Shown here: piece after piece, positions 1-64,000 of the stretch
Layout of the letters: every line of letters starts with the position of its first letter
How positions within the stretch are numbered: position 1 is the first letter of the stretch
Assembly (NCBI GenBank): GCA_030602885.1
Contig: JAUVYV010000011.1
Span: 1-64,000, forward strand
Reading direction: 5' to 3'
DNA: 64,000 nucleotides
Origin: Phycisphaerales bacterium
Lineage (GTDB): Bacteria; Planctomycetota; Phycisphaerae; Sedimentisphaerales; Anaerobacaceae
Notes under the pieces: generated by a model
Told to the model about the DNA's origin: nothing
Seen by the model: only the letters and a program-made list of their open reading frames with translations
Database searches by the model: none
Translations under genes and position numbers: made by a program

Positions 1-175
1 CACTAGCGCAGACCCCGCACTCAGCGTAGTGCGGGGGGAAAAATAAACCGTTGTGGGGTTGTCGGTTTTGGGTATAATGTCGGGGTATGAAAAAGTCGTT
101 AGCATATTTGCCGAATACGGCCAAAAACTGCACGAAGTGACTGAAAAGATTTGTAAGGAGAAGATCGAAAGCTTT
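1..175 (+). repeat. Repeat I, copy A (hairpin plus promoter-like unit)
   Basis: This stretch recurs in inverted orientation at 24966-25140 with only scattered mismatches. It opens with a perfect hairpin: a 9-bp stem at 13-21 and 28-36 (CCCCGCACT / AGTGCGGGG) with a 6-nt loop. Next comes a promoter-like pair, TTGTGG at 51-56 and TATAAT at 73-78, kept in both copies. It lies upstream of the ATPase gene at 367, as copy B lies upstream of the gene at 24392-24910. The left end may extend beyond the window. Confidence 0.85.
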
Positions 176-181
176 GTTTAG
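77..181 (+). CDS. 34-codon ORF inside repeat I, doubtful
   Basis: An ATG-initiated 34-codon frame lies inside the repeat, and the frame is also open over 34 codons in the inverted copy at 24961-25065. The two differ at about eight amino acids and a few silent sites, so strong protein-level conservation is not evident. The ATG overlaps the TATAAT-like box and has no ribosome binding site, so it is probably not translated as read. It could be the beheaded start of a formerly longer protein. Confidence 0.2.
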   Translation: MSGYEKVVSIFAEYGQKLHEVTEKICKEKIESFV

Positions 182-265
182 TACCGCGTTTCATACGGTT
201 TCCTCATCATTTAGGGGTTTTAGTCCACCACACGGGGCTTTATTACCTCAAATTGTTGCTGGAAA

Positions 266-282
266 AAGATTTGACAAATCTT
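266..282 (+). promoter_or_regulatory. Dyad overlapping a -35-like TTGACA
   Basis: A perfect 8-1-8 palindrome (AAGATTTG A CAAATCTT) contains TTGACA at 271-276. No good -10 box lies at 17 nt, so promoter function is unproven. A dyad over a -35-like element, about 85 bp before the ATPase start, would suit a repressor site controlling the pair at 367-2062. Confidence 0.35.
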
Positions 283-366
283 CTAAAATCACCCAAAATC
301 CACTTTTACTTTATACTATGCTCAGAAGAATGTTGAAGACCCCTTAATTTCAAAGGACACATTAAA

Positions 367-1443
367 ATGATAACAGATGTTCTGATTAGAAATTTTAAAT
401 GCTTCAAGAGCCTCACCGTTCCTGAACTTGGCCGCATAACACTAATTTCAGGTCGAAACAATGTAGGTAAAACCGCTCTGCTCGAAGCTCTTTTTCTTTT
501 CCTGGATCAGCGTAATCCGACTACGGTTCTAAATCAATATAGTCGGCGCGGAATTAAACAAATTACTCTAACAACTGAAGCAATATGGGACCCAATATTT
601 TGCGATTATGCTAAGGATAAGAAAATCCTTATTTCTTTAACTAAAAATGGCAACCCTGAACAAATAACAGTTCGGTTTAATCGAGAATTTGCACCTCCAC
701 CTCCAATGACGGTCCAAACTGGAGAACAGCAAATATCTACAGATGAGGAACTTACTATTGTAGCTGTGGAAATTGAATACGCCGCCAAATCAGGTGAAAA
801 AATCATTCTATCCCATTTCTGTGACCCCAATAATCGAAACCTCCCTACTGTTGTATCTAAAACAATACCTTCTAAAATTCCATTACAGTTGGCCAGTTTT
901 TTGTCAAGTAAAGAGCACAACCCACCAAATGAAATTGCAAATCAATTCGGCAAATTAGCACAACAGGATCGGGAAAACGAAGCTGTCGAATTTCTCAGGA
1001 TAATTGAGCCTCGGCTTGAAAACCTCAAAATCATCACAGAAGGCCCAAATTCACTTGTTCATGGCAAACTCAAAGGCGACATGCATACTCGTCCAATCAA
1101 TTTTATGGGTGAAGGCATGGAAAAACTTCTGGCTCTTATAGTTGCTATCACACATTCGCCTAACCGTATCATTCTTCTTGATGAAATGGAAAATGGTCTG
1201 CATTATTCTATTTTGCCAAAGATTTGGGAGGCTCTTGGCAAAGCACTGCGCAAATATGACTGCCAGCTTATCACAACAACTCATAGCTACGAATGCCTTC
1301 GAGCTGCACACGAAGGTCTTTCCGAAATGCCAGAGGACTTCAGATATATCCGCCTGCATCGGAAAGACGATGACATATCCGCCAAACTTTCAAACTATGA
1401 TATGATCGGTACTGCAATGAAAACAAATCTGGAGGTAAGATAA
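367..1443 (+). CDS. AAA/ABC-type ATPase of the OLD-like class
   Basis: A 358-residue cytoplasmic ATPase. Walker A is GRNNVGKT at residues 29-36, right after an SMC/ABC-like first strand. Walker B is ILLDE near 269-273, followed by NGLH, and a TTTHS histidine-switch motif lies near 303-307. This arrangement is typical of AAA_15/AAA_21 ATPases found in OLD nucleases and in split defence systems such as PARIS. The next gene starts 2 bp after this stop and is TOPRIM-like, so the pair probably makes a two-protein ATPase-nuclease. AAGGA precedes the ATG. The gene is AT-richer than the 4-16 kb genes, which fits transfer. A defence role is inference. Confidence 0.8.
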   Translation: MITDVLIRNFKCFKSLTVPELGRITLISGRNNVGKTALLEALFLFLDQRNPTTVLNQYSRRGIKQITLTTEAIWDPIFCDYAKDKKILISLTKNGNPEQITVRFNREFAPPPPMTVQTGEQQISTDEELTIVAVEIEYAAKSGEKIILSHFCDPNNRNLPTVVSKTIPSKIPLQLASFLSSKEHNPPNEIANQFGKLAQQDRENEAVEFLRIIEPRLENLKIITEGPNSLVHGKLKGDMHTRPINFMGEGMEKLLALIVAITHSPNRIILLDEMENGLHYSILPKIWEALGKALRKYDCQLITTTHSYECLRAAHEGLSEMPEDFRYIRLHRKDDDISAKLSNYDMIGTAMKTNLEVR

Positions 1444-1444
1444 T

Positions 1445-2062
1445 TTGTCCAAACCCGAACCGATAACCCAGAAAAAACTTCTTCTTGCAGAAGGCCGAGA
1501 CGCTGAACTATTTCTTGTATGGGCGGGAAGATACTTTTGTAGTGAGAGAGACTTTCAAGTAATGGACTTTGGAGGCATTAAGGAGTTAACTAATTTTCTC
1601 AAATTGTTAACTAACGACGAATCCTATGACAATGTTGAAACCATAGTAGTAGCTCGTGACGCTGAAACGGATGCTAAAGCTGCAACAAGCAGCATTCAAC
1701 ATTCTATGACGCAGGCAAATATGCCGGTGCCACAAAAACCTTTTGAGTACACACAAAATTCTTCTGTGAAAACCGCATTTATGATTTTTCCAGGCCCTGA
1801 ACACCGAGAGGGTCGACTAGAAGACCTCTGTCTTTTAACAGTCGAAGACGATCCTTTATTGGAATGTGTGGATGATTATTTGGAATGTGCAAAGGCCAAA
1901 AACGAACCGCTTCCGCGTATCCACAAGAGCAAGCTTCATTGTTTTTTAGCAGGGAAAAAAGATTATGCTGGCTTACCTATCGGATTAGCGTCGCGTGAAC
2001 ACGCCTGGGATTTTGACCATCCTACATTAAAACCATTTAAGAGAATTATCCAAGAAATGTAA
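1445..2062 (+). CDS. TOPRIM-like DUF3226-type protein
   Basis: A 205-residue protein starting at TTG, supported by GGAGG nine bases upstream inside the end of the ATPase gene. The N-terminus has the TOPRIM-like glutamate (E16 in LLLAEGRDAEL), and a central acidic cluster ARDAETD supplies D72, E74 and D76, as expected for a metal-binding TOPRIM fold. The overall pattern resembles DUF3226. Coupled to an OLD-like ATPase, it is most simply the nuclease half of a split system, analogous to the AriA/AriB organisation of PARIS although a different DUF. Family assignment is from memory of motifs, and the function is inferred. Confidence 0.65.
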   Translation: MSKPEPITQKKLLLAEGRDAELFLVWAGRYFCSERDFQVMDFGGIKELTNFLKLLTNDESYDNVETIVVARDAETDAKAATSSIQHSMTQANMPVPQKPFEYTQNSSVKTAFMIFPGPEHREGRLEDLCLLTVEDDPLLECVDDYLECAKAKNEPLPRIHKSKLHCFLAGKKDYAGLPIGLASREHAWDFDHPTLKPFKRIIQEM

Positions 2063-2079
2063 TATACCCACCCCCGCCC

Positions 2080-2140
2080 TTGCCGTCAAAGCAAATACCT
2101 TGAATTAATCCCGCAGATTCATATAATTGCAACACAAGAG
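2080..2140 (+). repeat. Repeat II, copy A
   Basis: About 60 bp just after the TOPRIM-like gene matches the reverse complement of 24289-24360 almost base for base, including the shared start TTGCCGTCAAA and an AATTAATCCCGCA core. In the other copy it also lies directly downstream of a cargo gene (24392-24910), so repeats I and II bracket different genes at the two sites. Confidence 0.8.
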
Positions 2141-2159
2141 ATTAGATGAGTACGCCAGT

Positions 2160-2187
2160 GGCGTATAAAACTGTATAATCGTTGTTG
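2160..2187 (+). promoter_or_regulatory. Repeated promoter-like unit upstream of the DUF6868-like gene
   Basis: A 28-bp unit beginning GGCGTATAAAA carries TATAAT at 2174-2179. It recurs with two mismatches at 2735-2762, upstream of the next small gene. A short inverted repeat (CGCCAGTGGCG) lies immediately 5'. No clear -35 box is seen. The placement before two different short genes suggests a repeat-borne promoter. Confidence 0.4.
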
Positions 2188-2214
2188 TATGCAGAAAGAT
2201 AAAGGAGAAATATC

Positions 2215-2457
2215 ATGGATATCGAGACACTAACAACATTCTTTATGTGGTGTACGATTCTGAACGCAGCATTGCTGGTTCTCTCGTCGCTGATCTGTGT
2301 CTGTGCCAGAGACTGGGTCTATCGAGCACACAGCAAATGGTTCCCCATTCCAAAAGAGGCCTTCAACGTGGCGATATACTCGTTCATCGGACTGTACAAG
2401 ATATTGGTCATAACGTTCAATCTTATTCCCTACATAGCTTTGTCGATCATCGGATAA
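2215..2457 (+). CDS. Small membrane protein, DUF6868-like
   Basis: An 80-residue protein with two hydrophobic segments, about residues 8-30 and 52-78, joined by a charged stretch containing the RAHSKWF motif. This fits the small DUF6868 membrane proteins of unknown role. The start is supported by AAAGGAG a few bases upstream of ATG. It lies between repeats II and III, which are adjacent in the inverted copy near 24.3 kb, so this gene and its promoter unit look inserted into, or lost from, an otherwise shared frame. Confidence 0.6.
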   Translation: MDIETLTTFFMWCTILNAALLVLSSLICVCARDWVYRAHSKWFPIPKEAFNVAIYSFIGLYKILVITFNLIPYIALSIIG

Positions 2458-2517
2458 ATTGGACGAGTCCTTCGACCCGTTCGGCTACGCTCAGGGCAGG
2501 CTGTGCTCAGGATAAAT

Positions 2518-2640
2518 CCGCCATCCCGCCAGTGGCGGGTAAAAGGCGGATAAATATTGAAGAAGCAGCCGTGCTACGGCAGGCTCTCGTCTCGGCGTAG
2601 CGAGCCGTAGCCGGGCCGCCCTGACGAGCGGGAACTTGTT
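2518..2640 (+). repeat. Repeat III, copy A (REP-like palindromes)
   Basis: A GC-rich segment of short palindromes (CCCGCCAGTGGCGGG and others). It shares long blocks with the reverse complement of 24190-24285, including the core CGGATAAATATTGAAGAA and the end GAGCGGGAACTTGTT. A fragment of the core also appears near 23478-23500. No ORF here looks genuine. Confidence 0.75.
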
Positions 2641-2734
2641 ATACAGAAATAAACAGTCTGTCCCCCGCCAGAGGCAAGCGGGGACAAGCTTTGGCGTTTA
2701 ATACAGTACGGTGGCCCGCCAGAGGCGGGTAAAA

Positions 2735-2762
2735 GGCGTATAAAATTGTATAATCATTGTTG
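2735..2762 (+). promoter_or_regulatory. Second copy of the repeated promoter-like unit
   Basis: This matches 2160-2187 in 26 of 28 positions, with TATAAT at 2749-2754, and is preceded by the palindrome CCCGCCAGAGGCGGG. It stands about 80 bp ahead of the exported-protein gene at 2844, as the first copy stands ahead of the gene at 2215. Confidence 0.4.
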
Positions 2763-2843
2763 GGCTTCTGGAGCCAAAGATAGATGACAGTTACTCTATC
2801 AGATTGTAGTTGACAACTTTATCAAGATAGGAGGTTTGTTACA

Positions 2844-3329
2844 ATGAAAAAGAAAATAATAATCATCCTGAAAATAATAATCACCCTGCTGCTCATCAGC
2901 CCGATTGTGATTTTTGCTTATGAAGTATTTTACCCACGGCCAAAAATAGCTCCTCCACAAGCTCTGGTTGGAGCATGGGAAACTGAGTTTGGGACTCGCT
3001 TTGGCAAATCTCAGGTTATTTTTAATCTTTACGAAGATGGAACTGTTGAAGGTACAGTTGGTGATGCTACCATGCAAGATGCATATTTCAGCAGAAACCG
3101 TGGCTGGCTATTCAGAAGTCTGGGTTGGGCAACGGAATACGTTATCGTAGGCGGTTTGAACGGTTCGGTAATCAGTGAAGTCCAGTGTGCTAAATTCTGG
3201 ATAGTGGGTGACTTCGACGAAAAGGGGATAAGGGCGGATATTGACTGCGATGAATGTTGGAAGGACGGAAAGAAGCACGGTCCGTTTGGTGACGGCCCTT
3301 TGATTTATACTCGCGTGGAACAACCTTAG
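2844..3329 (+). CDS. Membrane-anchored protein of unknown function
   Basis: A 161-residue protein not recognised as a family. It begins with a lysine-rich tip and a strong hydrophobic segment (about residues 5-26), either a signal anchor or an uncleaved signal peptide, followed by a short proline-rich linker. The remainder is a soluble, probably beta-rich domain with a GAWETEFG motif near residue 48 and two cysteines in CDEC near the end. The ATG is preceded by AGGAGG. It is in the repeat-rich accessory patch with no functional partner visible. Confidence 0.6.
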   Translation: MKKKIIIILKIIITLLLISPIVIFAYEVFYPRPKIAPPQALVGAWETEFGTRFGKSQVIFNLYEDGTVEGTVGDATMQDAYFSRNRGWLFRSLGWATEYVIVGGLNGSVISEVQCAKFWIVGDFDEKGIRADIDCDECWKDGKKHGPFGDGPLIYTRVEQP

Positions 3330-3373
3330 GATTAAACTTTCATTCTTTTTGATGATGAATAAAGGAAGTTATT

Positions 3374-3790
3374 ATGTCGAACATTAGCTCTAAAGATGCA
3401 TGGCCGGTTAAGTTGATGCGTTGGGCCGCCCGATTTCTGTCAATACCTTGGGCGTTCTGGGCGCTGTTTTGGACATTGTTCGTTTTAGGCCATGGCTTCC
3501 AAACAGCGGTTCTTGCAATCGTCATGATCATACCTCTTCTGCTGTTTTTGGGTGCTGCCATCATCGCGAGCGTGTGGGGAAAGGAAGCATTCGGAGGAGC
3601 TGTGCTGCTGGTAGATGGTGTGTTAATATTCGTATGCGGTACTTTTGGTCCACACTCCCCCCTGCCGACTGACGTATCCTGGGATGCTGTCTTTGCTATT
3701 TCCACACTGGTTTTGCCTCCATTGGTAGCAGGCTCTCTGTTCCTGATATGCCATCGGATATCAAAAACGTCAGGAGAGCAACACGTTTAA
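3374..3790 (+). CDS. Integral membrane protein of unknown function
   Basis: A 138-residue, very hydrophobic protein with about four membrane spans (roughly 20-40, 45-65, 72-92 and 105-128) and a short charged tail. The ATG follows AAAGGAAG at good spacing. It follows the gene at 2844 by 44 bp in the same direction, so the two may be co-transcribed. No family recognised. Confidence 0.6.
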   Translation: MSNISSKDAWPVKLMRWAARFLSIPWAFWALFWTLFVLGHGFQTAVLAIVMIIPLLLFLGAAIIASVWGKEAFGGAVLLVDGVLIFVCGTFGPHSPLPTDVSWDAVFAISTLVLPPLVAGSLFLICHRISKTSGEQHV

Positions 3791-3913
3791 CTGCAACGAT
3801 CCAACACTGGCAACAAGATTGTGGAAAATTGAACTGAAACCCATCTGCTCAGCCTAAGGATTTCGCGGACAGGTTAAGAAATACAAGTCATTTTCAAGTA
3901 AGGAGAAACAGCT

Positions 3914-4021
3914 ATGGGCGATAAGGGGAAAAGAGATAAGGGCAAAAAAGAAAAACAGAAAAAGGCCCAGCTTACTCCAAAGGAAAAACGAAGATTAAAA
4001 AAAGAAAGCAAGAATAAATAA
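3914..4021 (+). CDS. Tiny lysine-rich protein, 35 residues
   Basis: An ATG with AGGAG seven bases upstream opens a 35-codon frame starting MGDKGKRDKGKKEKQKKAQL. Nearly half the residues are lysine or arginine, with a TPKEKRRLKK tail. A Rho-independent terminator begins 9 bp after the stop, which strongly supports a real short transcription unit. Similar tiny MGDK-type basic proteins occur in many environmental bacteria without a known role; nucleic-acid binding is only a guess from charge. Confidence 0.6.
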   Translation: MGDKGKRDKGKKEKQKKAQLTPKEKRRLKKESKNK

Positions 4022-4029
4022 CTCAAACC

Positions 4030-4058
4030 GGCCGTTTTGTTCCAAAACGGCCAGTTTT
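4030..4058 (+). terminator. Rho-independent terminator after the tiny basic gene
   Basis: A perfect 10-bp stem (GGCCGTTTTG at 4030-4039, CAAAACGGCC at 4043-4052) with a 3-nt loop, followed by AGTTTT. It sits directly after the stop of the 35-residue gene. Confidence 0.75.
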
Positions 4059-4431
4059 CGCGTCGATAGTCGCTCGTGACTCGTCGCTCGTTTTGCTGAG
4101 GCCGACTTCGTCGGCTGTAATTTAAGGGAACCTCTAAGGTCTAAATATCAAACGCGCAGGTGGCCAAGCCCGCGACGAACCGGCAGGCGAGGCCCAAAGC
4201 CGCAGTCTTTATCAAACCAAAAAGTACATCAACGACAACTCTCTCGAATTCGGCTGTAGCAAAGAAGCCGCTCCAAAGCATTCCCACAGGGCAGGCCGGC
4301 GAGGTACACCCCCGCCCTTGCCCAAATGCCAATGTTGACAGGCAGCCATAAGAGCAGGTAAAATCGTGCGAAAGGAAGGCCTGACAGAAGCCCTTTTGCC
4401 TCTGTGGTTTTCCAGGCGTACGGAGACTCTG
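4059..4431. other. Intergenic region without a supported gene
   Basis: Frames on both strands run through here (for example a minus-strand frame across 4141-4740), but none has a ribosome binding site or recognisable protein. A GTG at 4366 would extend the sensor kinase by 22 residues, but the added residues look non-conserved and the ATG at 4432 has a better ribosome binding site. Confidence 0.5.
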
Positions 4432-5571
4432 ATGGCGAAGAGCCAATTGTCTTATAACGAGAAAGCGGCATTGCGCGAGCGTGTTAAAGAGTTGACCTGT
4501 CTTTACGGCATCGCGCAGATTGCGGGGCGGCCGGGTATATCCCTGGAAGAAATCCTGCAGGGCATTGTTGAATTGCTGCCTTCTGCCTGGCAATATCCTG
4601 AAATAGCCACTGGGCGAATCACTCTGGACGGTACTGAGTACAAGACAGCGAGGTTTCATGAGGCCCGTCAGAAACAAACTGCGGATATCCTCGTCGGCGG
4701 CAGGCCAAGAGGTGCGATTGAGATAGTTTACGCAGAACAAAAGCCCGAACTTGATGAGGGCCCTTTCCTCAAGGAAGAGCGAAATCTGATTGACGAGGCG
4801 GCCAGACAGGTGGCATTGATTATCGAGCGCCGACAGTCAAAGGAGGACAAATTGAAGCTGCATGCTCAGCTCAGACATGCTGATCGATTAGCCACTATTG
4901 GCATGCTTGCGGCCGGAGTAGCGCACGAGCTGAATGAACCGTTGGGAAATATACTGGGGTTTGCCCAGTTGGCGAAAAAGTGCTCCGGAGTTCCGGCTCC
5001 GGCGACGAAGGATATTGAAAAGATAGAAGCAGCCTCTTTGCAGGCACGGGATGTTATACAGAAGCTTCTGGTTTTTGCTCGGCAGAGACCGCCCAGGAAA
5101 ACCCGTGTGAATCTCAATCAGGTAGTTCAGGACAGTCTCTATTTCTTTGGGGCCCGCTGCGCCAAAGAGGGCATAGAGCTGGTTCAGGCACTTTGGCCAA
5201 ACCTGCCTGAAATCACCGCGGACCCCGCTCAGTTGAATCAGGTTCTGGTCAATTTGGTTGTCAATGCCTCACAATCGATGTCCGGAGGGGGGACGATCAC
5301 GGTCGGAACACGATTTTGCGACCACGATGTCTGTCTGATTGTTGAAGATACCGGCGCCGGCATGAGCAAGGAGGTACTCGATAAGATATTTGTTCCATTC
5401 TTTACAACCAAAGACGTCGGTCAGGGGACAGGTTTGGGTATGCCCGTGGTTCACGGCATTGTCACCGCACACGGCGGCTCAATTGAGGTTGAGAGCAGAG
5501 TCGGCTGCGGTACTCGTTTTGAAATCCGGCTGCCCATAGGGCAACCACAGGACACGAAGGAAAATACCTGA
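4432..5571 (+). CDS. Sensor histidine kinase with GAF-like input
   Basis: A soluble kinase of 379 residues. An N-terminal GAF-like input region (about 1-135) precedes a HisKA dimerisation helix with phospho-acceptor His165 in VAHELNEPL. The HATPase domain shows the N-box (VNASQSM), the G1 box EDTGAGM and the G2 box GQGTGLGM. There are no membrane spans, so it probably senses a cytoplasmic signal. The chosen ATG has GGAG six bases upstream; a GTG at 4366 is the alternative. The NtrC-type regulator starts 1 bp after this stop, so the two form a NtrB/NtrC-like two-component pair. Confidence 0.85.
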   Translation: MAKSQLSYNEKAALRERVKELTCLYGIAQIAGRPGISLEEILQGIVELLPSAWQYPEIATGRITLDGTEYKTARFHEARQKQTADILVGGRPRGAIEIVYAEQKPELDEGPFLKEERNLIDEAARQVALIIERRQSKEDKLKLHAQLRHADRLATIGMLAAGVAHELNEPLGNILGFAQLAKKCSGVPAPATKDIEKIEAASLQARDVIQKLLVFARQRPPRKTRVNLNQVVQDSLYFFGARCAKEGIELVQALWPNLPEITADPAQLNQVLVNLVVNASQSMSGGGTITVGTRFCDHDVCLIVEDTGAGMSKEVLDKIFVPFFTTKDVGQGTGLGMPVVHGIVTAHGGSIEVESRVGCGTRFEIRLPIGQPQDTKENT

Positions 5572-5572
5572 T

Positions 5573-6943
5573 ATGCCATCTTCGCCGACGAAAGAACGCA
5601 TTCTTGTTGTGGACGACTCGGCAACGACACTGGAGGTTCTCCAGCGAAATCTAACGGCGGTCGGATACCGGGTCTTCACGGCACCGGGCGTGGCTGAGGC
5701 AGTTGCAATTCTCGAAGGCACGGCATTGGATCTGGTCATCACGGACCTTAAGATGCCGAAGGTCAGCGGTCTCGACTTAGTGCGGCATGTTCGGGAAAAC
5801 TTCAAAGATACCGAAGTCATGATGATAACAGGTTATCCATCGGTCGAAGGGGCCGTCAATGCGGTCAAAAGCGGTGCCGAGGAGTTTTTGGCCAAACCTT
5901 TCACCGACGAAGAGCTTCTGTCCGCAGTTCAGCGAGTGCTCGATAAACTAAAGGCTCGCAGGTCGGGACAGACCGCTGTGGACCAGGAGGTCCCTGTGCA
6001 CAAGGGTTTTATCGGGGACTCAAAAGTAATGCACAAAGTTTTCGTCGCTATAGGCAAGGCGATGTTTACTTCGGCCACTGTTCTTATTAGCGGCGAGAGC
6101 GGTACGGGAAAGGAGCTGGCGGCTCGGGCCATTCACTACGGCAGCACCCGCTCTTCGGCGCCGTTTGTACCCATAAACTGCGGCGGAATCCCCGAAGCGC
6201 TGCTTGAAAGCGAATTATTCGGGCACGTAAAGGGCGCCTTTACCGGAGCGGTCGAATCCCGGGCAGGCTTCTTTGTAGCCGGCGATGGCGGCACCATTTT
6301 TCTCGACGAAGTGAGCGATATGAGCTTAGCTATGCAGGTCAAACTTCTCCGCGTTCTGCAAGACAAAGAAGTCTGTATGGTTGGATCGAACCGGTCACGA
6401 AAAGTGGATGTAAGGATTTTGGCCGCGACCAACAGAGACCTGCATGGTTTGGTAGAGAAGCGACTTTTCCGTGAGGACCTATTCTACCGCCTCAACGTCA
6501 TTACCATATTCATACCGCCTCTCAGAGAAAGGGGTGATGATATTCTCTTACTGGCCCGTCATTTCGTAACTGAGTTCGCAGCCGAATCGGGTAAATCGCC
6601 TCTCCGTTTTTCCGACAAGGCGCTGCAGGGTCTGCGGAATTACAATTGGCCGGGCAACGTCAGAGAGCTTGAGAACGTAATTCAGCGACTGGTGGTAATG
6701 ACCGACGGGGACCTTATCGAGGTTCCCGACTTGCCGGATCTTTGCCGTTTCTCAGCCCTGCGAAGAACGGGATTTACCCGAACTCTCGCTGAAGTGGAGG
6801 CCGAATACATAAGTAATGTTCTGGCAAGCGTAGCCGGCAACAAGACCCGCGCAGCGGAAATTCTTGGTATAGACCGCAAAACCTTGCGTGAAAAGCTTAA
6901 GAAAGTCGAATCACCACGAAGGACGCGAAGTTCACGAAGTTAA
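5573..6943 (+). CDS. NtrC-family sigma54-dependent response regulator
   Basis: A 456-residue regulator with the classical three-domain order. The receiver (about 8-122) has DD near the start, phospho-acceptor Asp in ITDLKMP and Lys in KPF. The AAA+ sigma54-interaction domain (about 145-375) has Walker A GESGTGKE, the GAFTGA loop that contacts sigma54, and an arginine-rich sensor region. The C-terminal Fis-type helix-turn-helix contains NKTRAAEILGIDRKTLREKL. The last ten residues (SPRRTRSSRS) and the stop codon come from a 100-bp MITE-like repeat at 6913-7012, so the native C-terminus was replaced. A sigma54-like promoter at 9155-9170 is a plausible target. Confidence 0.92.
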   Translation: MPSSPTKERILVVDDSATTLEVLQRNLTAVGYRVFTAPGVAEAVAILEGTALDLVITDLKMPKVSGLDLVRHVRENFKDTEVMMITGYPSVEGAVNAVKSGAEEFLAKPFTDEELLSAVQRVLDKLKARRSGQTAVDQEVPVHKGFIGDSKVMHKVFVAIGKAMFTSATVLISGESGTGKELAARAIHYGSTRSSAPFVPINCGGIPEALLESELFGHVKGAFTGAVESRAGFFVAGDGGTIFLDEVSDMSLAMQVKLLRVLQDKEVCMVGSNRSRKVDVRILAATNRDLHGLVEKRLFREDLFYRLNVITIFIPPLRERGDDILLLARHFVTEFAAESGKSPLRFSDKALQGLRNYNWPGNVRELENVIQRLVVMTDGDLIEVPDLPDLCRFSALRRTGFTRTLAEVEAEYISNVLASVAGNKTRAAEILGIDRKTLREKLKKVESPRRTRSSRS

Positions 6944-7012
6944 AATTAAAGAACAAAATATCTTTTCGTGTTCTTCTCTACAGGATGCCTTACGGCAGTG
7001 CACTTCGTGGTT
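6913..7012 (+). repeat. 100-bp MITE-like element, copy 1
   Basis: Exactly 100 bp, about 90 percent identical by eye to 8748-8847 in the same orientation. Ends form a terminal inverted repeat (ACCACGAAG ... CTTCGTGGT), with further inner palindromes. It overlaps the 3' end of the response-regulator gene and supplies its final codons and TAA. Confidence 0.85.
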
Positions 7013-7133
7013 GACAATATTATCCATTATCGTAATGTGTTTTAATTCACCGCCGATGGCAGAACATAATTGCTGATTTTAACCTGCAATTATCGGATGT
7101 AAAGGGCTAATTGGTCAAGAAAGATTTACGAAG

Positions 7134-7343
7134 CGATTCAACGGGGGAAATGTGCTGGTTTACAAAACAGTATTAAAACTGACACCTTTAGTGGAAACTC
7201 TGGAGAGAATCCGAACCGGTTCAACGGGGAAATGTACCGGACACCTTTAATTTCCCGGTTCAACGGGGAAATGTACCGGACACCTTTAATTTCCGGACAC
7301 CTTTAATTTCCCAAGAGCTAAAAATATACCGCACACCTTTAAT
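7134..7343 (+). repeat. Tandem REP-like array
   Basis: Two near-perfect units at about 7218-7255 and 7257-7294 (GGTTCAACGGGGAAATGTAC followed by CGGACACCTTTAATTTCC), a degenerate unit at 7134-7193, and shorter remnants up to 7343. The recurring half CGGACACCTTTAATTTCC resembles tails left by REP-associated (RAYT) elements. The rest of 6944-7338 holds no supported gene. Confidence 0.7.
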
Positions 7344-8487
7344 TCACACCTTGGAGCAGTCGTGTCAAGCTGTCAGCCGCCAACGAATATACCTCTTGTC
7401 GCGAAACCGATGTTGTCGTGCACCCTGTTAATAGCTTGCCTGAAAAGACTAACTCTTGCTCGGGCCAACGATATACAAGAACGGGAGCCACAAGCTCCTT
7501 ATCCCCCAATAATCTGGCTCCAAAGGCGGAGGTAGCGTACGGAGAAGGAGTAATCTCGAATATCATTTCACCCAATACAACTACTACTTGCACCGAAGAG
7601 AGCTGATTAGCTGACAAACCTTCGGGGATGAAAATACTAATCTCGCTGACAGCCAAACGACGCGTTGCCGCATCAAGCACCAAGACGCTATGGTTCAGAT
7701 TGGGCATGATCCCAACAGCGTGATCTTCCGTCATTGCTGCCTCAAAGTCTTCGTGGGTGAACAGACTTGATGCCTCGGCAATCACCTGCGCAAAAGTCTC
7801 TGTTCGCTGGTGGATAAAGGCAAGGTCACGAGCCCTCATCATTGCGGGTATCCATATGGGTGCGAAAACCAAGCCAGGAGCCAGCCCCGCAATGATGCAA
7901 TTTTTCCATCGAAATTCCTTGCACTTGAAAATAACATACAAGCTCCCTACGACAGCCACGAGCGAGCCAATACCCCATACGAACTCAGGAAAACCTAGTG
8001 GACCAGCCACAAGAGCAACAGCGGTTGCGATGATTACAGCGATGAGTTCGCCAGTGAATGTTTTCGCTTCCTGACGCCCGGTCTTGCGGCTGGCCATTTT
8101 AGATAACAGGGCGCCACCAATCAAGAAGACCGCTGAGGTCATGATCATCGCAAAAAACATGCCACTTAGGGGTTGATTGCTTAGACGCTGGGGCCGTAAG
8201 TAGGATCCGATAGCAATGCATACTACGCAAATCATCATCAACCCGCCAAACAAAGACAGCACTATGAAACCAATGCGAAGCAACCGCCAGAGCAGTGGAG
8301 CCTTGGGTTTTATGGCTGTTGATGTTTTTTCTACCTGCTGCGGCAGATTCTCGCCCCGCTCAAGAAGAATCAGTTTCACGGCTTCAAAGGCATCATTAGA
8401 CAATTCCTCTCGGTCGTTCTTTATCCAGATGGATAGAAGTTCATCGGTGGTTTTCTGTTCCATGTGTTTCTTAATTTCTGCGATCAT
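7339..8487 (-). CDS. Polytopic membrane protein with an extracytoplasmic or soluble C-terminal domain
   Basis: About 382 residues. The N-terminal 40 residues (TTDELLSIWIKNDREELS, then ILLERGENLP) match a short helical motif that recurs at the front of many uncharacterised bacterial membrane proteins. Five or so hydrophobic segments follow (about residues 65-90, 108-130, 145-165, 172-190, 200-220), then a soluble domain of about 160 residues. The ATG at 8487 was preferred over a TTG at 8529; neither has a strong ribosome binding site, so the start is uncertain. It lies alone between two repeat clusters, with its 3' end touching the tandem array. Function unknown. Confidence 0.6.
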   Translation of the reverse strand: MIAEIKKHMEQKTTDELLSIWIKNDREELSNDAFEAVKLILLERGENLPQQVEKTSTAIKPKAPLLWRLLRIGFIVLSLFGGLMMICVVCIAIGSYLRPQRLSNQPLSGMFFAMIMTSAVFLIGGALLSKMASRKTGRQEAKTFTGELIAVIIATAVALVAGPLGFPEFVWGIGSLVAVVGSLYVIFKCKEFRWKNCIIAGLAPGLVFAPIWIPAMMRARDLAFIHQRTETFAQVIAEASSLFTHEDFEAAMTEDHAVGIMPNLNHSVLVLDAATRRLAVSEISIFIPEGLSANQLSSVQVVVVLGEMIFEITPSPYATSAFGARLLGDKELVAPVLVYRWPEQELVFSGKLLTGCTTTSVSRQEVYSLAADSLTRLLQGVN

Positions 8488-8747
8488 TTTAGTATTCACT
8501 GGCTTGACTCCAATTTGTATAGCTAACAATTATCATGATTTTTACGTGACCATCCTGTCTCCCTCACAGCAACACCATTACCGTATTACTCGCTTGTCCT
8601 TCGCTGGTTTTATTTACCGCAATAACACGATACTTGCCTGTGCGTGACCGCACGCAGACAGGTTCGAGTTCTATTTTTTCCGGCTGGTCTCCTAGGAAGT
8701 CCTTAGGACAACTAAGGTTGTTTCTGTTTATGATATAAACCATATTT

Positions 8748-8847
8748 ACCACGAAGAACGCGAAGCTCGCGAAGTTAAAGTTAAAGAATCAAATATCTTT
8801 TCGTGTTTTTCTCCACAGAATGCCTTACGGCAGTGCACTTCGTGGTT
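8748..8847 (+). repeat. 100-bp MITE-like element, copy 2
   Basis: The second copy of the element at 6913-7012, again bounded by ACCACGAAG and CTTCGTGGTT. It is intergenic, upstream of the sigma54-type promoter region. Confidence 0.85.
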
Positions 8848-9154
8848 AGTAAACCTTTATTGTCATAAAGTAACCCATCTCAGCGGAAAAATCAAATCGC
8901 TTTTTGCTCACATCAGCTTGCTTGACGCTGCTCATTTTGAATTCTCAACACAGGGTAAATTCGCCCCGGTGGTTCAAAATCCCCCGCCGACTCCCGCCAT
9001 CCTGCTTAGGCAGAGCGTCGTCACAAGCGTAACCTCAGCAAAAAGATTGTTTCGTGAAAATCCCCCATTTTTTCCCAATCAGGCCTGTAATTCTCTTTTA
9101 GCATGCGGCGGCCGGCCGGCCGTAAACCTCTGTTGGTTTGCGTTGAGCAGCGAC

Positions 9155-9170
9155 AGGCACAGTTTTTGCA
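9155..9170 (+). promoter_or_regulatory. Sigma54-type -24/-12 promoter
   Basis: AGGCAC, five bases, then TTGCA matches the sigma54 consensus (TGGCAC-N5-TTGCA) at all but one position, with exact spacing. Start of transcription would fall near 9182, about 30 bp before the first gene at 9211. A palindromic CGGCCGGCCGGCCG near 9108-9121 lies upstream. No gene is visible in 8848-9210. The sigma54 activator at 5573-6943 is the nearest candidate regulator. Confidence 0.6.
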
Positions 9171-9210
9171 ATACGGTGTGCGGTACAAAGGCAAATTTAA
9201 GGAATAGGTT

Positions 9211-9504
9211 ATGTCAGGCGATACTATACATCGCGGTTTATGCTCAACGTGTAAACATGCTTTGACTTGCACATTTCCACGAGATAGCCAAAGGCCGGCG
9301 TTTTATTGTGAAGAATTTGAAGTTGAGAGTGCTCCTGCCGGGAAGACTGCCGCAGAGGACACGCCGCAGTCGGCGGCATCTTACATCGCCGCCGCGGAAG
9401 AGTCCGCCGGACTAACAGGGCTGTGCAGCGACTGTGAAAATCGCCAAACCTGTGTCTTTCCAAGACCCGAAGGCGGTGTCTGGCATTGCGAGGAGTACCA
9501 ATAG
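9211..9504 (+). CDS. Small protein with two tandem Cys4 repeats
   Basis: A 97-residue protein consisting of two copies of one module, about residues 8-36 and 68-97. Each has Leu-Cys-x2-Cys, a third Cys five or six residues later, a FPR motif and a final Cys before Glu-Glu-Phe/Tyr. The pattern suggests two small zinc- or iron-sulfur-binding knuckles joined by an alanine-rich linker. AAGGAATAGG precedes the ATG. It is the first gene after the sigma54-type site and ends 1 bp before the NuoE-like start, so it is probably an accessory or electron-transfer partner of the complex. No named family assigned. Confidence 0.7.
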   Translation: MSGDTIHRGLCSTCKHALTCTFPRDSQRPAFYCEEFEVESAPAGKTAAEDTPQSAASYIAAAEESAGLTGLCSDCENRQTCVFPRPEGGVWHCEEYQ

Positions 9505-9505
9505 G

Positions 9506-10393
9506 ATGGAAGCAAACAGAGCTATCTCGAACGAAGAGAATATCTGTGCGGAAAAAGAAGTAGATTTGAAAGGTATTTTAAGAATCCTGGAAAAGCAAGA
9601 GGGGCGAGGCGGGCTTATCGCCATCCTCGAAGAAATCCAGGCGGAATACGGCTATCTTCCTGAAAAGGCCCTCAGAATAGTAAGCGATAGAACCCGGCGC
9701 TCTCTGGTTGATGTATATGGTGTGGCGACGTTCTATCGTTCGTTCAGCTTGAAGCCAAGGGGAAAGAACCTTGTCTGTGCGTGCGTTGGGACAGCCTGCC
9801 ACGTGCGAGGCGCACCAAGAATTGTCGAAGAGCTGGAGCAGCAGCTCGGAATCAAGGCCGGAGAAACAACTGCCGATAAGGAATTTACATTAGAGACGGT
9901 AAATTGTCTGGGGGCATGCGCGCTCGGGCCGGTTGTTGTTATCGACGGCCACTACTTCTCAAAGGTCAGGAAATCGAGGATTAGTCAACTATTAGATGAA
10001 GCTCGAAGAGGATTCGACAAGGCCCAGCCGGGCAAGGACAAGCGGATTTTTCCCATCGATGTGAGCTGTCCCCATTGTAATCACAGTCTGATGGACGAGA
10101 CCTTTGCCATTGACGGCTACCCGTCAATCAAAATAAATGTCTCCTTTGACCACGCGGATGGCTGGCTGCGGCTGTCCTGTCTGTATGGTAGTTACAATTT
10201 TTCAACGGAGCCGGATATCGGCGTGGACACCGTGGTGAGATTCCATTGTCCGCATTGTCGGGTAGAGCTGCCCAGCACGTCCGACTGTTCAATGTGCAGT
10301 GCACCAATGGTGCCCATGCTCGTCCGTGGCGGGGGCATAGTGCAGATTTGTTCGCGCCGCGGGTGTAGAAACCATATGCTGGACTTGCTTTGA
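9506..10393 (+). CDS. NuoE/HndA-like [2Fe-2S] subunit with a C-terminal zinc-ribbon-like extension
   Basis: About 295 residues. The first 165 are a NuoE/HndA thioredoxin-like [2Fe-2S] protein with cluster ligands in CVGTAC and, later, in NCLGAC. The last 110 or so residues are not part of standard NuoE. They carry several Cys pairs (CPHCNH, CPHCR, CSMC, CSRRGC), suggesting one or two zinc ribbons. Start at 9506 was chosen because the longer frame from 9434 would overlap the upstream gene by 70 bp. It transfers electrons between the flavin subunit and partners in the cytoplasm. It is part of the operon 9211-15993. Confidence 0.85.
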   Translation: MEANRAISNEENICAEKEVDLKGILRILEKQEGRGGLIAILEEIQAEYGYLPEKALRIVSDRTRRSLVDVYGVATFYRSFSLKPRGKNLVCACVGTACHVRGAPRIVEELEQQLGIKAGETTADKEFTLETVNCLGACALGPVVVIDGHYFSKVRKSRISQLLDEARRGFDKAQPGKDKRIFPIDVSCPHCNHSLMDETFAIDGYPSIKINVSFDHADGWLRLSCLYGSYNFSTEPDIGVDTVVRFHCPHCRVELPSTSDCSMCSAPMVPMLVRGGGIVQICSRRGCRNHMLDLL

Positions 10394-10445
10394 CCGAAAG
10401 GATTTGAAGGAGACTGCCCGTTTAATGTGAGGGCTTCCAAGAGGT

Positions 10446-13400
10446 ATGGCGATGCTAAGATTATCTTCTGTGAATCAGTTGGAAGAATTACGTAAGGCGC
10501 TTTCTGCTGCCGTTGATGAAAACACACCCTGCATAGTTATTCCGACAGGGACGTGTGGTCAGGCCAGCGGGGCCGGCGACCTTATCCGTGTAGCCAAACG
10601 CGAGATTCTGGCAAACGGCCTGACCAGGAAGGTGCGTCTCCGCATTACCGGCTGTCACGGTTTCTGCCAGATGGAGCCTTCCGTACTTGTCGAGCCCGGC
10701 CGGGTGTTTTACCCCAGAGTCGGCCTTCGAGAGATGGAACGCATCGTCCATGCCGCCGCAAAAGACAAAGTGCTTACTGATATTCTCTTCATGGATATGG
10801 AAACCGGCAAGCCCGTGGAAAAGCAGGATGACATACCATTCTTTAGCAAACAGGTGCGCAGGCTTCTTTCCTGGAACGAGAAGGTAGATCCTATCCGCAT
10901 TTATGATTACATCAAAGCGGGCGGATATTCGGTGTTGGCGAAAGTATTTGCCGCTGCTTACCCCAGTTGGGTAGTGGAAGAAGTCAAACGTTCAGGATTG
11001 AGAGGCCGCGGCGGGGGCGGTTTCCCCACAGGTTTGAAATGGGAATTGTTAGCTAAGCAATCCGGTAACGGCGGCAAGTTTCTCGTGTGCAACGCGGACG
11101 AGGGCGACCCCGGCGCCTATATGGACCGCAGCGTGCTCGAGGGAAACCCACACAGCATCATCGAAGGAATGATAATTGGCGCCTACGGGACAGGGGCTAC
11201 GGAAGGTATAGTCTATGTCCGCAAAGAATACCCACTCGCAATAAGACATCTTGATGTTGCCCTCCGGCAGGCTCGCGACCTCGGTCTTCTGGGTGAAAAC
11301 ATTCTCGGCACAAGTTTTTCATTCGATATTGGGCTGGTCAAGGGCGCCGGCGCATTTGTGTGTGGTGAGGAGACGGCGCTGATACGCTCCGTCGAAGGAA
11401 AGATGGGAGAGCCGCGTCAGCGGCCGCCGTTCCCCGTACAGAAAGGCATCAACGGCAGGCCTACGGCTATTAACAACGTTGAAACCTGGGCCAATATCCC
11501 CCTGATTTTCAGGCGTGGGGCCGAGGAGTTTGCAAAGATCGGCACTGGGAACAATTCCGGCACGAAGATATTCAGTCTCGTCGGCAAAATCAAGAATACC
11601 GGCCTCGTCGAAGTACCGATGGGAATGAGCATCAAGGAAATCGTTTATGACATCGGCGGCGGCCCGGTGGGCAAGGCCAAAATAAAGGCGGTTCAGACAG
11701 GTGGGCCATCCGGGGGATGCATTCCTTCCGACATGTTTGATTTGCCGGTTGACTATGACAGCTTAGCCGAAGCCGGCTCCATAATGGGCTCCGGCGGCAT
11801 GATTGTTATGGATGACAACACCTGTATGGTGGATGTCGCCAAATATTTTATGAATTTTCTGAAGGATGAGTCGTGCGGCAAATGTTTCACCTGCCGAAAG
11901 GGCACGCAACGGATGTACGAGATTCTCGACGACATCTCGAGAGGTAACGGAACGCCTGAGCACTTGGAGCTTCTCAAGGAATTAGCGGATGCGGTGAAGG
12001 ACACCACGATGTGCGGCCTCGGGCAGACGGCTTCAAATCCTGTTCTAAGCACCCTGCGTTACTTCCGTGATGAATACCACCGGCATGTGATTGACAAGAA
12101 GTGCGGCGCCTTCGTGTGCAAAGACCTGGTGGGTGCTTCCTGCCAGGCCGGCTGCCCACTGGACACCGAGGTCTGGCGCTATGTCGCCTTGATAGGGAAG
12201 GGTAAGTACGAAGAGGCCTACAAAGTTATCAGGGAGGTCAATCCGTTCCCATCGGTTTGTGCGCGAGTTTGTGGTCGCAAGTGCGAAACAAGATGCAACC
12301 TCGCTGTCAGCGGGGGGCAAGCTATTGCCATCCGAGCGTTGAAGAGATTTATCACAGACCGTGTTGACCCGGCGGTTTATAAACCTGTCAGAGTTCCACG
12401 CCGGGCCAAGGATTCTCACAGAGTAGCTGTTGTGGGCTCAGGGCCTGCCGGTCTTTCGGCGGCCCATTATCTTTCTCTGCTTGGCTACAAAGTGACGCTC
12501 GTTGAAGCGGCCGATGAGCCGGGCGGAATGCTTACAAGCTGCATTCCGGCTTATCGGCTCCCTCGATATGTGGCAGAGAAGGAAATAGAATCACTGCTCG
12601 ATGAAAACATCACGCTCAGGTGCGGGACTGCCCTGGGCAAGGACGTAACCATCGACGAACTTTTCAAGGATGGTTTCAAGGCGGTCTTCCTGGCAATAGG
12701 GGCAGACAAGAGCTGGCGTTTGGGGCTTGAAGGAGAAGACACCGAAGGAGTTTTCTCATCAATGCAATTCCTCAAGGCCTTTAATCTGAGAGGCGAGGAG
12801 ATGGCAAGGGGGCACGTTGGTATCGTTGGGGGCGGCAATTCCGCCGTGGATGCCGCAAGAGTGGCTATTCGTCAGAAAAAAGTCAAAAGTGTAACGCTGC
12901 TCTACCGGCGTACCTCCCAGGAGATGCCTGCTTACGCCGAAGAAGTTGAAGCAGCTATAGAGGAAGGCATAAGGCTTGAAACACTGGTCTCGCCGACAAG
13001 CATACGTTATATCAGAGCTGCCGAGGCCGAGGGTGTGAAAGTCGAAACATTTGTCCAGCCGGTGAAGATAGATGCGAAAAACGGACGCCTGGCCGATATC
13101 AAGTGCATAAGAAACAAACTGGGTGATGTTGACTCAAGCGGGAGACGCAAACCAGTGCCCATACCCGGCACTGAGTTCACTATTGCGCTGGATACCTTGA
13201 TAGTAGCCATCGGCGAACGCCCGGACAGCGATTGCCTTGCTTCTATGGGATTGGAGCTTGACAAGGGCGGCAGATTGAGGGTCGATGCGAAGACTCTTGG
13301 CGCTAATCGCAAAGGAGTGTTCGCCGGAGGAGACTTAGTGACGGGTCCTAATACTGTTGTCGATGCTATTGCAGCAGGCAGAAATGCGGCGGCGGTCATA

Positions 13401-13694
13401 GACCGCTACCTTCGCGGCAAGGAGCTCAGGGAGCCGCCGCAGGTAAAACTACCAAAATTCTTCATAGAGCCCGCTGCCGTCAGTGACGAGGGGTTTGAGG
13501 ATGCAGCGAGAGTGGAGCCGGCTGCTCTGCCCGCCAAGTCGAGGAGAAAGAATTTTGCGGAAGTGGAGACGGCGTTTTCTGTAGAAGAAGCGAGTCGCGA
13601 GGCCCGAAGATGTCTGAGGTGCGACCTGGAGTTCACGCGGCCTAAAGAGGATAAAGAAGCCAAATGCGCGGCGCCTGGGGAGAAATCAGCATGA
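10446..13694 (+). CDS. NuoF-like NADH:FMN subunit fused to a GltD/NfnB-like NAD(P)H oxidoreductase
   Basis: A 1082-residue fusion. Residues 1-115 form a thioredoxin-like [2Fe-2S] domain (GTCGQASG, GCHGFCQ). Residues about 150-545 are NuoF/HndC, with RGRGGGGFPTGLKW and NADEGDPGAY for FMN/NADH and a [4Fe-4S] motif SCGKCFTCRKG. From about 552 begins a GltD-type module: a double-cluster ferredoxin domain (CQAGCP, CARVCGRKCETRC), an FAD fingerprint VVGSGPAGLS near 660 and an NAD(P)H fingerprint IVGGGNSAVD near 790. A C-terminal CLRCD motif may bind another cluster. Joining an NADH site with an NfnB/GltD-type site recalls Sporomusa-type (Stn) bifurcating transhydrogenases. The actual substrates are inferred. 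Confidence 0.9.
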   Translation: MAMLRLSSVNQLEELRKALSAAVDENTPCIVIPTGTCGQASGAGDLIRVAKREILANGLTRKVRLRITGCHGFCQMEPSVLVEPGRVFYPRVGLREMERIVHAAAKDKVLTDILFMDMETGKPVEKQDDIPFFSKQVRRLLSWNEKVDPIRIYDYIKAGGYSVLAKVFAAAYPSWVVEEVKRSGLRGRGGGGFPTGLKWELLAKQSGNGGKFLVCNADEGDPGAYMDRSVLEGNPHSIIEGMIIGAYGTGATEGIVYVRKEYPLAIRHLDVALRQARDLGLLGENILGTSFSFDIGLVKGAGAFVCGEETALIRSVEGKMGEPRQRPPFPVQKGINGRPTAINNVETWANIPLIFRRGAEEFAKIGTGNNSGTKIFSLVGKIKNTGLVEVPMGMSIKEIVYDIGGGPVGKAKIKAVQTGGPSGGCIPSDMFDLPVDYDSLAEAGSIMGSGGMIVMDDNTCMVDVAKYFMNFLKDESCGKCFTCRKGTQRMYEILDDISRGNGTPEHLELLKELADAVKDTTMCGLGQTASNPVLSTLRYFRDEYHRHVIDKKCGAFVCKDLVGASCQAGCPLDTEVWRYVALIGKGKYEEAYKVIREVNPFPSVCARVCGRKCETRCNLAVSGGQAIAIRALKRFITDRVDPAVYKPVRVPRRAKDSHRVAVVGSGPAGLSAAHYLSLLGYKVTLVEAADEPGGMLTSCIPAYRLPRYVAEKEIESLLDENITLRCGTALGKDVTIDELFKDGFKAVFLAIGADKSWRLGLEGEDTEGVFSSMQFLKAFNLRGEEMARGHVGIVGGGNSAVDAARVAIRQKKVKSVTLLYRRTSQEMPAYAEEVEAAIEEGIRLETLVSPTSIRYIRAAEAEGVKVETFVQPVKIDAKNGRLADIKCIRNKLGDVDSSGRRKPVPIPGTEFTIALDTLIVAIGERPDSDCLASMGLELDKGGRLRVDAKTLGANRKGVFAGGDLVTGPNTVVDAIAAGRNAAAVIDRYLRGKELREPPQVKLPKFFIEPAAVSDEGFEDAARVEPAALPAKSRRKNFAEVETAFSVEEASREARRCLRCDLEFTRPKEDKEAKCAAPGEKSA

Positions 13695-14380
13695 TTACTT
13701 TGAGGATAAATGGTTTGGATGTTTCCGTCGAAGAAGGCACTACGCTGCTGGAGGCCGCAAGGTTTTTTGGTTTTCCGATTCCAACTCTTTGTTATATGGA
13801 GGGATTGTCGCCTTATGGGGCGTGTCGGCTCTGTGTGGTGGAGATTGGTGAAGGACCGAGCGCAAAATTGGTTTCCTCATGTACCTATCCAGCCGAGGAA
13901 GGTCTCAAGGTGCGCACGGCATCGGCGAGGGTGCTAAGGGCGCGCAGAATGGTGCTTGAACTGCTGCTGGCTTCCTGTCCTCAGTCCAAGACGATTCAGG
14001 ACCTTGCTTCCGCACACGATATTCGGCAGCAGCGCTTCAGGCAGGAGTATGAGGATTGTATTCTTTGCGGCTTGTGCGTGCGGATGTGCGAGGAGCAAAT
14101 GATGGCCAAGGCCATCGGCTTCCGCAACCGCGGTGAAAAAAGGGATATCGGCACGCCGTTTGACGTCCAATCGGATGTTTGCCGGCTGTGTGGCGGCTGC
14201 ATCTATGTCTGCCCCGCCTGCCAGCTCCGCTGCACCTACACCGAGCCGGAAAAAGCAATCTGTGGCGGCTGTGCCAATCTAATCCCGCCTTGCTTAGAAA
14301 AGGAACAGTTTGACGATATGATGTGCTACATGAATCCCTGTGTAGCGTGCGAGATTGACAAGAAATTCGAGAAGAAGTAG
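13691..14380 (+). CDS. NuoG N-terminal-like iron-sulfur subunit (HoxU/HndD-N type)
   Basis: About 229 residues. An N-terminal [2Fe-2S] ferredoxin fold (ligands in CYMEGLSPYGACRLC and SSC) is followed by a NuoG-type helical linker and a two-cluster [4Fe-4S] ferredoxin region (CILCGLCVRMC, CRLCGGCIYVC). The final 45 residues hold extra cysteines (CGGC, CVACE) that might ligate one more cluster. It lacks the large molybdopterin or H-cluster domain, so it is an electron wire only. The ATG overlaps the upstream TGA (ATGA) and follows GGGGAG, supporting translational coupling and this start over the longer frame from 13664. Confidence 0.85.
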   Translation: MITLRINGLDVSVEEGTTLLEAARFFGFPIPTLCYMEGLSPYGACRLCVVEIGEGPSAKLVSSCTYPAEEGLKVRTASARVLRARRMVLELLLASCPQSKTIQDLASAHDIRQQRFRQEYEDCILCGLCVRMCEEQMMAKAIGFRNRGEKRDIGTPFDVQSDVCRLCGGCIYVCPACQLRCTYTEPEKAICGGCANLIPPCLEKEQFDDMMCYMNPCVACEIDKKFEKK

Positions 14381-14403
14381 TAACACGAAAGGAGCCAAAT
14401 ACA

Positions 14404-15993
14404 ATGTCAGTGACCTTATCGAAGATAAATGCCTCGGCAGCAACTTTGACGAAGAACAGGACGGAAGGTTCAGTCGTGCCCGCCTCGGGTATGTGTGCGA
14501 CCTGTGTGGACGGGTGCATCGGAATGTGCGAAATCGGCAAGAGCGCCTACCGGGGTCATGAGGTCATTTATCCCCAGCCATTCGGGGTGGTGACGACCGC
14601 TGCGGAGAAAACCTATCCCATCGACTATTCCCACTTTAATATCATGGGGACCGCGGTTGGTGCGCATGGCATTGAGGCGGACAGTGACAAGGCCATTTTT
14701 CCCGCCGTCGATTTGGAAGTCACTTTCGGGCATGATAACGGGATAAAGTTTTGCTGTCCGTGGGGCATCCCCGGCATCGGTTCGACGAATATTGCCAAAA
14801 ACAACTGGGAAGGTCTGGCCATTGGCTCTGCCCTGGCGGGAACAGGACTTACCATTGGTGAGAACGTTGTTGGAATGGACCCTGAAGCTGTCATCAAGAA
14901 CGGTCGGGTAGTTGATACGGTTGATCTTAAGCGGCGGGTCAAACTCTATAAAGACCACCAACACGACGGCTACGGCGCCATCGTTGTGCAGGCAAACATC
15001 GAGGATACCCGATTAGGCGTGCAGGAATATGCAATTGAAAAACTCGGTGTCGAATGTGTGGAGCTAAAATGGGGCCAGGGCGCAAAGGACATCGGCGGTG
15101 AAGTGAAAATCAGAGAGCTCCCAAAGGCCCAACTGCTGTATGAGCGGGGCTACGTAATACTGCCAAACCCCACCGATCCGGATGTTATCAGGGCTTTCGA
15201 GCAGGGCGCATTCAAGGAGTTTGAGCGACATTCACGGGTAGGAATGGTGACAGAGGAGTCATTCGCCAAGAGAGTGGAGGAATTGCGCAGCGCCGGGGCC
15301 AAATATGTGTTTTTGAAAACCGGTGCTTATCGGCCCGCCGATCTTGCCAGGGCCGTTCTGTTTTCTTCCCGGTACAAAATCGATCTGCTAACGGTTGACG
15401 GTGCGGGCGGCGGCACCGGCATGAGCCCCTGGCGTATGATGAATGAATGGGGTGTCCCTCCCGTTTACCTGCATTCGCTTCTGTATGAGTACTCCAGGCG
15501 TCTTGCCGACAAAGGTGAGTATTTGCCTGCTTTGGCTGTGGCGGGCGGATTCGCCTTTGAAGACCAGATTTTCAAAGGACTTGCCTTGTGCGCACCGTTT
15601 GTCAAGCTGGTTGGTATGGCCCGAGCCCCTATCGCCGCGGCCATGGTCGGCAAGACAATCGGACGCACGATGGATGAGAACCAGATTCCCGTGTACATCG
15701 AGCGGTTCGGGAATTCAAAGAATGAAATCTTCGTTACCGCAAGCGCCTTGCGCAAAGAGCTCGGTGATGAGGAATTCGAAAAGCTCCCCACGGGAGCTCT
15801 GGGTCTCTATACTTATTATGAACGTCTTACCCAGGGCTTGCGTCAGCTAATGGCGGGCAGCCGGAAGTTTGCGATGGAGTATATAACACGCGACGACATA
15901 GCGGCTTTAACACCTGAGGCGGCACAGGTCAGTGGAATTCGATATATAATGGAAGTTGACCAGGGAAAAGTTGAGAGGATACTCAGCAGTTAA
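14404..15993 (+). CDS. FMN-binding glutamate synthase (GltB central domain)-like subunit
   Basis: A 529-residue protein of the archaeal/stand-alone GltB type, comprising the FMN/2-oxoglutarate barrel without the glutaminase domain. Diagnostic motifs are GAGGGTGMSPW near residue 340 and the phosphate-binding VAGGFAFED further on. A cysteine-rich N-terminus (CATCVDGCIGMCEIG) may hold an Fe-S cluster. It is last in the operon, 24 bp after the NuoG-like gene, so electrons from the Nuo/GltD-like subunits probably reach its FMN. The classical partner reaction would be reductive transfer of ammonia to 2-oxoglutarate, but with no glutaminase encoded here the real acceptor is unknown. Confidence 0.8.
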   Translation: MSVTLSKINASAATLTKNRTEGSVVPASGMCATCVDGCIGMCEIGKSAYRGHEVIYPQPFGVVTTAAEKTYPIDYSHFNIMGTAVGAHGIEADSDKAIFPAVDLEVTFGHDNGIKFCCPWGIPGIGSTNIAKNNWEGLAIGSALAGTGLTIGENVVGMDPEAVIKNGRVVDTVDLKRRVKLYKDHQHDGYGAIVVQANIEDTRLGVQEYAIEKLGVECVELKWGQGAKDIGGEVKIRELPKAQLLYERGYVILPNPTDPDVIRAFEQGAFKEFERHSRVGMVTEESFAKRVEELRSAGAKYVFLKTGAYRPADLARAVLFSSRYKIDLLTVDGAGGGTGMSPWRMMNEWGVPPVYLHSLLYEYSRRLADKGEYLPALAVAGGFAFEDQIFKGLALCAPFVKLVGMARAPIAAAMVGKTIGRTMDENQIPVYIERFGNSKNEIFVTASALRKELGDEEFEKLPTGALGLYTYYERLTQGLRQLMAGSRKFAMEYITRDDIAALTPEAAQVSGIRYIMEVDQGKVERILSS

Positions 15994-16225
15994 AATTAGT
16001 GTGGCTACCGGTTTTGCCGAGCCGATGCTGTTATCGGTATTGAATTGTGGTCTTAAAGTGGGGGCGGCGGCAGAGAGTAGAGAGTAGAGCAGGTGAACAG
16101 GTGAGAATATTGGGTCCCCTGTTGCTGGGCCATTGGAGGAGCAGTTCCTCTGCTGCAGGACCAAAGTAGCAATCTCCCGAGGACAAGCGGGGATCTGCGC
16201 TGTCCTCGACAGGCTCCGGCAGCTT

Positions 16226-16415
16226 GAAAATTGGGTTCGTTTTGGGTTTGATTGGGTTTGCTTTGGGTTTGTTTGGGCTGAAATTGGGTTTGAATTGGGT
16301 TTGTTTGGGTTTGCTTTTTTGCCGTTCGGAGGGGTGGATAATTTTCGTAAACCCTTTTTGCATAGAGGGTTAGGCTCATTGTGGGCCTTGCCAAAATTGG
16401 GTTTGTTTTGCATAA
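16226..16415. repeat. Degenerate tandem repeat of TTGGGTTT-type units
   Basis: Roughly a dozen irregularly spaced copies of TTGGGTTT or TTTGGGTTTG on the plus strand. On the minus strand they open three long overlapping frames rich in Asn, Pro, Lys and Gln, which are artefacts of the repeat. The rest of 15994-16550 shows no supported gene. Confidence 0.7.
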
Positions 16416-16551
16416 AAAGGTGTAAATTGCCAGCAAGTTAAGTTGGGCAATATAGGCGGTTTGTTTTTAGACACTGATTCACACTAATCCCCCTTCGGTA
16501 GGCACAAGTTTGCACGGATTTTTTACCGCCGAGTACGCTGAGAGCGCAGAG

Positions 16552-16679
16552 TTGTTCAGTCAGCAGGTGTACTCGTCGAGGGCCTTGCTCCAAACGTGGT
16601 TTGTGCGCAGGCCCTTCGCCTTCGTCCACATGAGCTTCGCACCTAAGGCACAAGCTCATTGTTTTAGCTGACTGAACAA
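16552..16679. repeat. 128-bp element with perfect 13-bp terminal inverted repeats
   Basis: TTGTTCAGTCAGC at 16552-16564 is matched by its exact complement at 16667-16679. The inner part holds a second, weaker inverted pairing around CCTTGCTCC and AAGGC. It looks like a MITE or a large hairpin; no coding content. Confidence 0.6.
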
Positions 16680-16954
16680 TCATTTTTTAGGTTCCGATTT
16701 TTGATACTGTATTCACTTTCTCAAAGTTCGGTGGGTATTATACAATATGGGAAGTTAGATGTCAAGTGAAATTTTGTCTAACCACGGATTGACACCCTCT
16801 GTTGCAAAAACAAGGTAGCAGGCACTCGAGGGTAAACTACGGGCACGAATTGGATTTTGCCACGTAAAGGAACCGCGGATTAAAGGGAAAAAGCTGAAAA
16901 ACCTGTGTCAATCCTTAGGTTTTCCCTTCCGACTCTGCAACCTCGCGGCCGACA

Positions 16955-17046
16955 CAGAAAATGCTCCTGACCCCTTTTTCTGCTGACCCCTTTTTCTGCG
17001 GCCGACACAGAAAATGCTCCTGACCCCTTTTTCTGACCCCTTTTTC
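16955..17046 (-). repeat. REP-like repeats matching those around the RAYT gene
   Basis: Two copies of GCCGACACAGAAAATGCTCC followed by TGACCCCTTTTTCTG, plus extra TGACCCCTTTTTCT units. Read on the minus strand, the core is AAAAAGGGGTCAGGAGC. The same core flanks the REP-associated transposase at 47483-48238 on both sides, so these are probably dispersed copies of that element's REP. Confidence 0.7.
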
Positions 17047-17123
17047 TCCCCGGATTCCGCCAAAAGGACCCGCCAAACGAATGGCGGGCAAGCCCGTGGA
17101 ACTCTGCCCTTCGGGTTAATAGA

Positions 17124-17603
17124 TTAAAATGTCCAGCCTCTTTCCTCTATTAGATCCGCGAGCCTTATGTGCTCTATCCCATATTTTCTGCATAGGTCGG
17201 GAATCTTTGGGCGCCCTTGGTCGCCATGCTCTCCCTCGTGAGATATGACGACGGCTGATCTCTGTTTAGCAAGAGCAACAACAAAGGGATCAGCCTTGAG
17301 GTCCTTCCCAAGAAACCTCAGATTCCTTTGTTTCATGGTTTCCGAGAGTTCCGCAAGCACCAATTTCAGTTCATTTTGAAATTCATCGTCCAATTCAATG
17401 AACATGTCATCGTGGTCTTTCGCCCAATCATTCAGTTCCAGCGGATGTTTTATCTCTTGACGAACATCTTCTGGAGATATTAGCTCACCCGATTCGATTA
17501 GATCTTCGATGCGCTCCCAAAATGAAGGAAACGATGCCGGACGATAATTATCCGTCCATGCATCTATAATTGCCGAACTGTCTATGCAGTAGACTCGTGC
17601 CAT
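17124..17603 (-). CDS. DUF4411-type PIN-like protein, probable toxin
   Basis: A 159-residue protein with a PIN-like layout: an N-terminal acidic motif ([12 protein letters not shown]), a central aspartate ([10 protein letters not shown]) and a further acidic region (HEGEHGD). The sequence agrees with the DUF4411 family, which is recurrently found next to COG2856 metallopeptidase/HTH proteins and predicted to be the ribonuclease toxin of a type II toxin-antitoxin pair. Its ATG lies 2 bp after the stop of that partner, in the order antitoxin then toxin. Toxicity is inferred from family and context. Confidence 0.75.
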
Positions 17604-17605
17604 GA

Positions 17606-18793
17606 TCAGAAAAGTGCCGTCTCAACATCACGCAGGCGATCTGCACCAGCGCCAAGGATGTCCGCAGCCCTAAATGAAGTTATCCTTCTGTTTCTCAAAG
17701 CCCGGAGAACGAGCGCAGGAAACAGTCGCCCGTTTCTTATGATCACACGGGTTGGAGTTGATATCTTAATCTTTCCGCCTGTCTCACGTCCCGGAAATAT
17801 ATCGTTTCTTTCATTTCGCCATCTTTGGTAGAAAGCCCGCGAGGTCTTTCTGAGGATTAGCAGGCGCCGAAGTATCACTTCCCAGCTTACCCAAAACTTC
17901 TTCGCTAGCACCTCCAACTCATCATCGCTCCAGTCTTCATGTCTCCCATGATTTTGAACAACGTCTGTTCGCAGTAGTGCATCCGCCGGTACAAGAGTCG
18001 AACCTGCGACCCGGTTGCAGAAGACTTCTGTTCGGTCAGTGTGTGACGTAGCCCTAAAAGGATTGTGCAAGTCACATATTCCGCCATCGGCCAGCAAAAT
18101 ATGGGTCAATTCGTGAATAAGGGTGAAACATCTTGCTGTGGGATGATCCTTGCCGTTGATAACGATTACAGGATATGGCTGCTCGGCTATTGAGAAACCA
18201 CGTGCTTCTTTCGGATCGACGATAAGATTGCGCAGGATGCCAGTTTGAAATACGAGGGCTCCTTCTTGTTCAACCGCCTGCCGCCATGCATTGAATGCAT
18301 CGTACTTTGTTCTCCATTGCATTTGTTGAGTAGTTGATATACCGAGCATTTTGCGTATCTTGAGCGCAATCTTGTCTGGGTCGCTAGCAAGGCTGAAGCG
18401 GTCATGAATAATGGTTGGTTCTTCGTCCAGGTCGGCTATCATTTCGAGGGCTTCCTCTCTCCTGTCCCATGCGAGCCTGATCTCGAATCGAAGAGCGGAA
18501 GACATCTCTTCCTGAAACTCATCCGGGATTTTCCGGAAATCCTTGATGCTCTCTGGATCTTCCGGGAGTTCTGGGAGAAAAAAAAGGCCGATGGGGCGCA
18601 TATATGCTTTTGCAAGCTTCCGCAGTTGCTTTATTGTTGGGTAGGAACCGCCCTCCTCTTCCCACTCTTCGATTCGCGCGGGCGTAGTGCCTGCCCTTTT
18701 TGCCGCAGTTGGAACATTAATTCCTGAACTTTTCCTCGCCCAGTGAAGAATACTTCTGTCAATTTCTACGTTGGGAGACCGACCCATAATCAT
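17606..18793 (-). CDS. HTH plus ImmA/IrrE-family metallopeptidase, probable antitoxin
   Basis: A 395-residue protein. Residues about 10-70 are an XRE-type helix-turn-helix, about 75-170 a linker, and about 190-330 an ImmA/IrrE (COG2856) zinc peptidase domain with HELTH as the metal and catalytic motif. A basic C-terminal tail follows. HTH-COG2856 proteins usually act as autoregulating antitoxins, or as proteases that remove a repressor on stress. The DUF4411-type gene follows with 2 bp spacing. A start six bases downstream (second ATG) is equally possible. Confidence 0.82.
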
Positions 18794-19041
18794 TCCGATT
18801 TAAGAAGAACTACCAAATATACTACTACTCTCACAGATACAATATTAGTAAGGCATTTGATGCGATTTGTAAAGAGGCATTCATAAAACTAAGACACTCA
18901 CCCTATTTCTTCTGATCCATATTAGATTATCAAACCACAAACCCCAATTCCCGCCACAGCATTTCGTATCTCGCATAGGGCTCTCCAAACAGATGCTACA
19001 ATCCTTCGGCTGCGCCTTCGGATCTGGTCAGTGGTGAGCAA

Positions 19042-19115
19042 CGCGCCCGGCAGGACTCGAACCTGCAACCTTCGGATTCGAAGTCCGCGACTCTATCCAA
19101 TTGAGCTACGGGCGC
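19042..19115 (-). tRNA. tRNA-Arg (anticodon TCG)
   Basis: A 74-nt cloverleaf on the minus strand. The acceptor stem is GCGCCCG paired with CGGGCGC, the D-arm GCTCAATTGGATAGAGT, the anticodon loop CTTCGAA giving TCG (decodes CGA/CGG), and the T-arm GCAGGTTCGAGTCCTGC. The outer anticodon-stem pair is a G-A mismatch. CCA is not encoded. Confidence 0.92.
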
Positions 19116-19274
19116 CAAACAGATTCATCGCACCTAAGTATAATCCGAGTCCGCGTCAGTTGTCAACTATTGTGCTGGTTGTTGTGCGAACCGGCCGATA
19201 TAAACCATATAATTGCGGTGTGTCGGCCTCTGTGCTACCATATCGGCAAGGAGACATTTTATCGGAAGGATGAC

Positions 19275-20549
19275 ATGGACGGTCATGCAAACGAGTCACT
19301 AAGAAAACGCATCCGAAAGGCACGGGCAAAGTTCATTGCCATGGCCGCTACTTATTGTGCGGGCGTGCTGAACGACAATTTTTTCAGGCAGGGTACACTT
19401 ATGCTCGCCGTTGTCGCCGGCAGAACTCATATCCAGGGCTACGCCAGTGCTTTGTTCACCCTGCCATTCATTCTCTTCGCAGCTCCCGCAGGCTACTGCG
19501 CCGACCGATTCAGCAAACGCTCCATAGTGATCGCCTCGAAATTGCTTGAGTTAGTCGCAATGCTGTTTGCCGCGGTGGGCATCTTCTACCTTAACCTTGG
19601 CCTTATATTAGTGACTCTGTTCATTATGGCGCTTCAGTCAACTCTTTTCGGCCCTGCCCTGAACGGCAGCATTCCCGAACTGTACCCGGAAGAGTACGTC
19701 GTCACTGCAAATGGTATTATGAGAATGGTAACTACCGGCGCTATTCTGACCGGCACTGCTCTGGTGGGAGTGATACTGGATATCAAAGGGACATTTGCCG
19801 GCGTCCCGCTCGGCAGGGCGGTCGCGTCAGTCTTTGTTGTTGGTGTCGCGGTCACAGGTGTTATCGTGAGCCTCGGCGTCCCGAGGTTCCCCGCGGCCTC
19901 GCCGAACGCCCGTTTTCCAAAGGCAGGGCCGCTTAACTCAATCAAGACGCTCTATCACATCTTCTGCACCGACCGGCTCCTGACGACTACAATAATTGCC
20001 AAGTGCTTCTTCTGGTTTATCGGGCTGCTCCAGATTCTTGTGATAAACTCCCTTGCCCTGGAACAGTTCGCCCTCTCGCAGACCAAAACCAGCGCCATGA
20101 TTACTATCGAGTTAGTGGGAATTGCGATTGGCAGTCTGGCTGTCACTCGTTTAGCCAAAGGGCGTCGATGGTATCGTGTTCTTGTCCCTGCATGCGGATT
20201 GGTGACCGTTTGTATGTTCGGTATCGCCCTTGTGCCGTATCTGCCTGACGCGATGCGAAAGCCGATAGTCGTAGTTTCACTCGGCCTGGCCGGTGTCGGA
20301 GGAGGCATCTTCTCTGTTCCGCTGGCGAGCTTCGTACAGGTCAGACCCAGCGCCGATATAAAAGGGCGAATCATCGCCGCTTCCAGCTTCACAGATTTCA
20401 CGGCTATGCTCATTGCTGCCGGCGTCTTCAGCATCCTGAACCGGATGGGAATCAGGCCGACCAACTGCTATGCGATTATGGGTGTGATAATGGCCATGGT
20501 CGCTGTATGGCTGTTTCTTGTTCTGCCGAGGGAGAAAAAAGATGCTTGA
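19275..20549 (+). CDS. MFS transporter, LplT-like lysophospholipid transporter
   Basis: About 424 residues with some eleven or twelve hydrophobic spans and an early NDNFFRQG motif typical of the LplT branch of the major facilitator superfamily. LplT flips lyso-phospholipids inward for re-acylation by Aas. The next gene, overlapping by 8 bp, is an Aas-like acyltransferase/ligase, which is the strongest support for the assignment. Start at 19275 is backed by AAGGA six bases upstream; the open frame continues 58 codons further up into the tRNA region, which is not plausible coding. Confidence 0.8.
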   Translation: MDGHANESLRKRIRKARAKFIAMAATYCAGVLNDNFFRQGTLMLAVVAGRTHIQGYASALFTLPFILFAAPAGYCADRFSKRSIVIASKLLELVAMLFAAVGIFYLNLGLILVTLFIMALQSTLFGPALNGSIPELYPEEYVVTANGIMRMVTTGAILTGTALVGVILDIKGTFAGVPLGRAVASVFVVGVAVTGVIVSLGVPRFPAASPNARFPKAGPLNSIKTLYHIFCTDRLLTTTIIAKCFFWFIGLLQILVINSLALEQFALSQTKTSAMITIELVGIAIGSLAVTRLAKGRRWYRVLVPACGLVTVCMFGIALVPYLPDAMRKPIVVVSLGLAGVGGGIFSVPLASFVQVRPSADIKGRIIAASSFTDFTAMLIAAGVFSILNRMGIRPTNCYAIMGVIMAMVAVWLFLVLPREKKDA

Positions 20550-23169
20550 TTTTATAGTGACAATAATTGCCAAGTTTGCCTTTTGGCTTCGATACGATAT
20601 AAAGCTCAGTGGCTTAGACAAAATTGCAGCAAAAGGCAGAACTGGTATCGTTTTCCTTCCGAACCATCCGGCTCTTATCGATCCGGTCATGCTCTATGTT
20701 TATCTCCAGCGACGCTTTGCCCCCCGTGGGTTCGGCGACCAGGACCAGGTCAACAGGTTCCTGATTCGTTTTTTTGCAAAGCGATGGGGCGTCCGGACAA
20801 TTCCCAGTATCGCCAGCTACGGCCCTGCTGCGCGGGCCAAGGTTGAAGAGGTGCTCGATGAAAACATCGAAGGAATAAAACAAGGTGAGAATTTCATCAT
20901 CTGGCCGGCAGGGCGGCTCTGCCACAGCTACAAAGAATCACTCGGTGCAAACAGCTCTGTCGAAAGAATCCTCCAAAACTGCCCCGATGCACGCATCATC
21001 CTCGTGCGTACAAGGGGACTTTGGGGAAGTGCGTTCGGCTGGGCCTCGGGTCACGAGCCAAAAGTTGCTCCCGTCCTGCGTAAAGGACTGCTCGCGATAC
21101 TTGCAAACGCGATTTTTTTCACACCCAGACGTAATGTGACAATAGAACTCTATGAGCCGGAAGACCTGCCCCGCAGCGCCGACCGCAATACCTTCAACCG
21201 CTTCCTCGAGGAATTCTACAACGCCGACGCTCTGCCGAATACCTATGTCCCGTACACCATCTGGGAAAAAGGCGGCACGCGCACCTTGTCCGAGCCGACC
21301 CTGGCGAAGCTCGACGCCGACTACTCCTCTGTGCCGCAAACGACTCGGCAACTCGTCCTCACGCACATCTCCGAAGTCGTCGGCATATCACAGCTCAGCG
21401 ACACCGACCTGCTCGCGGCCGACCTCGGTATGGATTCTCTGGCACGGACCGATTTGCTTCTCTGGCTCGAAAAGGAATTCGGATTCCGACAGGCCGACAC
21501 CGATGCGATGCAGGCCGTTGGCGATTGTTTGCTCGCGGCCTGCGGCAAGTTTGTCTATGTAACGCCGACAACACTCAAGCCCGTCGCGCCTCGATGGTTC
21601 AAAGAAAGGCCCGTCAAGCGGGTGGATTTGCCTCAGGGCGAAACGTTGACGGAGATCTTCCTCAGGCAGGCGGCAAACTACCCCAATGCATCGGCCATCG
21701 CCGACCAGACAAGCGGTGTCAGGAGCTACCGTGACATCATCATCGCCTGCCTCGTTCTCAAACCCGTCATCGAGAAACTCGAAGGCGATTATGTCGGTAT
21801 AATGCTGCCGGCCTCCGTCGCCGCCGACACCTTCTATCTTGCTGCGCTCTTTGCCGGCAAGACGCCGGTTATGGTGAACTGGACGGCAGGTGCAAGAAAC
21901 ATCACTGCCTCGCTCGATTCGGTCGGCGTAAAACACATCCTCACCGCCAAGGCCCTTGTTGACCGAATCACCCTGCAGGGCATCGACCTTGCGAGTATTG
22001 CCGAGCGTTTCGTTTTTGCTGAGGACCTGGGCTCAAGAGTCTCCCGCTTTGCGAAGCTAAAGGCGTTCCTCGCCGCTCATACCACATGGCGGTCACTCCG
22101 CAAGGCAAGAGTCACTGAAACAGCGGTCGTCATATTCACCAGCGGCTCTGAAACTCTCCCCAAGGCGGTCCCTCTGACGCACGCAAATCTGATTGCAAAC
22201 ATGCGCCAGGTCCTCAGCATGATGAAAATATACGAGAAAGACCGACTCATTGGCTTTCTCCCTCCGTTCCATTCATTCGGCTTGACCGTTACAATGCTCC
22301 TGCCTCTTTGCGGCGGCGCCCAGATAGTCTATCATCCCAATCCTACCGAAGCAGATACGCTCGCAAAGCTCATAGAGGCATACGGCGTGACACTTCTGAT
22401 AGGGACACCAACATTTCTCGGCGGCATCGTTCGCGTCGCAAGCGCAGAGCAGCTTTCAACGCTTCGTCTCGCCGTTACCGGAGCGGAAAAATGCCCCGAA
22501 AAAGTCTATGAGGCCCTCAAAGAGAAATGCGAAAACGCCGTTATCTCAGAGGGTTACGGTGTCACCGAGTGTTCCCCCATTATCTCTATAAACGACTCTG
22601 ACAAACCTGAGCCGTTCAGCATCGGAAAAATCCTGCCCGGCCTGGATTATATCCTCGTTGACCCTGATAGTCTTCGGCCCCGGACGCCGCCATGCAGTGG
22701 CATACTGCTCGTCCGAGGGCCAAGTGTCTTCGGCGGCTACCTCAACTACGAGGGCAAGTCGCCATTCGTCGAAGTTGACGGCAAGGACTGGTACAACACC
22801 GGCGACTTAGTCAGTGTTGACACTGACGGCCTGCTGACTTTCAGTGGCCGACTAAAACGCTTCGTAAAACTCGGCGGCGAGATGGTCTCTTTGCCTGCCA
22901 TTGAGGCCGTGCTGCAAAGTCATTTCGCGAGCGAAGACGACGAGGGGCCCGTTTTGGCTATTGAAGCCGCCGATGAAGAAAGTCCTGAGCTTATCCTTTT
23001 CACAACCCTCGCTATCGACAGGGAAACCGCCAACCGCAAGATCCGAGAAGCAGGTCTGTCCGGCCTGCACAGTATCCGAAAAGTCATAAAACTCGACGAA
23101 ATGCCCCTGCTCGGCACCGGAAAAACAAACTACCGCAAACTAAAACAGCTTATTCGCAAGATGGCGTAA
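20542..23169 (+). CDS. aas: Aas-like fusion: PlsC acyltransferase, acyl carrier domain, acyl-ACP/CoA ligase
   Basis: An 875-residue three-module enzyme. The N-terminal acyltransferase (about 15-230) has the HX4D motif in NHPALIDP near residue 40; its second motif is the unusual WPAGR in place of FPEGT. An acyl-carrier domain (about 265-335) has GMDSL, with the phosphopantetheine serine near 298. The C-terminal ANL ligase (about 370-870) shows FTSGSETLPK near 532, EGYGVTE and GDLVSVDTDG. Together they activate a fatty acid, load it and acylate lysophospholipid at the inner membrane. E. coli Aas has no internal carrier domain, so this version could channel its own acyl-ACP. ATG follows GGGAG. 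Confidence 0.88.
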   Translation: MLDFIVTIIAKFAFWLRYDIKLSGLDKIAAKGRTGIVFLPNHPALIDPVMLYVYLQRRFAPRGFGDQDQVNRFLIRFFAKRWGVRTIPSIASYGPAARAKVEEVLDENIEGIKQGENFIIWPAGRLCHSYKESLGANSSVERILQNCPDARIILVRTRGLWGSAFGWASGHEPKVAPVLRKGLLAILANAIFFTPRRNVTIELYEPEDLPRSADRNTFNRFLEEFYNADALPNTYVPYTIWEKGGTRTLSEPTLAKLDADYSSVPQTTRQLVLTHISEVVGISQLSDTDLLAADLGMDSLARTDLLLWLEKEFGFRQADTDAMQAVGDCLLAACGKFVYVTPTTLKPVAPRWFKERPVKRVDLPQGETLTEIFLRQAANYPNASAIADQTSGVRSYRDIIIACLVLKPVIEKLEGDYVGIMLPASVAADTFYLAALFAGKTPVMVNWTAGARNITASLDSVGVKHILTAKALVDRITLQGIDLASIAERFVFAEDLGSRVSRFAKLKAFLAAHTTWRSLRKARVTETAVVIFTSGSETLPKAVPLTHANLIANMRQVLSMMKIYEKDRLIGFLPPFHSFGLTVTMLLPLCGGAQIVYHPNPTEADTLAKLIEAYGVTLLIGTPTFLGGIVRVASAEQLSTLRLAVTGAEKCPEKVYEALKEKCENAVISEGYGVTECSPIISINDSDKPEPFSIGKILPGLDYILVDPDSLRPRTPPCSGILLVRGPSVFGGYLNYEGKSPFVEVDGKDWYNTGDLVSVDTDGLLTFSGRLKRFVKLGGEMVSLPAIEAVLQSHFASEDDEGPVLAIEAADEESPELILFTTLAIDRETANRKIREAGLSGLHSIRKVIKLDEMPLLGTGKTNYRKLKQLIRKMA

Positions 23170-23311
23170 CAGCCGATGTCACCGCCAGCCGCCCCTGCAG
23201 ATTATAATCGTATTCGACATATCCAACCTCGTCCGTTGAAGGCGCACCGTCTGTCGCATAGGTAATCTTGCAGATTACCGAACCATTCGCATCGTAGCCG
23301 TCGATTGGATA
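23150..23311 (-). pseudogene. C-terminal relic of an RHS/YD-repeat protein
   Basis: On the minus strand an open frame of about 53 codons reads YPIDGYDANGSVICKITYAT and then VGYVEYDYNLQGRL, with the YDANG and YDYNLQGR signatures of YD repeats, ending at TAA inside the 3' end of the convergent ligase gene. There is no start or upstream body; the 5' side runs into the tandem repeat at 23306-23404. It is a decayed end of a large cell-surface or toxin-type protein. Confidence 0.5.
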
Positions 23312-23404
23312 ATGGGATAATAGGTGACTGTCCCCATTATCCCGTCCCCATTATCGCCCATTATCGCATTATCGTCGTCCCCATTATCGTCCCCATTATC
23401 CCAT
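23306..23404. repeat. Tandem ATTATC-type repeat
   Basis: Repeated GTCCCCATTATC and CCATTATCGC units, at least seven imperfect copies. No gene in 23312-23549; near 23478-23500 a fragment shares the GTTCTTCAATATTTATCCG core of repeat III. Confidence 0.75.
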
Positions 23405-23549
23405 CGCCGCAGGCGTTCCCGCGGACTAAATACTAACTTGTCCCTAAGGGGCGACTATCAACTAAAGACTATCCGTTCCCGTTGGTTCTTCAATATTTAT
23501 CCGGTCTCTTGAAACAATACCTGCCCCCTTTAATTCTCCATCAAAAGAC

Positions 23550-24146
23550 CTATCGGGCATTTATCCCAAAAGGGAGTATGAAGAAAAAATCCCTGCGCTT
23601 GGATCCAGATTGCTCAGACTCAGAAATCTTTGTCCCAGAATCATAGTCTATTCCGCTCTTACAGTGGAAAACAAGCTTTCCGCCTGAATAGTGAAATTCT
23701 TCCATTTTTGGCCTATAGAAGCCGCTTTCGACGTTGGTCTGCCATGCAAGTCTTGCTTCTGCCACCATGGTATTCGATTTGTCGACGGCAACAATTCCTT
23801 TCAAAAGAGTGCTGTCGTAAATGAAATAATTCGAAAAGTCGCCAAACTCGTGTGCATAGAAAATATCTGGACCACCCATGCCCATCATTCTACCTGAAAA
23901 CGGCTGCTTGCTGGTATAAACTAAGGGCATCTTGCCTTTATAGTACTTCGGCCTTAGATTTAGTTCATGCGTGTACTGTACTTGTACGGCATTTCCTGAC
24001 CTTTTGTTAATCTGAAGGTCATCCAACTTCCAAATAGGCCATATCTGCTGCAATTCATCAGATACATCCTTCTTCTTACAACCACTATTTAGTAGAACGA
24101 TTGTCATAACAACAGACAGTGCGATTGCGAGTTTTCGAGTAGTCAT
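23550..24146 (-). CDS. Predicted lipoprotein of unknown function
   Basis: A 198-residue protein with a lipoprotein signal: basic start, hydrophobic stretch, then LNSGC giving lipidated Cys23, followed by a KKK run. The mature part is rich in aromatic residues and shows no recognised domain. It lies directly downstream of repeat III of the inverted frame, in the position occupied in copy A by the exported protein at 2844, but the two are not similar by eye. The lipidation site is clear; function is unknown. Confidence 0.65.
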   Translation of the reverse strand: MTTRKLAIALSVVMTIVLLNSGCKKKDVSDELQQIWPIWKLDDLQINKRSGNAVQVQYTHELNLRPKYYKGKMPLVYTSKQPFSGRMMGMGGPDIFYAHEFGDFSNYFIYDSTLLKGIVAVDKSNTMVAEARLAWQTNVESGFYRPKMEEFHYSGGKLVFHCKSGIDYDSGTKISESEQSGSKRRDFFFILPFGINAR

Positions 24147-24189
24147 TATCGTTTCCCCTTAAGTCTAATAATGATTGTACCATCTGTTT

Positions 24190-24360
24190 AACAAGTTCCC
24201 GCTCGTCAGGGCGGAGCCTGCCGTAGCACGGTTGGTTCTTCAATATTTATCCGCCTTTTACCCGCCCTTTGTTTGGCGGGATGACGGACTCATCCAATCT
24301 TCTGTGTTGTAATTATATGAATATGCGGGATTAATTCAAGGTATTTCTTTTGACGGCAAG
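24190..24360 (-). repeat. Repeats III and II, copy B, inverted relative to 2.1-2.6 kb
   Basis: 24190-24285 matches repeat III (2518-2640) and 24289-24360 matches repeat II (2080-2140), both as reverse complements. Here the two are adjacent, whereas in copy A the DUF6868-like gene and its promoter unit lie between them. Confidence 0.8.
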
Positions 24361-24391
24361 TGCAGGGTAATGCGTATGCTTCACCCGATAG

Positions 24392-24910
24392 TCAGAGTTC
24401 TTTTTTGTCTCTCATATCTACAAGCTTTCGCCAGTCTATGCAGGATGCTAGAGTTCGAAAACACTCCAGATCCATGACTCGCCCTTTTCTGCGCCATTTG
24501 TTTTGGAACCGCTCAAATTCCTGTTCTATCTTTGCAAAAATTTGTTCCGAAGATTCATCGGGGAAGAAATGAATCTCAAAAGCTTTTCCAAGATACTTGA
24601 TCTGATTACGGGATTTTCGGTGGAAACGTTTTCCAGCCATCCACCACAGATCTCCACGGATCTGTGATCCGAGGATGTACAACCGCATCCATCCAATAAC
24701 TTGGTTGTAGTGCCAAGGGCCACCATAGGTTTCCCAGAAATGCTGTTTCGTGTTCAGACGAGTGGTCTCGGGAACCTTATCGCGTACGAACCCACTCAAT
24801 TTCTCGAATCGCTCCCAATGGTGCTGCAGAGCACTATCATACTTTTGGTTGAATCGCTCATGACTGATGCGGTAAATTGGTATCTCAAAAAAAAATCGGT
24901 TGAGGAGCAA
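24392..24910 (-). CDS. Unknown 172-residue protein in the inverted repeat frame
   Basis: A soluble, aromatic- and basic-rich protein (RISHERFNQKYDSALQHHWE near the start, GGPWHYNQVIGWMRLYI in the middle). No family recognised. The start is TTG with a perfect AGGAGG eight bases upstream, a strong sign it is translated. It occupies the site between repeats I and II that in the other copy holds the ATPase/TOPRIM pair, so it may be an alternative accessory or defence cargo; that is inference from position only. Confidence 0.65.
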   Translation of the reverse strand: MLLNRFFFEIPIYRISHERFNQKYDSALQHHWERFEKLSGFVRDKVPETTRLNTKQHFWETYGGPWHYNQVIGWMRLYILGSQIRGDLWWMAGKRFHRKSRNQIKYLGKAFEIHFFPDESSEQIFAKIEQEFERFQNKWRRKGRVMDLECFRTLASCIDWRKLVDMRDKKEL

Positions 24911-24965
24911 TTCTGTTACCTCCTATAATTTTGGATTGTCCAATATGATAATATACAACATTATG

Positions 24966-25140
24966 TAAAGCTTTTGATTTTCTCCTTACAAATCCTTTCT
25001 GTTATTTCGTGTAGTTTTTGGCCGTATCCGGCAGATGTGCTAACGACTTTTTCATATCCCGCCATTATACCCAAAACCGACGAGCCCACAACAGTTTATT
25101 TTCCCCCCGCACTACGCTGAGTGCGGGGTCTGCGCTAGTG
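24966..25140 (-). repeat. Repeat I, copy B (inverted)
   Basis: The reverse complement of 1-175 with roughly 25 differences, keeping the 9-bp hairpin, the TTGTGG/TATAAT pair and an open 34-codon frame (24961-25065). It lies upstream of the gene at 24392-24910. Confidence 0.85.
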
Positions 25141-25327
25141 CTACGACTTTGCACAACTTCATCTTCCAAACTTGTCCCTACCTGAAGGGGATCCGGCTTA
25201 AACAAAACCCAACTCCCAAATCAGCATCCCATCTTAATCTTCGCGTCTATTCGTGAAAACCTGTCCTGAGCTTGTCGAACGGATCCGTGGTTCCCAATCT
25301 AATTCGTGCCAATTCGTGGTGGCCATC

Positions 25328-25510
25328 TCACCTCATCGCCAAAAGATAAAGGGGACCCATCCTAACATTTTTCTTTCTCTTTTTGTTCTTTTTTGGCCTG
25401 CCAATGGGAAGAGGCCGGACACGTCGGCCGAGAAGCTTTTCGAGCTTGCTGAGAAACCTGTCCCTTTTGGCCTCATACATATTACCATTTGCTAATACAG
25501 GTCGGTTGCT
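25328..25510 (-). pseudogene. C-terminal remnant of a REP-associated (RAYT) transposase
   Basis: A minus-strand open frame of about 60 codons reads YEAKRDRFLSKLEKLLGRRV then PLPIGRPKKNKKRKK. The tail resembles the GRPRKKGKK tail of the intact RAYT at 47483-48238. The catalytic domain is missing. Just upstream, around 25255-25300, are further REP-like palindromes (CCTGAGCTTGTCGAACGG). Confidence 0.5.
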
Positions 25511-25525
25511 TTACTTTTTCAAAGG

Positions 25526-26362
25526 TCAATAAAGCGTGAAAGTGCGAAACTGCTCCATCAGCAGCTTCGTGTATCTGCCGGGTTTGCCGTCACCGATTGT
25601 CTTATCGTCGAAGCTGACTACGGGCACAATGTCTTTTGTTGTCACCGTGATGAAAAGCTCGTCGGCAACCGCTGCCTCTTGCGGTGTAAGCGACTTCTCT
25701 ACCACTGCCACTCCCGTATTTCTCGCTGCTTCGATAGCAAATTTTCGCGTTATCGAAGGCAGGATGTTCGCTCTTAGCGGTGCGGTCCGAATTGCCTTTT
25801 CGAGCACAGCAAAAAACGCCGAAGCCGCTCCCTCTGTTATAAAGCCCGCTTCATCGACAAGTATCGCCTCGCTGCAGCCCTTTTTTTCTGCGTCCTGCCG
25901 TGCAAGGACGTTCGGCAGCAGATTGAGTGATTTGATGTCGCACCGCTTCCATCGCAGGTCCGGGTAGGTTGATACGCTGATACCCTTTGCTTTGACCTGG
26001 CTGTCATCTTCGAGCTCAGTCACTGTCAGAAAGAAATTGGGCTTTAGTGTCTCGTTCCAGGCGTGGCTCCGCATGGCAGAACCCCTTGTAATATGAAAGT
26101 ATATCTTAGCGTTGGCAATACCTGCTGCTCTGAAGGATTCTTCCACCCTTCGCCGTACCGCGTCGATATCAACCCCATCTATGCCTATCTCAGCTAAACT
26201 GTGCGACAGTCTTGCTAAGTGCTCTTCCAGAGCGAAAATCTTGCCGTCGTAGCTGCGCAAAACCTCATACACACCATCGCCGAAGAACATGCCCCTGTCC
26301 AAGTAAACTGCCTCCAGCTCATTGAATGCCACGATACTGTCCTGAATCATCGCTATTTCCAT
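25526..26362 (-). CDS. PLP-dependent class IV aminotransferase, D-amino-acid aminotransferase-like
   Basis: A 278-residue fold-type IV PLP enzyme. The lysine in RCDIKSLNLLPNVLA is the expected Schiff-base residue, and ITEGAASAFFAV is the family's substrate/cofactor loop. The RWKRCDIKSLN pattern is closest to D-alanine aminotransferases (Dat), which interconvert D-amino acids and 2-oxo acids for peptidoglycan. Branched-chain aminotransferase or aminodeoxychorismate lyase activity cannot be excluded. AGGAG precedes the ATG. It is divergent from the L21 gene. Confidence 0.8.
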   Translation of the reverse strand: MEIAMIQDSIVAFNELEAVYLDRGMFFGDGVYEVLRSYDGKIFALEEHLARLSHSLAEIGIDGVDIDAVRRRVEESFRAAGIANAKIYFHITRGSAMRSHAWNETLKPNFFLTVTELEDDSQVKAKGISVSTYPDLRWKRCDIKSLNLLPNVLARQDAEKKGCSEAILVDEAGFITEGAASAFFAVLEKAIRTAPLRANILPSITRKFAIEAARNTGVAVVEKSLTPQEAAVADELFITVTTKDIVPVVSFDDKTIGDGKPGRYTKLLMEQFRTFTLY

Positions 26363-26508
26363 AAAATGCTCCTTCTGCCGTCGATTTTAGCCGTAGCTGC
26401 ACCGCATTTACAGAAAAATATCTGATTATCCCCTTTACAGCAGCCCCTGCTAAATGTAGAGTATCGTGTTTACCTCGTATCAGAGTATCGAAGCTTGGAG
26501 TATTCACT

Positions 26509-26838
26509 ATGTACGCAGTAGTTGAACAAGGCGGAAAACAATATAAGGTTTCCGAAGGTGATTTACTGGACATCGAGCTGACCGACGTCGCAGCGGATGC
26601 AAAGAAGCTCGAGATGGATAAAGTCCTGCTTGTCAGCGATGGTGAAGAAGTGAAGATTGGCTCGCCGTATGTGGAGGGGGCCAAGGTTATTGCCTCTTTC
26701 CAGAACAGTGCAGAAGAGTCAGTTGTAAAAGGTCAAAAGCTATATCCGATGCACTTTCGCAGGCGCAAGAACAGCAAAAGGCGCATCGGCCATCGCCAAA
26801 AGTATATGAGGGTTACGATAGATAAGATCGAAGTCTGA
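26509..26838 (+). CDS. rplU: Ribosomal protein L21
   Basis: 109 residues, the normal L21 length. It begins MYAVVEQGGKQYKV and carries the RRRKNSKRRIGHRQKY signature that binds 23S rRNA. In most bacteria rpmA (L27) follows directly; here the next gene is convergent after only 3 bp, so L27 must be encoded elsewhere. Confidence 0.95.
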   Translation: MYAVVEQGGKQYKVSEGDLLDIELTDVAADAKKLEMDKVLLVSDGEEVKIGSPYVEGAKVIASFQNSAEESVVKGQKLYPMHFRRRKNSKRRIGHRQKYMRVTIDKIEV

Positions 26839-26841
26839 AGA

Positions 26842-27489
26842 CTACAACGTCTTTGCCTTGTGCTCTTCGATGAGCTTTTCGGCTCGGTCGCGCCAGGCGC
26901 CCGGGCCGTTTTCTTTGAACAGTTCAAACGATTCGTCATTAACCAATCGACCCAATATGGTCTTTCTGCTCTGAGGGTCATCGAGCTGTTCAAAAATCTT
27001 CTTCCTCGCTATCTCCAGTTCAGTCAGGAATCGCCCGTGCTGGTCGGTAAATATCTTATCGAGCATCTTTCTTATATGACCGGCGTACGCCGGACACGAA
27101 CCTTCCGTGCCGACCGCTATCTGCAGATCACCCCTCTTGACGACCGCCGGGGCAAAGAAGTCGCAAAGCTCGGGAGCATCCACGACATTGCACAGAATTT
27201 GCAGCTCCTGGCAGTCCCTGTAAACTTGCTTGTTCAGCTTCTGATTGTCTGTTGCGGCGATGGTCAGAACCGCTTGTGTAAGATACGCCTTCGAATACTT
27301 CGATTCTATCAGCTCGGCGTTTGTGCCGGAACACAGCGTCCTCAATGCCGCATCTATGTGCTCACCAACCACGACAACGCGTGCTCCGCTCTCGAGCAGC
27401 GTCTGCGTTTTTCTTGCCGCAACGACCCCGCCGCCTATGACGACGACCCGCCGTCCGGCCAATTCCAAAAATATGGGATACTTTGACAT
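26842..27489 (-). CDS. Precorrin-2 dehydrogenase / sirohydrochlorin ferrochelatase (Met8/CysG N-terminal type)
   Basis: A 215-residue cytoplasmic enzyme of siroheme synthesis. The N-terminal NAD-binding Rossmann motif is VVVIGGGVVAARK, followed by the ATDNQKLN and NVVD motifs characteristic of SirC/Met8, then the helical dimerisation domain. It oxidises precorrin-2 to sirohydrochlorin and may insert iron. In many bacteria it neighbours hemA; here it stands convergent with L21 and abuts a transposase graveyard. Confidence 0.85.
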   Translation of the reverse strand: MSKYPIFLELAGRRVVVIGGGVVAARKTQTLLESGARVVVVGEHIDAALRTLCSGTNAELIESKYSKAYLTQAVLTIAATDNQKLNKQVYRDCQELQILCNVVDAPELCDFFAPAVVKRGDLQIAVGTEGSCPAYAGHIRKMLDKIFTDQHGRFLTELEIARKKIFEQLDDPQSRKTILGRLVNDESFELFKENGPGAWRDRAEKLIEEHKAKTL

Positions 27490-27539
27490 ACTCTTGTATT
27501 ATACCGTGCGTTTACGGTAACAACAGCAGATTAAAATTA

Positions 27540-27740
27540 TTGGTTCAACTGCAAAAAAGTTGGTTGTTTTATCGGGCTGCGAAGGCCTGTTTTACGCTTA
27601 ATGACTTTGATTTTGTTATTCATGCCTTCCAGCGGGCTGGTGCCAATCGGGTAGTCCGCATGGTTGACAATGCCGTATGCGTGTGTGCGGAATCCGTAAA
27701 TCTGCGGTGTTCGGCGCGCGCGCACGGCTTCTAATGACCG
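27540..27740 (-). pseudogene. C-terminal fragment of an ISL3-family transposase
   Basis: In one minus-strand frame the sequence YGIVNHADYPIGTSPLEGMN, followed by NKIKVIKR, matches the conserved C-terminal catalytic-Glu region of ISL3 transposases. The upstream part is missing or replaced by the IS701 remnant in another frame. Non-functional. Confidence 0.6.
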
Positions 27741-27819
27741 GCAAGACCGAACCCAAATGTTTCCGACAGTCAGGGAAAACCAGGCAAGGGTGCGATCCAT
27801 TCTGTAAATTGCCGGCTGC

Positions 27820-28360
27820 CTATAACCGGGCCGTCGAGCCCGCGCTGAAAGAGCTGCGCCGGATATGCACACTGACCACACAGTTGTCTTTCTTGCCGGT
27901 GTTGCCGCACCATTGCCGTTGAACACAGGCGGTATGGGAACCTTTTTGGGGATGCCCTGTGTCGTCCACGGTTCCGATCCCTTCGGGATGGGCGTGGTCT
28001 CTGGCAATGACCCACTGAACCCGGTCGCGGAGTCTTTGCTCGTCCCAGTGAACATAAGAAAGGCATCGTGGCACGCCTCGGCTTGTAATGCACTTCACTC
28101 TCGGGCTCACCCTGCCTTTATTGTTCAGTGCCGTTTCATATGAAATGCCCGTTTGGTAACGGCACAAGTGTCCCCGTTCGAAAACCTTCGACGAAGTTCC
28201 GATAAACCGACACCGGCGGCTCAGCCAGGAATTGCAACGACCCGATGTAACAGGATAGCATTGGCTGCACAGGAACATCCGGCTGCTTTTTCAAGCCCTC
28301 GCATCGCCATTCGATATAGGACGTAATCTTCCAGACCCCCAACAGACACACTGAGAGCAC
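27820..28360 (-). pseudogene. Frameshifted IS701-family transposase remnant
   Basis: One minus-strand frame (27820-28278) contains IGTVDDTGHPQKGSHTACVQ, then RQWCGNTGKKDNCVVSV, the hallmark DDE region of IS701 transposases. The N-terminal part (QPMLSCYIGSLQFLAE) reads in another frame up to 28360, so at least one frameshift is present and the C-terminus is lost. From 28361 to 28640 only an unassigned minus frame (LLLAFKKKLRFTSLN) is visible. Confidence 0.65.
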
Positions 28361-28640
28361 CCGTTCACCGCGACAATACCGTAACTACCCAAAAATAAAG
28401 GGTTTAACTGTCTTAGCGGTGGTGTTTGCGGCCAATGGCCTCAGCGACCTAATTCAAAGACGTGAAGCGAAGTTTTTTCTTAAACGCCAGCAGTAATATG
28501 CCGATGTTTTCCTGTCCGAAGTGGGTGCGGAAAACGTTGCCTTTTTGCTTCTTGGCCACCAGCGACAGCAGCAGCGCGGCCCCTGAGAGGACAGGCCGAC
28601 AGGCCTTGAGCCAAAGCTCTAAGCGATAAGGTGTGTGATT

Positions 28641-29036
28641 ATGGGCGAACAAATTACCGTTCTGGTAGTCGAGGACGAAGAGCACATTCGAAGAGTCCTC
28701 GAATACAATCTGAAGCTCGACGGCTTCGCAGTGTATCTGGCCGAAGACGGCCCTGCCGGCCTTGGAATCGCACGTGAAAAACAGCCGGATGTTATTCTCC
28801 TCGATTGGCTCATGCCCGAAATGGACGGTCTTGAAGTCCTCGCCGAGCTCAAACGCGACAACACCACAAGTCATATTCCTGTGTTTATGTTAACTGCCAA
28901 GGGAATGATTCGCGACGTGTCGCAGGCGCTGGAGATGGGCATCGATGATTATATCACCAAACCCTTTGACCCCATGCAATTGGGCAAAACAATCAGGGAA
29001 AAACTCGAAAAATGCGTAAAGGCAAAAAGCTTGTAG
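28641..29036 (+). CDS. Single-domain response regulator (receiver only)
   Basis: 131 residues comprising just a CheY-like receiver: acidic pocket EDEEH, phospho-acceptor Asp in ILLDWLMPEMDG, Thr in MLTAKG and Lys in TKPFDP. The receiver is of PhoB/OmpR type but lacks a DNA-binding domain. First gene of the signalling cluster, which continues with a receptor 92 bp downstream. The ATG at 28641 was preferred over an in-frame GTG six bases earlier. Confidence 0.88.
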   Translation: MGEQITVLVVEDEEHIRRVLEYNLKLDGFAVYLAEDGPAGLGIAREKQPDVILLDWLMPEMDGLEVLAELKRDNTTSHIPVFMLTAKGMIRDVSQALEMGIDDYITKPFDPMQLGKTIREKLEKCVKAKSL

Positions 29037-29128
29037 TGGAACGTCTGACACATTCACGGCTACAGGCATGTTTCGAAACAAACAGGTTTGAAAAATCATT
29101 AACACATCCGAACCGAAAGACAGAAAAA

Positions 29129-31345
29129 ATGGAAACTACAAGATTTAATCTGTTGTTTCCAATGGTGATCATGCTAACCCTTGCCGTTCCCTGTCAGGTA
29201 CTCGCACAACCCGATGAACCAAGCGGCCGGAACAGCATGGACCTTTTGGATATGCCCCTCGAGGAGCTGCTCGAAATCGAGGTCGAATCAACCGCCTCGC
29301 TGACAAAGACCACCCGCCGGCTCACACCGGCAACCGTCACAACCATCACACAGGACGAGATATGGTCCTCAGGTGCGAGATATCTCGACGAGCTACTTGA
29401 TATCTACGTGCCAAACTTCCAATGGATACGCCATCCCTGGGAGTATAATCACGCCGGCCTGAGAGGCATTATCTCCGACCGAGACCACAAGTATCTGCTG
29501 CTCGTCAACGGCCGGGTTATGAATGAGCACACGCACTATGGCGCTCTCAGCGAGCGCGACCTGCCCATGCTAAGGGACATTCACCACATCGACGTTATCC
29601 GAGGTCCCGGCTCGGCACTATACGGACCGGGGGCTATATCTATGGTGATAAACATTATCACCGAAAATGCATTGACCTTTCAGGGTTCTGAAGTCACAGG
29701 CCGGCTCGGCGCAGTCGAAGAATTCTATTCCGGCGAATACAAATACGCCGAAAAGCACAGCGACAACTCAGGGCTCTACATATACACAGGACTAAGCGAC
29801 TATCTCGGCGCCGACAGCGGCGACGCTCCGTTTATATGGGGAGGCGGCAACGCGATTGAACAGGCCTTCCACAGCACCCACTTGGCCGGTGACACCGTCT
29901 ACCTCCCTACCGAACGCGACAACCAGGCATTCAGAGACCTCACAAAAGTCAAGCTCTTCACTGAATACACGGCGGGCGATTTCGACATCTGGGCACGTTA
30001 CACACGCGGCGGCGGCTACTATGCCCCGGACCTTTTCATGTCAATGTGGAGCTACGGCCTGGACAGCTACTCCACAGGTTATCAGCAGGCAACCATCTAC
30101 GCCTCAAACAAATACGAGATAAGTGAAACATTGAAACTCAACTACGCCCTCAGCTACGACATGTTCGACTTCGAGCGGCTTAGCGAGGGCGGGGTCACTA
30201 ATTCCGCTCACCGCGAAGACGAATACTACGGCAAGCTGATGGCGCACTGGAATCCGAGCGAATCACATTCGGTCGCCGTCGGTGGTGAATGGTCACACGA
30301 GAAGTTCGGCTTCGAGAGCCCCGGACATCCTGCAGGAGACGAGGCCATAAATGCCGCGTGGGAACAGCCGAACGACCTCCTGCCGTTCTATAATCCCACA
30401 GGCGCCCTACCCCGGTGGCACACTGATTTGTACTCGCTGCTTGCAGAGTACCAGTGGAATATAAGCGACGAATGGACGACCTTTGTCGGCGGCCGGCTCG
30501 ACTGGCACACCTTCACACCACGAATGTTCTCGCCAAGAGCAGTGCTCGTCTATACGCCAAATGAGAAAGACACAGTAAAGGCCAGCTTTACACGCTCCGT
30601 GCGCGCACCCCAGGCCGCTGAGATGAAAAAGGAATGGGACCAAAACAACAGCAAGACAGACCCCGAGAAGATAAACGTCTGGGAGCTGCGTTACGAACGT
30701 CAGCAGTCCAAGCACCTCTGGCTGGCCGGCTCGCTGTTTTACCAGGACCAGGATGTCGTCGGCGCCGCATCGGGTGTGCTTCCCGTAGGGAACCTGCGGA
30801 CCTGGGGCTTCGAGCTTGAGGCAACCTACAAGACCGAAAGAGCAAAGTTCACAGCATCTCACGGCTTTACCACTGTATATGACTTTAGCGACACGCTCAA
30901 TAGCAGTCATCCTCCGACAATGGCAGACCGAGGTTACCGCCGCCGCGAGCTCGTGGCCTGGAGCAGGGACGTTACAAAGCTCACCGGAAAGTATAAGCTG
31001 ACAGACCAGTTAGACATCGATGGCTCGCTGCGAATATACTGGAAGTTCTACGGGCAGGAAGACTACGCCACGTCCATCCAGCAGGGGTGGGCGGATACTG
31101 GCTGGGGATACTGGGCCTACGATGATCCAGGCAGTGATGAAACAACCGACATAAGTGCGTTCCTCAACCTCGGTCTCCAGTACAAGCCGACCGAGGACCT
31201 GACAATCCGAGTGGACGGCTACAACCTGCTCGGAATGTTCGACATAGCCCTGAATAAGCGGCTGTTGGCCTATGACAACCTGTATCCTGCAGATGCCCGC
31301 GCTTGCGCCCCGGCTCTCGGCGTCTCCCTTAAATACAAGTTCTAA
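29129..31345 (+). CDS. TonB-dependent outer-membrane receptor
   Basis: About 738 residues: signal peptide ending near VLAQ, an N-terminal segment with LLDMPLEELLEIEV, a plug domain (TPATVTTITQDEI ... RGPGSALYGPGAISMVINII) and a 22-strand-type barrel ending in LGVSLKYKF with the terminal aromatic expected for Bam assembly. The LLDMPLEELLEIEV type of plug is common in receptors placed next to YfiR-like proteins and sensor kinases. It could import a ligand or report on one. An upstream in-frame start at 29012 is unlikely because it precedes the signal peptide by 39 residues. Confidence 0.9.
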   Translation: METTRFNLLFPMVIMLTLAVPCQVLAQPDEPSGRNSMDLLDMPLEELLEIEVESTASLTKTTRRLTPATVTTITQDEIWSSGARYLDELLDIYVPNFQWIRHPWEYNHAGLRGIISDRDHKYLLLVNGRVMNEHTHYGALSERDLPMLRDIHHIDVIRGPGSALYGPGAISMVINIITENALTFQGSEVTGRLGAVEEFYSGEYKYAEKHSDNSGLYIYTGLSDYLGADSGDAPFIWGGGNAIEQAFHSTHLAGDTVYLPTERDNQAFRDLTKVKLFTEYTAGDFDIWARYTRGGGYYAPDLFMSMWSYGLDSYSTGYQQATIYASNKYEISETLKLNYALSYDMFDFERLSEGGVTNSAHREDEYYGKLMAHWNPSESHSVAVGGEWSHEKFGFESPGHPAGDEAINAAWEQPNDLLPFYNPTGALPRWHTDLYSLLAEYQWNISDEWTTFVGGRLDWHTFTPRMFSPRAVLVYTPNEKDTVKASFTRSVRAPQAAEMKKEWDQNNSKTDPEKINVWELRYERQQSKHLWLAGSLFYQDQDVVGAASGVLPVGNLRTWGFELEATYKTERAKFTASHGFTTVYDFSDTLNSSHPPTMADRGYRRRELVAWSRDVTKLTGKYKLTDQLDIDGSLRIYWKFYGQEDYATSIQQGWADTGWGYWAYDDPGSDETTDISAFLNLGLQYKPTEDLTIRVDGYNLLGMFDIALNKRLLAYDNLYPADARACAPALGVSLKYKF

Positions 31346-31383
31346 CGAAAGCCAAATTGGACGGACTTGGAAAAAACAACCAA

Positions 31384-32310
31384 ATGACACAGAAAGAACA
31401 CAGCAATACGGGTAAATGGAGGAGCCGGCTGGGGCGTCTGTACCATAGCCGTATCCGGTCTGCCTTTGTCCTCGTATTAGTTTCCTGTATCGTGGTTTCT
31501 ACAGGTTATTCGAAGTCCGAGTCTTCTCAATACAAAGAGTACGAAATAAAGGCCGCATTCATCTACAACTTCCTCAAGTTTATTGACTGGCCCAGGGAGA
31601 AGAGCGTTCACAGGCCGGGCGAAATAACAATAGGAATTGTAGGCAACGACCCATTTGCAAAATCCTTCAGTATCCTCGAGAACAAAAAAGTCAAGGACTG
31701 CAGAGTTGTCATTCAGTGCTTTGGCACCCTCGATGAGTTGAAAAAAACCGTCGAAAAAGACAAGGCCAAGCTCTATCAGCAAATAAAATCGCTCGGAAAA
31801 AGCTGCGTTTTGCTGAAGGATGAAAACGGAAAGGTAGTTATTAAGCCGCTCGAAAGCATCGAAGAGCTCAAAAACGCAAAGGACGAAACGACCAGACAAA
31901 AACTTATCGAAGAGTTGAAGAAGAAAGGGCTGCGCTTTGTCGACCCTGCAAAGAAAGAGCATCTCAAGATAATCATCAATTCTCTGGCGCAGGAGAAAAT
32001 CGAAGCTCTAAAGAAATGCCACGTGCTCTTCCTCTGCTCGTCCGAAAAACAAAACCTCCGCGAGATACTTACTCTTGTCAAAACCTCCAGTGTGCTTACG
32101 GTCGCAGAGACAGAAGGTTTTCTCAAAGCCGGTGCCATGATCAATTTCACTATGGAAGACAATAAGATCCGCTTTGAGGTGAACCTCACTGCTGCCAATG
32201 AAGCGAAACTCCAGGTCAGGTCTCAGTTGCTGCGAGTCGCACGGAAAGTGATCAAAGAGGACTCCTTTTCCAACGACAACCCCCGGCAAGACACCCATAA
32301 GGAGAAATAG
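31384..32310 (+). CDS. YfiR-like (DUF4154) periplasmic protein with a large insertion
   Basis: About 308 residues. After a signal segment (about 22-42) comes the YfiR/DUF4154 opening YEIKAAFIYNFLKFIDWP and IGIVGNDPF; the fold resumes near residue 215 with KKCHVLFLCSSE, LTVAETEGF and the closing FEVNLTAANEAKLQVRS. Between them is an insertion of about 100 mostly charged, helical residues not present in ordinary YfiR. YfiR proteins sit in the periplasm and restrain membrane sensors such as YfiN; the next gene is a CHASE8-type kinase, fitting that role. A TTG start 27 bp upstream is possible. Confidence 0.82.
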   Translation: MTQKEHSNTGKWRSRLGRLYHSRIRSAFVLVLVSCIVVSTGYSKSESSQYKEYEIKAAFIYNFLKFIDWPREKSVHRPGEITIGIVGNDPFAKSFSILENKKVKDCRVVIQCFGTLDELKKTVEKDKAKLYQQIKSLGKSCVLLKDENGKVVIKPLESIEELKNAKDETTRQKLIEELKKKGLRFVDPAKKEHLKIIINSLAQEKIEALKKCHVLFLCSSEKQNLREILTLVKTSSVLTVAETEGFLKAGAMINFTMEDNKIRFEVNLTAANEAKLQVRSQLLRVARKVIKEDSFSNDNPRQDTHKEK

Positions 32311-32316
32311 AGGACT

Positions 32317-33924
32317 ATGTTGATTATCCAAAACATGGCGATTAAGCACAAACTGATGGCGATTATGATGCTGACATGCGTCGCCGCACTGCTGTTGGTC
32401 GGGACAGCTTTCGTCTTCTGGGGGTGGACAGTTCACAAAAACGATATTCTGCAGGACCTTTTGGTGCAGGCGGAGATGACGGCGAACAACTGCAAGGCGG
32501 CTCTGGCGTTCGCAGACACAAAAGACGCCGAGGAAATGCTAAAGACACTCAGGGCCGAATCGTCCATCATGCTTGGCTGTGTGTACACCAGGACCGGAGA
32601 GGTATTTGCAACCTACCATCGCAACGGGTACGATGCACCTGAGCTTCCTGTACAGATCAAGACAGCCGGATACGACTTCCGTGATGGATCTCTCACCGTC
32701 TTTAAGCCCATCGTGCTCGACAACGAGACTATCGGAAGCGTCTGCCTCCGCTCAGATCTGAGCCCCATGTATCGGGCATTAAAACGCAACGCTGAAAACA
32801 CAATCGCAGTCCTGCTGCTCGCCTCCCTTGCTGCTTACTTCATCTCGTCAAAGCTTCAGAGCATCATATCGAAACCGATTCTCAGTCTCGCCGAGGTGGC
32901 AAAGGAAGTTTCTGAAAAGCGGGACTACTCCGCTCGAGCCGTGAAACAGAGTAATGATGAGGTCGGCCTGCTCATCGACGCATTCAACGAAATGCTGGAG
33001 CAGATTCAGCAGCGTGATTCAGAATTGGTCAAAGCCAAAGAAGAACTCGAGCTGAGAGTACAGGAACGCACTTCCGAACTGACTACCGCAAACGAGCATC
33101 TCACCGGCGAGATCGCAGAACGTGAAAAAGCCGAACGCAAGCAGGCCGAGTTGCTCAAAGAGCTTGAAAGTGTCAATCAGGAGCTTAGGGATTTTGCCTA
33201 TATCGCATCTCACGACCTTAAAGCACCGCTGAGAGCCATCAAGACGCTCGCCGAATGGATTAACACCGACTATGCCGATAAACTCGACGACGACGGAAAA
33301 GAACAGCTCCGGCTGCTCGGCTCGCGCGTTGCCAGAATGCACAATCTGATAGAGGGCATCCTTCAGTATTCGAGAGTCGGCCACGTCAATGAGAAAACAG
33401 CAGAGGTCAACCTTGCCAAGCTCATCCCAGAGATTATCGACATGGTCGCTCCGCCTGAAAACATCACTGTGACCGTCGAAAATGAGCTACCTGTCATCAA
33501 ATGCGAAGAAACCCGAATCATGCAGGTCTTCCAGAACATCCTCAGCAACGCCGTCAAATATATGGATAAGCCACAGGGCATAATAAAGATGGGCTGTGTG
33601 CAGGAGGGTGGGTTCTGGAAGTTCAGCGTTTCCGATAACGGTCCCGGCATCGAAGAAAAGTACTTCGACAAAATCTTCAAGATATTCCAGACGCTCTCTG
33701 CAAGAGATGAGTTCGAAAGCACCGGCGTCGGTCTGAGCGTGGTCAAGAAGACTGTCGAACTTTTCGGCGGAAAAATCTGGCTCGAATCCGAAATCGGCAA
33801 GGGTACAACCTTCTTCTTTACTTTCCCGCTGGAAGGCGTTCAGGATTACACAGGTGAAGGCGAAGAGGTCACCGTGACCGCAGAATCGGACCAGGAAAAC
33901 GGAGACGACAACAACGAAAGCTGA
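32317..33924 (+). CDS. CHASE8-HAMP sensor histidine kinase
   Basis: 535 residues. Transmembrane helix about 13-35, an extracytoplasmic CHASE8-like domain (CKAALAFADTKDAEEML, GEVFATYHRNG), a second membrane helix about 158-178, HAMP, a coiled coil (about 230-285), HisKA with His near 298 (ASHDLKAPLRAIK), and HATPase (NILSNAVKYM, SDNGPGI, ESTGVGLSVVKK). CHASE8 is the sensor domain of YfiN-type proteins, and the gene starts 6 bp after the YfiR-like gene, so YfiR-like control of this kinase is likely. The HATPase is of the phytochrome-like group that pairs with Rcp1-type receivers. Confidence 0.88.
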   Translation: MLIIQNMAIKHKLMAIMMLTCVAALLLVGTAFVFWGWTVHKNDILQDLLVQAEMTANNCKAALAFADTKDAEEMLKTLRAESSIMLGCVYTRTGEVFATYHRNGYDAPELPVQIKTAGYDFRDGSLTVFKPIVLDNETIGSVCLRSDLSPMYRALKRNAENTIAVLLLASLAAYFISSKLQSIISKPILSLAEVAKEVSEKRDYSARAVKQSNDEVGLLIDAFNEMLEQIQQRDSELVKAKEELELRVQERTSELTTANEHLTGEIAEREKAERKQAELLKELESVNQELRDFAYIASHDLKAPLRAIKTLAEWINTDYADKLDDDGKEQLRLLGSRVARMHNLIEGILQYSRVGHVNEKTAEVNLAKLIPEIIDMVAPPENITVTVENELPVIKCEETRIMQVFQNILSNAVKYMDKPQGIIKMGCVQEGGFWKFSVSDNGPGIEEKYFDKIFKIFQTLSARDEFESTGVGLSVVKKTVELFGGKIWLESEIGKGTTFFFTFPLEGVQDYTGEGEEVTVTAESDQENGDDNNES

Positions 33925-33947
33925 TACCGACAAGCGAATGTGCTGAA

Positions 33948-34175
33948 ATGAAAATAAGACAGAAAATAACGCTGGGATTTGTTGGCATTGCCCTGCTGAT
34001 TGGCCTGGTCGAATACGTCTGTCTCTCTGCAAGCCAAAAAGCCCTGCTTAACAACAAGCTTTCAAAAGAACTCGTCAAGAACACGAAATCTGCTGAAGAT
34101 AAACGCGGCCATCCGATATTCTCACAGCCGTGCAGGGGAAGCACTTTTCTCTTCACGTTGCCAAAGAAGATGTAA
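33948..34175 (+). pseudogene. Sensor kinase collapsed by an internal deletion
   Basis: A 75-codon frame starts like a full sensor kinase (MKIRQKITLGFVGIALLIGL, a membrane helix and linker to about residue 50) and ends with RGSTFLFTLPKKM, the usual last strand of a HATPase domain. Everything between is absent. This indicates an in-frame deletion that removed the sensory and catalytic core of a kinase formerly paired with the receiver starting at 34187. Confidence 0.6.
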
Positions 34176-34186
34176 GGAACGTACAG

Positions 34187-34648
34187 ATGCAAAACTTAAA
34201 GCCGATATTGCTGGTCGAAGACGACCATGTGGATGCAATGACCGTCAGAAGGGCTTTTAGAGACCTGAGCATCACAAACATACTCATTCGCTCGGTCAAC
34301 GGCGAGGAGGCCCTCAATTACCTGTCTAATGAGAAAAGCCCTAAACCATTTCTCATACTGCTCGATTTGAACATGCCGAAGATGAACGGCATTGAGTTCT
34401 TAAAGATAATAAAGGCCGACGACAGACTCAAGAAAATCCCGGTTGTCGTGCTTACCACCTCGCAAGAGAAACGAGATGTTGTGCGGAGTTTTGACCTCGG
34501 TGCCGCCGGGTATATGGTCAAGCCGGTGGATTATGCAAGATTCGTTGAGATTATAGACACGGTCCTTCTTTACTGGAGAACAAGCGAATTACCCAAACAG
34601 GATTCACCAATTGCGGACGCGGAGGTGCAGGCTGCTGCCACGCGTTGA
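34187..34648 (+). CDS. Rcp1-like single-domain response regulator 1
   Basis: 153 residues; receiver only. EDDHVDAMTVRRAF at the front, phospho-acceptor Asp in ILLDLNMPKMNG, Thr-Thr in VVLTTS and Lys in VKPVDY. It belongs to the Rcp1/phytochrome-associated class, not the OmpR type of the gene at 28641. AAGGA lies eight bases before this ATG; the longer frame from 34130 overlaps the collapsed kinase. It is one of four close paralogues in this cluster. Confidence 0.88.
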   Translation: MQNLKPILLVEDDHVDAMTVRRAFRDLSITNILIRSVNGEEALNYLSNEKSPKPFLILLDLNMPKMNGIEFLKIIKADDRLKKIPVVVLTTSQEKRDVVRSFDLGAAGYMVKPVDYARFVEIIDTVLLYWRTSELPKQDSPIADAEVQAAATR

Positions 34649-34687
34649 CGCCGACGATATGCTTTTCATCGCCATGAGAGAAACTGA

Positions 34688-35956
34688 ATGAAAACTGAAC
34701 AAACAGAGAAAGCCCAGATATCCGCCGTTCCTTGCTCTGCTGACGGCGGTGCCGGTCTCCGAACGGATCACAACTCCATGAGCAAGACAAAAATACGCGA
34801 AAGCCAAAACGCACATCTCAAAAGGTCCGAATCCGAACGCGAGCAGGTTGAAGGAGCCCTGATAAAAGCACTGCAGCAATGGGAAACAACCTTTAATGCT
34901 ACAAGTGATTCGACTATGCTGGTGGACAACGAATTCAAGGTCATTCAGGCAAATACCGCCACGGCAAACCTGCTTGACAGGCCCCTCGGGCAAATTCTCG
35001 GAAAAACCTGCCACTCTCTCCTGCACGGAACAGATGCTCCCCCCAAAGAATGTCCCCTCATCAAGGCAAAGCAAACCAAAAAACATCAGGAAAGCGAGCT
35101 GTATATCCCTTCGAAGGACGTATGGATTACCGTATCGGCCGACCCCATTTTCGACGACGAAGGCAACATAATCCGCTTTGTCCATCTCGTCAGGAACATC
35201 ACTGAACGCAAAAAGTCCGAGCAGGCTCTCCAGAAGCTAAACAAAGACCTCGACCAGACTGTAAAGGAATTGCAGCGCTCAAACGAGGAGCTTCGCAGTT
35301 TCGCCCATGTGATAGCGCACGACCTCAAATCACCTCTCCGGGGAATCGGAGCACTCGCCGACTGGCTGCTGAGAAAATATAGGGACAGATTCGACAAACA
35401 GGGCAAAAGACGCGTCAATCTGCTCATAGGAAGAGTAAGGCGATTATCCGAACTGATCGACAGCATCCTGCGATATTCTGAAATAGGGCACGTCGTCGAA
35501 AAGAAAGACGACGTTGACCTCAGCACACTCTTGGCTGAGATAATATGCGAAATCAACCTGCCAACCAACATCGAATTTTCTATCGAAGACAAACTGCCGA
35601 CTCTCAAATGTGAAAGAGTCCGGCTAAAGCAGATATTCCAGAACCTGCTCAGCAATGCAATCAAGTACATGGATAAGCCGAAAGGGAAAATCAGTATCGG
35701 CTGTACAGAGGAAAACGGATTCTGGAAATTCAGCGTCGCTGATAATGGCCCCGGAATCAACGAGGCATACTTCGAAAAAATATTTGAAATCTTCCAGACC
35801 CTGGTCCCGCGAGACCAGGTCGAAAGTACAGGTGTGGGACTGACCGTTGTCAAAAAAATCGTCGAATTGTACGGAGGTAAAGTCTGGCTCACCTCCGAAC
35901 CGGGCGAAGGAACTACCTTCTTCTTTACAATGCCAAAGCAAGAAAGTGAGGATTAA
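34688..35956 (+). CDS. PAS-domain histidine kinase, soluble
   Basis: 422 residues without membrane spans. Coiled-coil start (about 40-65), a PAS domain (about 65-175) with a Cys pair (CHSLLHGTDAPPKEC) of the type that can hold a cofactor, HisKA with His near 210 (IAHDLKSPLRGI) and a HATPase with NLLSNAIKYM, ADNGPGI and ESTGVGLTVVKK. The catalytic half is very like that of the CHASE8 kinase, so the two probably arose by duplication. It is flanked by Rcp1-like receivers on both sides. Confidence 0.87.
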   Translation: MKTEQTEKAQISAVPCSADGGAGLRTDHNSMSKTKIRESQNAHLKRSESEREQVEGALIKALQQWETTFNATSDSTMLVDNEFKVIQANTATANLLDRPLGQILGKTCHSLLHGTDAPPKECPLIKAKQTKKHQESELYIPSKDVWITVSADPIFDDEGNIIRFVHLVRNITERKKSEQALQKLNKDLDQTVKELQRSNEELRSFAHVIAHDLKSPLRGIGALADWLLRKYRDRFDKQGKRRVNLLIGRVRRLSELIDSILRYSEIGHVVEKKDDVDLSTLLAEIICEINLPTNIEFSIEDKLPTLKCERVRLKQIFQNLLSNAIKYMDKPKGKISIGCTEENGFWKFSVADNGPGINEAYFEKIFEIFQTLVPRDQVESTGVGLTVVKKIVELYGGKVWLTSEPGEGTTFFFTMPKQESED

Positions 35957-35959
35957 AAA

Positions 35960-36412
35960 ATGCCACGTGCAAAACCAATATTGCTGCTTGAGGACGATAT
36001 TGTCGACGCATCGACAATTACTCAGACCGTCGAGGATCTCAAGGTCAAGAATGAACTGATCCACAGAACCGACGGGGAGCTGGGCCTCGAATATCTGAAG
36101 GACCCGTCTCACAAAAAACCCGGATTGATTCTCCTCGACCTCAACATGCCGAAAGTCAACGGCATCGAATTCCTCCGGGCAATAAAGTCCGACAGGGAAC
36201 TCAGGAAGATTCCTGTCGTGGTACTGACCGTCTCAAAGTACGAAAAGGACAAATTCGACACCTTCGGGCTTGGGGTCGCCGGCTACGTCGTAAAACCCGT
36301 TGACTACGATACTTTTCTCGAATCTATGAATACCGTTATCCAGTATTGGATGTGGAACGATTTAGTTGACCAGGAAAGGCAGGAAAGGAAAGTTGAAAAT
36401 GCGAAACTCTAA
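35960..36412 (+). CDS. Rcp1-like single-domain response regulator 2
   Basis: 150 residues; receiver only, starting 3 bp after the PAS kinase. EDDIVDASTITQTV, phospho-acceptor Asp in ILLDLNMPKVNG, VVLTVS and VKPVDY. It departs most from its paralogues: TVS replaces TTS near the active-site Thr, and the surrounding helix differs. This pairing suggests it is the cognate of the kinase just upstream. Confidence 0.87.
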   Translation: MPRAKPILLLEDDIVDASTITQTVEDLKVKNELIHRTDGELGLEYLKDPSHKKPGLILLDLNMPKVNGIEFLRAIKSDRELRKIPVVVLTVSKYEKDKFDTFGLGVAGYVVKPVDYDTFLESMNTVIQYWMWNDLVDQERQERKVENAKL

Positions 36413-36860
36413 ACCAATATTTCTGGTTGAGGACGACAACGTTGACGCAATGACCGTCAAGCGAGCGCTCAAGGACCTGAAGGTCACCAACCCTCTGGTC
36501 CGGGCCGCCAACGGAGAAGAGGCCCTGGACTACCTAAGGAACGACGCAAATGAGAAACCATGCGTTATTCTGCTCGACCTGAATATGCCCAAGATAAACG
36601 GCATCGAGTTCCTCAAGGTTGCCAAGGCCGACGAGGCCCTTAAGAGAATCCCTGCAGTAGTCCTGACCACCTCCAAAGACGACAGAGACAAAGTCGAGAG
36701 CTTCGATCTCTGTGTCGCAGGTTATATCGTCAAACCCGTCGATTACAGAAAATTCGTTGATGCAATTAAGATAGTCGACCTCTATTGGACACTCAGCGAG
36801 CTGCCGTCTCATGAACAGGAGAATGAAAATGCGAAGCTTGAAACCAATATTGCTCATTGA
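36399..36860 (+). CDS. Rcp1-like single-domain response regulator 3
   Basis: 153 residues; receiver only, very similar to the next gene. EDDNVDAMTVKRAL, phospho-acceptor Asp in ILLDLNMPKINGIEFL, VVLTTS and VKPVDY. The ATG at 36399 overlaps the previous gene by 14 bp and follows GGAAAGTTGAAA. Overlap and similarity indicate tandem duplication with coupled translation. Confidence 0.87.
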   Translation: MRNSKPIFLVEDDNVDAMTVKRALKDLKVTNPLVRAANGEEALDYLRNDANEKPCVILLDLNMPKINGIEFLKVAKADEALKRIPAVVLTTSKDDRDKVESFDLCVAGYIVKPVDYRKFVDAIKIVDLYWTLSELPSHEQENENAKLETNIAH

Positions 36861-37251
36861 AGATGACGATGTCGATGCAATGACCGTCAAACGCGCCCTG
36901 AAGGAGCTCAAGGTCACAAATCGGCTCGTTCACAAAACCAATGGCGAAGAGGGATTGAATCACCTCAACAACGCAAACGGCAAAAACCCCTGCGTTATCC
37001 TGCTCGACTTAAACATGCCCAAAATGGGCGGTATTGAGTTCTTAAGAATCACAAAAGCCGATGAAGAGCTCAGGAAAATACCCGTCATTGTTCTTACCAC
37101 TTCCAGGAGCGAGCAGGACAAGGTGGAAAGCTTCGACCTTTCCGTCGCCGGCTACATCGTCAAGCCGACCGACTACACTAAGTTCGTCGATGCAATAAAG
37201 ACCGTTGACCTTTACTGGACTTTAAGCGAGCTACCCACCAATGGCGGATGA
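36829..37251 (+). CDS. Rcp1-like single-domain response regulator 4
   Basis: 140 residues; receiver only. EDDDVDAMTVKRAL, phospho-acceptor Asp in ILLDLNMPKMGGIEFL, IVLTTS and VKPTDY. It overlaps the preceding paralogue by 32 bp; AGGAG lies eight bases before this ATG. Its own end overlaps the hybrid kinase start by 11 bp, so the receivers and the kinase are translated as a tightly coupled set. Confidence 0.86.
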   Translation: MRSLKPILLIEDDDVDAMTVKRALKELKVTNRLVHKTNGEEGLNHLNNANGKNPCVILLDLNMPKMGGIEFLRITKADEELRKIPVIVLTTSRSEQDKVESFDLSVAGYIVKPTDYTKFVDAIKTVDLYWTLSELPTNGG

Positions 37252-38797
37252 AAACACTGAAGCGACTACGTACAGAATTCTGATGGTCGAAGATGACCGG
37301 CTCGACCAGATGGCCTTCAAGCGTATGGTCAAAGAGCAAAACCTGCGCTACGACTATACTATTGCAGGGTGCGTCTCCGAAGCCAAGGAAATTCTAAGCA
37401 GAGAAAATTTCGATATCGTTTTTGTTGACTACCTGCTCGGAGACGGAACTGCATTTGACATTCTCGAATCAATAGCTGACGTTCCCACCGTCTTCGCCAC
37501 CGGTACGGGAAGCGAAGAGCTCGCCGTCAAAGCCATGAAATCCGGCGCATCCGACTATCTGATAAAAGACCCCGCACGAAATTACCTGAAGGTGCTGCCC
37601 GAGGTCATAAAGAACGCCATCCGTCACAAAAAGGCGGAAGACGAGCTCAAAAGATACCACGAGAACCTCATCGATCTCGTCAAAGAAAGGACCGAACAGC
37701 TCGCAGAAGAAAAGGAGCTCCTGGCAGTGACACTCTCCAGCATGGGCGATGCCGTCATCGCCGTTGATGCCGAGAACAAAATCATACTCTTCAACAAAGC
37801 CGCCGAAAAGCTTACCGGCTGGAAATTTGACGAGGTCCACCTAAAACCCATCGACGAGGTATTCAGCATCATTGATGAGCAGACGAAGCAGCCCGTAGAA
37901 AGCCCTATCGACAAGGTTCTGATATCGCGTAATATTGAGTCCGGCAGCGATCACGATGCGCTTGCAGCAAGATTCGGCCGGCAATGCCCCATCTCAGCTA
38001 CCGCCGCGCCTATCAGAAAAGATGACGGCACTATGACAGGCATCGTTATGGTCTTTCGAGACGTCTCACAAAAACGTGAAATCGACCGTATGAAATCCGA
38101 TTTCATCTCATCGGTATCGCACGAGCTGAGAACCCCGCTAACCTCGATAAAGGCCTATACCGAGACTATCCTTTACGACCGAAATATGCCCGAGGAAACC
38201 CAGCGCGAGTTTCTCCGGATTATTGATGAAGAATCCGACTGTCTCGCAGACCTCATCAACGGCTTACTCGATATATCACGCATGGAATCCGGCAATCTCG
38301 AAATCGTCCGCGAGCCCGTCGACGTTCTCGCAGTTATTGACTGCACCATGAGCGATATGCGAGCACTTGCGCAAAAAAAGAAGGTCGACCTCGAGCTAAA
38401 CGTCCCACAACAGCTGCCCGAACTGATCGGAGACGAGAACAAAATCCAGTCGATGATCTCGAACCTCATAAATAATGCAATAAAGTTCACCCCTGAAAAC
38501 GGCCGAGTCGTCCTCTCAGCCACCACCACCACAGACCGGCAGCTCGTCATAAAAGTCAGCGATACCGGTATGGGCATACCGACGGAAGACCTGCCGAAAA
38601 TATTCGGCCGTTTCTACCGTGTGTACCGGCCCGGAAAGCAAATACAGGGAACAGGGCTCGGTCTGGCCATCGTCAAAGAAATCGTCGTCAGGCACGATGG
38701 AAGAATCGAAGTCGAAAGCGAGCTCGACAAAGGTACCACATTCACAGTCTGGCTGCCTCTGACCCCGCAGCAGGCGCCTCTACCTGTCTCCGCTTAG
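37241..38797 (+). CDS. Hybrid sensor kinase: receiver-PAS-HisKA-HATPase
   Basis: 518 residues, soluble. The N-terminal receiver (about 10-125) has EDDRLD and the phospho-acceptor Asp in IVFVDYLLGDG. A coiled coil leads to a PAS domain (about 155-275), then HisKA with His near 293 (SSVSHELRTPLTSIKAY) and a HATPase with SNLINNAIKF, SDTGMGI and GTGLGLAIVKE. With the receiver at the front it can receive phosphate from another kinase, such as those upstream, and relay it. The catalytic half is of the ordinary HPK1 type, unlike the two Rcp1-partner kinases. Confidence 0.88.
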   Translation: MADENTEATTYRILMVEDDRLDQMAFKRMVKEQNLRYDYTIAGCVSEAKEILSRENFDIVFVDYLLGDGTAFDILESIADVPTVFATGTGSEELAVKAMKSGASDYLIKDPARNYLKVLPEVIKNAIRHKKAEDELKRYHENLIDLVKERTEQLAEEKELLAVTLSSMGDAVIAVDAENKIILFNKAAEKLTGWKFDEVHLKPIDEVFSIIDEQTKQPVESPIDKVLISRNIESGSDHDALAARFGRQCPISATAAPIRKDDGTMTGIVMVFRDVSQKREIDRMKSDFISSVSHELRTPLTSIKAYTETILYDRNMPEETQREFLRIIDEESDCLADLINGLLDISRMESGNLEIVREPVDVLAVIDCTMSDMRALAQKKKVDLELNVPQQLPELIGDENKIQSMISNLINNAIKFTPENGRVVLSATTTTDRQLVIKVSDTGMGIPTEDLPKIFGRFYRVYRPGKQIQGTGLGLAIVKEIVVRHDGRIEVESELDKGTTFTVWLPLTPQQAPLPVSA

Positions 38798-39016
38798 AAC
38801 CTCCCGCGGCTCTGACACGCAGCTTCTGATACTGCTCCCACGTCATACACCTTATCCTCACAAGGCCGATACGACGTTCCCTGGCCATCCCAATGCGGCC
38901 CAATAAAACAGTTGACAATCGTCCGCCCCGGTGATAATTTCCAATCTGTGGAACGGCCGGCTCCGCCGGCCTTGATGAAGTCGCAGGAGAACGACACTGT
39001 ATAAGGAGATATAGGA

Positions 39017-40183
39017 ATGGAATCGCACGCCAGAGCACTCGTTATCGTCCTGACATTGATTGCCGCCTCAACAGCCCCCGTTTGCCTCGCTCAGAACACC
39101 GAAGTCGAGGCCCCGAAACCGGCCTTTCCCTATCTGGCCGAAATCACCGCCGACGACATTTACGTCCGCTCAGGGCCCGGAACAAACTACTACTTCACCG
39201 GCAAACTCAATAAAGGCGACCAAGTCAAAATCGTCAGCGACAAATTCAGTTGGTCCCAAATCGTACCACCTGAAGGAAGCTACTCCTGGATTGCCGCCCA
39301 GTACGTTCAGGTCGGCCCAGACAATTCTCTGATGGGCACCGTCGCCGGCGACGCCGTCCGAGTCTATGCCGGCTCCGACTCCATCCAGCCGATGCACTCT
39401 ACCACTATGCAGGGAAAACTCGACAAAGGAGCGAAAGTCACACTCCTCGGCGACGAGCAGGACGGATATTACAAGATCGCACCGCCCGACTTTGCATACC
39501 TCTGGGTCAGCACTAAGTACACCAGCCCGCTCGCCTCAATCGCGGCCCCGGCACCTGCCGACGCTGAACCCGCTCCGCAAACCCAGGCCGGCTCCGAACC
39601 CGGCCAGCCCGCACTTGTCCCGACAACAATCGTCACCGAGGAGCAGCGACTCAAAGAATATTATGACTTGAAAGAAAAGGTCGAAGCCGAACGAGCCAAA
39701 CCAATCGACCGCCAAAACTACACCTCCCTGAGAAAGGCCCTAAAGACCGTTGCCGAAGACAAAAACGCCGGCAAAGCCGCACGCTACGCCCGGTTCGTCC
39801 TTGCCCAGATAGACCGATACGAGCTCGCCCGGCAGGTCGCACAAACGATGAAACTGCAGGAGCTGCAGTTCGTCGATACGCAGCAGCGAATCGAAAAGGC
39901 ACGCACAGCCAAACTAAACGAATACCTGGACCTCGGCACATTCGCCGCCGTCGGCCGGTTCACCACCTCCAGCATCTATGGGGACAAGAGAGAACCGCTT
40001 TACCGCATGGTTGACGAAGAGGGCAAGACCGCCTGCTACGCCCTGCCGACAGGGGCCGCCGAGAATATCGACCTCAACAAATTCCTGAGCAAAAAGGTCG
40101 GACTCCTCGGAACTATCGAACCCCATCCCGCCTCCGGCGGAGCACTCGTGCAGTTCACAGATATCGTCTTGATTAGAAAATAG
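39017..40183 (+). CDS. Exported protein with two SH3b domains
   Basis: 388 residues. Signal peptide (about 1-25, ending CLAQ), two bacterial SH3-like domains (about 38-95, with DIYVRSGPGTNYY, and about 103-165), a Pro/Ala/Glu linker, an alpha-helical region (about 210-300) and a C-terminal beta domain. SH3b domains commonly bind peptidoglycan or other wall polymers. ATAAGGAGATATAGG precedes the ATG. It follows the signalling operon after a 219-bp gap; a functional link is possible but not shown. Confidence 0.75.
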   Translation: MESHARALVIVLTLIAASTAPVCLAQNTEVEAPKPAFPYLAEITADDIYVRSGPGTNYYFTGKLNKGDQVKIVSDKFSWSQIVPPEGSYSWIAAQYVQVGPDNSLMGTVAGDAVRVYAGSDSIQPMHSTTMQGKLDKGAKVTLLGDEQDGYYKIAPPDFAYLWVSTKYTSPLASIAAPAPADAEPAPQTQAGSEPGQPALVPTTIVTEEQRLKEYYDLKEKVEAERAKPIDRQNYTSLRKALKTVAEDKNAGKAARYARFVLAQIDRYELARQVAQTMKLQELQFVDTQQRIEKARTAKLNEYLDLGTFAAVGRFTTSSIYGDKREPLYRMVDEEGKTACYALPTGAAENIDLNKFLSKKVGLLGTIEPHPASGGALVQFTDIVLIRK

Positions 40184-40351
40184 CCGCGTGCTCTGCGACT
40201 TTCGTGGGGACATGAACAGTTATACTGCGGGCAAATCCCGCAGCCGCGATGTGCTGCCGTTTCTTCCGTAATCATTCGGTGCGCCGACAACCGGCACACG
40301 AGGAACACAGTTCAATACCCTTCTATTGCGCTTGGCGAGGAAGTGATGCGC

Positions 40352-40409
40352 AAAAAAAGAGGGAGACGCAGGTGTTTTTAAAAACGGCTTTTCTCTCACC
40401 CGTCTCCCT
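40352..40409 (-). terminator. Rho-independent terminator, minus strand
   Basis: On the minus strand a long stem (AGGGAGACGGGTG paired with CACCTGCGTCTCCCT, one bulge) is followed by CTTTTTTTG. It is placed to end transcription of the cyclophilin-like gene at 40640-41029. The rest of 40184-40639 holds no gene. Confidence 0.65.
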
Positions 40410-40639
40410 GCTGCAATGTGCACTTTAATCCATCGACATGTGTTTGGACGAAACCGCCGGTTTGCACTTGCAACTCTACCATTCTACAATAAATCCCGAT
40501 TCAAGTCAAGTCCGCCGCCTCACGTAACCGCTTCAAAAGTCCTCTAAAAACCTCAAAAACAGCCGTTCGGTAAGATTTCCCCTTTTCTCCACATTTTTTA
40601 ATACACACTCATCTTTCATCCACACCCCCCGGAGCATGC

Positions 40640-41029
40640 TCACATTACCGTAATCATCACCTTTGCACCGCCGCCAACGTCCCAAAGCCCCGATATATCC
40701 CCCTCAACCTTGCCCACAACATTTACCGCTGAAGCAGCCCTGATCTCCGCTCCCTCAGAAGCGGGAGTCGGCCCAAAGAATATGCATAACGCGCTGCCCG
40801 TAGGCCAATACCCCAGCTCGCCCGCCTCCAGGACATCCCTGCTCTCTGCGTCAAGCTCAGCACGCACATGAATCGGAAAATATATCTCGCCGCCCCAGCG
40901 CTGCACCTTACCCTCTATCGGCAGTGCTTCCGCAATCGCCCGTGCTGTGGGGCTATCGTTCAGATGTGCCTCAACCGCAACGTCACCTGCGGCTATCCTT
41001 ATGGCCTGCGCCGTCTTGGCTTCTTCCAT
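40640..41029 (-). CDS. Cyclophilin-like fold protein (TM1367-type)
   Basis: About 129 residues with the small beta-barrel pattern of the TM1367/cyclophilin-like family: HLNDSPTARAIAEALP near the start, WGGEIYFPIHV in the centre and GELGYWPTGSALCIFFGPTP further on. The family has a cyclophilin fold but lacks the catalytic residues; its role is unknown. The ATG at 41029 is preferred to a TTG 15 bases upstream. It stands alone with its own terminator. Confidence 0.72.
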   Translation of the reverse strand: MEEAKTAQAIRIAAGDVAVEAHLNDSPTARAIAEALPIEGKVQRWGGEIYFPIHVRAELDAESRDVLEAGELGYWPTGSALCIFFGPTPASEGAEIRAASAVNVVGKVEGDISGLWDVGGGAKVMITVM

Positions 41030-41396
41030 AAGTAATACCCCCAAATAGCCAACACAATTTACACGCTGTTCTGTACTACATCAGGCACAAATATATGTCT
41101 ATTCGCGAAACCGATTCACGAAAAACCAGCATCGCAACGGACCGCTGCTTTCATCCGGCCGCTCCTGAAAGCCAATTGCAGTCAAGACTCGCAACGCGCG
41201 CACCCTGACCTCTCTCGAAGAAACGCCCGATTGGGTGTGAGTAGAATCGCATAACTTCTCCTCGGCCTATAATTTCAGCTACTTTTTATTGTATCGTCCA
41301 CCCCAAGTGCTATCAACCAGAAAATCAGCGAAAAATCCCCTTCACAATTAGAAAATCCACTCAAAATCGCCCCCCCCGAATTATCAACAAACCTCT

Positions 41397-41531
41397 CTAT
41401 TCGGCCTCTGTCAGCCAGTTCCCGGCAAAATACGCAAAATCGGCCGCATTTACAAAATTGTCCCCCGACAGGTCACAATCAGCATTGTAATCCGGCTCAC
41501 TCAAACCTCCCTGCCCCTCCGAAAGAATGCA
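41397..41531 (-). pseudogene. Dockerin-like C-terminal relic
   Basis: A minus-strand frame of 44 codons ends SEPDYNADCDLSGDNFVNAA, then DFAYFAGNWLTEAE and stop. The D-x-N/S-x-D spacing, VNAADF and a closing GNWL are the dockerin-like repeat that ends many planctomycete exported proteins. A TAG stands immediately upstream in frame and no body of the protein is present. Otherwise 41045-41739 holds nothing supported. Confidence 0.6.
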
Positions 41532-41739
41532 CTATCCTGCTCTGCCCGCTTATATTGGCACCTAAAAAACGCCATTTTGCCGCCCAGCCGGACACACCCG
41601 CCACCTACCCCCCCCCTATTATAGGGCCCTGCTGTCAAATTCCGAAAGTCACTCCCTTCAACAGCCGATTTAATAGCCGGGCAATATGATTTCGCGACGC
41701 CGCTGAACTCTGACCGGTAATATCGTGCATCGTTCGCTG

Positions 41740-41768
41740 TTGACAGCCCCCCCGGCGGCGTGTATAAT
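41740..41768 (+). promoter_or_regulatory. Sigma70-type promoter upstream of pilT-like gene
   Basis: TTGACA at 41740-41745 and TATAAT at 41763-41768 with exactly 17 bp between, the full consensus. Transcription would start near 41775, about 115 bp ahead of the ATG at 41891; the leader holds a small stem (GCCCA ... TGGGC) around 41790. Confidence 0.75.
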
Positions 41769-41890
41769 GAAGTGTTTACAAGAAATTGCCCAGACTGATT
41801 TTGGGCAGCACGGTTTTCGCAAACACGCGCGGGGTCGCGCAGAATTTGCCAGTAATAACTGTTGGTTCTTAGTTCAGGGTCACTAACGCT

Positions 41891-43024
41891 ATGAGTTCAG
41901 AACAACCCCTTGCTGAGCACGCCCAACAGGTCAATGAGCCGCCCATAAACAAATTCTTCAGGGCGGCAATCAAAACCAAAGCAAGTGACCTCCACCTCAA
42001 GGTCGGACAGCCGCCCAAACTTCGCATCCAGACCCAGTTGAAGAACACCACCTCTGACCCCATCACCGAAGAACAAATGGAGAAGCTCACCTTCGAGATA
42101 CTCACCGAAGTCCAGAAAAAACATTTCCTTCAACACGGAACTCTCGACTTCGCCTACGCAATAACCGAAGAAGACCGTTTTCGGGTAAACCTCTTCAGAC
42201 AGCGAGGGCTCATCAGCCTCGCCGCCAGAAGAGTCAACATCGAGATACCATCCCTGAGCTGGCTGAACCTGCCCCCTGTTCTTGAAAAAATCGCTGAAAG
42301 CAGAGAAGGACTTGTACTTGCTACAGGACCAACCGGCTGCGGAAAAACAACCACTGCCGTCTCTATGACCGACCACATCAATCAGAGGCGATTCTGTCAC
42401 ATAGTCACTATTGAAGACCCTATCGAGTACCTCATAAAGGACAAAAAGGCCATCGTCTCCCAAAGAGAAATCGGTATAGATGTCCCCGACTACGACCAGG
42501 CACTCACGTTTCTTATGCGAGAGGACCCGGACATCGTCTTCATAGGCGAGGTCCGCGACGCCCGAACCGTCAGCGCCGCCATGCGGGCCGCCGAGACCGG
42601 CCATCTCGTCTTTATGACCATGCACGCCGCAAATTGTGCCCAGGCCGTCCAGAGGATCGTCGATCTCTTTCCCTCCATCGAAAGGGACCTGGCAAGACAG
42701 ACTTTGAGCATTGCCATCAGAGCTATTATCTGTCAGCGCCTCATGCCAAGCGTCGCCGAAGGCATCGACAGAATACCTGCTGTCGAGGTCCTGCTCGCAA
42801 ATCCTGAGACAAGAAAGCTTATCTCCGAACAGAGAGAAGCTGAGCTGCCGACCCTCATTCGAAGCTGCAGAGAAGAAGGTATGCTGCACTTCACAGACTC
42901 GTTCGTCAAACTGATTATGGATGGAAGTGTCGAGCCGCGCGAAGCGTACAAACATGCTCCAAATGTTGACGAGCTGAAAATGGCCCTCAAAGGTATCAGG
43001 TCCGAAAAGGGAGGAATCCTCTGA
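41891..43024 (+). CDS. PilT-like type IV pilus retraction ATPase
   Basis: 377 residues, the usual PilT/PilU size. All motifs are intact: Walker A GPTGCGKTTT near 145-155, Asp box TIEDPIEY, Walker B IVFIGEVRD and His box TMHAANC. PilT hexamers depolymerise pilin at the inner membrane and drive twitching. It is followed after 11 bp by a degenerate GspE/PilB-like gene. No pilin, PilC or PilQ genes are present in the window. Confidence 0.87.
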   Translation: MSSEQPLAEHAQQVNEPPINKFFRAAIKTKASDLHLKVGQPPKLRIQTQLKNTTSDPITEEQMEKLTFEILTEVQKKHFLQHGTLDFAYAITEEDRFRVNLFRQRGLISLAARRVNIEIPSLSWLNLPPVLEKIAESREGLVLATGPTGCGKTTTAVSMTDHINQRRFCHIVTIEDPIEYLIKDKKAIVSQREIGIDVPDYDQALTFLMREDPDIVFIGEVRDARTVSAAMRAAETGHLVFMTMHAANCAQAVQRIVDLFPSIERDLARQTLSIAIRAIICQRLMPSVAEGIDRIPAVEVLLANPETRKLISEQREAELPTLIRSCREEGMLHFTDSFVKLIMDGSVEPREAYKHAPNVDELKMALKGIRSEKGGIL

Positions 43025-43035
43025 GGATCGACTAA

Positions 43036-44724
43036 ATGCTTACAATGGAGTATTCTATGCCTGATTTACTGTTAGCCGCGGTAACCTACGGCGGTTACAT
43101 ATCACTCGCCAAGTTCGCACTGTTCCTGCTGCTGTTCTTTCTCGCACTGCCGCTGGTCACATGGACCCACGAGGACGCCCAGGCTGTCGGAACAAGGAAA
43201 GTCTTTTGGACTACCATCGTCTTCGCCGGCTGGGCCCTCGGCACAATCCTCTGGCTGCTCATCGGAAACTTCTACATCGGCCTGCTCGTCTATCTCATAG
43301 CCGCCGGTGTCACCTCCGTAAGCTATGCTATGCACCGCAACTCACTTGTGCCGGAATTTCAGCGAGTCCTTACGCCGGACCACATCAAAGGCCTTTTCAC
43401 CGGCGAAGCAAAAAAGCTCAACGCAACAGGGCAGAACTTTATCTTCATAACCGCCAACAACAATGAGGTACCCGTCCCCAACGCCAAAACCCCCGAATTC
43501 TTCGGATATAAAGCTGCATACGACCTCTTCTGCGATGCTATCTGGCGCCGCGCATACGACATCACCTTTTCACCTGCCCACGAAAGCTATAACGTCTTCT
43601 ACTACGTTGACGGCGCCGCACTCAAGCAGCCGAGCATCCCGCGAGACCGCACAGACTACTTTATCAGATTCATAAAGCACCTCGCAGACCTTGACCCGGA
43701 CGAAAAGAGAAAACCTCAAAAAGGCAAGTTCGCTATCTTCTCTGACAAACAACGTTACACCTGGGAAGTTGCCACCGCCGGCTCCACCGCCGGAGAACAG
43801 GCACGAATCAAGCAGCTCGTCCAGCAGAGCATTACGAAGCTCGACCAGCTCGGCCTCACAGAAGACCAGCTCAATCAGCTCAACCGACTGCGAAATGCAA
43901 AACAGGGACTCTTCATCATCGCAGGACCAAAGAACAGCGGCGCCACTACAACCTTCTATTCCCTCCTGCAAAATCATGACGCCTTTCTAAACAGCATTAC
44001 GACCGTCGAAAAGCAGACCTCCGCCGACCTGCCCAACATCACCCAGAATGTCTTCTCACTCAGCGACAGCGGCGTCACTACATTCGCCAAAAAGCTCCAG
44101 TCTGTCGTCAGAATGGACCCCGACATCGTCGGCGTTGGTGACTGCAATGACGCTGAAACCGCACAAATTGCCGCCGCTGCCGCCGAAGACGGAAAATTGA
44201 TCTACCTAACCCTCGAAGCTGATAATGTCATCAAGGCACTTAAGCGATGGATAAAGCTCATCGGGGACAGAAATAAGGCCGTCAGACCCCTCATTGGCAT
44301 CTGCAGCCAGCGAATACTAAGAATACTCTGCCGGAACTGCCGACAGGCATACGAACCCAACAAAGAGCTGCTCCACAAGTTCAACGTACCGCCCGAAAAG
44401 GCAAAGGTCCTGTACCGCACCGGAAAGGTCGTCTACGACAAAAGAGGAAGACCCTCACCATGCGACCTCTGCCAGGAAACCGGCTTTGTCGGAAGAATGG
44501 GCATCTTCGAGATCATTCTCATCGACGAAAAACTCAGAAACGCTATCGTGCGGTCAAAGTCCCTCGCCGACATTGCAGCACACTTCCGCAAGGCAAAAAT
44601 GTTTTATCTGCAGGAGCAGGCGCTCAAAAGGGTTATCGCCGGAACAACGTCGGTTAATGAAATGGTAAGGGTCCTTTCAACCGCAAAGGACCACAAGTCG
44701 GCAAAGCCGACACCGCAAACGTGA
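43036..44724 (+). CDS. Membrane-anchored, degenerate GspE/PilB-like protein
   Basis: 562 residues. The first 110 hold about three membrane segments (about 12-36, 55-75, 78-96), unusual for this ATPase family. Residues about 110-560 follow the GspE/PilB plan, but every nucleotide motif is altered: Walker A reads GPKNSGATTT (Lys to Ala), the Asp box TVEKQTSA, Walker B VGDCND and the His box LTLEADN. The tetracysteine zinc motif survives (CRNCRQ ... CDLCQETG). The protein is therefore probably not an ATPase and may be a membrane scaffold or regulator for the PilT just upstream. The frame is intact, so it is not simply decaying. Confidence 0.75.
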   Translation: MLTMEYSMPDLLLAAVTYGGYISLAKFALFLLLFFLALPLVTWTHEDAQAVGTRKVFWTTIVFAGWALGTILWLLIGNFYIGLLVYLIAAGVTSVSYAMHRNSLVPEFQRVLTPDHIKGLFTGEAKKLNATGQNFIFITANNNEVPVPNAKTPEFFGYKAAYDLFCDAIWRRAYDITFSPAHESYNVFYYVDGAALKQPSIPRDRTDYFIRFIKHLADLDPDEKRKPQKGKFAIFSDKQRYTWEVATAGSTAGEQARIKQLVQQSITKLDQLGLTEDQLNQLNRLRNAKQGLFIIAGPKNSGATTTFYSLLQNHDAFLNSITTVEKQTSADLPNITQNVFSLSDSGVTTFAKKLQSVVRMDPDIVGVGDCNDAETAQIAAAAAEDGKLIYLTLEADNVIKALKRWIKLIGDRNKAVRPLIGICSQRILRILCRNCRQAYEPNKELLHKFNVPPEKAKVLYRTGKVVYDKRGRPSPCDLCQETGFVGRMGIFEIILIDEKLRNAIVRSKSLADIAAHFRKAKMFYLQEQALKRVIAGTTSVNEMVRVLSTAKDHKSAKPTPQT

Positions 44725-44793
44725 CCGGCTGGAGCTTGATAATATGTGTATATGTGCAATGCCGCACTCTGACAGGATAAAAGAGAGATTCTA

Positions 44794-46533
44794 ATGGCCG
44801 CTTTACTTGTACTTGTTATCGTCGCGGGCTGTGCCGCCTTTCAATACTTCAAAGGCACCTTCCTTAGGGCATTTGTCATGCTCATCACCGCTGTCGCTGC
44901 GAACATCGTTGCATTCTCATACTTCGAGCCGCTCGCCAATGTCCTCATCAATCGCGAAAACATCCCGCTCTGGGCACAGTCGTTCGCCTTCCTGCTTCTC
45001 TTTGTCGCGACATTCGCCGTCCTGCTAATCCCCGCCGTCTTACTCACGCGCAAAGCCGTTGACCTCGGAACCGTACCGGAGCAAGCCGGAAGAATCGTCC
45101 TCGGTCTCGTCATAGGCCTTGTCGTCTCAGGCACTTTCCTTACCGCACTCGCACTCGCTCCCCTCTCCAATACTGTCCCTTACCGGCGCTTTGATACCCG
45201 CCTGCAGAATATCGACAGCCCCAAAAAGTCCTTGCTCAATACCGACGGCCTCACTACAGGACTGTTCGGCATCATCAGCAGGGGGACCCTCAGCGGGAAA
45301 AAAAGTTTTGCCGCCCTGCACCCCGACTTCCTCAACCAGGTATTCCTCAATCGCCACCCTGACCCTGACAAAGTCCCTCTCATCACTACCCCCGACGCAC
45401 TCCAGGTTCCCGCTAAAGCCGCCGTTTGGCCCGCACCCGATGGACTCACCGACCAGTCGGCCAGGCCTGTCTCCTCCATAGCGGGCCACACCCTCATGTT
45501 CGTGCGCGTCGGATTCCCCACAAGAGCACTAAAGCACGCCTCTCCTTTCACTATCTCACAGCTCAGGGCAGTCTGCAAACCCGCCGACGATAAACGCCCA
45601 CTCGCCGGCAAAGGCCTCGCCCTTCACCCAGCCGGGTATCTTAGAACCATTAACTCCATACAGACCGCTCAGCCCGATGACACCATCAAGCTCACAAGGG
45701 CCGACATCAAAACAAGCCCCCGCTGGATTGACTTCGCCTTCCAGGTCCCCGATAACTTCGAACCCGTACTCCTAGAATTCAAGGCAAACGCAATCGTACA
45801 ACTGCCCCCTGCCGTTGCCGCCGACCAGACGCCTCAGCCGCAGCCCTTTATCGCAGCCGCAAGCTGCACATCATACCTTGCAAAGCTCCCAGCCGCAAAG
45901 TCCGCCAAACTCTACGGCCTTGAGCTCGCCGCAGGTGACAAGTTCCTCGCAGACCTCGACCTGCCCGTCGCAGACCAAAACGATTTCCAGAACGTCCAGA
46001 CCTCTCGCAGCACCATGCCCGCTCAGTTCGACAATGGAAAAATCACATGCACAAAGGCCGAGCTGAAAATCCCCAAACCCGCCGAACAGAACGAACAGAA
46101 TGGCGACGACGCCAGAGAAAATCAAAACCTCCCCGAAATGCTAAAGCCTGCCGACAAATATACCCTGCTCTCCCTCAAATGCAACAACCCCGACACCGGC
46201 TCTGCAATCACCGGCACTAAGCTGCCTGTCCTTGAAGACATAAGCGGTATTCTCCACTGGCCCGTCGGCATCATCGCATCCGCCCAGGCAGACGACGCAA
46301 CCATATACCAGCTCGACTTCTGCTCACTCACCGACGCTGCAATCCAAATAGACGACTCCGGCGCCGTCGCCGCCCCCTTTGTTGACTCTGTCTGGCTCAC
46401 CGCACAGGCACAGACAATCTCCCAGTTCTATCTAATTTACATGGTAAAGCCGGATACTACTATAGTCTCCGTCCGTCCCCCTGCACAATCCGCCATCACA
46501 TTCGAAAACACTGCAGGATTTCTGGTTAACTAA
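44794..46533 (+). CDS. CvpA-like membrane protein with a long C-terminal domain
   Basis: 579 residues. The N-terminal 130 or so contain four hydrophobic helices (about 2-20, 24-42, 60-85, 100-125), arranged as in CvpA (colicin V production) proteins, including the AGRIVLGLVIGLVVSG segment. The remaining 450 residues are soluble, Pro/Ala/Asp-rich and without a known domain. CvpA proteins are normally about 160-180 residues, so the tail is a lineage-specific addition. It is third in line with the PilT and degenerate PilB-like genes. A MITE begins at the base after its stop codon. Confidence 0.65.
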   Translation: MAALLVLVIVAGCAAFQYFKGTFLRAFVMLITAVAANIVAFSYFEPLANVLINRENIPLWAQSFAFLLLFVATFAVLLIPAVLLTRKAVDLGTVPEQAGRIVLGLVIGLVVSGTFLTALALAPLSNTVPYRRFDTRLQNIDSPKKSLLNTDGLTTGLFGIISRGTLSGKKSFAALHPDFLNQVFLNRHPDPDKVPLITTPDALQVPAKAAVWPAPDGLTDQSARPVSSIAGHTLMFVRVGFPTRALKHASPFTISQLRAVCKPADDKRPLAGKGLALHPAGYLRTINSIQTAQPDDTIKLTRADIKTSPRWIDFAFQVPDNFEPVLLEFKANAIVQLPPAVAADQTPQPQPFIAAASCTSYLAKLPAAKSAKLYGLELAAGDKFLADLDLPVADQNDFQNVQTSRSTMPAQFDNGKITCTKAELKIPKPAEQNEQNGDDARENQNLPEMLKPADKYTLLSLKCNNPDTGSAITGTKLPVLEDISGILHWPVGIIASAQADDATIYQLDFCSLTDAAIQIDDSGAVAAPFVDSVWLTAQAQTISQFYLIYMVKPDTTIVSVRPPAQSAITFENTAGFLVN

Positions 46534-46666
46534 TACCAAGTCAAGTTAATTATTGCGCCCCATTGTCATTCCCGCGAAAGCGGGAATCCAGTTTGCCGTA
46601 ACATGCAGTGAGAATAATACCATGAACCGCCATTACACTAAGCGCACTTACTAAGTTGACTTGGTA
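46534..46666 (+). repeat. MITE-like element with TACCAAGTCAA termini, copy 1
   Basis: 133 bp bounded by perfect 11-bp inverted termini (TACCAAGTCAA / TTGACTTGGTA) with TA on the flank, and an inner palindrome ATTCCCGCGAAAGCGGGAAT. Almost identical to 60268-60399 in the same orientation. TA flanks suggest mobilisation by a Tc1/mariner or IS630-type transposase. Confidence 0.85.
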
Positions 46667-46677
46667 TAAGCTTCTCC

Positions 46678-46952
46678 CGTATCACGTATCACGTATCACG
46701 TATCACGTATCACGTATCACGTATCACGTATCACGTATCACGTATCACGTATCACGTATCACGTATCACGTATCACGTATCTGTTGGTTGTTGGCTGTTT
46801 GATGTTCGATGTTTGATGTTTGATGTTCGATGTTTGATGTTTGATGTTCGATGTTTGATGTTTGATGTTTGATGTTTGATGTTTGATGTTTGATGTTTGT
46901 TGTTTGTTGTTTGTTGTTTGTTGTTTGTTGTTTGTTGTTTGTTGTTTGTTGG
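46678..46952. repeat. Three consecutive 7-bp tandem arrays
   Basis: Block 1 (46678-46780) is about fifteen copies of CGTATCA. Block 2 (46798-46896) is TTTGATG with regular TTCGATG variants. Block 3 (46897-46952) is TTTGTTG. All share a 7-bp period although their sequences differ. The long frames across them, for example Ser-Asn-Ile-Lys-His-Gln repeats, are artefacts of the period. Confidence 0.9.
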
Positions 46953-47012
46953 TTGTTGGTTGATTTTTGCTGTTCTGCCCCCCAATCTGCCTTGCGCATT
47001 TCCCCGCCGACC

Positions 47013-47162
47013 TCACGCACACAGAAGTATCTCTTCCAGGTCCAGCTCCATCAGGTGCTCGAGGTACTCTTTCAGCTCTTCCTCGCTAAATGCGGCCAGA
47101 AATTCCGCCTTGGCAGTCTTGTTTATCTCGCAAATGCAGTCGATCAGTTCCCTCTTGCTCAT
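47013..47162 (-). CDS. Small 49-residue acidic protein
   Basis: An ATG preceded by AGGAATCGGAAAG opens 49 codons: MSKRELIDCICEINKTAKAE, then FLAAFSEEELKEYLEHL. The composition is helical and amphipathic with a clear coding look, and similar short proteins (start, then EIN, then a sEEEL..YL.HL motif) occur in environmental genomes, from memory. No function is known. It lies alone between the heptamer array and a RAYT gene. Confidence 0.55.
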   Translation of the reverse strand: MSKRELIDCICEINKTAKAEFLAAFSEEELKEYLEHLMELDLEEILLCA

Positions 47163-47482
47163 ACTTTCCGATTCCTAAAATTCTACTTCAAATCACCCGT
47201 TAGCTTCTCCCACTATCGACTCCGCCTGCACATTTTCTTTAGCCCAGCCGGCAACACCTGCCCCCTGCGACCTATAACAAAACACGCAATATGGCCCACT
47301 TACACCTCGCACAACCACTACATATAGTCACACCGGCATCTGTCCCCTTCTCTCTTCACACAATGTCCAATAATACCTTGCCCCTCGGCCCACGCGCGAA
47401 CCCAAAAAAATCTCAAATAAGAGAAAAGGGGTCAGGAGCTTTTCTTCTTGACTCTTTTATCTAATCTGCTAAATTTCAATCC

Positions 47483-48238
47483 ATGCCAAGAAGATTGCGA
47501 GTAAATGAGGGCGGCTATGTTTACCATGTTCTAAACCGCGCCAATGCCGGCATGCAGATATTCGGCAATGATGCTGACTATACCGCTTTCGAAAAAGTGT
47601 TGGCCCAGGCGTGTGAGCGCACGAAGATGCGTCTTCTCTCGTATTGCATTATGCCAAATCACTGGCATCTGCTCCTCTGGCCCCGAAATGATGGCGATTT
47701 ATCAAACTTCATGGCCTGGATGACTATGACTCACACTCAACGCTGGCATGCCCACCACCGCACAAGCGGCTCGGGTCACCTATACCAAGGCCGCTTCAAA
47801 TCGTTTCTTGTTCAAAACGACTCTCATTTTCTCACGGTGTGCAGATATGTCGAGCGCAATGCTCTACGGGCGCATCTGGTTCAACGAGCTGAAGTATGGC
47901 GGTGGTGCAGCCTTTGGCTCATGAATAAAAAGCAAAAGGACACCGACACTCCCATACAATTGTCAAAATGGCCGATCGAGCGCCCTGATAACTGGGTCAA
48001 ACTTGTCAACGAACCACAAACAGACGACCAATTGCAGACGCTGCGTCTTTGTGTCAATCGTGATAGGCCATTTGGCAGTCGCGCATGGTTCGTAAGGACG
48101 ATAAAAAAACTGGACCTTCAGTCAACCATAAGGCCACCTGGTAGGCCACGAAAAAAGGGGAAAAAGGGGTCAAAGGGTAAAAAGAAAAAGGGGTCAGGAG
48201 CTTTTTATGCAGCCCGCGTTACAAATGTCCTTCCATAG
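47483..48238 (+). CDS. REP-associated tyrosine transposase (RAYT, IS200/IS605-related)
   Basis: 251 residues. The HUH motif reads HWHLLLW near residues 59-65, and the catalytic tyrosine lies in CRYVERNAL near 122; RGHLYQGRFKS-type residues lie just before. RAYTs are single-strand DNA endonucleases that spread REP sequences. The core AAAAGGGGTCAGGAGC stands both at about 47424-47440 upstream and at 48186-48204. The second copy is inside the gene and encodes the C-terminal KKKKGSGAF. Related copies are at 16955-17046. There is no clear ribosome binding site at the ATG. Confidence 0.88.
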   Translation: MPRRLRVNEGGYVYHVLNRANAGMQIFGNDADYTAFEKVLAQACERTKMRLLSYCIMPNHWHLLLWPRNDGDLSNFMAWMTMTHTQRWHAHHRTSGSGHLYQGRFKSFLVQNDSHFLTVCRYVERNALRAHLVQRAEVWRWCSLWLMNKKQKDTDTPIQLSKWPIERPDNWVKLVNEPQTDDQLQTLRLCVNRDRPFGSRAWFVRTIKKLDLQSTIRPPGRPRKKGKKGSKGKKKKGSGAFYAARVTNVLP

Positions 48239-48421
48239 CTAACCAGGTCCATCCCACTTTGTGCCTAATCTCGGCACCTGTTCTTCCCTACCGCGCCATG
48301 CCAAAGCACAAACCGCGTAATTTTCAAAAATACCTTGCCCTAACAGGCGCGATTGCTATATCTTAGTGGGTTTTCAGGTTCTTTAAGCAGGTCACGTAAG
48401 CTTTCATTTGGAGAATCGAAA

Positions 48422-50452
48422 GTGGCAAGTACCAACGATATCCGTAACATCGTCCTTCTGGGTCATGGAGGGGCAGGTAAAACATCTCTCGCCGAAGCCA
48501 TTCTGCATAAAACAGGCACAAGCAACCGGCTCGGCAGCGTTGACGACAAAACCAGCGTCTGCGACTACTTCGACGAAGAAAAAGAACACGGCCACTCCAT
48601 CCAGTCCGCACTCATCTACGTCGAATACGCCGGCAAAACAATCAACATAATCGACACCCCCGGCTACCCGGACTTCATCGGACCTGCCGTCACAGCCATA
48701 CCTGCCGTCGAAACCGCTTGTCTCGTCATCAGCGCCGCAGCCGGAATTGAAACCAACACCAGAAAGCTCTTCGAAGCTGCAACGCAAGCTGCAAAGCCGA
48801 AACTCATCGTCATAAACAAAATCGACGCCGACAATATCGACCTGCCCGAGCTAATAAAAAACATCCAGGAGTCTTTCGGCTCCGCCTGCCGATGCGCAAA
48901 TCTGCCTGCCGCTGATAAAAACTCTGTTATCGATTGCGTCGCCAATGACAACGGAGACTCTCCCGTTATGGATGTGGCCGCCGCACACACCGAGCTAATT
49001 GAAAGCGTTATCGAAGCCGACGACGCCCTCATGGAAAGCTATCTCGGCGGCGAAGAAATCTCCTCCGACAAAATCGCCTCCGTCTTCGTCAAGGCAATCG
49101 AGGCAGGTACCATCATCCCTATCGTCTTTACGAACGCCCGCCACGAAATCGGCATCACCGAGCTGCTCGACATCATCGTAAAATACACCCCGTCACCGGA
49201 ACAGGCCAAACCTGCAAACCTTAAAGCAGGCGAACAGACCACCCAGCTCAAACCAGACCCCAACGCCCCCCTTGCCGGACTCGTCTTCCGAGTCGCCTTC
49301 GACCCGAAATCCAATATGAAATACGCCACAATCCGCATCTTCTCAGGAAAGCTGACATCCGACACAAACCTGCTCAGAAACGACGAAAAAAAGGCGGTCA
49401 GACCCGGGCACGTCCTCAAAACACAAGGCCCCGACACTAAGGAAATCCCAGCCGGCATCGCCGGTGATATCGTCACTCTCGCAAAAGTCGACGAGCTCAG
49501 AACTTCCGACCTCATCCACGATGGTAAAGTGGCCGGTAAGTTCGATATGCCTCCCGTCCCTCTGCCGATGTTCTCTCTCGCACTCGAACCCGCCGCACGC
49601 GGCGACGAGCAGAAAATAGGCGCTGCCCTCGAACGGCTCTGCGAAGAAGACCCCTGCTTCAAAGTCAGTCACGACCAGCAGACAAAAGAGCTTGTCATCA
49701 ACGGCCTCGGCGACCTCCACCTCCGCGTTATGCTCGAAAAAATGGAAAACCGCTCTAAGCTCAAAGTCAACACCAAAGAGCCCAAAATCCCATACCGCGA
49801 GACCATCACCGCCAAGGCCGAGGGACACTACCGGCACAAAAAACAGACCGGAGGCGCAGGACAGTTCGGCGAAGTTTACCTCCGTGTCGAGCCCGCAGAG
49901 CGAAATGCAGACCCGCCTCTCCAGTTTAGCTGGGACATCTTCGGCGCCTCAATCCCGGGCCAGTACGAACCCGCCGTCCACAAAGGCATCAACGAGGTGA
50001 TGGAAACCGGCTTCGTTGCCGGATTCCCCATACAGGACGTCAAGGTCTCTATCTACGACGGAAAGCACCACCCCGTTGACTCAAAGGAAGTCGCCTTCCG
50101 TGCAGCAGGAAAAGGCGCCTTTTTCGACGCACTCGAAAAGGCAAAGCCCGTCCTGCTCGAGCCCATCGTCAATATGGAGGTCACCGTCCCTGCCCAAAAT
50201 ATGGGCGACATCACTGGCGACCTTGCCTCGAAAAGAGGCCGCGTCTCAGGACAGGACATGCTCCCCGGAAATCAGGTCTGCATAAAGGCACAGGTCCCAC
50301 TCTCCGAAGTCACTCAGTACAACTCACAGCTAAAATCCGTCACCGGAGGCCGAGGCAGCTACGCAATGTCACTCAGCCACTATGAAGTCGTCCCGCCAAA
50401 CATCCAGCAGCAGGTCATCGCACAGTACGCAAAGAAAAAACAACCCGAATAA
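48422..50452 (+). CDS. Elongation factor G-like translation GTPase (EF-G paralogue)
   Basis: About 676 residues with the five-domain EF-G layout. The P-loop is GHGGAGKTSL and switch II reads DTPGYPDF, where canonical EF-G has DTPGHVDF; the catalytic His is replaced by Tyr, as in the EF-G-like second subfamily. NKID gives guanine specificity, and domain IV carries the GGAGQFGEVYLRVEP region. The GTG start at 48422 has GGAG eight bases upstream and is preferred to a TTG at 48353. It is probably the accessory rather than the main elongation factor, as no rpsL, rpsG or tuf is nearby. Confidence 0.85.
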   Translation: MASTNDIRNIVLLGHGGAGKTSLAEAILHKTGTSNRLGSVDDKTSVCDYFDEEKEHGHSIQSALIYVEYAGKTINIIDTPGYPDFIGPAVTAIPAVETACLVISAAAGIETNTRKLFEAATQAAKPKLIVINKIDADNIDLPELIKNIQESFGSACRCANLPAADKNSVIDCVANDNGDSPVMDVAAAHTELIESVIEADDALMESYLGGEEISSDKIASVFVKAIEAGTIIPIVFTNARHEIGITELLDIIVKYTPSPEQAKPANLKAGEQTTQLKPDPNAPLAGLVFRVAFDPKSNMKYATIRIFSGKLTSDTNLLRNDEKKAVRPGHVLKTQGPDTKEIPAGIAGDIVTLAKVDELRTSDLIHDGKVAGKFDMPPVPLPMFSLALEPAARGDEQKIGAALERLCEEDPCFKVSHDQQTKELVINGLGDLHLRVMLEKMENRSKLKVNTKEPKIPYRETITAKAEGHYRHKKQTGGAGQFGEVYLRVEPAERNADPPLQFSWDIFGASIPGQYEPAVHKGINEVMETGFVAGFPIQDVKVSIYDGKHHPVDSKEVAFRAAGKGAFFDALEKAKPVLLEPIVNMEVTVPAQNMGDITGDLASKRGRVSGQDMLPGNQVCIKAQVPLSEVTQYNSQLKSVTGGRGSYAMSLSHYEVVPPNIQQQVIAQYAKKKQPE

Positions 50453-50497
50453 AAACCACAATACCCCAACTCTAAAAAGTAACTCACCGACCCAGAC

Positions 50498-51526
50498 TCA
50501 CAACCCGGTCGCTGCCTTAAGAATCTCGCGGTTCTTGTCTATCCACCGCGCCTTGCGCAATATCATCTGAAGAAAGCTAAGCCCCGTCAGATTTCCGAAG
50601 AAACCCGTCGCCGCAACAGGCAAGACCGCCTCGGCTATCATCGTCTCTATCATCAAATCCAGAAGCGAACGCGCCTTGTCCTTCTCAAGCTCTATTACCT
50701 CCCGATACCCGCTCATCACCTGCACCACCTTGGTCTGGTCCAGATAATCAGGCCAGTCCGCCGGATTCGGATGATAACCTACTATCGAAAACTGCAGGCA
50801 CGCGTTCGCCAGATCCGTAATCGCCGGTGCAATCTTCACAGAATCAAAATCCAGAACCGCCACCAGCTTGTCCTTGTCGAAAAGCATATTACCCGGATGC
50901 CAGTCCCCGTGCGCGACCTGCTCAGCCCATGAATCGAACCCCAGCTCGTTCACACGAACGCTCGACGCGTTATAAAGCGTCATCAGCTCCTCACCAACCG
51001 CCGCCAGCTTTTTGCCGGGGCCCGCCGAGCTCTCCGATGCCACCGTCTTCAACTGTCCACGAACTGTTGTCGAATCGTGAAAGCTCGCCTTCAGCGGCTC
51101 CCACTCGAACGTAAAATTCGTCAGATAATCATGGAACTTCGCTAATTGCCTGCCCGTATCAATCGTCTCCTCAGCGCTTCCGTCATACCGCGAACCGCCC
51201 ACATACTTGAAAACTTCGTAGATTTTCCCGCGAATCTGCAGAATCGTGCTGAACTCATCCCGCGTCGCCACCAGCGGCGCTACTGGAAAATATCTTTTCG
51301 CCAGATGCCTCTGCACCGCATGAGCAAACGCCATTCGATATACGTCGTCCTTGCCCTGGGGCCGACGCTTCAGCAAAAAACGACCCTCGTTCGTCGTCAC
51401 TACTATCTTCGGCGCACCCTTGCTGCCACCTACCAGACGCATCACCTTGCGTATCTTGCCGATATCGTAGTGACTCAGAACCTCTGAAAGCTCCCCCGAT
51501 GTGAATGTTGCACCACGTGTTGCCAT
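50498..51526 (-). CDS. Aminoglycoside phosphotransferase/homoserine kinase-fold protein
   Basis: 342 residues. The APH-type kinase motif VAHGDWHPGNMLFD near residue 210 carries the catalytic Asp, and LVAVLDFDSV supplies the metal-binding Asp. The N-lobe has FLLKRRP with the ATP-binding Lys. The small molecule phosphorylated is unknown; homoserine, choline or a sugar are family options. It is co-oriented with the Ser/Thr kinase upstream (51579-52802) with a 52-bp gap. Confidence 0.78.
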   Translation of the reverse strand: MATRGATFTSGELSEVLSHYDIGKIRKVMRLVGGSKGAPKIVVTTNEGRFLLKRRPQGKDDVYRMAFAHAVQRHLAKRYFPVAPLVATRDEFSTILQIRGKIYEVFKYVGGSRYDGSAEETIDTGRQLAKFHDYLTNFTFEWEPLKASFHDSTTVRGQLKTVASESSAGPGKKLAAVGEELMTLYNASSVRVNELGFDSWAEQVAHGDWHPGNMLFDKDKLVAVLDFDSVKIAPAITDLANACLQFSIVGYHPNPADWPDYLDQTKVVQVMSGYREVIELEKDKARSLLDLMIETMIAEAVLPVAATGFFGNLTGLSFLQMILRKARWIDKNREILKAATGL

Positions 51527-51578
51527 TTACTCACTTTTCGCTTTTCCAAAGCAACTGCACCTCACTCCGTCAGTCCTG

Positions 51579-52802
51579 CTACCGAAGGAGAAGAAGCACC
51601 ACTATCAGAACAAGAATCGCCGATACCGCACCCAGCATCAGCAGATAAGTCCTGTAACGAGTCACCACCTGAGCCACCTCCTGCGGTTCCCCTCCCTCCA
51701 AAACGGCACCTTCTTCAAGCTGCTCGAGCACCGAAACATCGAAACGCTTGTGTGCACGAATCGGCGGCTGACCCTCACGAACCGCCTCCAAATCAACTAA
51801 CAGCTCTTCCGCACTGCTGTACCTGTCCTCTTTCTTCTTCGCCATCATTACTTCTATCACCTCTGAAACCCCCGCCGACAGCGATGTGTTTATATGGTCC
51901 GGCGGAACAAGCTCGTCCCTCAAATGCCTCTTCATCACCTCCACCGGATCATCCGCCATAAAAGGAACACGGCCCGTCACTAAATGATAAAATGTGGCGC
52001 CTAACCCGTAAATATCCGCCCGCTCGTCGATATCAATCTCACCGCGAATCTGTTCCGGCGCTATGTAGTAAGGTGTCCCGTACGCCTTGCCCTTCTCCGT
52101 CTTCGCCGCCTCGATGTCCGTCGTCTCACGCGCCAAACCCATATCCGCAAGCTTAACCACGCCTTCCTTGTTGATCATTATATTCTTCGGTTTGACGTCC
52201 CGGTGTATCAGACCCACCGAATGCGCGTGCCGAAGCGCATGAGCCATCTGTATGATGATATCGAGCGCCTCTTGCTCCGAAACTATCTTCCCCGCAACAA
52301 TATCGTCGTAAAGGGTCTTGCCCTCCACGTACTCCATCACAAAGTAGTGATACCCCCCCGCCTCACCAACGTCAACCGCCTGCACTATGTTGTTGTGATT
52401 GAGCTTGCCTGCCGCCTGTCCCTCCTTGTAAAACCGCTCAACGTACTCCGGATTCTCACTGAAACGTTTCGGCAGCACCTTTATCGCAACCACCCGGTTC
52501 AGGCTCAGCTGCTTCGCCTTATACACAACCGCCATCGCCCCGGCGCCTAATTTGCCTAATACCTGATAACCCGGTATCTGATGTGCTGCCCTTTTGCTCT
52601 CCTTTATCGTGTTCTTCAATCGCTCCGCCTGAGTCGCCGTAACAAACCCCAGACCAATCATCAGGCCCCGAAGGGAAATAGGGTCATCCTGCCGACGGAC
52701 CTCTAATTCCTTCAGCGACCGGCGAAGCTCATCATTCGTGCAGAGACCTTGCTCTGCCGCCATCCTGCCGAACAGTGTGTCATAATTTGTCTCGTTCGCC
52801 AT
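51579..52802 (-). CDS. Membrane-anchored Ser/Thr protein kinase (Hanks type)
   Basis: 407 residues. An N-terminal helical segment (about 1-70) precedes the kinase domain (about 78-340): glycine loop LGAGAMAVVYKA, Lys in VAIKVLP, HRDVKPKNIM, DMGLA (in place of DFGLA) and APEQ. A basic-acidic linker leads to one C-terminal membrane helix (about 385-405), leaving almost nothing outside, so it senses from the cytoplasm. Planctomycetes encode many such kinases. Transcribed divergently from the etf genes. Confidence 0.88.
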   Translation of the reverse strand: MANETNYDTLFGRMAAEQGLCTNDELRRSLKELEVRRQDDPISLRGLMIGLGFVTATQAERLKNTIKESKRAAHQIPGYQVLGKLGAGAMAVVYKAKQLSLNRVVAIKVLPKRFSENPEYVERFYKEGQAAGKLNHNNIVQAVDVGEAGGYHYFVMEYVEGKTLYDDIVAGKIVSEQEALDIIIQMAHALRHAHSVGLIHRDVKPKNIMINKEGVVKLADMGLARETTDIEAAKTEKGKAYGTPYYIAPEQIRGEIDIDERADIYGLGATFYHLVTGRVPFMADDPVEVMKRHLRDELVPPDHINTSLSAGVSEVIEVMMAKKKEDRYSSAEELLVDLEAVREGQPPIRAHKRFDVSVLEQLEEGAVLEGGEPQEVAQVVTRYRTYLLMLGAVSAILVLIVVLLLLR

Positions 52803-53020
52803 CTGCTCTCTCGAAAAACCTGTCCTTGCTGCTTTCGACCTCTACACTTCTATTATACACTAAACCCGCTGATTATGCTTTATATGGGACCTTTGTCAAA
52901 AGGAAATTTCACCAAACCACCCACCATTGCCGCAAATACAAAATCGGCCTTTACATACCCCCAGTTTAACCCTTTCTCCACCCAAACGCAATACTCAAAC
53001 TCAAATCACCCACTTTAACA

Positions 53021-53048
53021 TTGACTTCGCCGCAATTCGTGCTAAACT
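53021..53048 (+). promoter_or_regulatory. Probable promoter of the etf-acyl-CoA dehydrogenase operon
   Basis: TTGACT at 53021-53026 and TAAACT at 53043-53048, 16 bp apart, about 57 bp before the GTG start at 53105. The spacing and position are good although the -10 is imperfect. The remainder of 52803-53104 holds no gene. Confidence 0.45.
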
Positions 53049-53104
53049 TATTCCTCTTTGCATGGCACCGCTGCCGATTTCGGAACGCAAAAAGGAGAAC
53101 CACT

Positions 53105-54016
53105 GTGGCTTATAACTGTGTTGTGCTTGTAAAACAAGTCCCTGATACGAAAAGAATTACAGGTGAGGCGATGAACGACGACGGCACCGTCAATCGCTCC
53201 GCTCTGCCCGCAATATTCAATCCCGAGGACCTCAACGCTCTCGAGCTTGCCCTCGACGTAAAAGACAAATACGGCGGAAAAGTCACCGTCATCACTATGG
53301 GACTGCCCGCCGCTGCTCAAATCTTGCGAGAGGCGCTCTACCGGGGCGCCGATAATGCCGTCCTGATTACAGACCCACGTTGTGCCGCAAGCGACACACT
53401 CGCTACAAGCTACATCCTGAGCTGCGCCGTGAAAAAACTCGAACACGACATCGTCCTCTGCGGCAGACAGGCCATCGACGGAGACACCGCTCAGGTCGGA
53501 CCCCAGCTCGCAGAAAAGCTCACAATCACCCAAATCACCTACGTCGAAAAGCTAATCGACCTCAAAGACAGCACTATTACCGCACAAAGAAACATCGGTA
53601 ACGGCTGGCAGAAAGTCAGGGCCAGGCTCCCCGTCCTTCTCACCGTCACCGCAGACGCCAATGAGCCGAGGGTCGCCGCCGCCAGGAAAATGATGAAGTA
53701 CAAAAATGCCCTCACTCCCGTCGAAGTCACCCAAATGGTCAAAGCTCAAAACCCCGACGCAAGCGAAGAAGAGCTCAAACACCTCGCCGGACAAATCTGC
53801 TCTGACCTCGACAAAAAAGGCCTGCTCATAAAGCAGTGGGACCTCGATTCCCTCGAGGCCGATCTCACCTGGTGTGGCCGAAGCGGCTCACCTACAAAAG
53901 TCCATCGAATCCAGAGCGTCGTCTTCGCCACAAAAGAAACCAAAACTATCGAGCCAACCGATACCGGCCTCGCAGATATGCTCCACGAGCTTATCGAAGA
54001 CAAAATTATCGCATAA
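53105..54016 (+). CDS. etfB: Electron transfer flavoprotein, beta subunit
   Basis: About 303 residues. It begins with the EtfB signature VVLVKQVPDT, followed by NPEDLNALELAL, and has GADNAVLITD and CGRQAIDGDTAQVGPQLAE, which bind AMP/FAD and shape the dimer. The GTG start has AAGGAG at good spacing; a longer ATG frame from 53021 would run through the promoter. The C-terminal 70 residues extend beyond the usual length of about 255. It accepts electrons from the acyl-CoA dehydrogenase two genes downstream. Confidence 0.9.
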   Translation: MAYNCVVLVKQVPDTKRITGEAMNDDGTVNRSALPAIFNPEDLNALELALDVKDKYGGKVTVITMGLPAAAQILREALYRGADNAVLITDPRCAASDTLATSYILSCAVKKLEHDIVLCGRQAIDGDTAQVGPQLAEKLTITQITYVEKLIDLKDSTITAQRNIGNGWQKVRARLPVLLTVTADANEPRVAAARKMMKYKNALTPVEVTQMVKAQNPDASEEELKHLAGQICSDLDKKGLLIKQWDLDSLEADLTWCGRSGSPTKVHRIQSVVFATKETKTIEPTDTGLADMLHELIEDKIIA

Positions 54017-54043
54017 CGCAATACGCAATACGAGATACGAACA

Positions 54044-55111
54044 ATGATTGACGTTAACAGAAAAGGCCAAGTTTGGGTCTTCGCCGAACAGCACAACGGA
54101 AAACTTGAGGACACCCCTCTCGAGCTGATGAGCAAGGCGCGTCACCTCGCAGACATCCTCGGCGTAAAGCTCGCCGCACTGCTCCTCGGAAGCAACGTAA
54201 AACACCTCGCTGAAAAGCTCATCCAATACGGCGCCGAAAAGGTTTACCTCGTCGAGCACCCGCTCCTCGAACACTACCAGGCAAACAGCTACGCAAGAGT
54301 CATACACGATTTGATTCACAAGCACAGCCCGCAAATCGTCCTCTACGGAGCAACCATCACCGGAAGAGACCTTGCCCCGCGTGTCGCCTCCGCAACAAAA
54401 GCAGGCCTCACCGCCGACTGCACAGACCTCCAAATCGGAGACCACAAACCCGCCGGGGCCTCCGAGCTCCACGAAAATCTCCTCTTCCAGATTAGACCCG
54501 CCTTCGGCGGCAATCTCATCGCTACCATCATCAACTACGACCGCTGGCCACAAATGGCAACCGTCCGCGAAGCCGTTTTCCAGATGCCGCAGCCCGACAC
54601 CTCACGAAAAGGACAAATCCTCACCGATAAAGCCGCCCTCTCCGACCACGACCTGCCCCTCGAAATACTCGACCAGCACACCAGACCAAAAAAGGTCAAT
54701 CTAAAAGCCGCCCGAATTATCGTCGCCGGAGGAGCAGGCGTCGGCAGCAAAGAAAACTTCCGTCTGATTTGGGACCTCGCAAATTGCCTCGGCGCCGCCC
54801 CCGCCGCAACAAGGGCCGCCGTTGACCTCGGCTTCATCGACCACGACCACCAGGTCGGACAGACCGGAACCACCGTCAGGCCCTCACTCTACGTCGCCGT
54901 CGGTATCAGCGGCGCAATACAGCACCAGGCCGGCATGAACAAAAGCCTCAAAATTGTCGCCGTCAACAACGACCCCGATGCACCCATATTCGACATCGCC
55001 CAATACAAAATCGTCGGCGACCTCAACGAAGTCGTCCCTAAAATGATAAAAGCCCTCAAGGAAAAGACTATCAGAGAAGAAGTCCTGACCGGCGAAGGAG
55101 CAGAAAAATAA
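54044..55111 (+). CDS. etfA: Electron transfer flavoprotein, alpha subunit
   Basis: 355 residues. The C-terminal FAD domain has the hallmark VGQTGTTVRPSLYVAVGISG and IQHQAGM. The gap after EtfB (54017-54043) is a short heptamer-like repeat (ACGCAAT units) with no obvious ribosome binding site. The stop overlaps the next start (TAATG). Together with EtfB it passes electrons to the quinone pool via an ETF oxidoreductase not seen in this window. Confidence 0.92.
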   Translation: MIDVNRKGQVWVFAEQHNGKLEDTPLELMSKARHLADILGVKLAALLLGSNVKHLAEKLIQYGAEKVYLVEHPLLEHYQANSYARVIHDLIHKHSPQIVLYGATITGRDLAPRVASATKAGLTADCTDLQIGDHKPAGASELHENLLFQIRPAFGGNLIATIINYDRWPQMATVREAVFQMPQPDTSRKGQILTDKAALSDHDLPLEILDQHTRPKKVNLKAARIIVAGGAGVGSKENFRLIWDLANCLGAAPAATRAAVDLGFIDHDHQVGQTGTTVRPSLYVAVGISGAIQHQAGMNKSLKIVAVNNDPDAPIFDIAQYKIVGDLNEVVPKMIKALKEKTIREEVLTGEGAEK

Positions 55112-56916
55112 TGCCAAATTTCTATACGGACAACGACGACATCCGGTTCCTCTTCAAACACATCGACCTCGCCGGGATCGCTGCCATGTGTGAAGAGGAC
55201 TTCAAGTTCGCCTCGCAGTTCGACCACGCCCCCGCAACCGCCGACGAAGCCGTCCGTAATTACGATATGGTCCTCGACTCCCTCGGCCGGCTCAGTGGCG
55301 ACTTCATCGCCCCGCGCGCCGAAGACGTTGACCGACAGGGCAACACCCTAAACGAAGACGGCTCAGTCACATACGCACCCGGCATCCGCCAGTCACTCGA
55401 CAAGCTCGCCAAGGCCGACGTAATGGGCTTCACTCTCCCCCACCGCTTCGGTGGACTCAATTTCCCAAACCTGATTTACGCCATCGCAATCGAAATCGTC
55501 TCCCGCGCCGACGCCTCAATCATGAATATCTTCGGCCTCCAGGGTATCGCCGATACCATCAACTTCTTCGCCTCCGAAGAAATCAAGGCCGAGTACCTGC
55601 CCCCATTCGCCGCCGGCAGGCTAACCGGCGCTATGGTCCTCACCGAACCCGATGCCGGCTCCGACCTCCAGGCCGTAAAACTCCGCGCCTTCCAGGACAA
55701 CGACGCTAACTGGTTCCTACACGGAGTAAAACGTTTCATAACCAACGGCTGCGGTGACGTACTGCTCGTACTATCAAGGTCTGAGCCGGACATCAGTGAC
55801 GGACGCGGACTCTCGCTCTTCGTCTGCCGACCTGGCCCAACTGTCCACATCCGACGACTCGAAGACAAGCTCGGCATCCACGGCTCGCCAACCTGCGAAA
55901 TCTTCTTCGACAACACCCCCTGCAAGCTCATCGGTGAACGCCAGCGGGGACTCATCACTTACGTAATGTCGCTGATGAACGGCGCAAGAATAGGAATCGC
56001 CGCGCAGTCCGTCGGTATCGCAGAGGCCGCCTACCGCGTCGCTCGCGACTATGCAGCAAGCAGAAAGCAGTTCTCCGTCCGCATACAAAAGCTCCCCGCC
56101 GTCCGTGACATGCTAATCGACATGAAAATAGATATCGAAGCTGGAAGAGCACTCCTCTACGAAACCGCACGTATCTTCGATTTTGAGATCGGAATAAGAA
56201 AACGCCTCGAAAACAACCCCCCCGAAGACAAAGCACGGGCAAAACAGCTCAAACAGAACGCCAGAAAATACAAACGATTCGCCGCAATGCTCACTCCAAT
56301 GACCAAATACTACTGCTCCGAAATGTCCAACAGAGTTGCCTATGATTCAATCCAGGTCCTCGGCGGCTCAGGATATATGAGAGACTACCCCGTCGAACGA
56401 CACGCACGCGACGCTCGCATCACAACCATCTACGAAGGCACATCGCAACTGCAAATCGTCGCCGCCGTAAGAGGCGTCTGCAGCGGTACCGCCGAAAAGT
56501 TCATGACCGAGCTCGCCGAAAAACAATACGCCCCCTCTCTCGCCGACCTGCTCCAGATACTCGCCGAAGGACGAAAGCACCTCGAACGCGCCGTCGAATT
56601 CGTAAAGCAGCAGGGCACCGAATATATGGACCTCTACGGCCGAGGCCTCGTCGATATCGCTATCGATCTGGTCAACGGCTACCTCTTCTGCGACCAGGCC
56701 TCCACAAAAGTCGATATGCAGGCCCCCATCGACAGCGCAAACGGCCAGGAGCCTAAGACTATCCCGATGAAAACCCGAAAGGCAATGCTCGCACGAAGAT
56801 TCGTCACAAAAAACGCCCCGAAGATCGCCGCCCTCGCCGAGCTTATCCGCTCCGGCGACGTCTCAACTATGTCCGAATACGATGTCTTCGTCGGGCCCGT
56901 TCCCGCATCTGATTAA
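55111..56916 (+). CDS. Acyl-CoA dehydrogenase (long, about 600-residue type)
   Basis: 601 residues, with an N-terminal extension and a C-terminal helical domain as in the 600-residue branch. FAD/substrate motifs are AMVLTEPDAGSDL, LGIHGSPTCEIFFD and VLGGSGYMRDYPVER. The catalytic base is Glu in YEGTSQLQ. It oxidises acyl-CoA to enoyl-CoA, giving electrons to EtfAB, whose genes precede it with a TAATG overlap. Chain-length preference cannot be read from the sequence. Confidence 0.9.
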   Translation: MPNFYTDNDDIRFLFKHIDLAGIAAMCEEDFKFASQFDHAPATADEAVRNYDMVLDSLGRLSGDFIAPRAEDVDRQGNTLNEDGSVTYAPGIRQSLDKLAKADVMGFTLPHRFGGLNFPNLIYAIAIEIVSRADASIMNIFGLQGIADTINFFASEEIKAEYLPPFAAGRLTGAMVLTEPDAGSDLQAVKLRAFQDNDANWFLHGVKRFITNGCGDVLLVLSRSEPDISDGRGLSLFVCRPGPTVHIRRLEDKLGIHGSPTCEIFFDNTPCKLIGERQRGLITYVMSLMNGARIGIAAQSVGIAEAAYRVARDYAASRKQFSVRIQKLPAVRDMLIDMKIDIEAGRALLYETARIFDFEIGIRKRLENNPPEDKARAKQLKQNARKYKRFAAMLTPMTKYYCSEMSNRVAYDSIQVLGGSGYMRDYPVERHARDARITTIYEGTSQLQIVAAVRGVCSGTAEKFMTELAEKQYAPSLADLLQILAEGRKHLERAVEFVKQQGTEYMDLYGRGLVDIAIDLVNGYLFCDQASTKVDMQAPIDSANGQEPKTIPMKTRKAMLARRFVTKNAPKIAALAELIRSGDVSTMSEYDVFVGPVPASD

Positions 56917-56927
56917 CCGAGGATAAA

Positions 56928-57608
56928 ATGCTAAAAGCTGTTATCTTCGACTTTGACGGTGTTATCGTGGATTCCGAACAGCTCCACCTACGTGCCTTCC
57001 GCCGCGTCGCCGCCCAGTTCAATATCGAAATCTCCGAACACGATTACTTCGCCAAATTCCTCGGCCTGACCGACCGAGAAGTATTCGAAATACTCGTCGA
57101 AGAAAACCGGCTCACCGACTACACCGACCGTATCGACGACCTCGTCACCCAAAAAACCGCACTCTTCAAGCACCTCGCACAAACAGAAGCCGTCCTCATC
57201 GATGGCGTCACCAATTTTCTAAATATGCTAAAAGAAAACGATATCCCAATGGCAATCTGCTCCGGCGCACTCGCTCCTGAAATAAAACTCATCCTGAAAG
57301 GTGCACACCTTGGTGCTTTCTTCGAAGTAATCGTCGCCGCAGACCACGTCACTAAAGGAAAACCGGACCCCCAGGGCTTCCTACTCACCCTGAGCAAAAT
57401 GAATGAAAAGCTCGGCACAAAGATAAAACCCCCCGAGTGTATCGTAATCGAAGACTCCCGCTGGGGCCTCCAGGCCGCCAAAGCTGCCGCAATGCACCCC
57501 ATCGCCGTCACAAACACCTACACCCACGACGAATTAAAACTCGCCGAAAAAATCGTTGACAACCTCGCTGCCCTCTCTATCGCCGATCTAAACGCCCTCT
57601 GCCACTAA
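56928..57608 (+). CDS. HAD-family phosphatase (beta-phosphoglucomutase-like)
   Basis: 226 residues. Motif I FDFDGVIVDSE, a helical cap, motif II ICSGA, motif III Lys in KGKPDPQGF and motif IV IEDSRWGL: a complete HAD subfamily IA enzyme, either a sugar-phosphate phosphatase or a phosphomutase. It is last in the etf operon, 11 bp downstream, and not obviously related to fatty-acid oxidation, so it may act on a metabolite by-product. Confidence 0.82.
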   Translation: MLKAVIFDFDGVIVDSEQLHLRAFRRVAAQFNIEISEHDYFAKFLGLTDREVFEILVEENRLTDYTDRIDDLVTQKTALFKHLAQTEAVLIDGVTNFLNMLKENDIPMAICSGALAPEIKLILKGAHLGAFFEVIVAADHVTKGKPDPQGFLLTLSKMNEKLGTKIKPPECIVIEDSRWGLQAAKAAAMHPIAVTNTYTHDELKLAEKIVDNLAALSIADLNALCH

Positions 57609-57626
57609 CATCCAAAACTTGCTGCT

Positions 57627-59702
57627 TTACTTCACCCGCACCGCACCAGGCCCGGTGACATTCACCTTCACCTTATCGCTGCTCAAATCCCACTCGAGCC
57701 CGTCAACGAATACCCCGTTAAAAATGCACCGGTCAAATTCATCACCCCACACCTTGACCACCCCATCCCTCACATCATACGAAAACTCACTGCCTACGAA
57801 TTCCTTGTCCCCGTCTTCATAAGTCACTCCCCCGCTGGCGGCCAGCCTCGCCAATTCCGTTCGCCCCCCCTTACGCTCATCGAGTTCCGCCTCTATCCGC
57901 CCCGCCGACACCTCCACCTTATCACCTATCTGCCCCTCCACAATCGGGAAGTAATTCAACAGAACGCTGCCCTCACCCCCGTCCGCAACCACCGTCTTTG
58001 CATCAAGCGCATACCTCAGCTCCTCAAAATCATATATATACACATGCGACCTCCGCCGCAGACTGAATCTGCCCGTTTCTTCATTCGGCTCAGCCACCTT
58101 CGAATTATCCACATACACCCTCCTCGGCCTTCTCGCAACAAACTCACGTCGCCCGGCGTCGTAATCAATCTGCTCGCATTTCAACTGCACCCCGCCAAGC
58201 ACACTCCCCGACAATTTCCTGACGCTCTCCACTGTCACCTCGCCCCCGCTCGCCGTTATATGCCCAACCCGAGCAATCACCCCACCGGCCTGTCCACCCT
58301 TCTTCTCTGCCGGCTCAACCAGCACCTCCGGCGATAAAAGCACATACTCTTGTTCCATGTCACCGTCCCTTCGCACCATCCTGCACCGACAATCCCCCGC
58401 AAATCGAATCTCATTTGTCCTCGTCCGAAAAACCCCCTCTCGCTTACAGCTCATCACCACTGGGACCTGCACAACCCCTTCATTGGCGTCGATAACATCG
58501 CCGGCAAAGAATTTAATTTCGCACCCTCCGGGCGCAACCGCCTCACCGCTCACTGCATCGTAGTCAATCCGCCGCGCCGTCAAAACCGACTTGCCCTCCG
58601 TATCCGCCGCATCCACTCCTCCCGCATCGAAACGCCCACTCCCCTTCCGCTCTCCCTCAGCCCCAATGAAATCCTCGAACACGTTTTCTCTCGCCTGCGG
58701 AGCAATCACCACGCCACCGTCGCACCTGACCACTATCTCCTCGCCCCCCCCCGCCGCCTCGTCGCTCTCAGCCGCAACCTCATCTGTACCTGCCTCACTT
58801 TTGTCCTCCGCCTGCGATTCGTCAATCGATCCTCCCGGCCCTAAAACGCCCGTAACCGAAACAACATCCGCCAGCACCACCTGCTCAACGCTGCTCACAA
58901 CGACATTGCCTTTTAGCACGCACCGGTACGCCCCGCCGGCTCCCGAACCAGCCGCACCTGCCGCACCAATAACCCCCTCCGCACCGCCCTGCCGAGCGGC
59001 TACGCCACCGGCTCCCAAAACAGACGGCGACGACAACACCCGAAAACGAAGACTCTCCACTTCACCTATCCGAAGATAATCAACCCGCTGCAATCCCTCA
59101 TCATACACAACCTCCATCCCCCGCCCCACAAGCCGCGCACGACTCGAAACATACTCCACGAACCCCGCCGTCGAGAACGCCGTCCGCTCACCCTGAAAAC
59201 TAACGTCATCGAGATATAAAATCGCCTCATTAACATCGTTGCTGTCTTTGCCGAATATCCTGATCACCACATTCCCCGCCAAGCTCACGTCTTTTGGCGT
59301 CGTCTTTCCCGCCGCCGTCTCCACCTGCACCGTACCCGTATCCGCAGTAACCCTCGCCGTAAACTTCGGCCGGTACAAATCCATAAACGGCTCCTCAAGC
59401 ACCCACTCATCCCCGCTCTTGTGCAGCACCTCCTCGAACCCGACCACACGCTCCACCTGTTTCTGAGCGTCCAGCTTCACTAACCGAACCTGCTTCATCC
59501 CCCCGATACCTACACCATCAATCTTGCCCACCGGCCCATTCGCATCCCCCACGTTGCTGTCCCCTCCAAGCTCCCCCACGCCGGCTCCGCCCTCACCATC
59601 CACAAACGAGCTCGGCGCCAGACGCGTGTATACCAGGTAAACCAAAAGAACCGCCAGAAGCGAGCTAAGCCATACGATAAATCGACGCGAGTTCAGAAAC
59701 AT
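57627..59702 (-). CDS. LptC-like LPS transport protein, greatly enlarged
   Basis: About 691 residues. One N-terminal membrane helix (about 9-28), a low-complexity Gly/Asp linker, then an extended beta-rich periplasmic region with OstA/LptC-like repeats (for example FTARVTADTGTVQVE and DVSLAGNVVIRIFG near the front). Standard LptC has about 190 residues, so several beta-jellyroll units seem to have been added; it might combine LptC and LptA roles in the LPS bridge. Directly downstream of kdsC and kdsD in the same direction, which supports the LPS assignment. The ATG at 59702 was chosen over a TTG two codons upstream; the ribosome binding site is weak. Confidence 0.65.
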   Translation of the reverse strand: MFLNSRRFIVWLSSLLAVLLVYLVYTRLAPSSFVDGEGGAGVGELGGDSNVGDANGPVGKIDGVGIGGMKQVRLVKLDAQKQVERVVGFEEVLHKSGDEWVLEEPFMDLYRPKFTARVTADTGTVQVETAAGKTTPKDVSLAGNVVIRIFGKDSNDVNEAILYLDDVSFQGERTAFSTAGFVEYVSSRARLVGRGMEVVYDEGLQRVDYLRIGEVESLRFRVLSSPSVLGAGGVAARQGGAEGVIGAAGAAGSGAGGAYRCVLKGNVVVSSVEQVVLADVVSVTGVLGPGGSIDESQAEDKSEAGTDEVAAESDEAAGGGEEIVVRCDGGVVIAPQARENVFEDFIGAEGERKGSGRFDAGGVDAADTEGKSVLTARRIDYDAVSGEAVAPGGCEIKFFAGDVIDANEGVVQVPVVMSCKREGVFRTRTNEIRFAGDCRCRMVRRDGDMEQEYVLLSPEVLVEPAEKKGGQAGGVIARVGHITASGGEVTVESVRKLSGSVLGGVQLKCEQIDYDAGRREFVARRPRRVYVDNSKVAEPNEETGRFSLRRRSHVYIYDFEELRYALDAKTVVADGGEGSVLLNYFPIVEGQIGDKVEVSAGRIEAELDERKGGRTELARLAASGGVTYEDGDKEFVGSEFSYDVRDGVVKVWGDEFDRCIFNGVFVDGLEWDLSSDKVKVNVTGPGAVRVK

Positions 59703-59744
59703 CTTCAAAATCCGAAAATAAAAAAAACGCGACCCAATTGCGCC

Positions 59745-60257
59745 TCAAGCTAAATACCTCTCCATTGCCCCCTCCCATCGCCCCGTCTCCTTCAGAATGT
59801 ACTCTATCACCTCCCGCACCGCTCCGTCCCCGCCCGACCTGCTCGTCACGTAATCCGCGCACGCTTTAGCCTCATCCACTGCATTTGCAACCGCAACCCC
59901 AAATCCCGCACGCCGTATCACCGGCACATCCGGCAAATCATCACCAACGTACGCTATCTCCTCCTCCGTCATTTGCGCCTCTACCAAAAGACCCTTAAGC
60001 GCCCCGACCTTATCATGGCAGTCCTCAAGACAGTAATCCGCCTCAATCTGCTGCGCTCGCACGTGTGTCGGCCCTGCCTTACGACCGCTCAAAAATGCCA
60101 CCTTCAGACCCGCCCGCCGCCACATACGAATCCCGTGACCGTCCTGAACACAGAAGAGCTTGCTCTCGCTGCCGTCGGCGTTGACCACTATCTTCCCGTC
60201 CGTCAGCACGCCATCGACGTCCAGCACCAACATCTTTATCTTCTCAAAATTCGCCAT
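59745..60257 (-). CDS. kdsC: 3-deoxy-D-manno-octulosonate 8-phosphate phosphatase
   Basis: 170 residues, the KdsC length, without a cap domain. HAD motif I LVLDVDGVLTDG, motif II LSGRKA, Lys in HDKVGAL and motif IV YVGDDLPDVPV. It removes phosphate from Kdo-8-phosphate in the cytoplasm on the path to the LPS inner core. It lies between KdsD upstream and the LptC-like gene downstream, a classic Kdo/LPS arrangement. Confidence 0.92.
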   Translation of the reverse strand: MANFEKIKMLVLDVDGVLTDGKIVVNADGSESKLFCVQDGHGIRMWRRAGLKVAFLSGRKAGPTHVRAQQIEADYCLEDCHDKVGALKGLLVEAQMTEEEIAYVGDDLPDVPVIRRAGFGVAVANAVDEAKACADYVTSRSGGDGAVREVIEYILKETGRWEGAMERYLA

Positions 60258-60267
60258 AACCTTCTAA

Positions 60268-60399
60268 TACCAAGTCAAGTTAATTATTGCGCCCCATTGT
60301 CATTCCCGCGAAAGCGGGAATCCAGTTTGCCGCAACATGCAGTGAGAATAATACCTGAACCGCCATTACACTAAGCGCACCTACTAAGTTGACTTGGTA
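60268..60399 (+). repeat. MITE-like element with TACCAAGTCAA termini, copy 2
   Basis: 132 bp, nearly identical to 46534-46666 and in the same orientation, with the same 11-bp inverted termini and inner palindrome. It is inserted between kdsD and kdsC, just upstream of the kdsC start (minus strand). Confidence 0.85.
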
Positions 60400-60405
60400 T
60401 AAAAT

Positions 60406-60435
60406 GCCAAATAGTAAATAGTAAATAGTAAATCT
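60406..60435. repeat. Short 7-bp tandem repeat
   Basis: Three to four copies of AAATAGT or its rotations. This is another heptamer array, placed immediately beside the MITE, as at 46.67 kb. Confidence 0.7.
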
Positions 60436-60441
60436 GTTCGG

Positions 60442-61428
60442 TCACCCCACCACCTTAATCGTAATAATATCCTGCACGTCAATCAGTCCGACAGGCCGAC
60501 CCTCACCATCCACTACCGGCAGCTCGTCTATCCTGTACTTATGAAACAGTGCCGTCGCCTCCGCCGCTAATGAATCCGCACGTATCCGCTTGCAGTTCGC
60601 CGTCATCACCGCCCCCGCCTTCCGCGAAAATCCCTTCGGCCCCTCCTTCGTCAACAATCGCCGCAGGTCCGCATCAGTTATTATCCCGGACAATTTCCCC
60701 TGCCCATCGACTATCATCACCGCACCATGCCGCTTCACGTCGCCGGTCTTCGCAAGCACCTCTTCTATCGTATCCCCAAGCTCCGCAATCGGCAGCTTCT
60801 CGCCGGGCCGAAACATCATCGACTGCTCCACCGTCATCAGCTTCGCGCCCAACGACCCGCCCGGATGAAATCGAACATAATCCTCCACACCGAACTTACG
60901 CGCCTTCATCACCGTAAGCGCCAGCGCATCCCCTACAGCTAACATGCACGTCGTCGATACACTCGGCGCCACACCCAACGGACACGCCTCACTCAGCTTA
61001 CCCATACAAAGCACAACGTTGCTGTGCTCGCCCAGACTCGAATCCTTTTCCCCTGTTATCGCTATCAGCTTTATCTCAAGCTCCTTCACCAAGTTTATCA
61101 GCCGAATCACCTCGTCCGTCTCCCCCCCGTAGCTCAGCACGATTACGATATCCTCTTTCCTCAGCCGCCCCAAATCACCGTGCACCGCCTCCGCCGGATG
61201 CAAAAAATGGCTCGGCGTACCGGTACTCGCTAAGGTCGCGCTTATCTTCTGACCGATTATCCCCGCCTTGCCTATCCCGCTCACTATGCACGAACCCTTG
61301 CAGTTGAATATCATCTCAACCGCCCTGCCGAAGCTCTCATCTACTATCCGCCCAACCGAGCGTATCGCCTCCGCCTCGCTGCGTATCACATCCCGTGCAT
61401 ATCCCAAATCAAATTCCACCGCCGCCAT
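60442..61428 (-). CDS. kdsD: Arabinose-5-phosphate isomerase (KpsF/GutQ family)
   Basis: About 328 residues, the family length. The SIS sugar isomerase domain (about 25-180) has SGIGKAGIIGQKISATLAST, HPAEAVHGDLG and SYGGETDE; a link segment FHPGGSLGAKL leads to two CBS domains (about 205-325). It converts ribulose-5-phosphate to arabinose-5-phosphate for Kdo. ATG at 61428 has AAGGAG close upstream (short spacing); the longer frame from 61509 adds residues not typical of the family. Confidence 0.9.
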   Translation of the reverse strand: MAAVEFDLGYARDVIRSEAEAIRSVGRIVDESFGRAVEMIFNCKGSCIVSGIGKAGIIGQKISATLASTGTPSHFLHPAEAVHGDLGRLRKEDIVIVLSYGGETDEVIRLINLVKELEIKLIAITGEKDSSLGEHSNVVLCMGKLSEACPLGVAPSVSTTCMLAVGDALALTVMKARKFGVEDYVRFHPGGSLGAKLMTVEQSMMFRPGEKLPIAELGDTIEEVLAKTGDVKRHGAVMIVDGQGKLSGIITDADLRRLLTKEGPKGFSRKAGAVMTANCKRIRADSLAAEATALFHKYRIDELPVVDGEGRPVGLIDVQDIITIKVVG

Positions 61429-61517
61429 ACTCCTTTTCTTAATTGACGCAACAAAACCGCCCACCAGTATCACCGAATCCCCTCTTCCCGTCAACCCAAT
61501 CATCAACAATCATTTAG

Positions 61518-61543
61518 CCCCCCAATTTTATTGGGGGGTTTTA
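61518..61543 (+). terminator. Hairpin with T-run
   Basis: A perfect 8-bp stem (CCCCCCAA / TTGGGGGG) with a 5-nt loop and TTTTAT after it on the plus strand. No plus-strand gene ends nearby, so it may block read-through into the minus-strand kdsD region or be a relic. Confidence 0.45.
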
Positions 61544-61555
61544 TCTCGAAGTGCC

Positions 61556-61606
61556 GCATCCTTCCCGTAGCACGAGCATCCTTCCCGTAGCACGAGCATC
61601 CTGCCC
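61556..61606 (+). repeat. 20-bp tandem repeat, 2.5 copies
   Basis: Units of GCATCCTTCCCGTAGCACGA at 61556-61575 and 61576-61595, plus a partial third. Nothing coding. Confidence 0.8.
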
Positions 61607-61701
61607 GTGCATTCCTTTGTCATTGCCGGGAGCGAAGCAAGTTTACCCTGAGTGTAATCGAAGGGTGGCAATCTCAATCCAATTCCAAATCGCCAATGGC
61701 G

Positions 61702-62250
61702 TCAGCCAGGGGTTCTGTTTGAAGGGAGTCTGTTCGGAGGAAAATTTGGGTCCGATTCCGGCGGCGGATTCTTGTACCAGACGGGAGCGGGCCAATTCGG
61801 GTCTGCTTTAGCCAAATCCTCGAATAATCCCCAACCCCTAAAAATACTTAGCAATTCCGGGGATTCCCACCAAAGTCCATAAGCAGATTTATCATCCCAG
61901 CCGATTTGCATGGTATATTTTACTTTGGGGGTCTCGAAAACAAAAAGCCCGCTATCTATTCTTTCACCAGTGTGTCTTTTTTTGAATCGCCCTATATCGT
62001 ATTCTGTATGGTTTGCATCCTTAATACATCTTTTGATTACTTCGACCTTAACAGAGTCATTAATAGGAAACTCATAATGATATAGCCATTGGTTTGATTT
62101 AGGGAAACAGACGATAAACACTTTTACAAACTTAAAAGAATCGAATTTTGCAAAATTATCCTTCGTCACCTCGACTTCTGGCTTCTTTTTTGAACATCCA
62201 AACATACAGAGGACAAGTAATATGTTGAAAGAAATTAGTATCGTTTTCAT
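61702..62250 (-). CDS. Predicted lipoprotein of unknown function
   Basis: 182 residues. Signal peptide with lipobox MFGC, lipidated Cys19, then a KKK run as in the lipoprotein at 23550-24146. The mature domain is rich in Lys, Phe and Trp, and ends in a long Pro/Asn-rich tail (PPPESDPNFPPNRLPSNR) that looks unstructured. The ATG follows AAGAGGG. Function unknown. Confidence 0.6.
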   Translation of the reverse strand: MKTILISFNILLVLCMFGCSKKKPEVEVTKDNFAKFDSFKFVKVFIVCFPKSNQWLYHYEFPINDSVKVEVIKRCIKDANHTEYDIGRFKKRHTGERIDSGLFVFETPKVKYTMQIGWDDKSAYGLWWESPELLSIFRGWGLFEDLAKADPNWPAPVWYKNPPPESDPNFPPNRLPSNRTPG

Positions 62251-62268
62251 AGTTTATCCCTCTTTTCT

Positions 62269-62515
62269 TTATGGGTTTGTCTTTAAATAGATATCCGGCA
62301 TGTAAGCGACACCCCTTATTCTAAAGTTCCTAAGGACTTCATAGGTAGTAATTTTTATCGCTTCAGTAATTGCTTCGTCAGCACTTTCGCCGTCTCCCAA
62401 TTGGTTCCAGAAGGTATTGAAAAACTGTTTATAGTAGGTATACCATCCTCCTATTACCACGCTGCCTGAACCGATGGCTACCTGATCCTCTTGGCATAAA
62501 ATCGGCAGTTACTTC
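62269..62515 (-). pseudogene. C-terminal part of an unknown gene, probably frameshifted
   Basis: A frame reading VAIGSGSVVIGGWYTYYKQF, then NTFWNQLGDGESADEAITEA and ending YMPDIYLKTNP looks coding but lacks a good start; the nominal ATG at 62460 falls mid-sequence. Immediately upstream (about 62480-62570), another frame reads KFFPVEIIFVAELPVEVTAD, also coding-like. One frameshift near 62490-62500 would join them. Either a pseudogene or an assembly error. Confidence 0.4.
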
Positions 62516-62573
62516 TACTGGCAGCTCGGCAACAAAAATAATTTCAACCGGAAAAAACTTAGTCCTGTCTATT

Positions 62574-63968
62574 TTATGGGTTTTGCACGGATAAGTCTTC
62601 GATCCCTATCCAGTCAATGGCCGCCGACATAACTGTCGAACTCATACACCTGACCCATACCGTAACTGAGTCAACGTTTTGCGGGAGCGTAATATCAGTG
62701 ATCTCTCGGCCTTGCACCTCTTTCTCAGTCGATATTTCCATGAATTGTCCTTTAGTGGTGAACGAGGAGTCGTAGAGGACCATTCTGCCCGCTGCAAGAC
62801 CTTTATTTCCGGAAGGTAAGGCATCGAGACCGGCCATTTGTCTCGGGCTAAGGTCACGACCATCGGGACTATTCGGTGCCGCGTGTATGGAAACGGACCA
62901 CTGTCCTTCGTCTGGCTCGCTTAGCGTGGCCACACGCGCCTTTACTCTGTACGTGTGTCCCGTAGTCAGACCAATGAACTTCCTGAAAACACCACCCGTG
63001 CCGCCCTGAGTTCCCATATTGATGACCTGATAGAAAGGCTTGCTCTGCGGTGTTTTGACTGGGTGATACTGACGGTTTGGAACCGGGGGCAAATCGTTTC
63101 TTATGCCCTCGTCAAAACTTATCTTGTTCTCATTTGCATCCAAAGTCCAGGGCTGCCAGTTCGGAGCTATCCCGACGGTAAAAGGAATACCAAACAATTC
63201 TTCCTGGACATTATTGTTGAGGTGGATAGCTGCGGCATTCGACGGAATATCGTTGCGAACCCCAAATACCCAAATATTAAGATCGCTTGCTATGTTTGAG
63301 GAAACATGGCCGCCGCCAAATAGCTCAGCTATAAGCTTATGCTCACCTGGCGCACTCGCTGAATATTTGCTCAAGTCGAGGACATAGCTTTCTGAATTCC
63401 CCGGGAGAATAGCCCCTCCAATTATCCTGTGAAACATAATTCTAATGGAATCGTAAGTGTCCGGTGATGGGTTGCTCCATCTTAACGAAATGCTGTTGGC
63501 TTCTCGGTCATAGGTGCAGGTTAGAGAGTGGGGCGGCTGAGGAATACCTAACCCGACTTCCGTTCCGGCGATTATATAGGGACCGCAATCACCGACTAAA
63601 CCCTTCAATTCGCCTCCGGATGAAGTGACAACTCTGGCTCCGGTTTCATGGAGGCCGCCGCGAACAATTATCCAACCGAAGGGATTTGTCTCCTCGATGA
63701 CGTCAGCCAGTCGTTCTATTACCCTTTCAGCCGGCTCTCCTGCCGTCGTTTCAACGGTAGCGCATTTTGCCTTGCCCCCGAGATATTTATAGAATACCAG
63801 CGTTCCGCCCGATGCCTCGCCCGTGAAGGTAATGCAACAACGAGCCATTGCACTTTCCCCCGGTTGTGCGTCCGAACATTCGCGTGCCGATAATCCGGTT
63901 GCCCCAAATAGAATAGCAACTACGATTGTCGCAAAAGCTGTGGCTTTTTCTCGTCTTATGCACATCAT
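62574..63968 (-). CDS. Exported protein with a C-terminal carbohydrate-binding-like domain
   Basis: 464 residues. Signal peptide (about 1-28), a Cys-containing N-terminal domain (about 30-145), a fibronectin-III-like segment (about 150-235, PPHSLTCTYDREANSISLRW) and a C-terminal beta-sandwich-like domain (about 270-460) with FRKFIGLTTGHTYRVKARV and VDSVTVWVRC, reminiscent of carbohydrate-binding modules. GAGGATTAT precedes the ATG. Exact family and ligand not recognised. It probably acts at the cell surface or outside the cell. Confidence 0.6.
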   Translation of the reverse strand: MMCIRREKATAFATIVVAILFGATGLSARECSDAQPGESAMARCCITFTGEASGGTLVFYKYLGGKAKCATVETTAGEPAERVIERLADVIEETNPFGWIIVRGGLHETGARVVTSSGGELKGLVGDCGPYIIAGTEVGLGIPQPPHSLTCTYDREANSISLRWSNPSPDTYDSIRIMFHRIIGGAILPGNSESYVLDLSKYSASAPGEHKLIAELFGGGHVSSNIASDLNIWVFGVRNDIPSNAAAIHLNNNVQEELFGIPFTVGIAPNWQPWTLDANENKISFDEGIRNDLPPVPNRQYHPVKTPQSKPFYQVINMGTQGGTGGVFRKFIGLTTGHTYRVKARVATLSEPDEGQWSVSIHAAPNSPDGRDLSPRQMAGLDALPSGNKGLAAGRMVLYDSSFTTKGQFMEISTEKEVQGREITDITLPQNVDSVTVWVRCMSSTVMSAAIDWIGIEDLSVQNP

Positions 63969-64000
63969 ATAATCCTCACTTTCTTTCTTGTGCTGCTCAG

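Follow-up and report, generated by a model that had tools for sequence, protein, structure and literature searches.

Promoter-like leaders and variable, often defence-type cargo units in a Phycisphaerales genome: a probable case of modular accessory-gene cassettes

Introduction

The window analysed here is a stretch of 64,000 nucleotides (C55:1-64000) from the Phycisphaerales MAG G000, which comprises 3.2 Mb in 128 contigs and is 97.6% complete. Window position 1 is the first base of the contig, and there the sequence opens with three repeats (I, II, and III) that recur in inverted form further along, enclosing different genes. A preliminary description, made from the sequence alone, read this arrangement as a cassette frame in which accessory genes are swapped, with repeat I providing a hairpin and a promoter. 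The locus therefore raises the question of what these repeats are and whether genes are exchanged between them. Known exchange of defence genes relies on islands, phage satellites, transposons, or integrons. We consider it probable, at roughly two chances in three, that the window instead holds modular accessory-gene cassettes, in which promoter-like leaders and variable cargo units are reshuffled between genera by ordinary recombination.

Results

Copies of the repeats were counted by sequence search of the genome, in which weak copies may be missed, and contig ends fall at some repeat I sites of the MAG. Relatives were searched at one genome per species, and swapping was judged between sites and between genera rather than between strains. 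The named database records that matched are MAGs of Planctomycetota and Phycisphaerae. Viral contigs, phages, and plasmids searched with repeat I, the palindromic P module (see below), and window positions 1-2700 gave no match, and an Rfam scan returned tRNAs only.

The two frames lie in the window at 1-2665 and, inverted, at 25163-24183 (Table 1). A repeat search of the window recovered all three inverted pairs: repeat I as 1-42/25099-25140 (100%) and 34-175/24967-25108 (89%), amounting to ~91% identity over 1-175 against 25140-24967; repeat II as 2072-2157/24282-24367 (87%); and repeat III as 2534-2586/24214-24266 (96%). Chance is excluded as the origin of these pairs by their lengths of 42-175 nt at 87-100% identity and by the position of all four genomic copies of II behind I. 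The equal order and opposite orientation first described are thus confirmed, as are the contents of the frames: an ATPase gene and a DUF3226 gene between I and II in the first copy and a 172-aa ORF in the second. Repeats II and III enclose a DUF6868 gene in the first copy and are directly adjacent in the second. Both cargo units also contain a TTG start with GGAGG upstream. The preliminary description located all three repeats, but III is longer than it proposed (~2458-2665) and the full start of repeat I, which for the first copy lies beyond the contig edge, can be seen at 25163 and in further copies. Behind repeat III of the first frame come a further promoter-like stretch and a gene. The 172-aa cargo protein of the second frame has no match in Pfam, NCBIfam, PADLOC, or PDB.

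Table 1. Coordinates of the features of both frames in the window.
Feature	Position	Strand	Remarks
Hairpin module before repeat I	1..42, stem ~13-36	+	Fold z -3.05; 100% copy at 25140-25099; continues upstream past contig edge
Repeat I	43..182	+	Promoter-like TTGTGG(51-56)-N16-TATAAT(73-78) and MNT-HEPN deletion scar ~87-181; copies in own genome and other genera
Cargo unit 1: leader, AbiL-like ATPase, DUF3226 (TOPRIM-type) gene	249..2064	+	Right edge is stop codon; same edges in G034, G013, G009, G027, G317, G050
AAA_15/AAA_21 ATPase, AbiLi / PDC-M38A-like	367..1443	+	Pfam; PADLOC AbiLi 1e-55
DUF3226 gene	1445..2062	+	TTG start behind GGAGG; Pfam 1.7e-20
Repeat II	2065..2157	+	Promoter-like TTGAAT(2100-2105)-N16-TATAAT(2122-2127); four own-genome copies; conservation extends to several further genera
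Cargo unit 2: DUF6868 gene (2215-2457, E 1e-28)	2164..2466	+	Own -10-like box 2174-2179; same edges in other genomes
Repeat III	2458..2665	+	Spacer with variable hairpin-forming middle; leads to next gene
161-aa gene behind III	2844..3329	+	Matches no known family
Repeat I, second frame	24955..25163	-	With hairpin and upstream stretch
172-aa cargo gene	24392..24910	-	TTG start behind GGAGG; no known family
Repeat II, second frame	24282..24367	-	
Repeat III, second frame	24183..24300	-	Directly behind II
198-aa lipoprotein-like gene behind III, second frame	23550..24146	-	No Pfam family

Repeat I, whole or partial, is present at 14 places in the genome: C55 (twice), C125, C69, C79, C19, C60 (twice), C7, C33, C103, C96, C84, and C46. 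The copy at C60b consists of the front part only, and at C33, C84, C96, C103, and C46 the palindromic module P replaces the half of I that carries the gene-deletion scar described below. Repeat II has four copies (both C55 frames, C33, and C46), all of them behind I on the same strand and within ~2.4 kb, an arrangement with a probability of ~1e-9 under random placement. A third frame at C33 runs in the order I, DUF2971 gene, 286-aa gene, II, III, PD-(D/E)XK gene, while at C46 the three repeats are joined with no cargo between them and genes follow after III. Repeats I and II thus bracket the AbiL-like/TOPRIM pair, the 172-aa gene, the DUF2971 and 286-aa genes (C33), nothing (C46), and, in another genus, an FRG-domain gene. 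It follows from C55, C33, and C46 that I and II enclose other cargo each time, no gene being bracketed twice, and that a cargo-less arrangement exists. The preliminary description had also considered that I and II might occur mostly apart: every II in the genome goes with I, but I stands at 10 sites without II, where cargo follows I and other spacers come next. The units are scattered singly over 13 contigs, beside housekeeping genes, and so do not constitute a defence island. Shared blocks downstream of the C33 frame (27.1-28.7 kb) were rejected as part of it, since they form part of a different repeat family, which is very abundant; the genome holds many further intergenic repeat families besides I, II, and III.

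Repeat I is built of separable pieces, namely an upstream stretch, a hairpin (z -3.05), the promoter-like TTGTGG-N16-TATAAT, and a piece that we call the scar. The scar reads MRKSLAHLPEYVQKLHEVTEKICVAKIESFI in one frame at C19; most other copies show a one-base shift, and the reading frame of the scar is broken in most copies of I. Its parents were sought with a profile of the scar peptide over 298 genomes of the class, which found ORFs of ~260-316 aa in G091, G039, G004, and G073. Those read through (G091, G039, and G073) start with K-T/S-L-x-H/Y-LP and end in ...KLHEVTE.ICKEKIESF or close variants, and one parent ORF matches Pfam HEPN (9e-15), Polbeta, and NTP_transf_2. A PF01909 search in eight genomes found no intact parent with a matching N-terminus. 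Rather than an anonymous REP, repeat I is therefore a promoter-like stretch joined to the remains of a fused MNT-HEPN gene whose middle has been deleted: its opening ~10 and closing ~21 codons, a scar of ~31 codons. The parent genes contain both the MNT and the HEPN domain; of such a gene, just the two ends survive in repeat I.

An ungapped alignment of 109 nt joins seven copies of I, drawn from three genomes, and the identical deletion junction is also found in G317, making the scar common to several genera. C33 and several other loci retain only its C-terminal end, and at some loci the scar piece alone acts as a spacer. The proposal that repeat I provides a hairpin and a promoter accordingly needs to be divided. 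The hairpin is a separable module, missing at C46, at C7, and in other genera, whereas the promoter-like stretch is conserved together with the MNT-HEPN scar.

Repeat II contains a promoter-like stretch whose conservation was seen across eight copies, taken from five genomes that represent different genera. It stands directly after the cargo stop codon in the window, in G033 and G337 likewise after that of an MmeI-type restriction gene, and close behind an FRG-domain gene in G003. A simple promoter scan of window positions 1-2900 revealed no excess over shuffled sequences, which counts against our preferred explanation, so the promoter reading rests on conservation. The spacer formed by repeat III is longer. 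Its middle varies and can fold into a hairpin, and its end often holds one more -10-like box ahead of the gene that follows; conserved ends and a variable middle are common to the spacers. By eye, parts of III look like the same MNT-HEPN C-terminal region. The P module was considered as a folded element and rejected, as it folds no better than shuffled sequences.

The genes behind I are varied. Defence-linked families are present at C55a (AbiLi-like and DUF3226), C125 (AbiLi and RloB/AbiLii), C69 (TcmP and DUF5131, PADLOC PDC-M30), C79 (RiboL-PSP-HEPN and an SNase-like gene), C60a (Mrr_cat), C103 (an HSDR_N-methylase-specificity fusion, IIG-like), and C33 (DUF2971, matching PDC-S31, together with PDDEXK_5). 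The cargo at C55b, C19, C7, C84, C96, and C46 matches no defence-linked family. The gene at C60b, left out of the family scan, resembles a lipoprotein. Upstream of I, none of 10 genes matches a PADLOC family, bar an ABC-transporter ATPase that matches generic ATPase models. Defence families therefore occur at 7 of the 14 own sites against 0 of 8 upstream neighbourhoods (p = 0.02), and addition of five sites from other genera, four of them positive, gives p = 0.006 against the same 0/8, in a sample that is small and unblinded and with several PADLOC families that are themselves only candidates. The enrichment check suggested at the outset thus found a bias towards defence-type families in the cargo behind I and none in the genes upstream. 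That half of the own-genome cargo lacks a defence family counts against our preferred explanation. The family matches suggest that the cargo may act in anti-phage defence.

These observations bear on the strongest alternative, that I, II, and III are ordinary dispersed intergenic mosaic repeats and that repeats and defence genes both collect in tolerant, recombination-prone regions with no shared function. Such repeats would sit comfortably in a genome with so many other intergenic families, and the broken scar frame, the 10 occurrences of I without II, and the use of the scar piece alone as a spacer all agree with them. Nevertheless, the non-coding repeats I and II are kept at 79-88% across genera, exceeding the core-gene level, and I lies directly before its cargo, reading towards it, with no corresponding bias in the upstream genes. 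We therefore regard this alternative as unlikely, though worth weighing. The same conservation suggests that I and II may be working promoters, and the leader probably supplies transcription of the cargo.

Repeat I was also found before cargo in other genera. In G003 (L176/L236) it precedes an FRG-domain gene with II behind, forming an I-FRG-II frame, and at L177 it precedes a PDC-M28C-like ATPase. DUF2971 genes follow I in G317 (L180) and in G064 (L183), the latter genome belonging to a different family within the class. At L178, I is followed by a DUF4185 gene that is not defence-like, which counts against our preferred explanation. In a tree of repeat I, the C19 copy groups with those of G003 and G317 (88% identity, against 82-85% to copies from its own genome); I has therefore moved between lineages. 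The G003 and C46 frames share an OmpA-NDK neighbourhood, with opposite orientation and different cargo.

The cargo units themselves recur in other genera. The AbiLi-like/DUF3226 unit (249/256-2064) has counterparts with the same limits in G034 (85%), G009 (83%), G027 (76%), G317 (75%), and G050 (73%), the last from a different family. The counterpart in G013 (84%) has its left end cut by the contig. Core-gene identity is 76% for G034, 72% for G013 (partial), 74% for G009, 77% for G027, and 74% for G317. Recent transfer is indicated for G034, G013, and G009, because the identity of the unit exceeds that of the core gene; in G027 and G317 the unit is no more similar than the core gene, which counts against our preferred explanation. 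So does the absence of I and II from its flanks in other genera; these flanks differ and have no common site. In G034 a ATGCCTCATTCGAAAACC start remains in front of the unit, and G009 and G317 hold close variants of this start. The DUF6868 unit (2164-2466) is present with the same edges at 84-89% identity in G023 (twice), G003, G331, G019, G164, G014, and G011, against 66-75% for the comparators (the OmpA-NDK region in G003 and the core gene in the others, G019 excepted). III-like sequence lies on both sides of this unit in G014, and a palindromic P-type spacer follows it in G023 and G011.

Cargo units thus have constant edges and other flanks in other genera, most at 83-89% against 66-76% for the core gene or region, and these sequence comparisons show that leaders and cargo units have both spread horizontally between genera. 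The notion of a cassette frame survives in that the cargo differs from frame to frame and each II is accompanied by an I, but the frame is not a single unit, as other spacers occur at its far end and the same cargo units stand in different frames elsewhere. The swapping of accessory genes is borne out only through comparison of sites and genera.

The constant edges could also speak for a dedicated cassette system of Phycisphaerae, in which II, III, and P-type spacers would be recombination sites of an unknown integrase, operating in the manner of an integron without being one, and single promoter-equipped defence units would be traded between genera at many dispersed sites. The III-like flanks of the DUF6868 unit in G014 and the conserved ends and variable middle of the spacers point the same way. 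However, no attC-like sites (RYYYAAC ... GTTRRRY with complementary arms) were detected in the window or in 13 related frame loci by a script that found one site each in the IntI-bearing genomes G059 and G026, and the integron integrase model TIGR02249, matched in four relatives, has no match over cut-off in G000. An integron was rejected on these two grounds. The flanks of the AbiL-like unit and the folding of P also argue against dedicated machinery, which we consider doubtful, somewhat more so than dispersed repeats. The 33 matches to PF00589 (tyrosine recombinases) in the MAG were set aside as candidates for a cassette enzyme, since most sit on small contigs (3-11 kb) with virus-like gene content. 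Off the virus-like contigs there are two XerC/D-like genes and a few others.

It is highly improbable that repeat I represents a MITE- or REPIN-like transposon of the non-autonomous kind, a mobile promoter inserting before genes while the cargo stays put: its short, multicopy, internally deleted structure, its hairpin, and the Y1_Tnp-like transposase gene behind the C69 cargo would fit, but the copies tested have neither terminal inverted repeats nor target-site duplications (one 8-nt chance pair occurs, in the window copy only), on which grounds a MITE or IS was rejected, and moreover the hairpin is dispensable and the cargo is itself horizontally mobile.

Discussion

We therefore favour modular cassettes assembled by ordinary recombination. 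The leader would be either repeat I, in many cases preceded by the hairpin, or a different promoter-like spacer such as II or III. Behind it would stand a unit that varies in content, comprises between one and three genes, and in many cases encodes an anti-phage system. Leaders and cargo units would pass between genera and then recombine, the homology of common leaders and spacers allowing an incoming cargo to replace or join the resident one. Joins at short homologies would account for left-over codons of earlier genes, and both the MNT-HEPN scar and the ATGCCTCATTCGAAAACC start in G034 fit such joins. We infer that the swapping is carried out by host recombination rather than by a dedicated enzyme.

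The units are thus scattered singly over the chromosome, each behind one of a few interchangeable promoter-like leaders, with leaders and cargo recombining across genera. If this is correct, the leaders would serve in Planctomycetes as a sequence tag for new anti-phage genes, roughly half of the cargo being of no known family, and debris of a toxin-antitoxin gene would have been turned into a reusable module for expression and exchange. A search of an open-access subset of the literature found no description of such promoter-like leaders.

Comparison with known systems

In holding the two termini of a gene that encodes an MNT and a HEPN domain, repeat I resembles HEPN-MNT toxin-antitoxin modules. 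Those systems are described as two genes (PMC7641770, PMC11586414), whereas the parent here is one fused ORF of which the ends alone are left in the repeat. REPIN/RAYT systems (PMC8049555) likewise combine palindromic repeats with one RAYT-like Y1 gene in a genome, but the Y1 gene here belongs with another repeat family, and I, II, and III are not REP doublets. The cargo of C55a and C125 recalls AbiL/RloAB-type ATPase-nuclease pairs (PADLOC AbiLi, PDC-M38), with an AbiLi/PDC-M38A-matching ATPase followed by a small partner gene. At C125 the partner is AbiLii (RloB); in the window it is DUF3226, with a weak PDC-M38B match only (E 0.0027), and its defence role is predicted.

Putative mobile promoters, treated under the heading of 'promoter propagation in prokaryotes', are reportedly near-identical promoter-like intergenic sequences before unrelated genes of one genome. 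The leaders described here likewise place homologous promoter-like regions, known from hexamer conservation, before non-homologous genes of one genome. They differ in being common to several genera, in carrying a gene-deletion scar, and in preceding, for the most part, genes of defence type; the cargo units are mobile as well. Integron cassettes and sedentary chromosomal integrons are alike in that small accessory units, including defence genes, are exchanged behind shared non-coding modules; here, however, there are no attC-like sites and no integrase above cut-off in the genome, and the units occupy 14 dispersed places, several with a promoter-like stretch of their own. By analogy, the closest model for how they would work is a combination of putative mobile promoters and integron-like cassettes.

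Additional repeats and putative mobile elements

A frame of repeat I, a promoter-like leader, lies in the OmpA-NDK neighbourhood of two genera, represented by the source MAG (G000) and the related genome G003. The two frames are in opposite orientation and differ in cargo, and the neighbourhood is possibly a hot spot common to both genera. The palindromic P module, TGCCTCGCC...GTGCGAGAGAGTTG, was found in six genomes (L050, L060, L078-L087), mostly shortly upstream of accessory genes and at times in tandem copies. Contig C33 carries a very abundant composite intergenic repeat family (~90 matches genome-wide) that codes for QNEPN-like peptides. On C69, a RAYT-like Y1 transposase gene (PF01797, 6e-5) sits directly behind the TcmP and DUF5131 cargo, within a REP-like repeat array.

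Locations of the repeats and associated genes
Feature	Position	Extracted locus
Tandem duplications	window 33173-37335	
140-nt element, first copy	window 46530-46669	
140-nt element, second copy	window 60264-60402	
OmpA-NDK frame, source MAG	G000:C46	L031
OmpA-NDK frame, related genome	G003:C53	L236/L176
Composite repeat family	G000:C33	L021:7090-8700
RAYT-like gene	G000:C69:13945-14436	L023:6946-7437

Around 28 contigs of G000, 3-11 kb in length, each encode one small tyrosine recombinase (~200-300 aa), examples being C70, C123, C74, C100, C21, and C36 (L127-L129, L133, L136, L140). Many of them also carry a ParB-like gene and structural-looking genes that recur from one contig to another. They form a varied group of virus-like replicons of small size that were placed in the same bin as the rest of the MAG.

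Within the window, the diverged tandem duplications, whose copies are 59-68% identical to each other, are probably repeated coding units. The 140-nt sequence, present in two copies (98-99% identity), the first followed by a long 7-nt tandem array, has terminal inverted repeats of ~20 nt (TTATACCAAGTCAACTTA...) and is MITE-like.

Follow-up and report, generated by a model that had tools for sequence, protein, structure and literature searches.

We analyzed a planctomycete DNA window of 64,000 nucleotides that begins at the first base of its contig (G000:C55; 87,356 bp, in a genome of 3.2 Mb), so that nothing upstream of base 1 is visible. Close to this end lies a pair of genes on the same strand, preceded by promoter-like elements and flanked by repeats (Table 1). 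A sequence-only reading of this DNA had described an ATPase gene followed by a gene for a TOPRIM-like protein; both frames are as described, except that the gap between them is 1 bp rather than 2. The pair is AT-rich, as claimed (GC 0.41, against 0.515 for the window), and repeats do lie on both sides of it, with 15 (left) and 16 (right) matches in the same genome, each count including the repeat itself.

Table 1. Features of the gene pair and its surroundings, with positions counted from the first base of the window.
Feature	Position	Strand	Evidence or remark
Left-flank leader repeat: hairpin (13-36), TATAAT-like box, 34-codon ORF; ends at the ORF stop	1..183	+	
34-codon small ORF MSGYEKVVSIFAEYGQKLHEVTEKICKEKIESFV	77..181	+	pN/pS 0.32 in frame
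Conserved mobile cassette (promoter leader and both genes)	256..2064	+	blastn blocks common with relatives
Perfect 17-bp dyad AAGATTTGACAAATCTT	266..282	.	intact in window, L003, L004, L007, L080; broken in L081, L082
-35-like TTGACA	271..276	+	9/10 close copies
-10-like CAAAAT, 17 bp from TTGACA	294..299	+	relatives CAGAAT, CACAAT or CAAGAT, read by eye
OLD/AbiLi-type ABC ATPase, 358 aa	367..1443	+	Pfam, PADLOC, model pLDDT 88.5, SMC/Rad50/GajA/PtuA head folds
Hypervariable ATPase middle, residues 41-200, candidate sensor	487..966	+	identity and codon counts
GGAGGT Shine-Dalgarno-like site overlapping the E-V-R codons of the ATPase tail	1431..1440	+	
DUF3226 TOPRIM-like effector, 205 aa, TTG start	1445..2062	+	Pfam 1.7e-20; pLDDT 95.0, pTM 0.90; OLD TOPRIM Z 9.9
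Putative catalytic Glu E16	1490..1492	+	31/31 homologues
DxD/E motif D72-A-E74	1658..1666	+	D72 31/31, D/E74 28/31
E126, BpOLD E508 counterpart by order and context	1820..1822	+	31/31
K161, BpOLD K562 counterpart by order and context	1925..1927	+	K 29, R 2 of 31
Right-flank repeat	2065..2169	+	86% copy at C33; 87% copy of part at window 24282-24367
172-aa gene behind second leader copy	24392..24910	-	without Pfam or PADLOC match
Second leader copy	24961..25140	-	91% identity; small ORF 25065-24961

The first protein matches AAA_15 (4.5e-25) and AAA_21 (3.1e-19) in Pfam and, among PADLOC models, one AbiLi model (1e-55), PDC-M38A (2.8e-52, over profile positions 1-383 of 383) and AriA (5.5e-26). 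Its predicted structure resembles the heads of SMC, Rad50, GajA and PtuA, with Z scores of about 18-20. The Walker A lysine K35 is kept in 32 of 33 homologues, the remaining one having a gap, and G248, D272, Q300 and H306 are invariant in all 33. The sequence is that of an ABC ATPase of the SMC/Rad50 kind whose nucleotide-binding motifs are conserved. It ends in a tail that reads [ED]-x-R in 33/33 homologues, with the arginine last or next to last; EVR also ends six plasmid ATPases (two of them the same protein, one split), and the tail is absent from the AbiL-type ATPase of the same genome (C125) and from an AriA-like ATPase. We considered whether the tail is a mere ribosome-binding site: its GAG-GT does overlap a Shine-Dalgarno-like site, yet the invariant arginine is written by several codons, so that a role in the protein is likely too.

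The second protein meets DUF3226 (PF11536) at 74.2 bits against a gathering score of 27, over profile positions 2-205 of 208, and reaches PDC-M38B in PADLOC at 0.0027 over 74 residues. The best fold match to its model, which was built from a 31-sequence alignment, is 2p62 (Z 12.5, rmsd 3.5, 190 aligned residues); OLD TOPRIM domains are matched as well (6nk8, Z 9.9, rmsd 4.5, 162 aligned residues; 6njv, Z 9.2), with retron Eco2 (Z 6.9) and AriB 8ux9 (Z 6.4) lower. The unrelated, Rossmann-like succinyl-CoA synthetases also reach Z 9.2, over only 113 residues, and Foldseek alone returned no match to the model with E below 1e-3. A profile search with the effector found 2p62 at 1.8e-4 and AriB chains only at 0.13. 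The TOPRIM assignment made from sequence is upheld by the best fold matches, an archaeal hypothetical protein and the OLD TOPRIM domains.

The active site of BpOLD comprises E400, E404, D455, D457, T506, E508 and K562 (PMC6755086), and the correspondence proposed here rests on sequence order and context rather than on a measured superposition. Part of the acidic set claimed for the second protein held, namely E16 and the D72-A-E74 motif; the third residue of the claimed D72/E74/D76 cluster is Asp in only 14 of 31 homologues, which places D76 outside the conserved cluster. Position 20, the counterpart of the metal-B residue E404, is D or E in 23/31 homologues and Ala in the clade of the window (7/31). 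We predict an effector with a TOPRIM-like fold and an OLD-like set of active-site residues.

These likenesses bear on what the effector may cut. Among the solved TOPRIM nuclease domains compared, those of Class 2 OLD DNA nucleases match best, the residue set agrees with theirs, and the ATPase head is like GajA, PtuA and Rad50, all of which would suit a DNA-targeting nuclease (Old/Gabija-like or anti-plasmid) whose ATPase licenses DNA nicking or degradation. We consider such an enzyme somewhat unlikely, since AriB, a split TOPRIM partner of known substrate, cuts tRNA (PMC12409363) and the E404 counterpart is lost in the window's clade; a tRNase remains our preferred reading of the effector.

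Pairing of the two genes is consistent. In the phylum sample, 25/392 genomes have a DUF3226 match at 1e-3, with 28 matches over the cut-off including the window's own. One of the other 27 (L051) was left out for lying at a contig end, and in all 26 that could be tested a gene for this type of ATPase is directly upstream of the DUF3226 gene, as it is in 6/6 close copies. Two sub-threshold matches differ, L064 being an Old-like single protein and L065 an AriA/AriB-like pair. Searches of phage records and viral contigs gave no match, nor did the window's own effector and its DNA have one in plasmid records; the window's ATPase does find plasmid relatives, at less than 60% identity.

More distant members are carried on plasmids. 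With the DUF3226 protein of planctomycete L052 as query, 141 plasmid records matched, 135 of them from Klebsiella, and the plasmid is 4.1-4.2 kb in 44 of the 60 among the L052 matches listed; another query matched seven plasmid records (five Acinetobacter, one Plesiomonas, one Klebsiella). On three plasmids of about 4 kb (two Klebsiella, one E. coli; two of the three typed ColRNAI) a similar pair makes up most of the annotated coding content, beside Rop, a helix-turn-helix protein and, in two, one small extra protein, gene content being taken from PLSDB annotation, which is incomplete by PLSDB's own description. Three plasmid-borne DUF3226 partners match PDC-M38B (8.4e-89, 1.3e-52 and 3.9e-11), so that DUF3226 is the B-type protein there and the window pair a distant member. 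A 2026 survey of Klebsiella plasmids gives prominence to small relaxase-less ColRNAI plasmids and calls small plasmids cryptic, and DUF3226 is absent from its text (PMC12919850).

The plasmid setting brings in another explanation, selfish addiction, where the ATPase would neutralise a TOPRIM toxin, cells losing the pair would die and no phage would be sensed. AAA proteins that neutralise TOPRIM_OLD toxins exist in E. coli (PMC10440598), similar pairs dominate the annotated genes of the three small plasmids, two of them ColRNAI, and on two Acinetobacter plasmids they adjoin RelE/ParE or BrnT/BrnA genes. The Planctomycetota copies, however, are chromosomal, promoter-linked cassettes whose fast-varying ATPase middle suggests the sensing of something variable, and we hold addiction alone to be distinctly unlikely. 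A sensing defence module is the reading that we carry forward.

The extent of the chromosomal cassette was read from blastn comparisons with close copies. Homology starts at 256-257 in L002, L003 and L007, at 158 in L004 and at the copy's own contig end (271) in L006, and ends at 2062-2064, or at 2093 in L004; in L005 it falls into two blocks, 335-506 and 965-2064. The flanks are not common among the six close copies, two short L003 matches falling elsewhere in the window, and a class-level search added copies in G545, G505 and G480. These boundaries show that the pair moves as a cassette of about 1.8 kb with its own promoter. Transfer across phyla was considered for L005, which is 73% identical and labelled 'Actinomycetes'; its match position is that of G395, which belongs to the same class as the window, so that the label is probably mistaken and cross-phylum transfer is not claimed.

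Identity of the ATPase to that of the window does not track RecA: ATPase/RecA identities are 90/85 in G545, 86/82 in G750, 79/84 in G751, 73/81 in G643, 67/77 in G505, 62/83 in G748, 60/69 in G395 and 58/85 in G480, above RecA in the first two and far below it in the last (no RecA was found in G749).

The perfect dyad overlapping TTGACA that the sequence-only reading had pointed out is present; the 64 kb contain only one other perfect 8-1-8 dyad, and the 13-bp core of the one described here is confined to a single genome position. Of ten copies, five have the dyad intact and a sixth has just the 13-bp core; in two it is broken, in one more a contig end truncates it, and L005 has lost the region. 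The tight repression proposed for it fared less well: two of the nine close copies that keep TTGACA have the dyad broken, and no regulator was identified. Since diverged copies can keep TTGACA after losing the dyad, and the genome has no second place with the core, we regard a tight repressor site as only possible.

The two genes also have separate histories. The ATPases of the window and L080 share 90% identity and their effectors 63%; for the window and L002 the values are 62% and 84%. The step in identity is sharp, at the gene boundary for L080 and within the 3' part of the ATPase gene for L002. ATPase and effector trees conflict in four tests (p-AU 4e-5 to 2.2e-4, lnL differences 140-232), which compared the first 800 ATPase alignment columns with the effector over 9 rows (L006, with a broken frame, was dropped) and used groups picked after the identities had been seen. 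These comparisons indicate that ATPase and effector modules have been exchanged by recombination.

Within the ATPase, variation is greatest in the middle. Among ten copies, mean pairwise identity is 0.36-0.60 in residues 41-200 and 0.65-0.94 elsewhere, with 0.89 in the last 18 residues. Mean pN/pS in the middle stretch is 0.54; the parts flanking it have 0.10 and 0.23, and the effector has 0.32. Between the window and L080, nonsynonymous and synonymous codon differences number 24:6 in residues 41-200 and 12:32 elsewhere (Fisher 1.3e-5). Synonymous divergence between these two is also lower there, as after recombination, so that diversifying selection is a hint rather than a proof. Such a concentration of change is as would be expected of a sensor, and we propose the region as a candidate.

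Neighbouring genes were scanned at 35 loci, where 119 of 173 flanking ORFs were taken, the nearest two at most per side, with three very long ones omitted. Only 2 of the 119 proteins match PADLOC at 1e-15; enrichment in defence islands, a check that had been suggested for the pair, is not seen, and we ruled out a defence-island reading. Flanking Pfam families are mostly housekeeping among the matches listed (25 of 39 and 25 of 80). The sequence-only reading had named consistent housekeeping contexts as evidence against itself; housekeeping neighbours are indeed common among the families listed, but the context of the pair differs between genomes, which means that it is not one conserved locus. 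These neighbours, together with the archaeal OLD ATPase Cran1, a precedent for cell-cycle roles of OLD proteins (PMC12796447), are what a housekeeping chromosome-processing enzyme would have in its favor. We find this highly improbable for a pair that is present in 25/392 phylum genomes at no common locus, with identity that does not follow RecA, modules that recombine and relatives carried on plasmids.

The left flank of the pair is a leader repeat whose 15 matches in its own genome fall at 13 places; it is found in 11/60 genomes of the family and 12/397 of the class, own genome included. Its conservation (26 rows from nine genomes, one row repeating another) is 0.67-0.79 over bases 41-180 and 0.31 over bases 181-200, with the step at the stop codon of the small ORF. 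The pN/pS of this frame is low, the alternative frames having values of 0.85 and 0.74 (21 pairs from the 7 full-frame copies). Of 14 leader copies, the search pattern missed five; the frame is complete in seven, with ATA as first codon in two of these, and the remaining two copies are a shorter and a frame-broken one. A broken nucleotidyltransferase, considered as the identity of the left repeat, was dropped, the conserved frame being a different one.

At nine leader-bearing places in this genome we looked at the next gene. One copy precedes the window pair and another an AbiLi (4e-99) plus RloB/AbiLii (5.8e-26) pair, so that own-genome leaders front two different ATPase-TOPRIM pairs; others precede PDC-M30A (1.9e-126), PDC-S31/DUF2971 (1.5e-16), HEPN_RiboL-PSP (2e-21) and Mrr_cat (2.4e-6), the last two without a PADLOC match, and at three places the next gene is without any match. 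In relatives, the genes after the leader include what we take, by eye, to be DUF2971-, FRG- and SIR2-like proteins, plus others that we did not place. PADLOC matches at 1e-15 follow the leader in 4/9 cases against 2/119 among neighbours in other genomes (p 1.7e-4), or in 3/8 without the window pair (p 0.0016); over all leader places the counts are 4/13 (p 7.9e-4) and, without the window pair, 3/12 (p 0.005). An own-genome control of 48 window ORFs has PADLOC matches too, including generic protein-kinase and sigma-54-activator models (among the matches listed, 25 of 35 families), and assuming 2 to 5 control matches of 48 gives p 0.004-0.027, or 0.017-0.078 without the window pair. This test was devised after the genes had been seen, its counts omit second genes at C19 and C33, and the nine places omit the hairpin-only C103, C96, C84 and C60:54k; of the two ORFs at C96, one was scanned and gave no match, and within 2.6 kb of C103 the strand of the repeat carries no ORF of 90 aa.

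Since conservation ends at the stop codon and the gene that comes next differs from copy to copy, defence genes would be scattered behind a common leader rather than gathered in an island. We tentatively suggest, with less than even confidence, that in this planctomycete family single defence cassettes land at dispersed sites marked by the leader repeat, and that the next gene could depend on the leader peptide or transcript, or be controlled by it. Only L004 among the compared cassette copies retains a leader trace (26 bp), which shows that the pair does not depend on the repeat. The leader repeat, not the pair, is the more novel lead. If it is a true mark of defence cassettes, it offers a nucleotide signature for finding unknown defence genes outside islands.

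As to function, the pair probably is a bacterial defence module in which the ATPase controls a nucleic-acid-cutting partner. The split OLD or PARIS-type logic with a DUF3226 effector, put forward from the sequence, finds support in family matches, fold, catalytic residues, consistent pairing and mobility, and ATPase-TOPRIM combinations recur in several defence systems (PMC10568477, a review; PMC12839542, a survey). With moderate confidence, we favor a two-protein split-OLD defence module of the abortive-infection or toxin-antitoxin type. Counted in its favor was the leader repeat common to the AbiL pair and other defence-type genes. Counted against it were the lack of defence islands and of phage or viral matches, the weak PDC-M38B score, the Ala at position 20, the Foldseek search without a match below 1e-3 and the closeness of succinyl-CoA synthetases at Z 9.2, as well as an AAA-neutralised pair with a different toxin for which a coliphage screen returned no hit (PMC10440598).

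Here, an ATPase multimer may hold the TOPRIM nuclease inactive, perhaps via the conserved C-terminal [ED]-x-R tail, while ATPase residues 41-200 would read a phage or plasmid cue. Activation would free or license a TOPRIM dimer to cut nucleic acid, most likely tRNA as AriB does, and the cutting would stop the infected cell; both the substrate and the trigger are proposed by analogy only. The TTGACA-N17-CAAAAT promoter of the cassette probably drives transcription, and in this genome the upstream leader repeat may provide a further start.

DUF3226 accompanies its ATPase in Planctomycetota, in Acinetobacter and on small plasmids of enterobacteria. Should the pair prove to be a defence system, the main annotated cargo of the widespread Klebsiella plasmids of about 4 kb would have a function, and a class of TOPRIM effector would be added. 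Our literature searches for DUF3226 and PDC-M38 found no paper; most subscription papers and preprints lay outside their scope, which leaves absence unproven.

The pair is reminiscent of several known systems. PARIS (AriA and AriB), a system with an Ocr-type trigger, likewise splits an ABC ATPase from a TOPRIM nuclease, and the window proteins match its AriA model and AriB fold, although the effector is shorter than AriB and has no AriB match listed in PADLOC up to E 1. Class 2 OLD proteins and GajA share the ATPase head fold and the TOPRIM catalytic set, but on one chain where we find two polypeptides; no GajB/UvrD-like helicase is among the next downstream genes (DUF6868, one without a family, DUF7670, a histidine kinase and a response regulator), the upstream side being cut by the contig end. 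AbiL (AbiLi and AbiLii/RloB) is also a two-gene system of ATPase and TOPRIM-type effector and has the AbiLi model that the window ATPase matches, whereas the effector here is DUF3226 rather than RloB, with no RloB or AbiLii match listed in Pfam and PADLOC up to E 1, and the AbiL-type ATPase of the same genome is without the [ED]-x-R tail. The best structural match of the effector, also found by profile, is PH0156 of Pyrococcus horikoshii, deposited as a hypothetical protein (PDB 2p62). A further close system is PDC-M38, one of the 'phage defence candidates' that form PADLOC's candidate class (PMC11514479): the window ATPase matches its A model over the full length and the effector is a distant B, and ATPase-DUF3226 pairs are already listed by PADLOC as candidate PDC-M38.

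One leader is common to two ATPase-TOPRIM systems within the window's own genome. An AbiL-type pair on contig C125 is preceded by a leader copy that matches the window's leader at 98%, and this pair and its leader sit at the contig start, as the window's pair does. Conservation of the leader repeat ends at the stop codon of its 34-codon ORF, and the genes 3′ of its copies in this genome vary from place to place and are often of defense type. A 172-aa protein encoded elsewhere in the window has no match in Pfam or PADLOC. We also observed a 28-nt direct repeat preceding two small genes located after the window's pair.

Features of the window and of related loci
Feature	Location	Strand	Details
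Leader repeat with conserved 34-codon ORF	window 1-183 and 24961-25140		13 places, own genome
172-aa protein gene	window 24392-24910	-	flanked by copies of both flank repeats
28-nt direct repeat	window 2160-2187 and 2735-2762		93%
AbiL-type pair	L124 417-2355 (own contig C125)		AbiLi 4e-99, RloB/AbiLii 5.8e-26
Effector frame broken	L006 1176-1793		one close copy of pair
ATPase frame broken	L107 2014-3175		one Acinetobacter plasmid copy
AriA/AriB-like (PARIS-type) pair	L065 5926-8012		order-mate genome

L005, one of the close copies, comes from a record titled Actinomycetes, which is probably a mislabelled MAG: it shares its match position with G395, a genome of the window's own class, and seems to be that genome. 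Three plasmids of 3.8-4.7 kb, from Klebsiella (L102, L103) and E. coli (L104), have most of their annotated coding sequence taken up by an ATPase + DUF3226 pair. A sub-threshold DUF3226 match in the phylum-wide profile search surfaced the AriA/AriB-like pair, which is of PARIS type.
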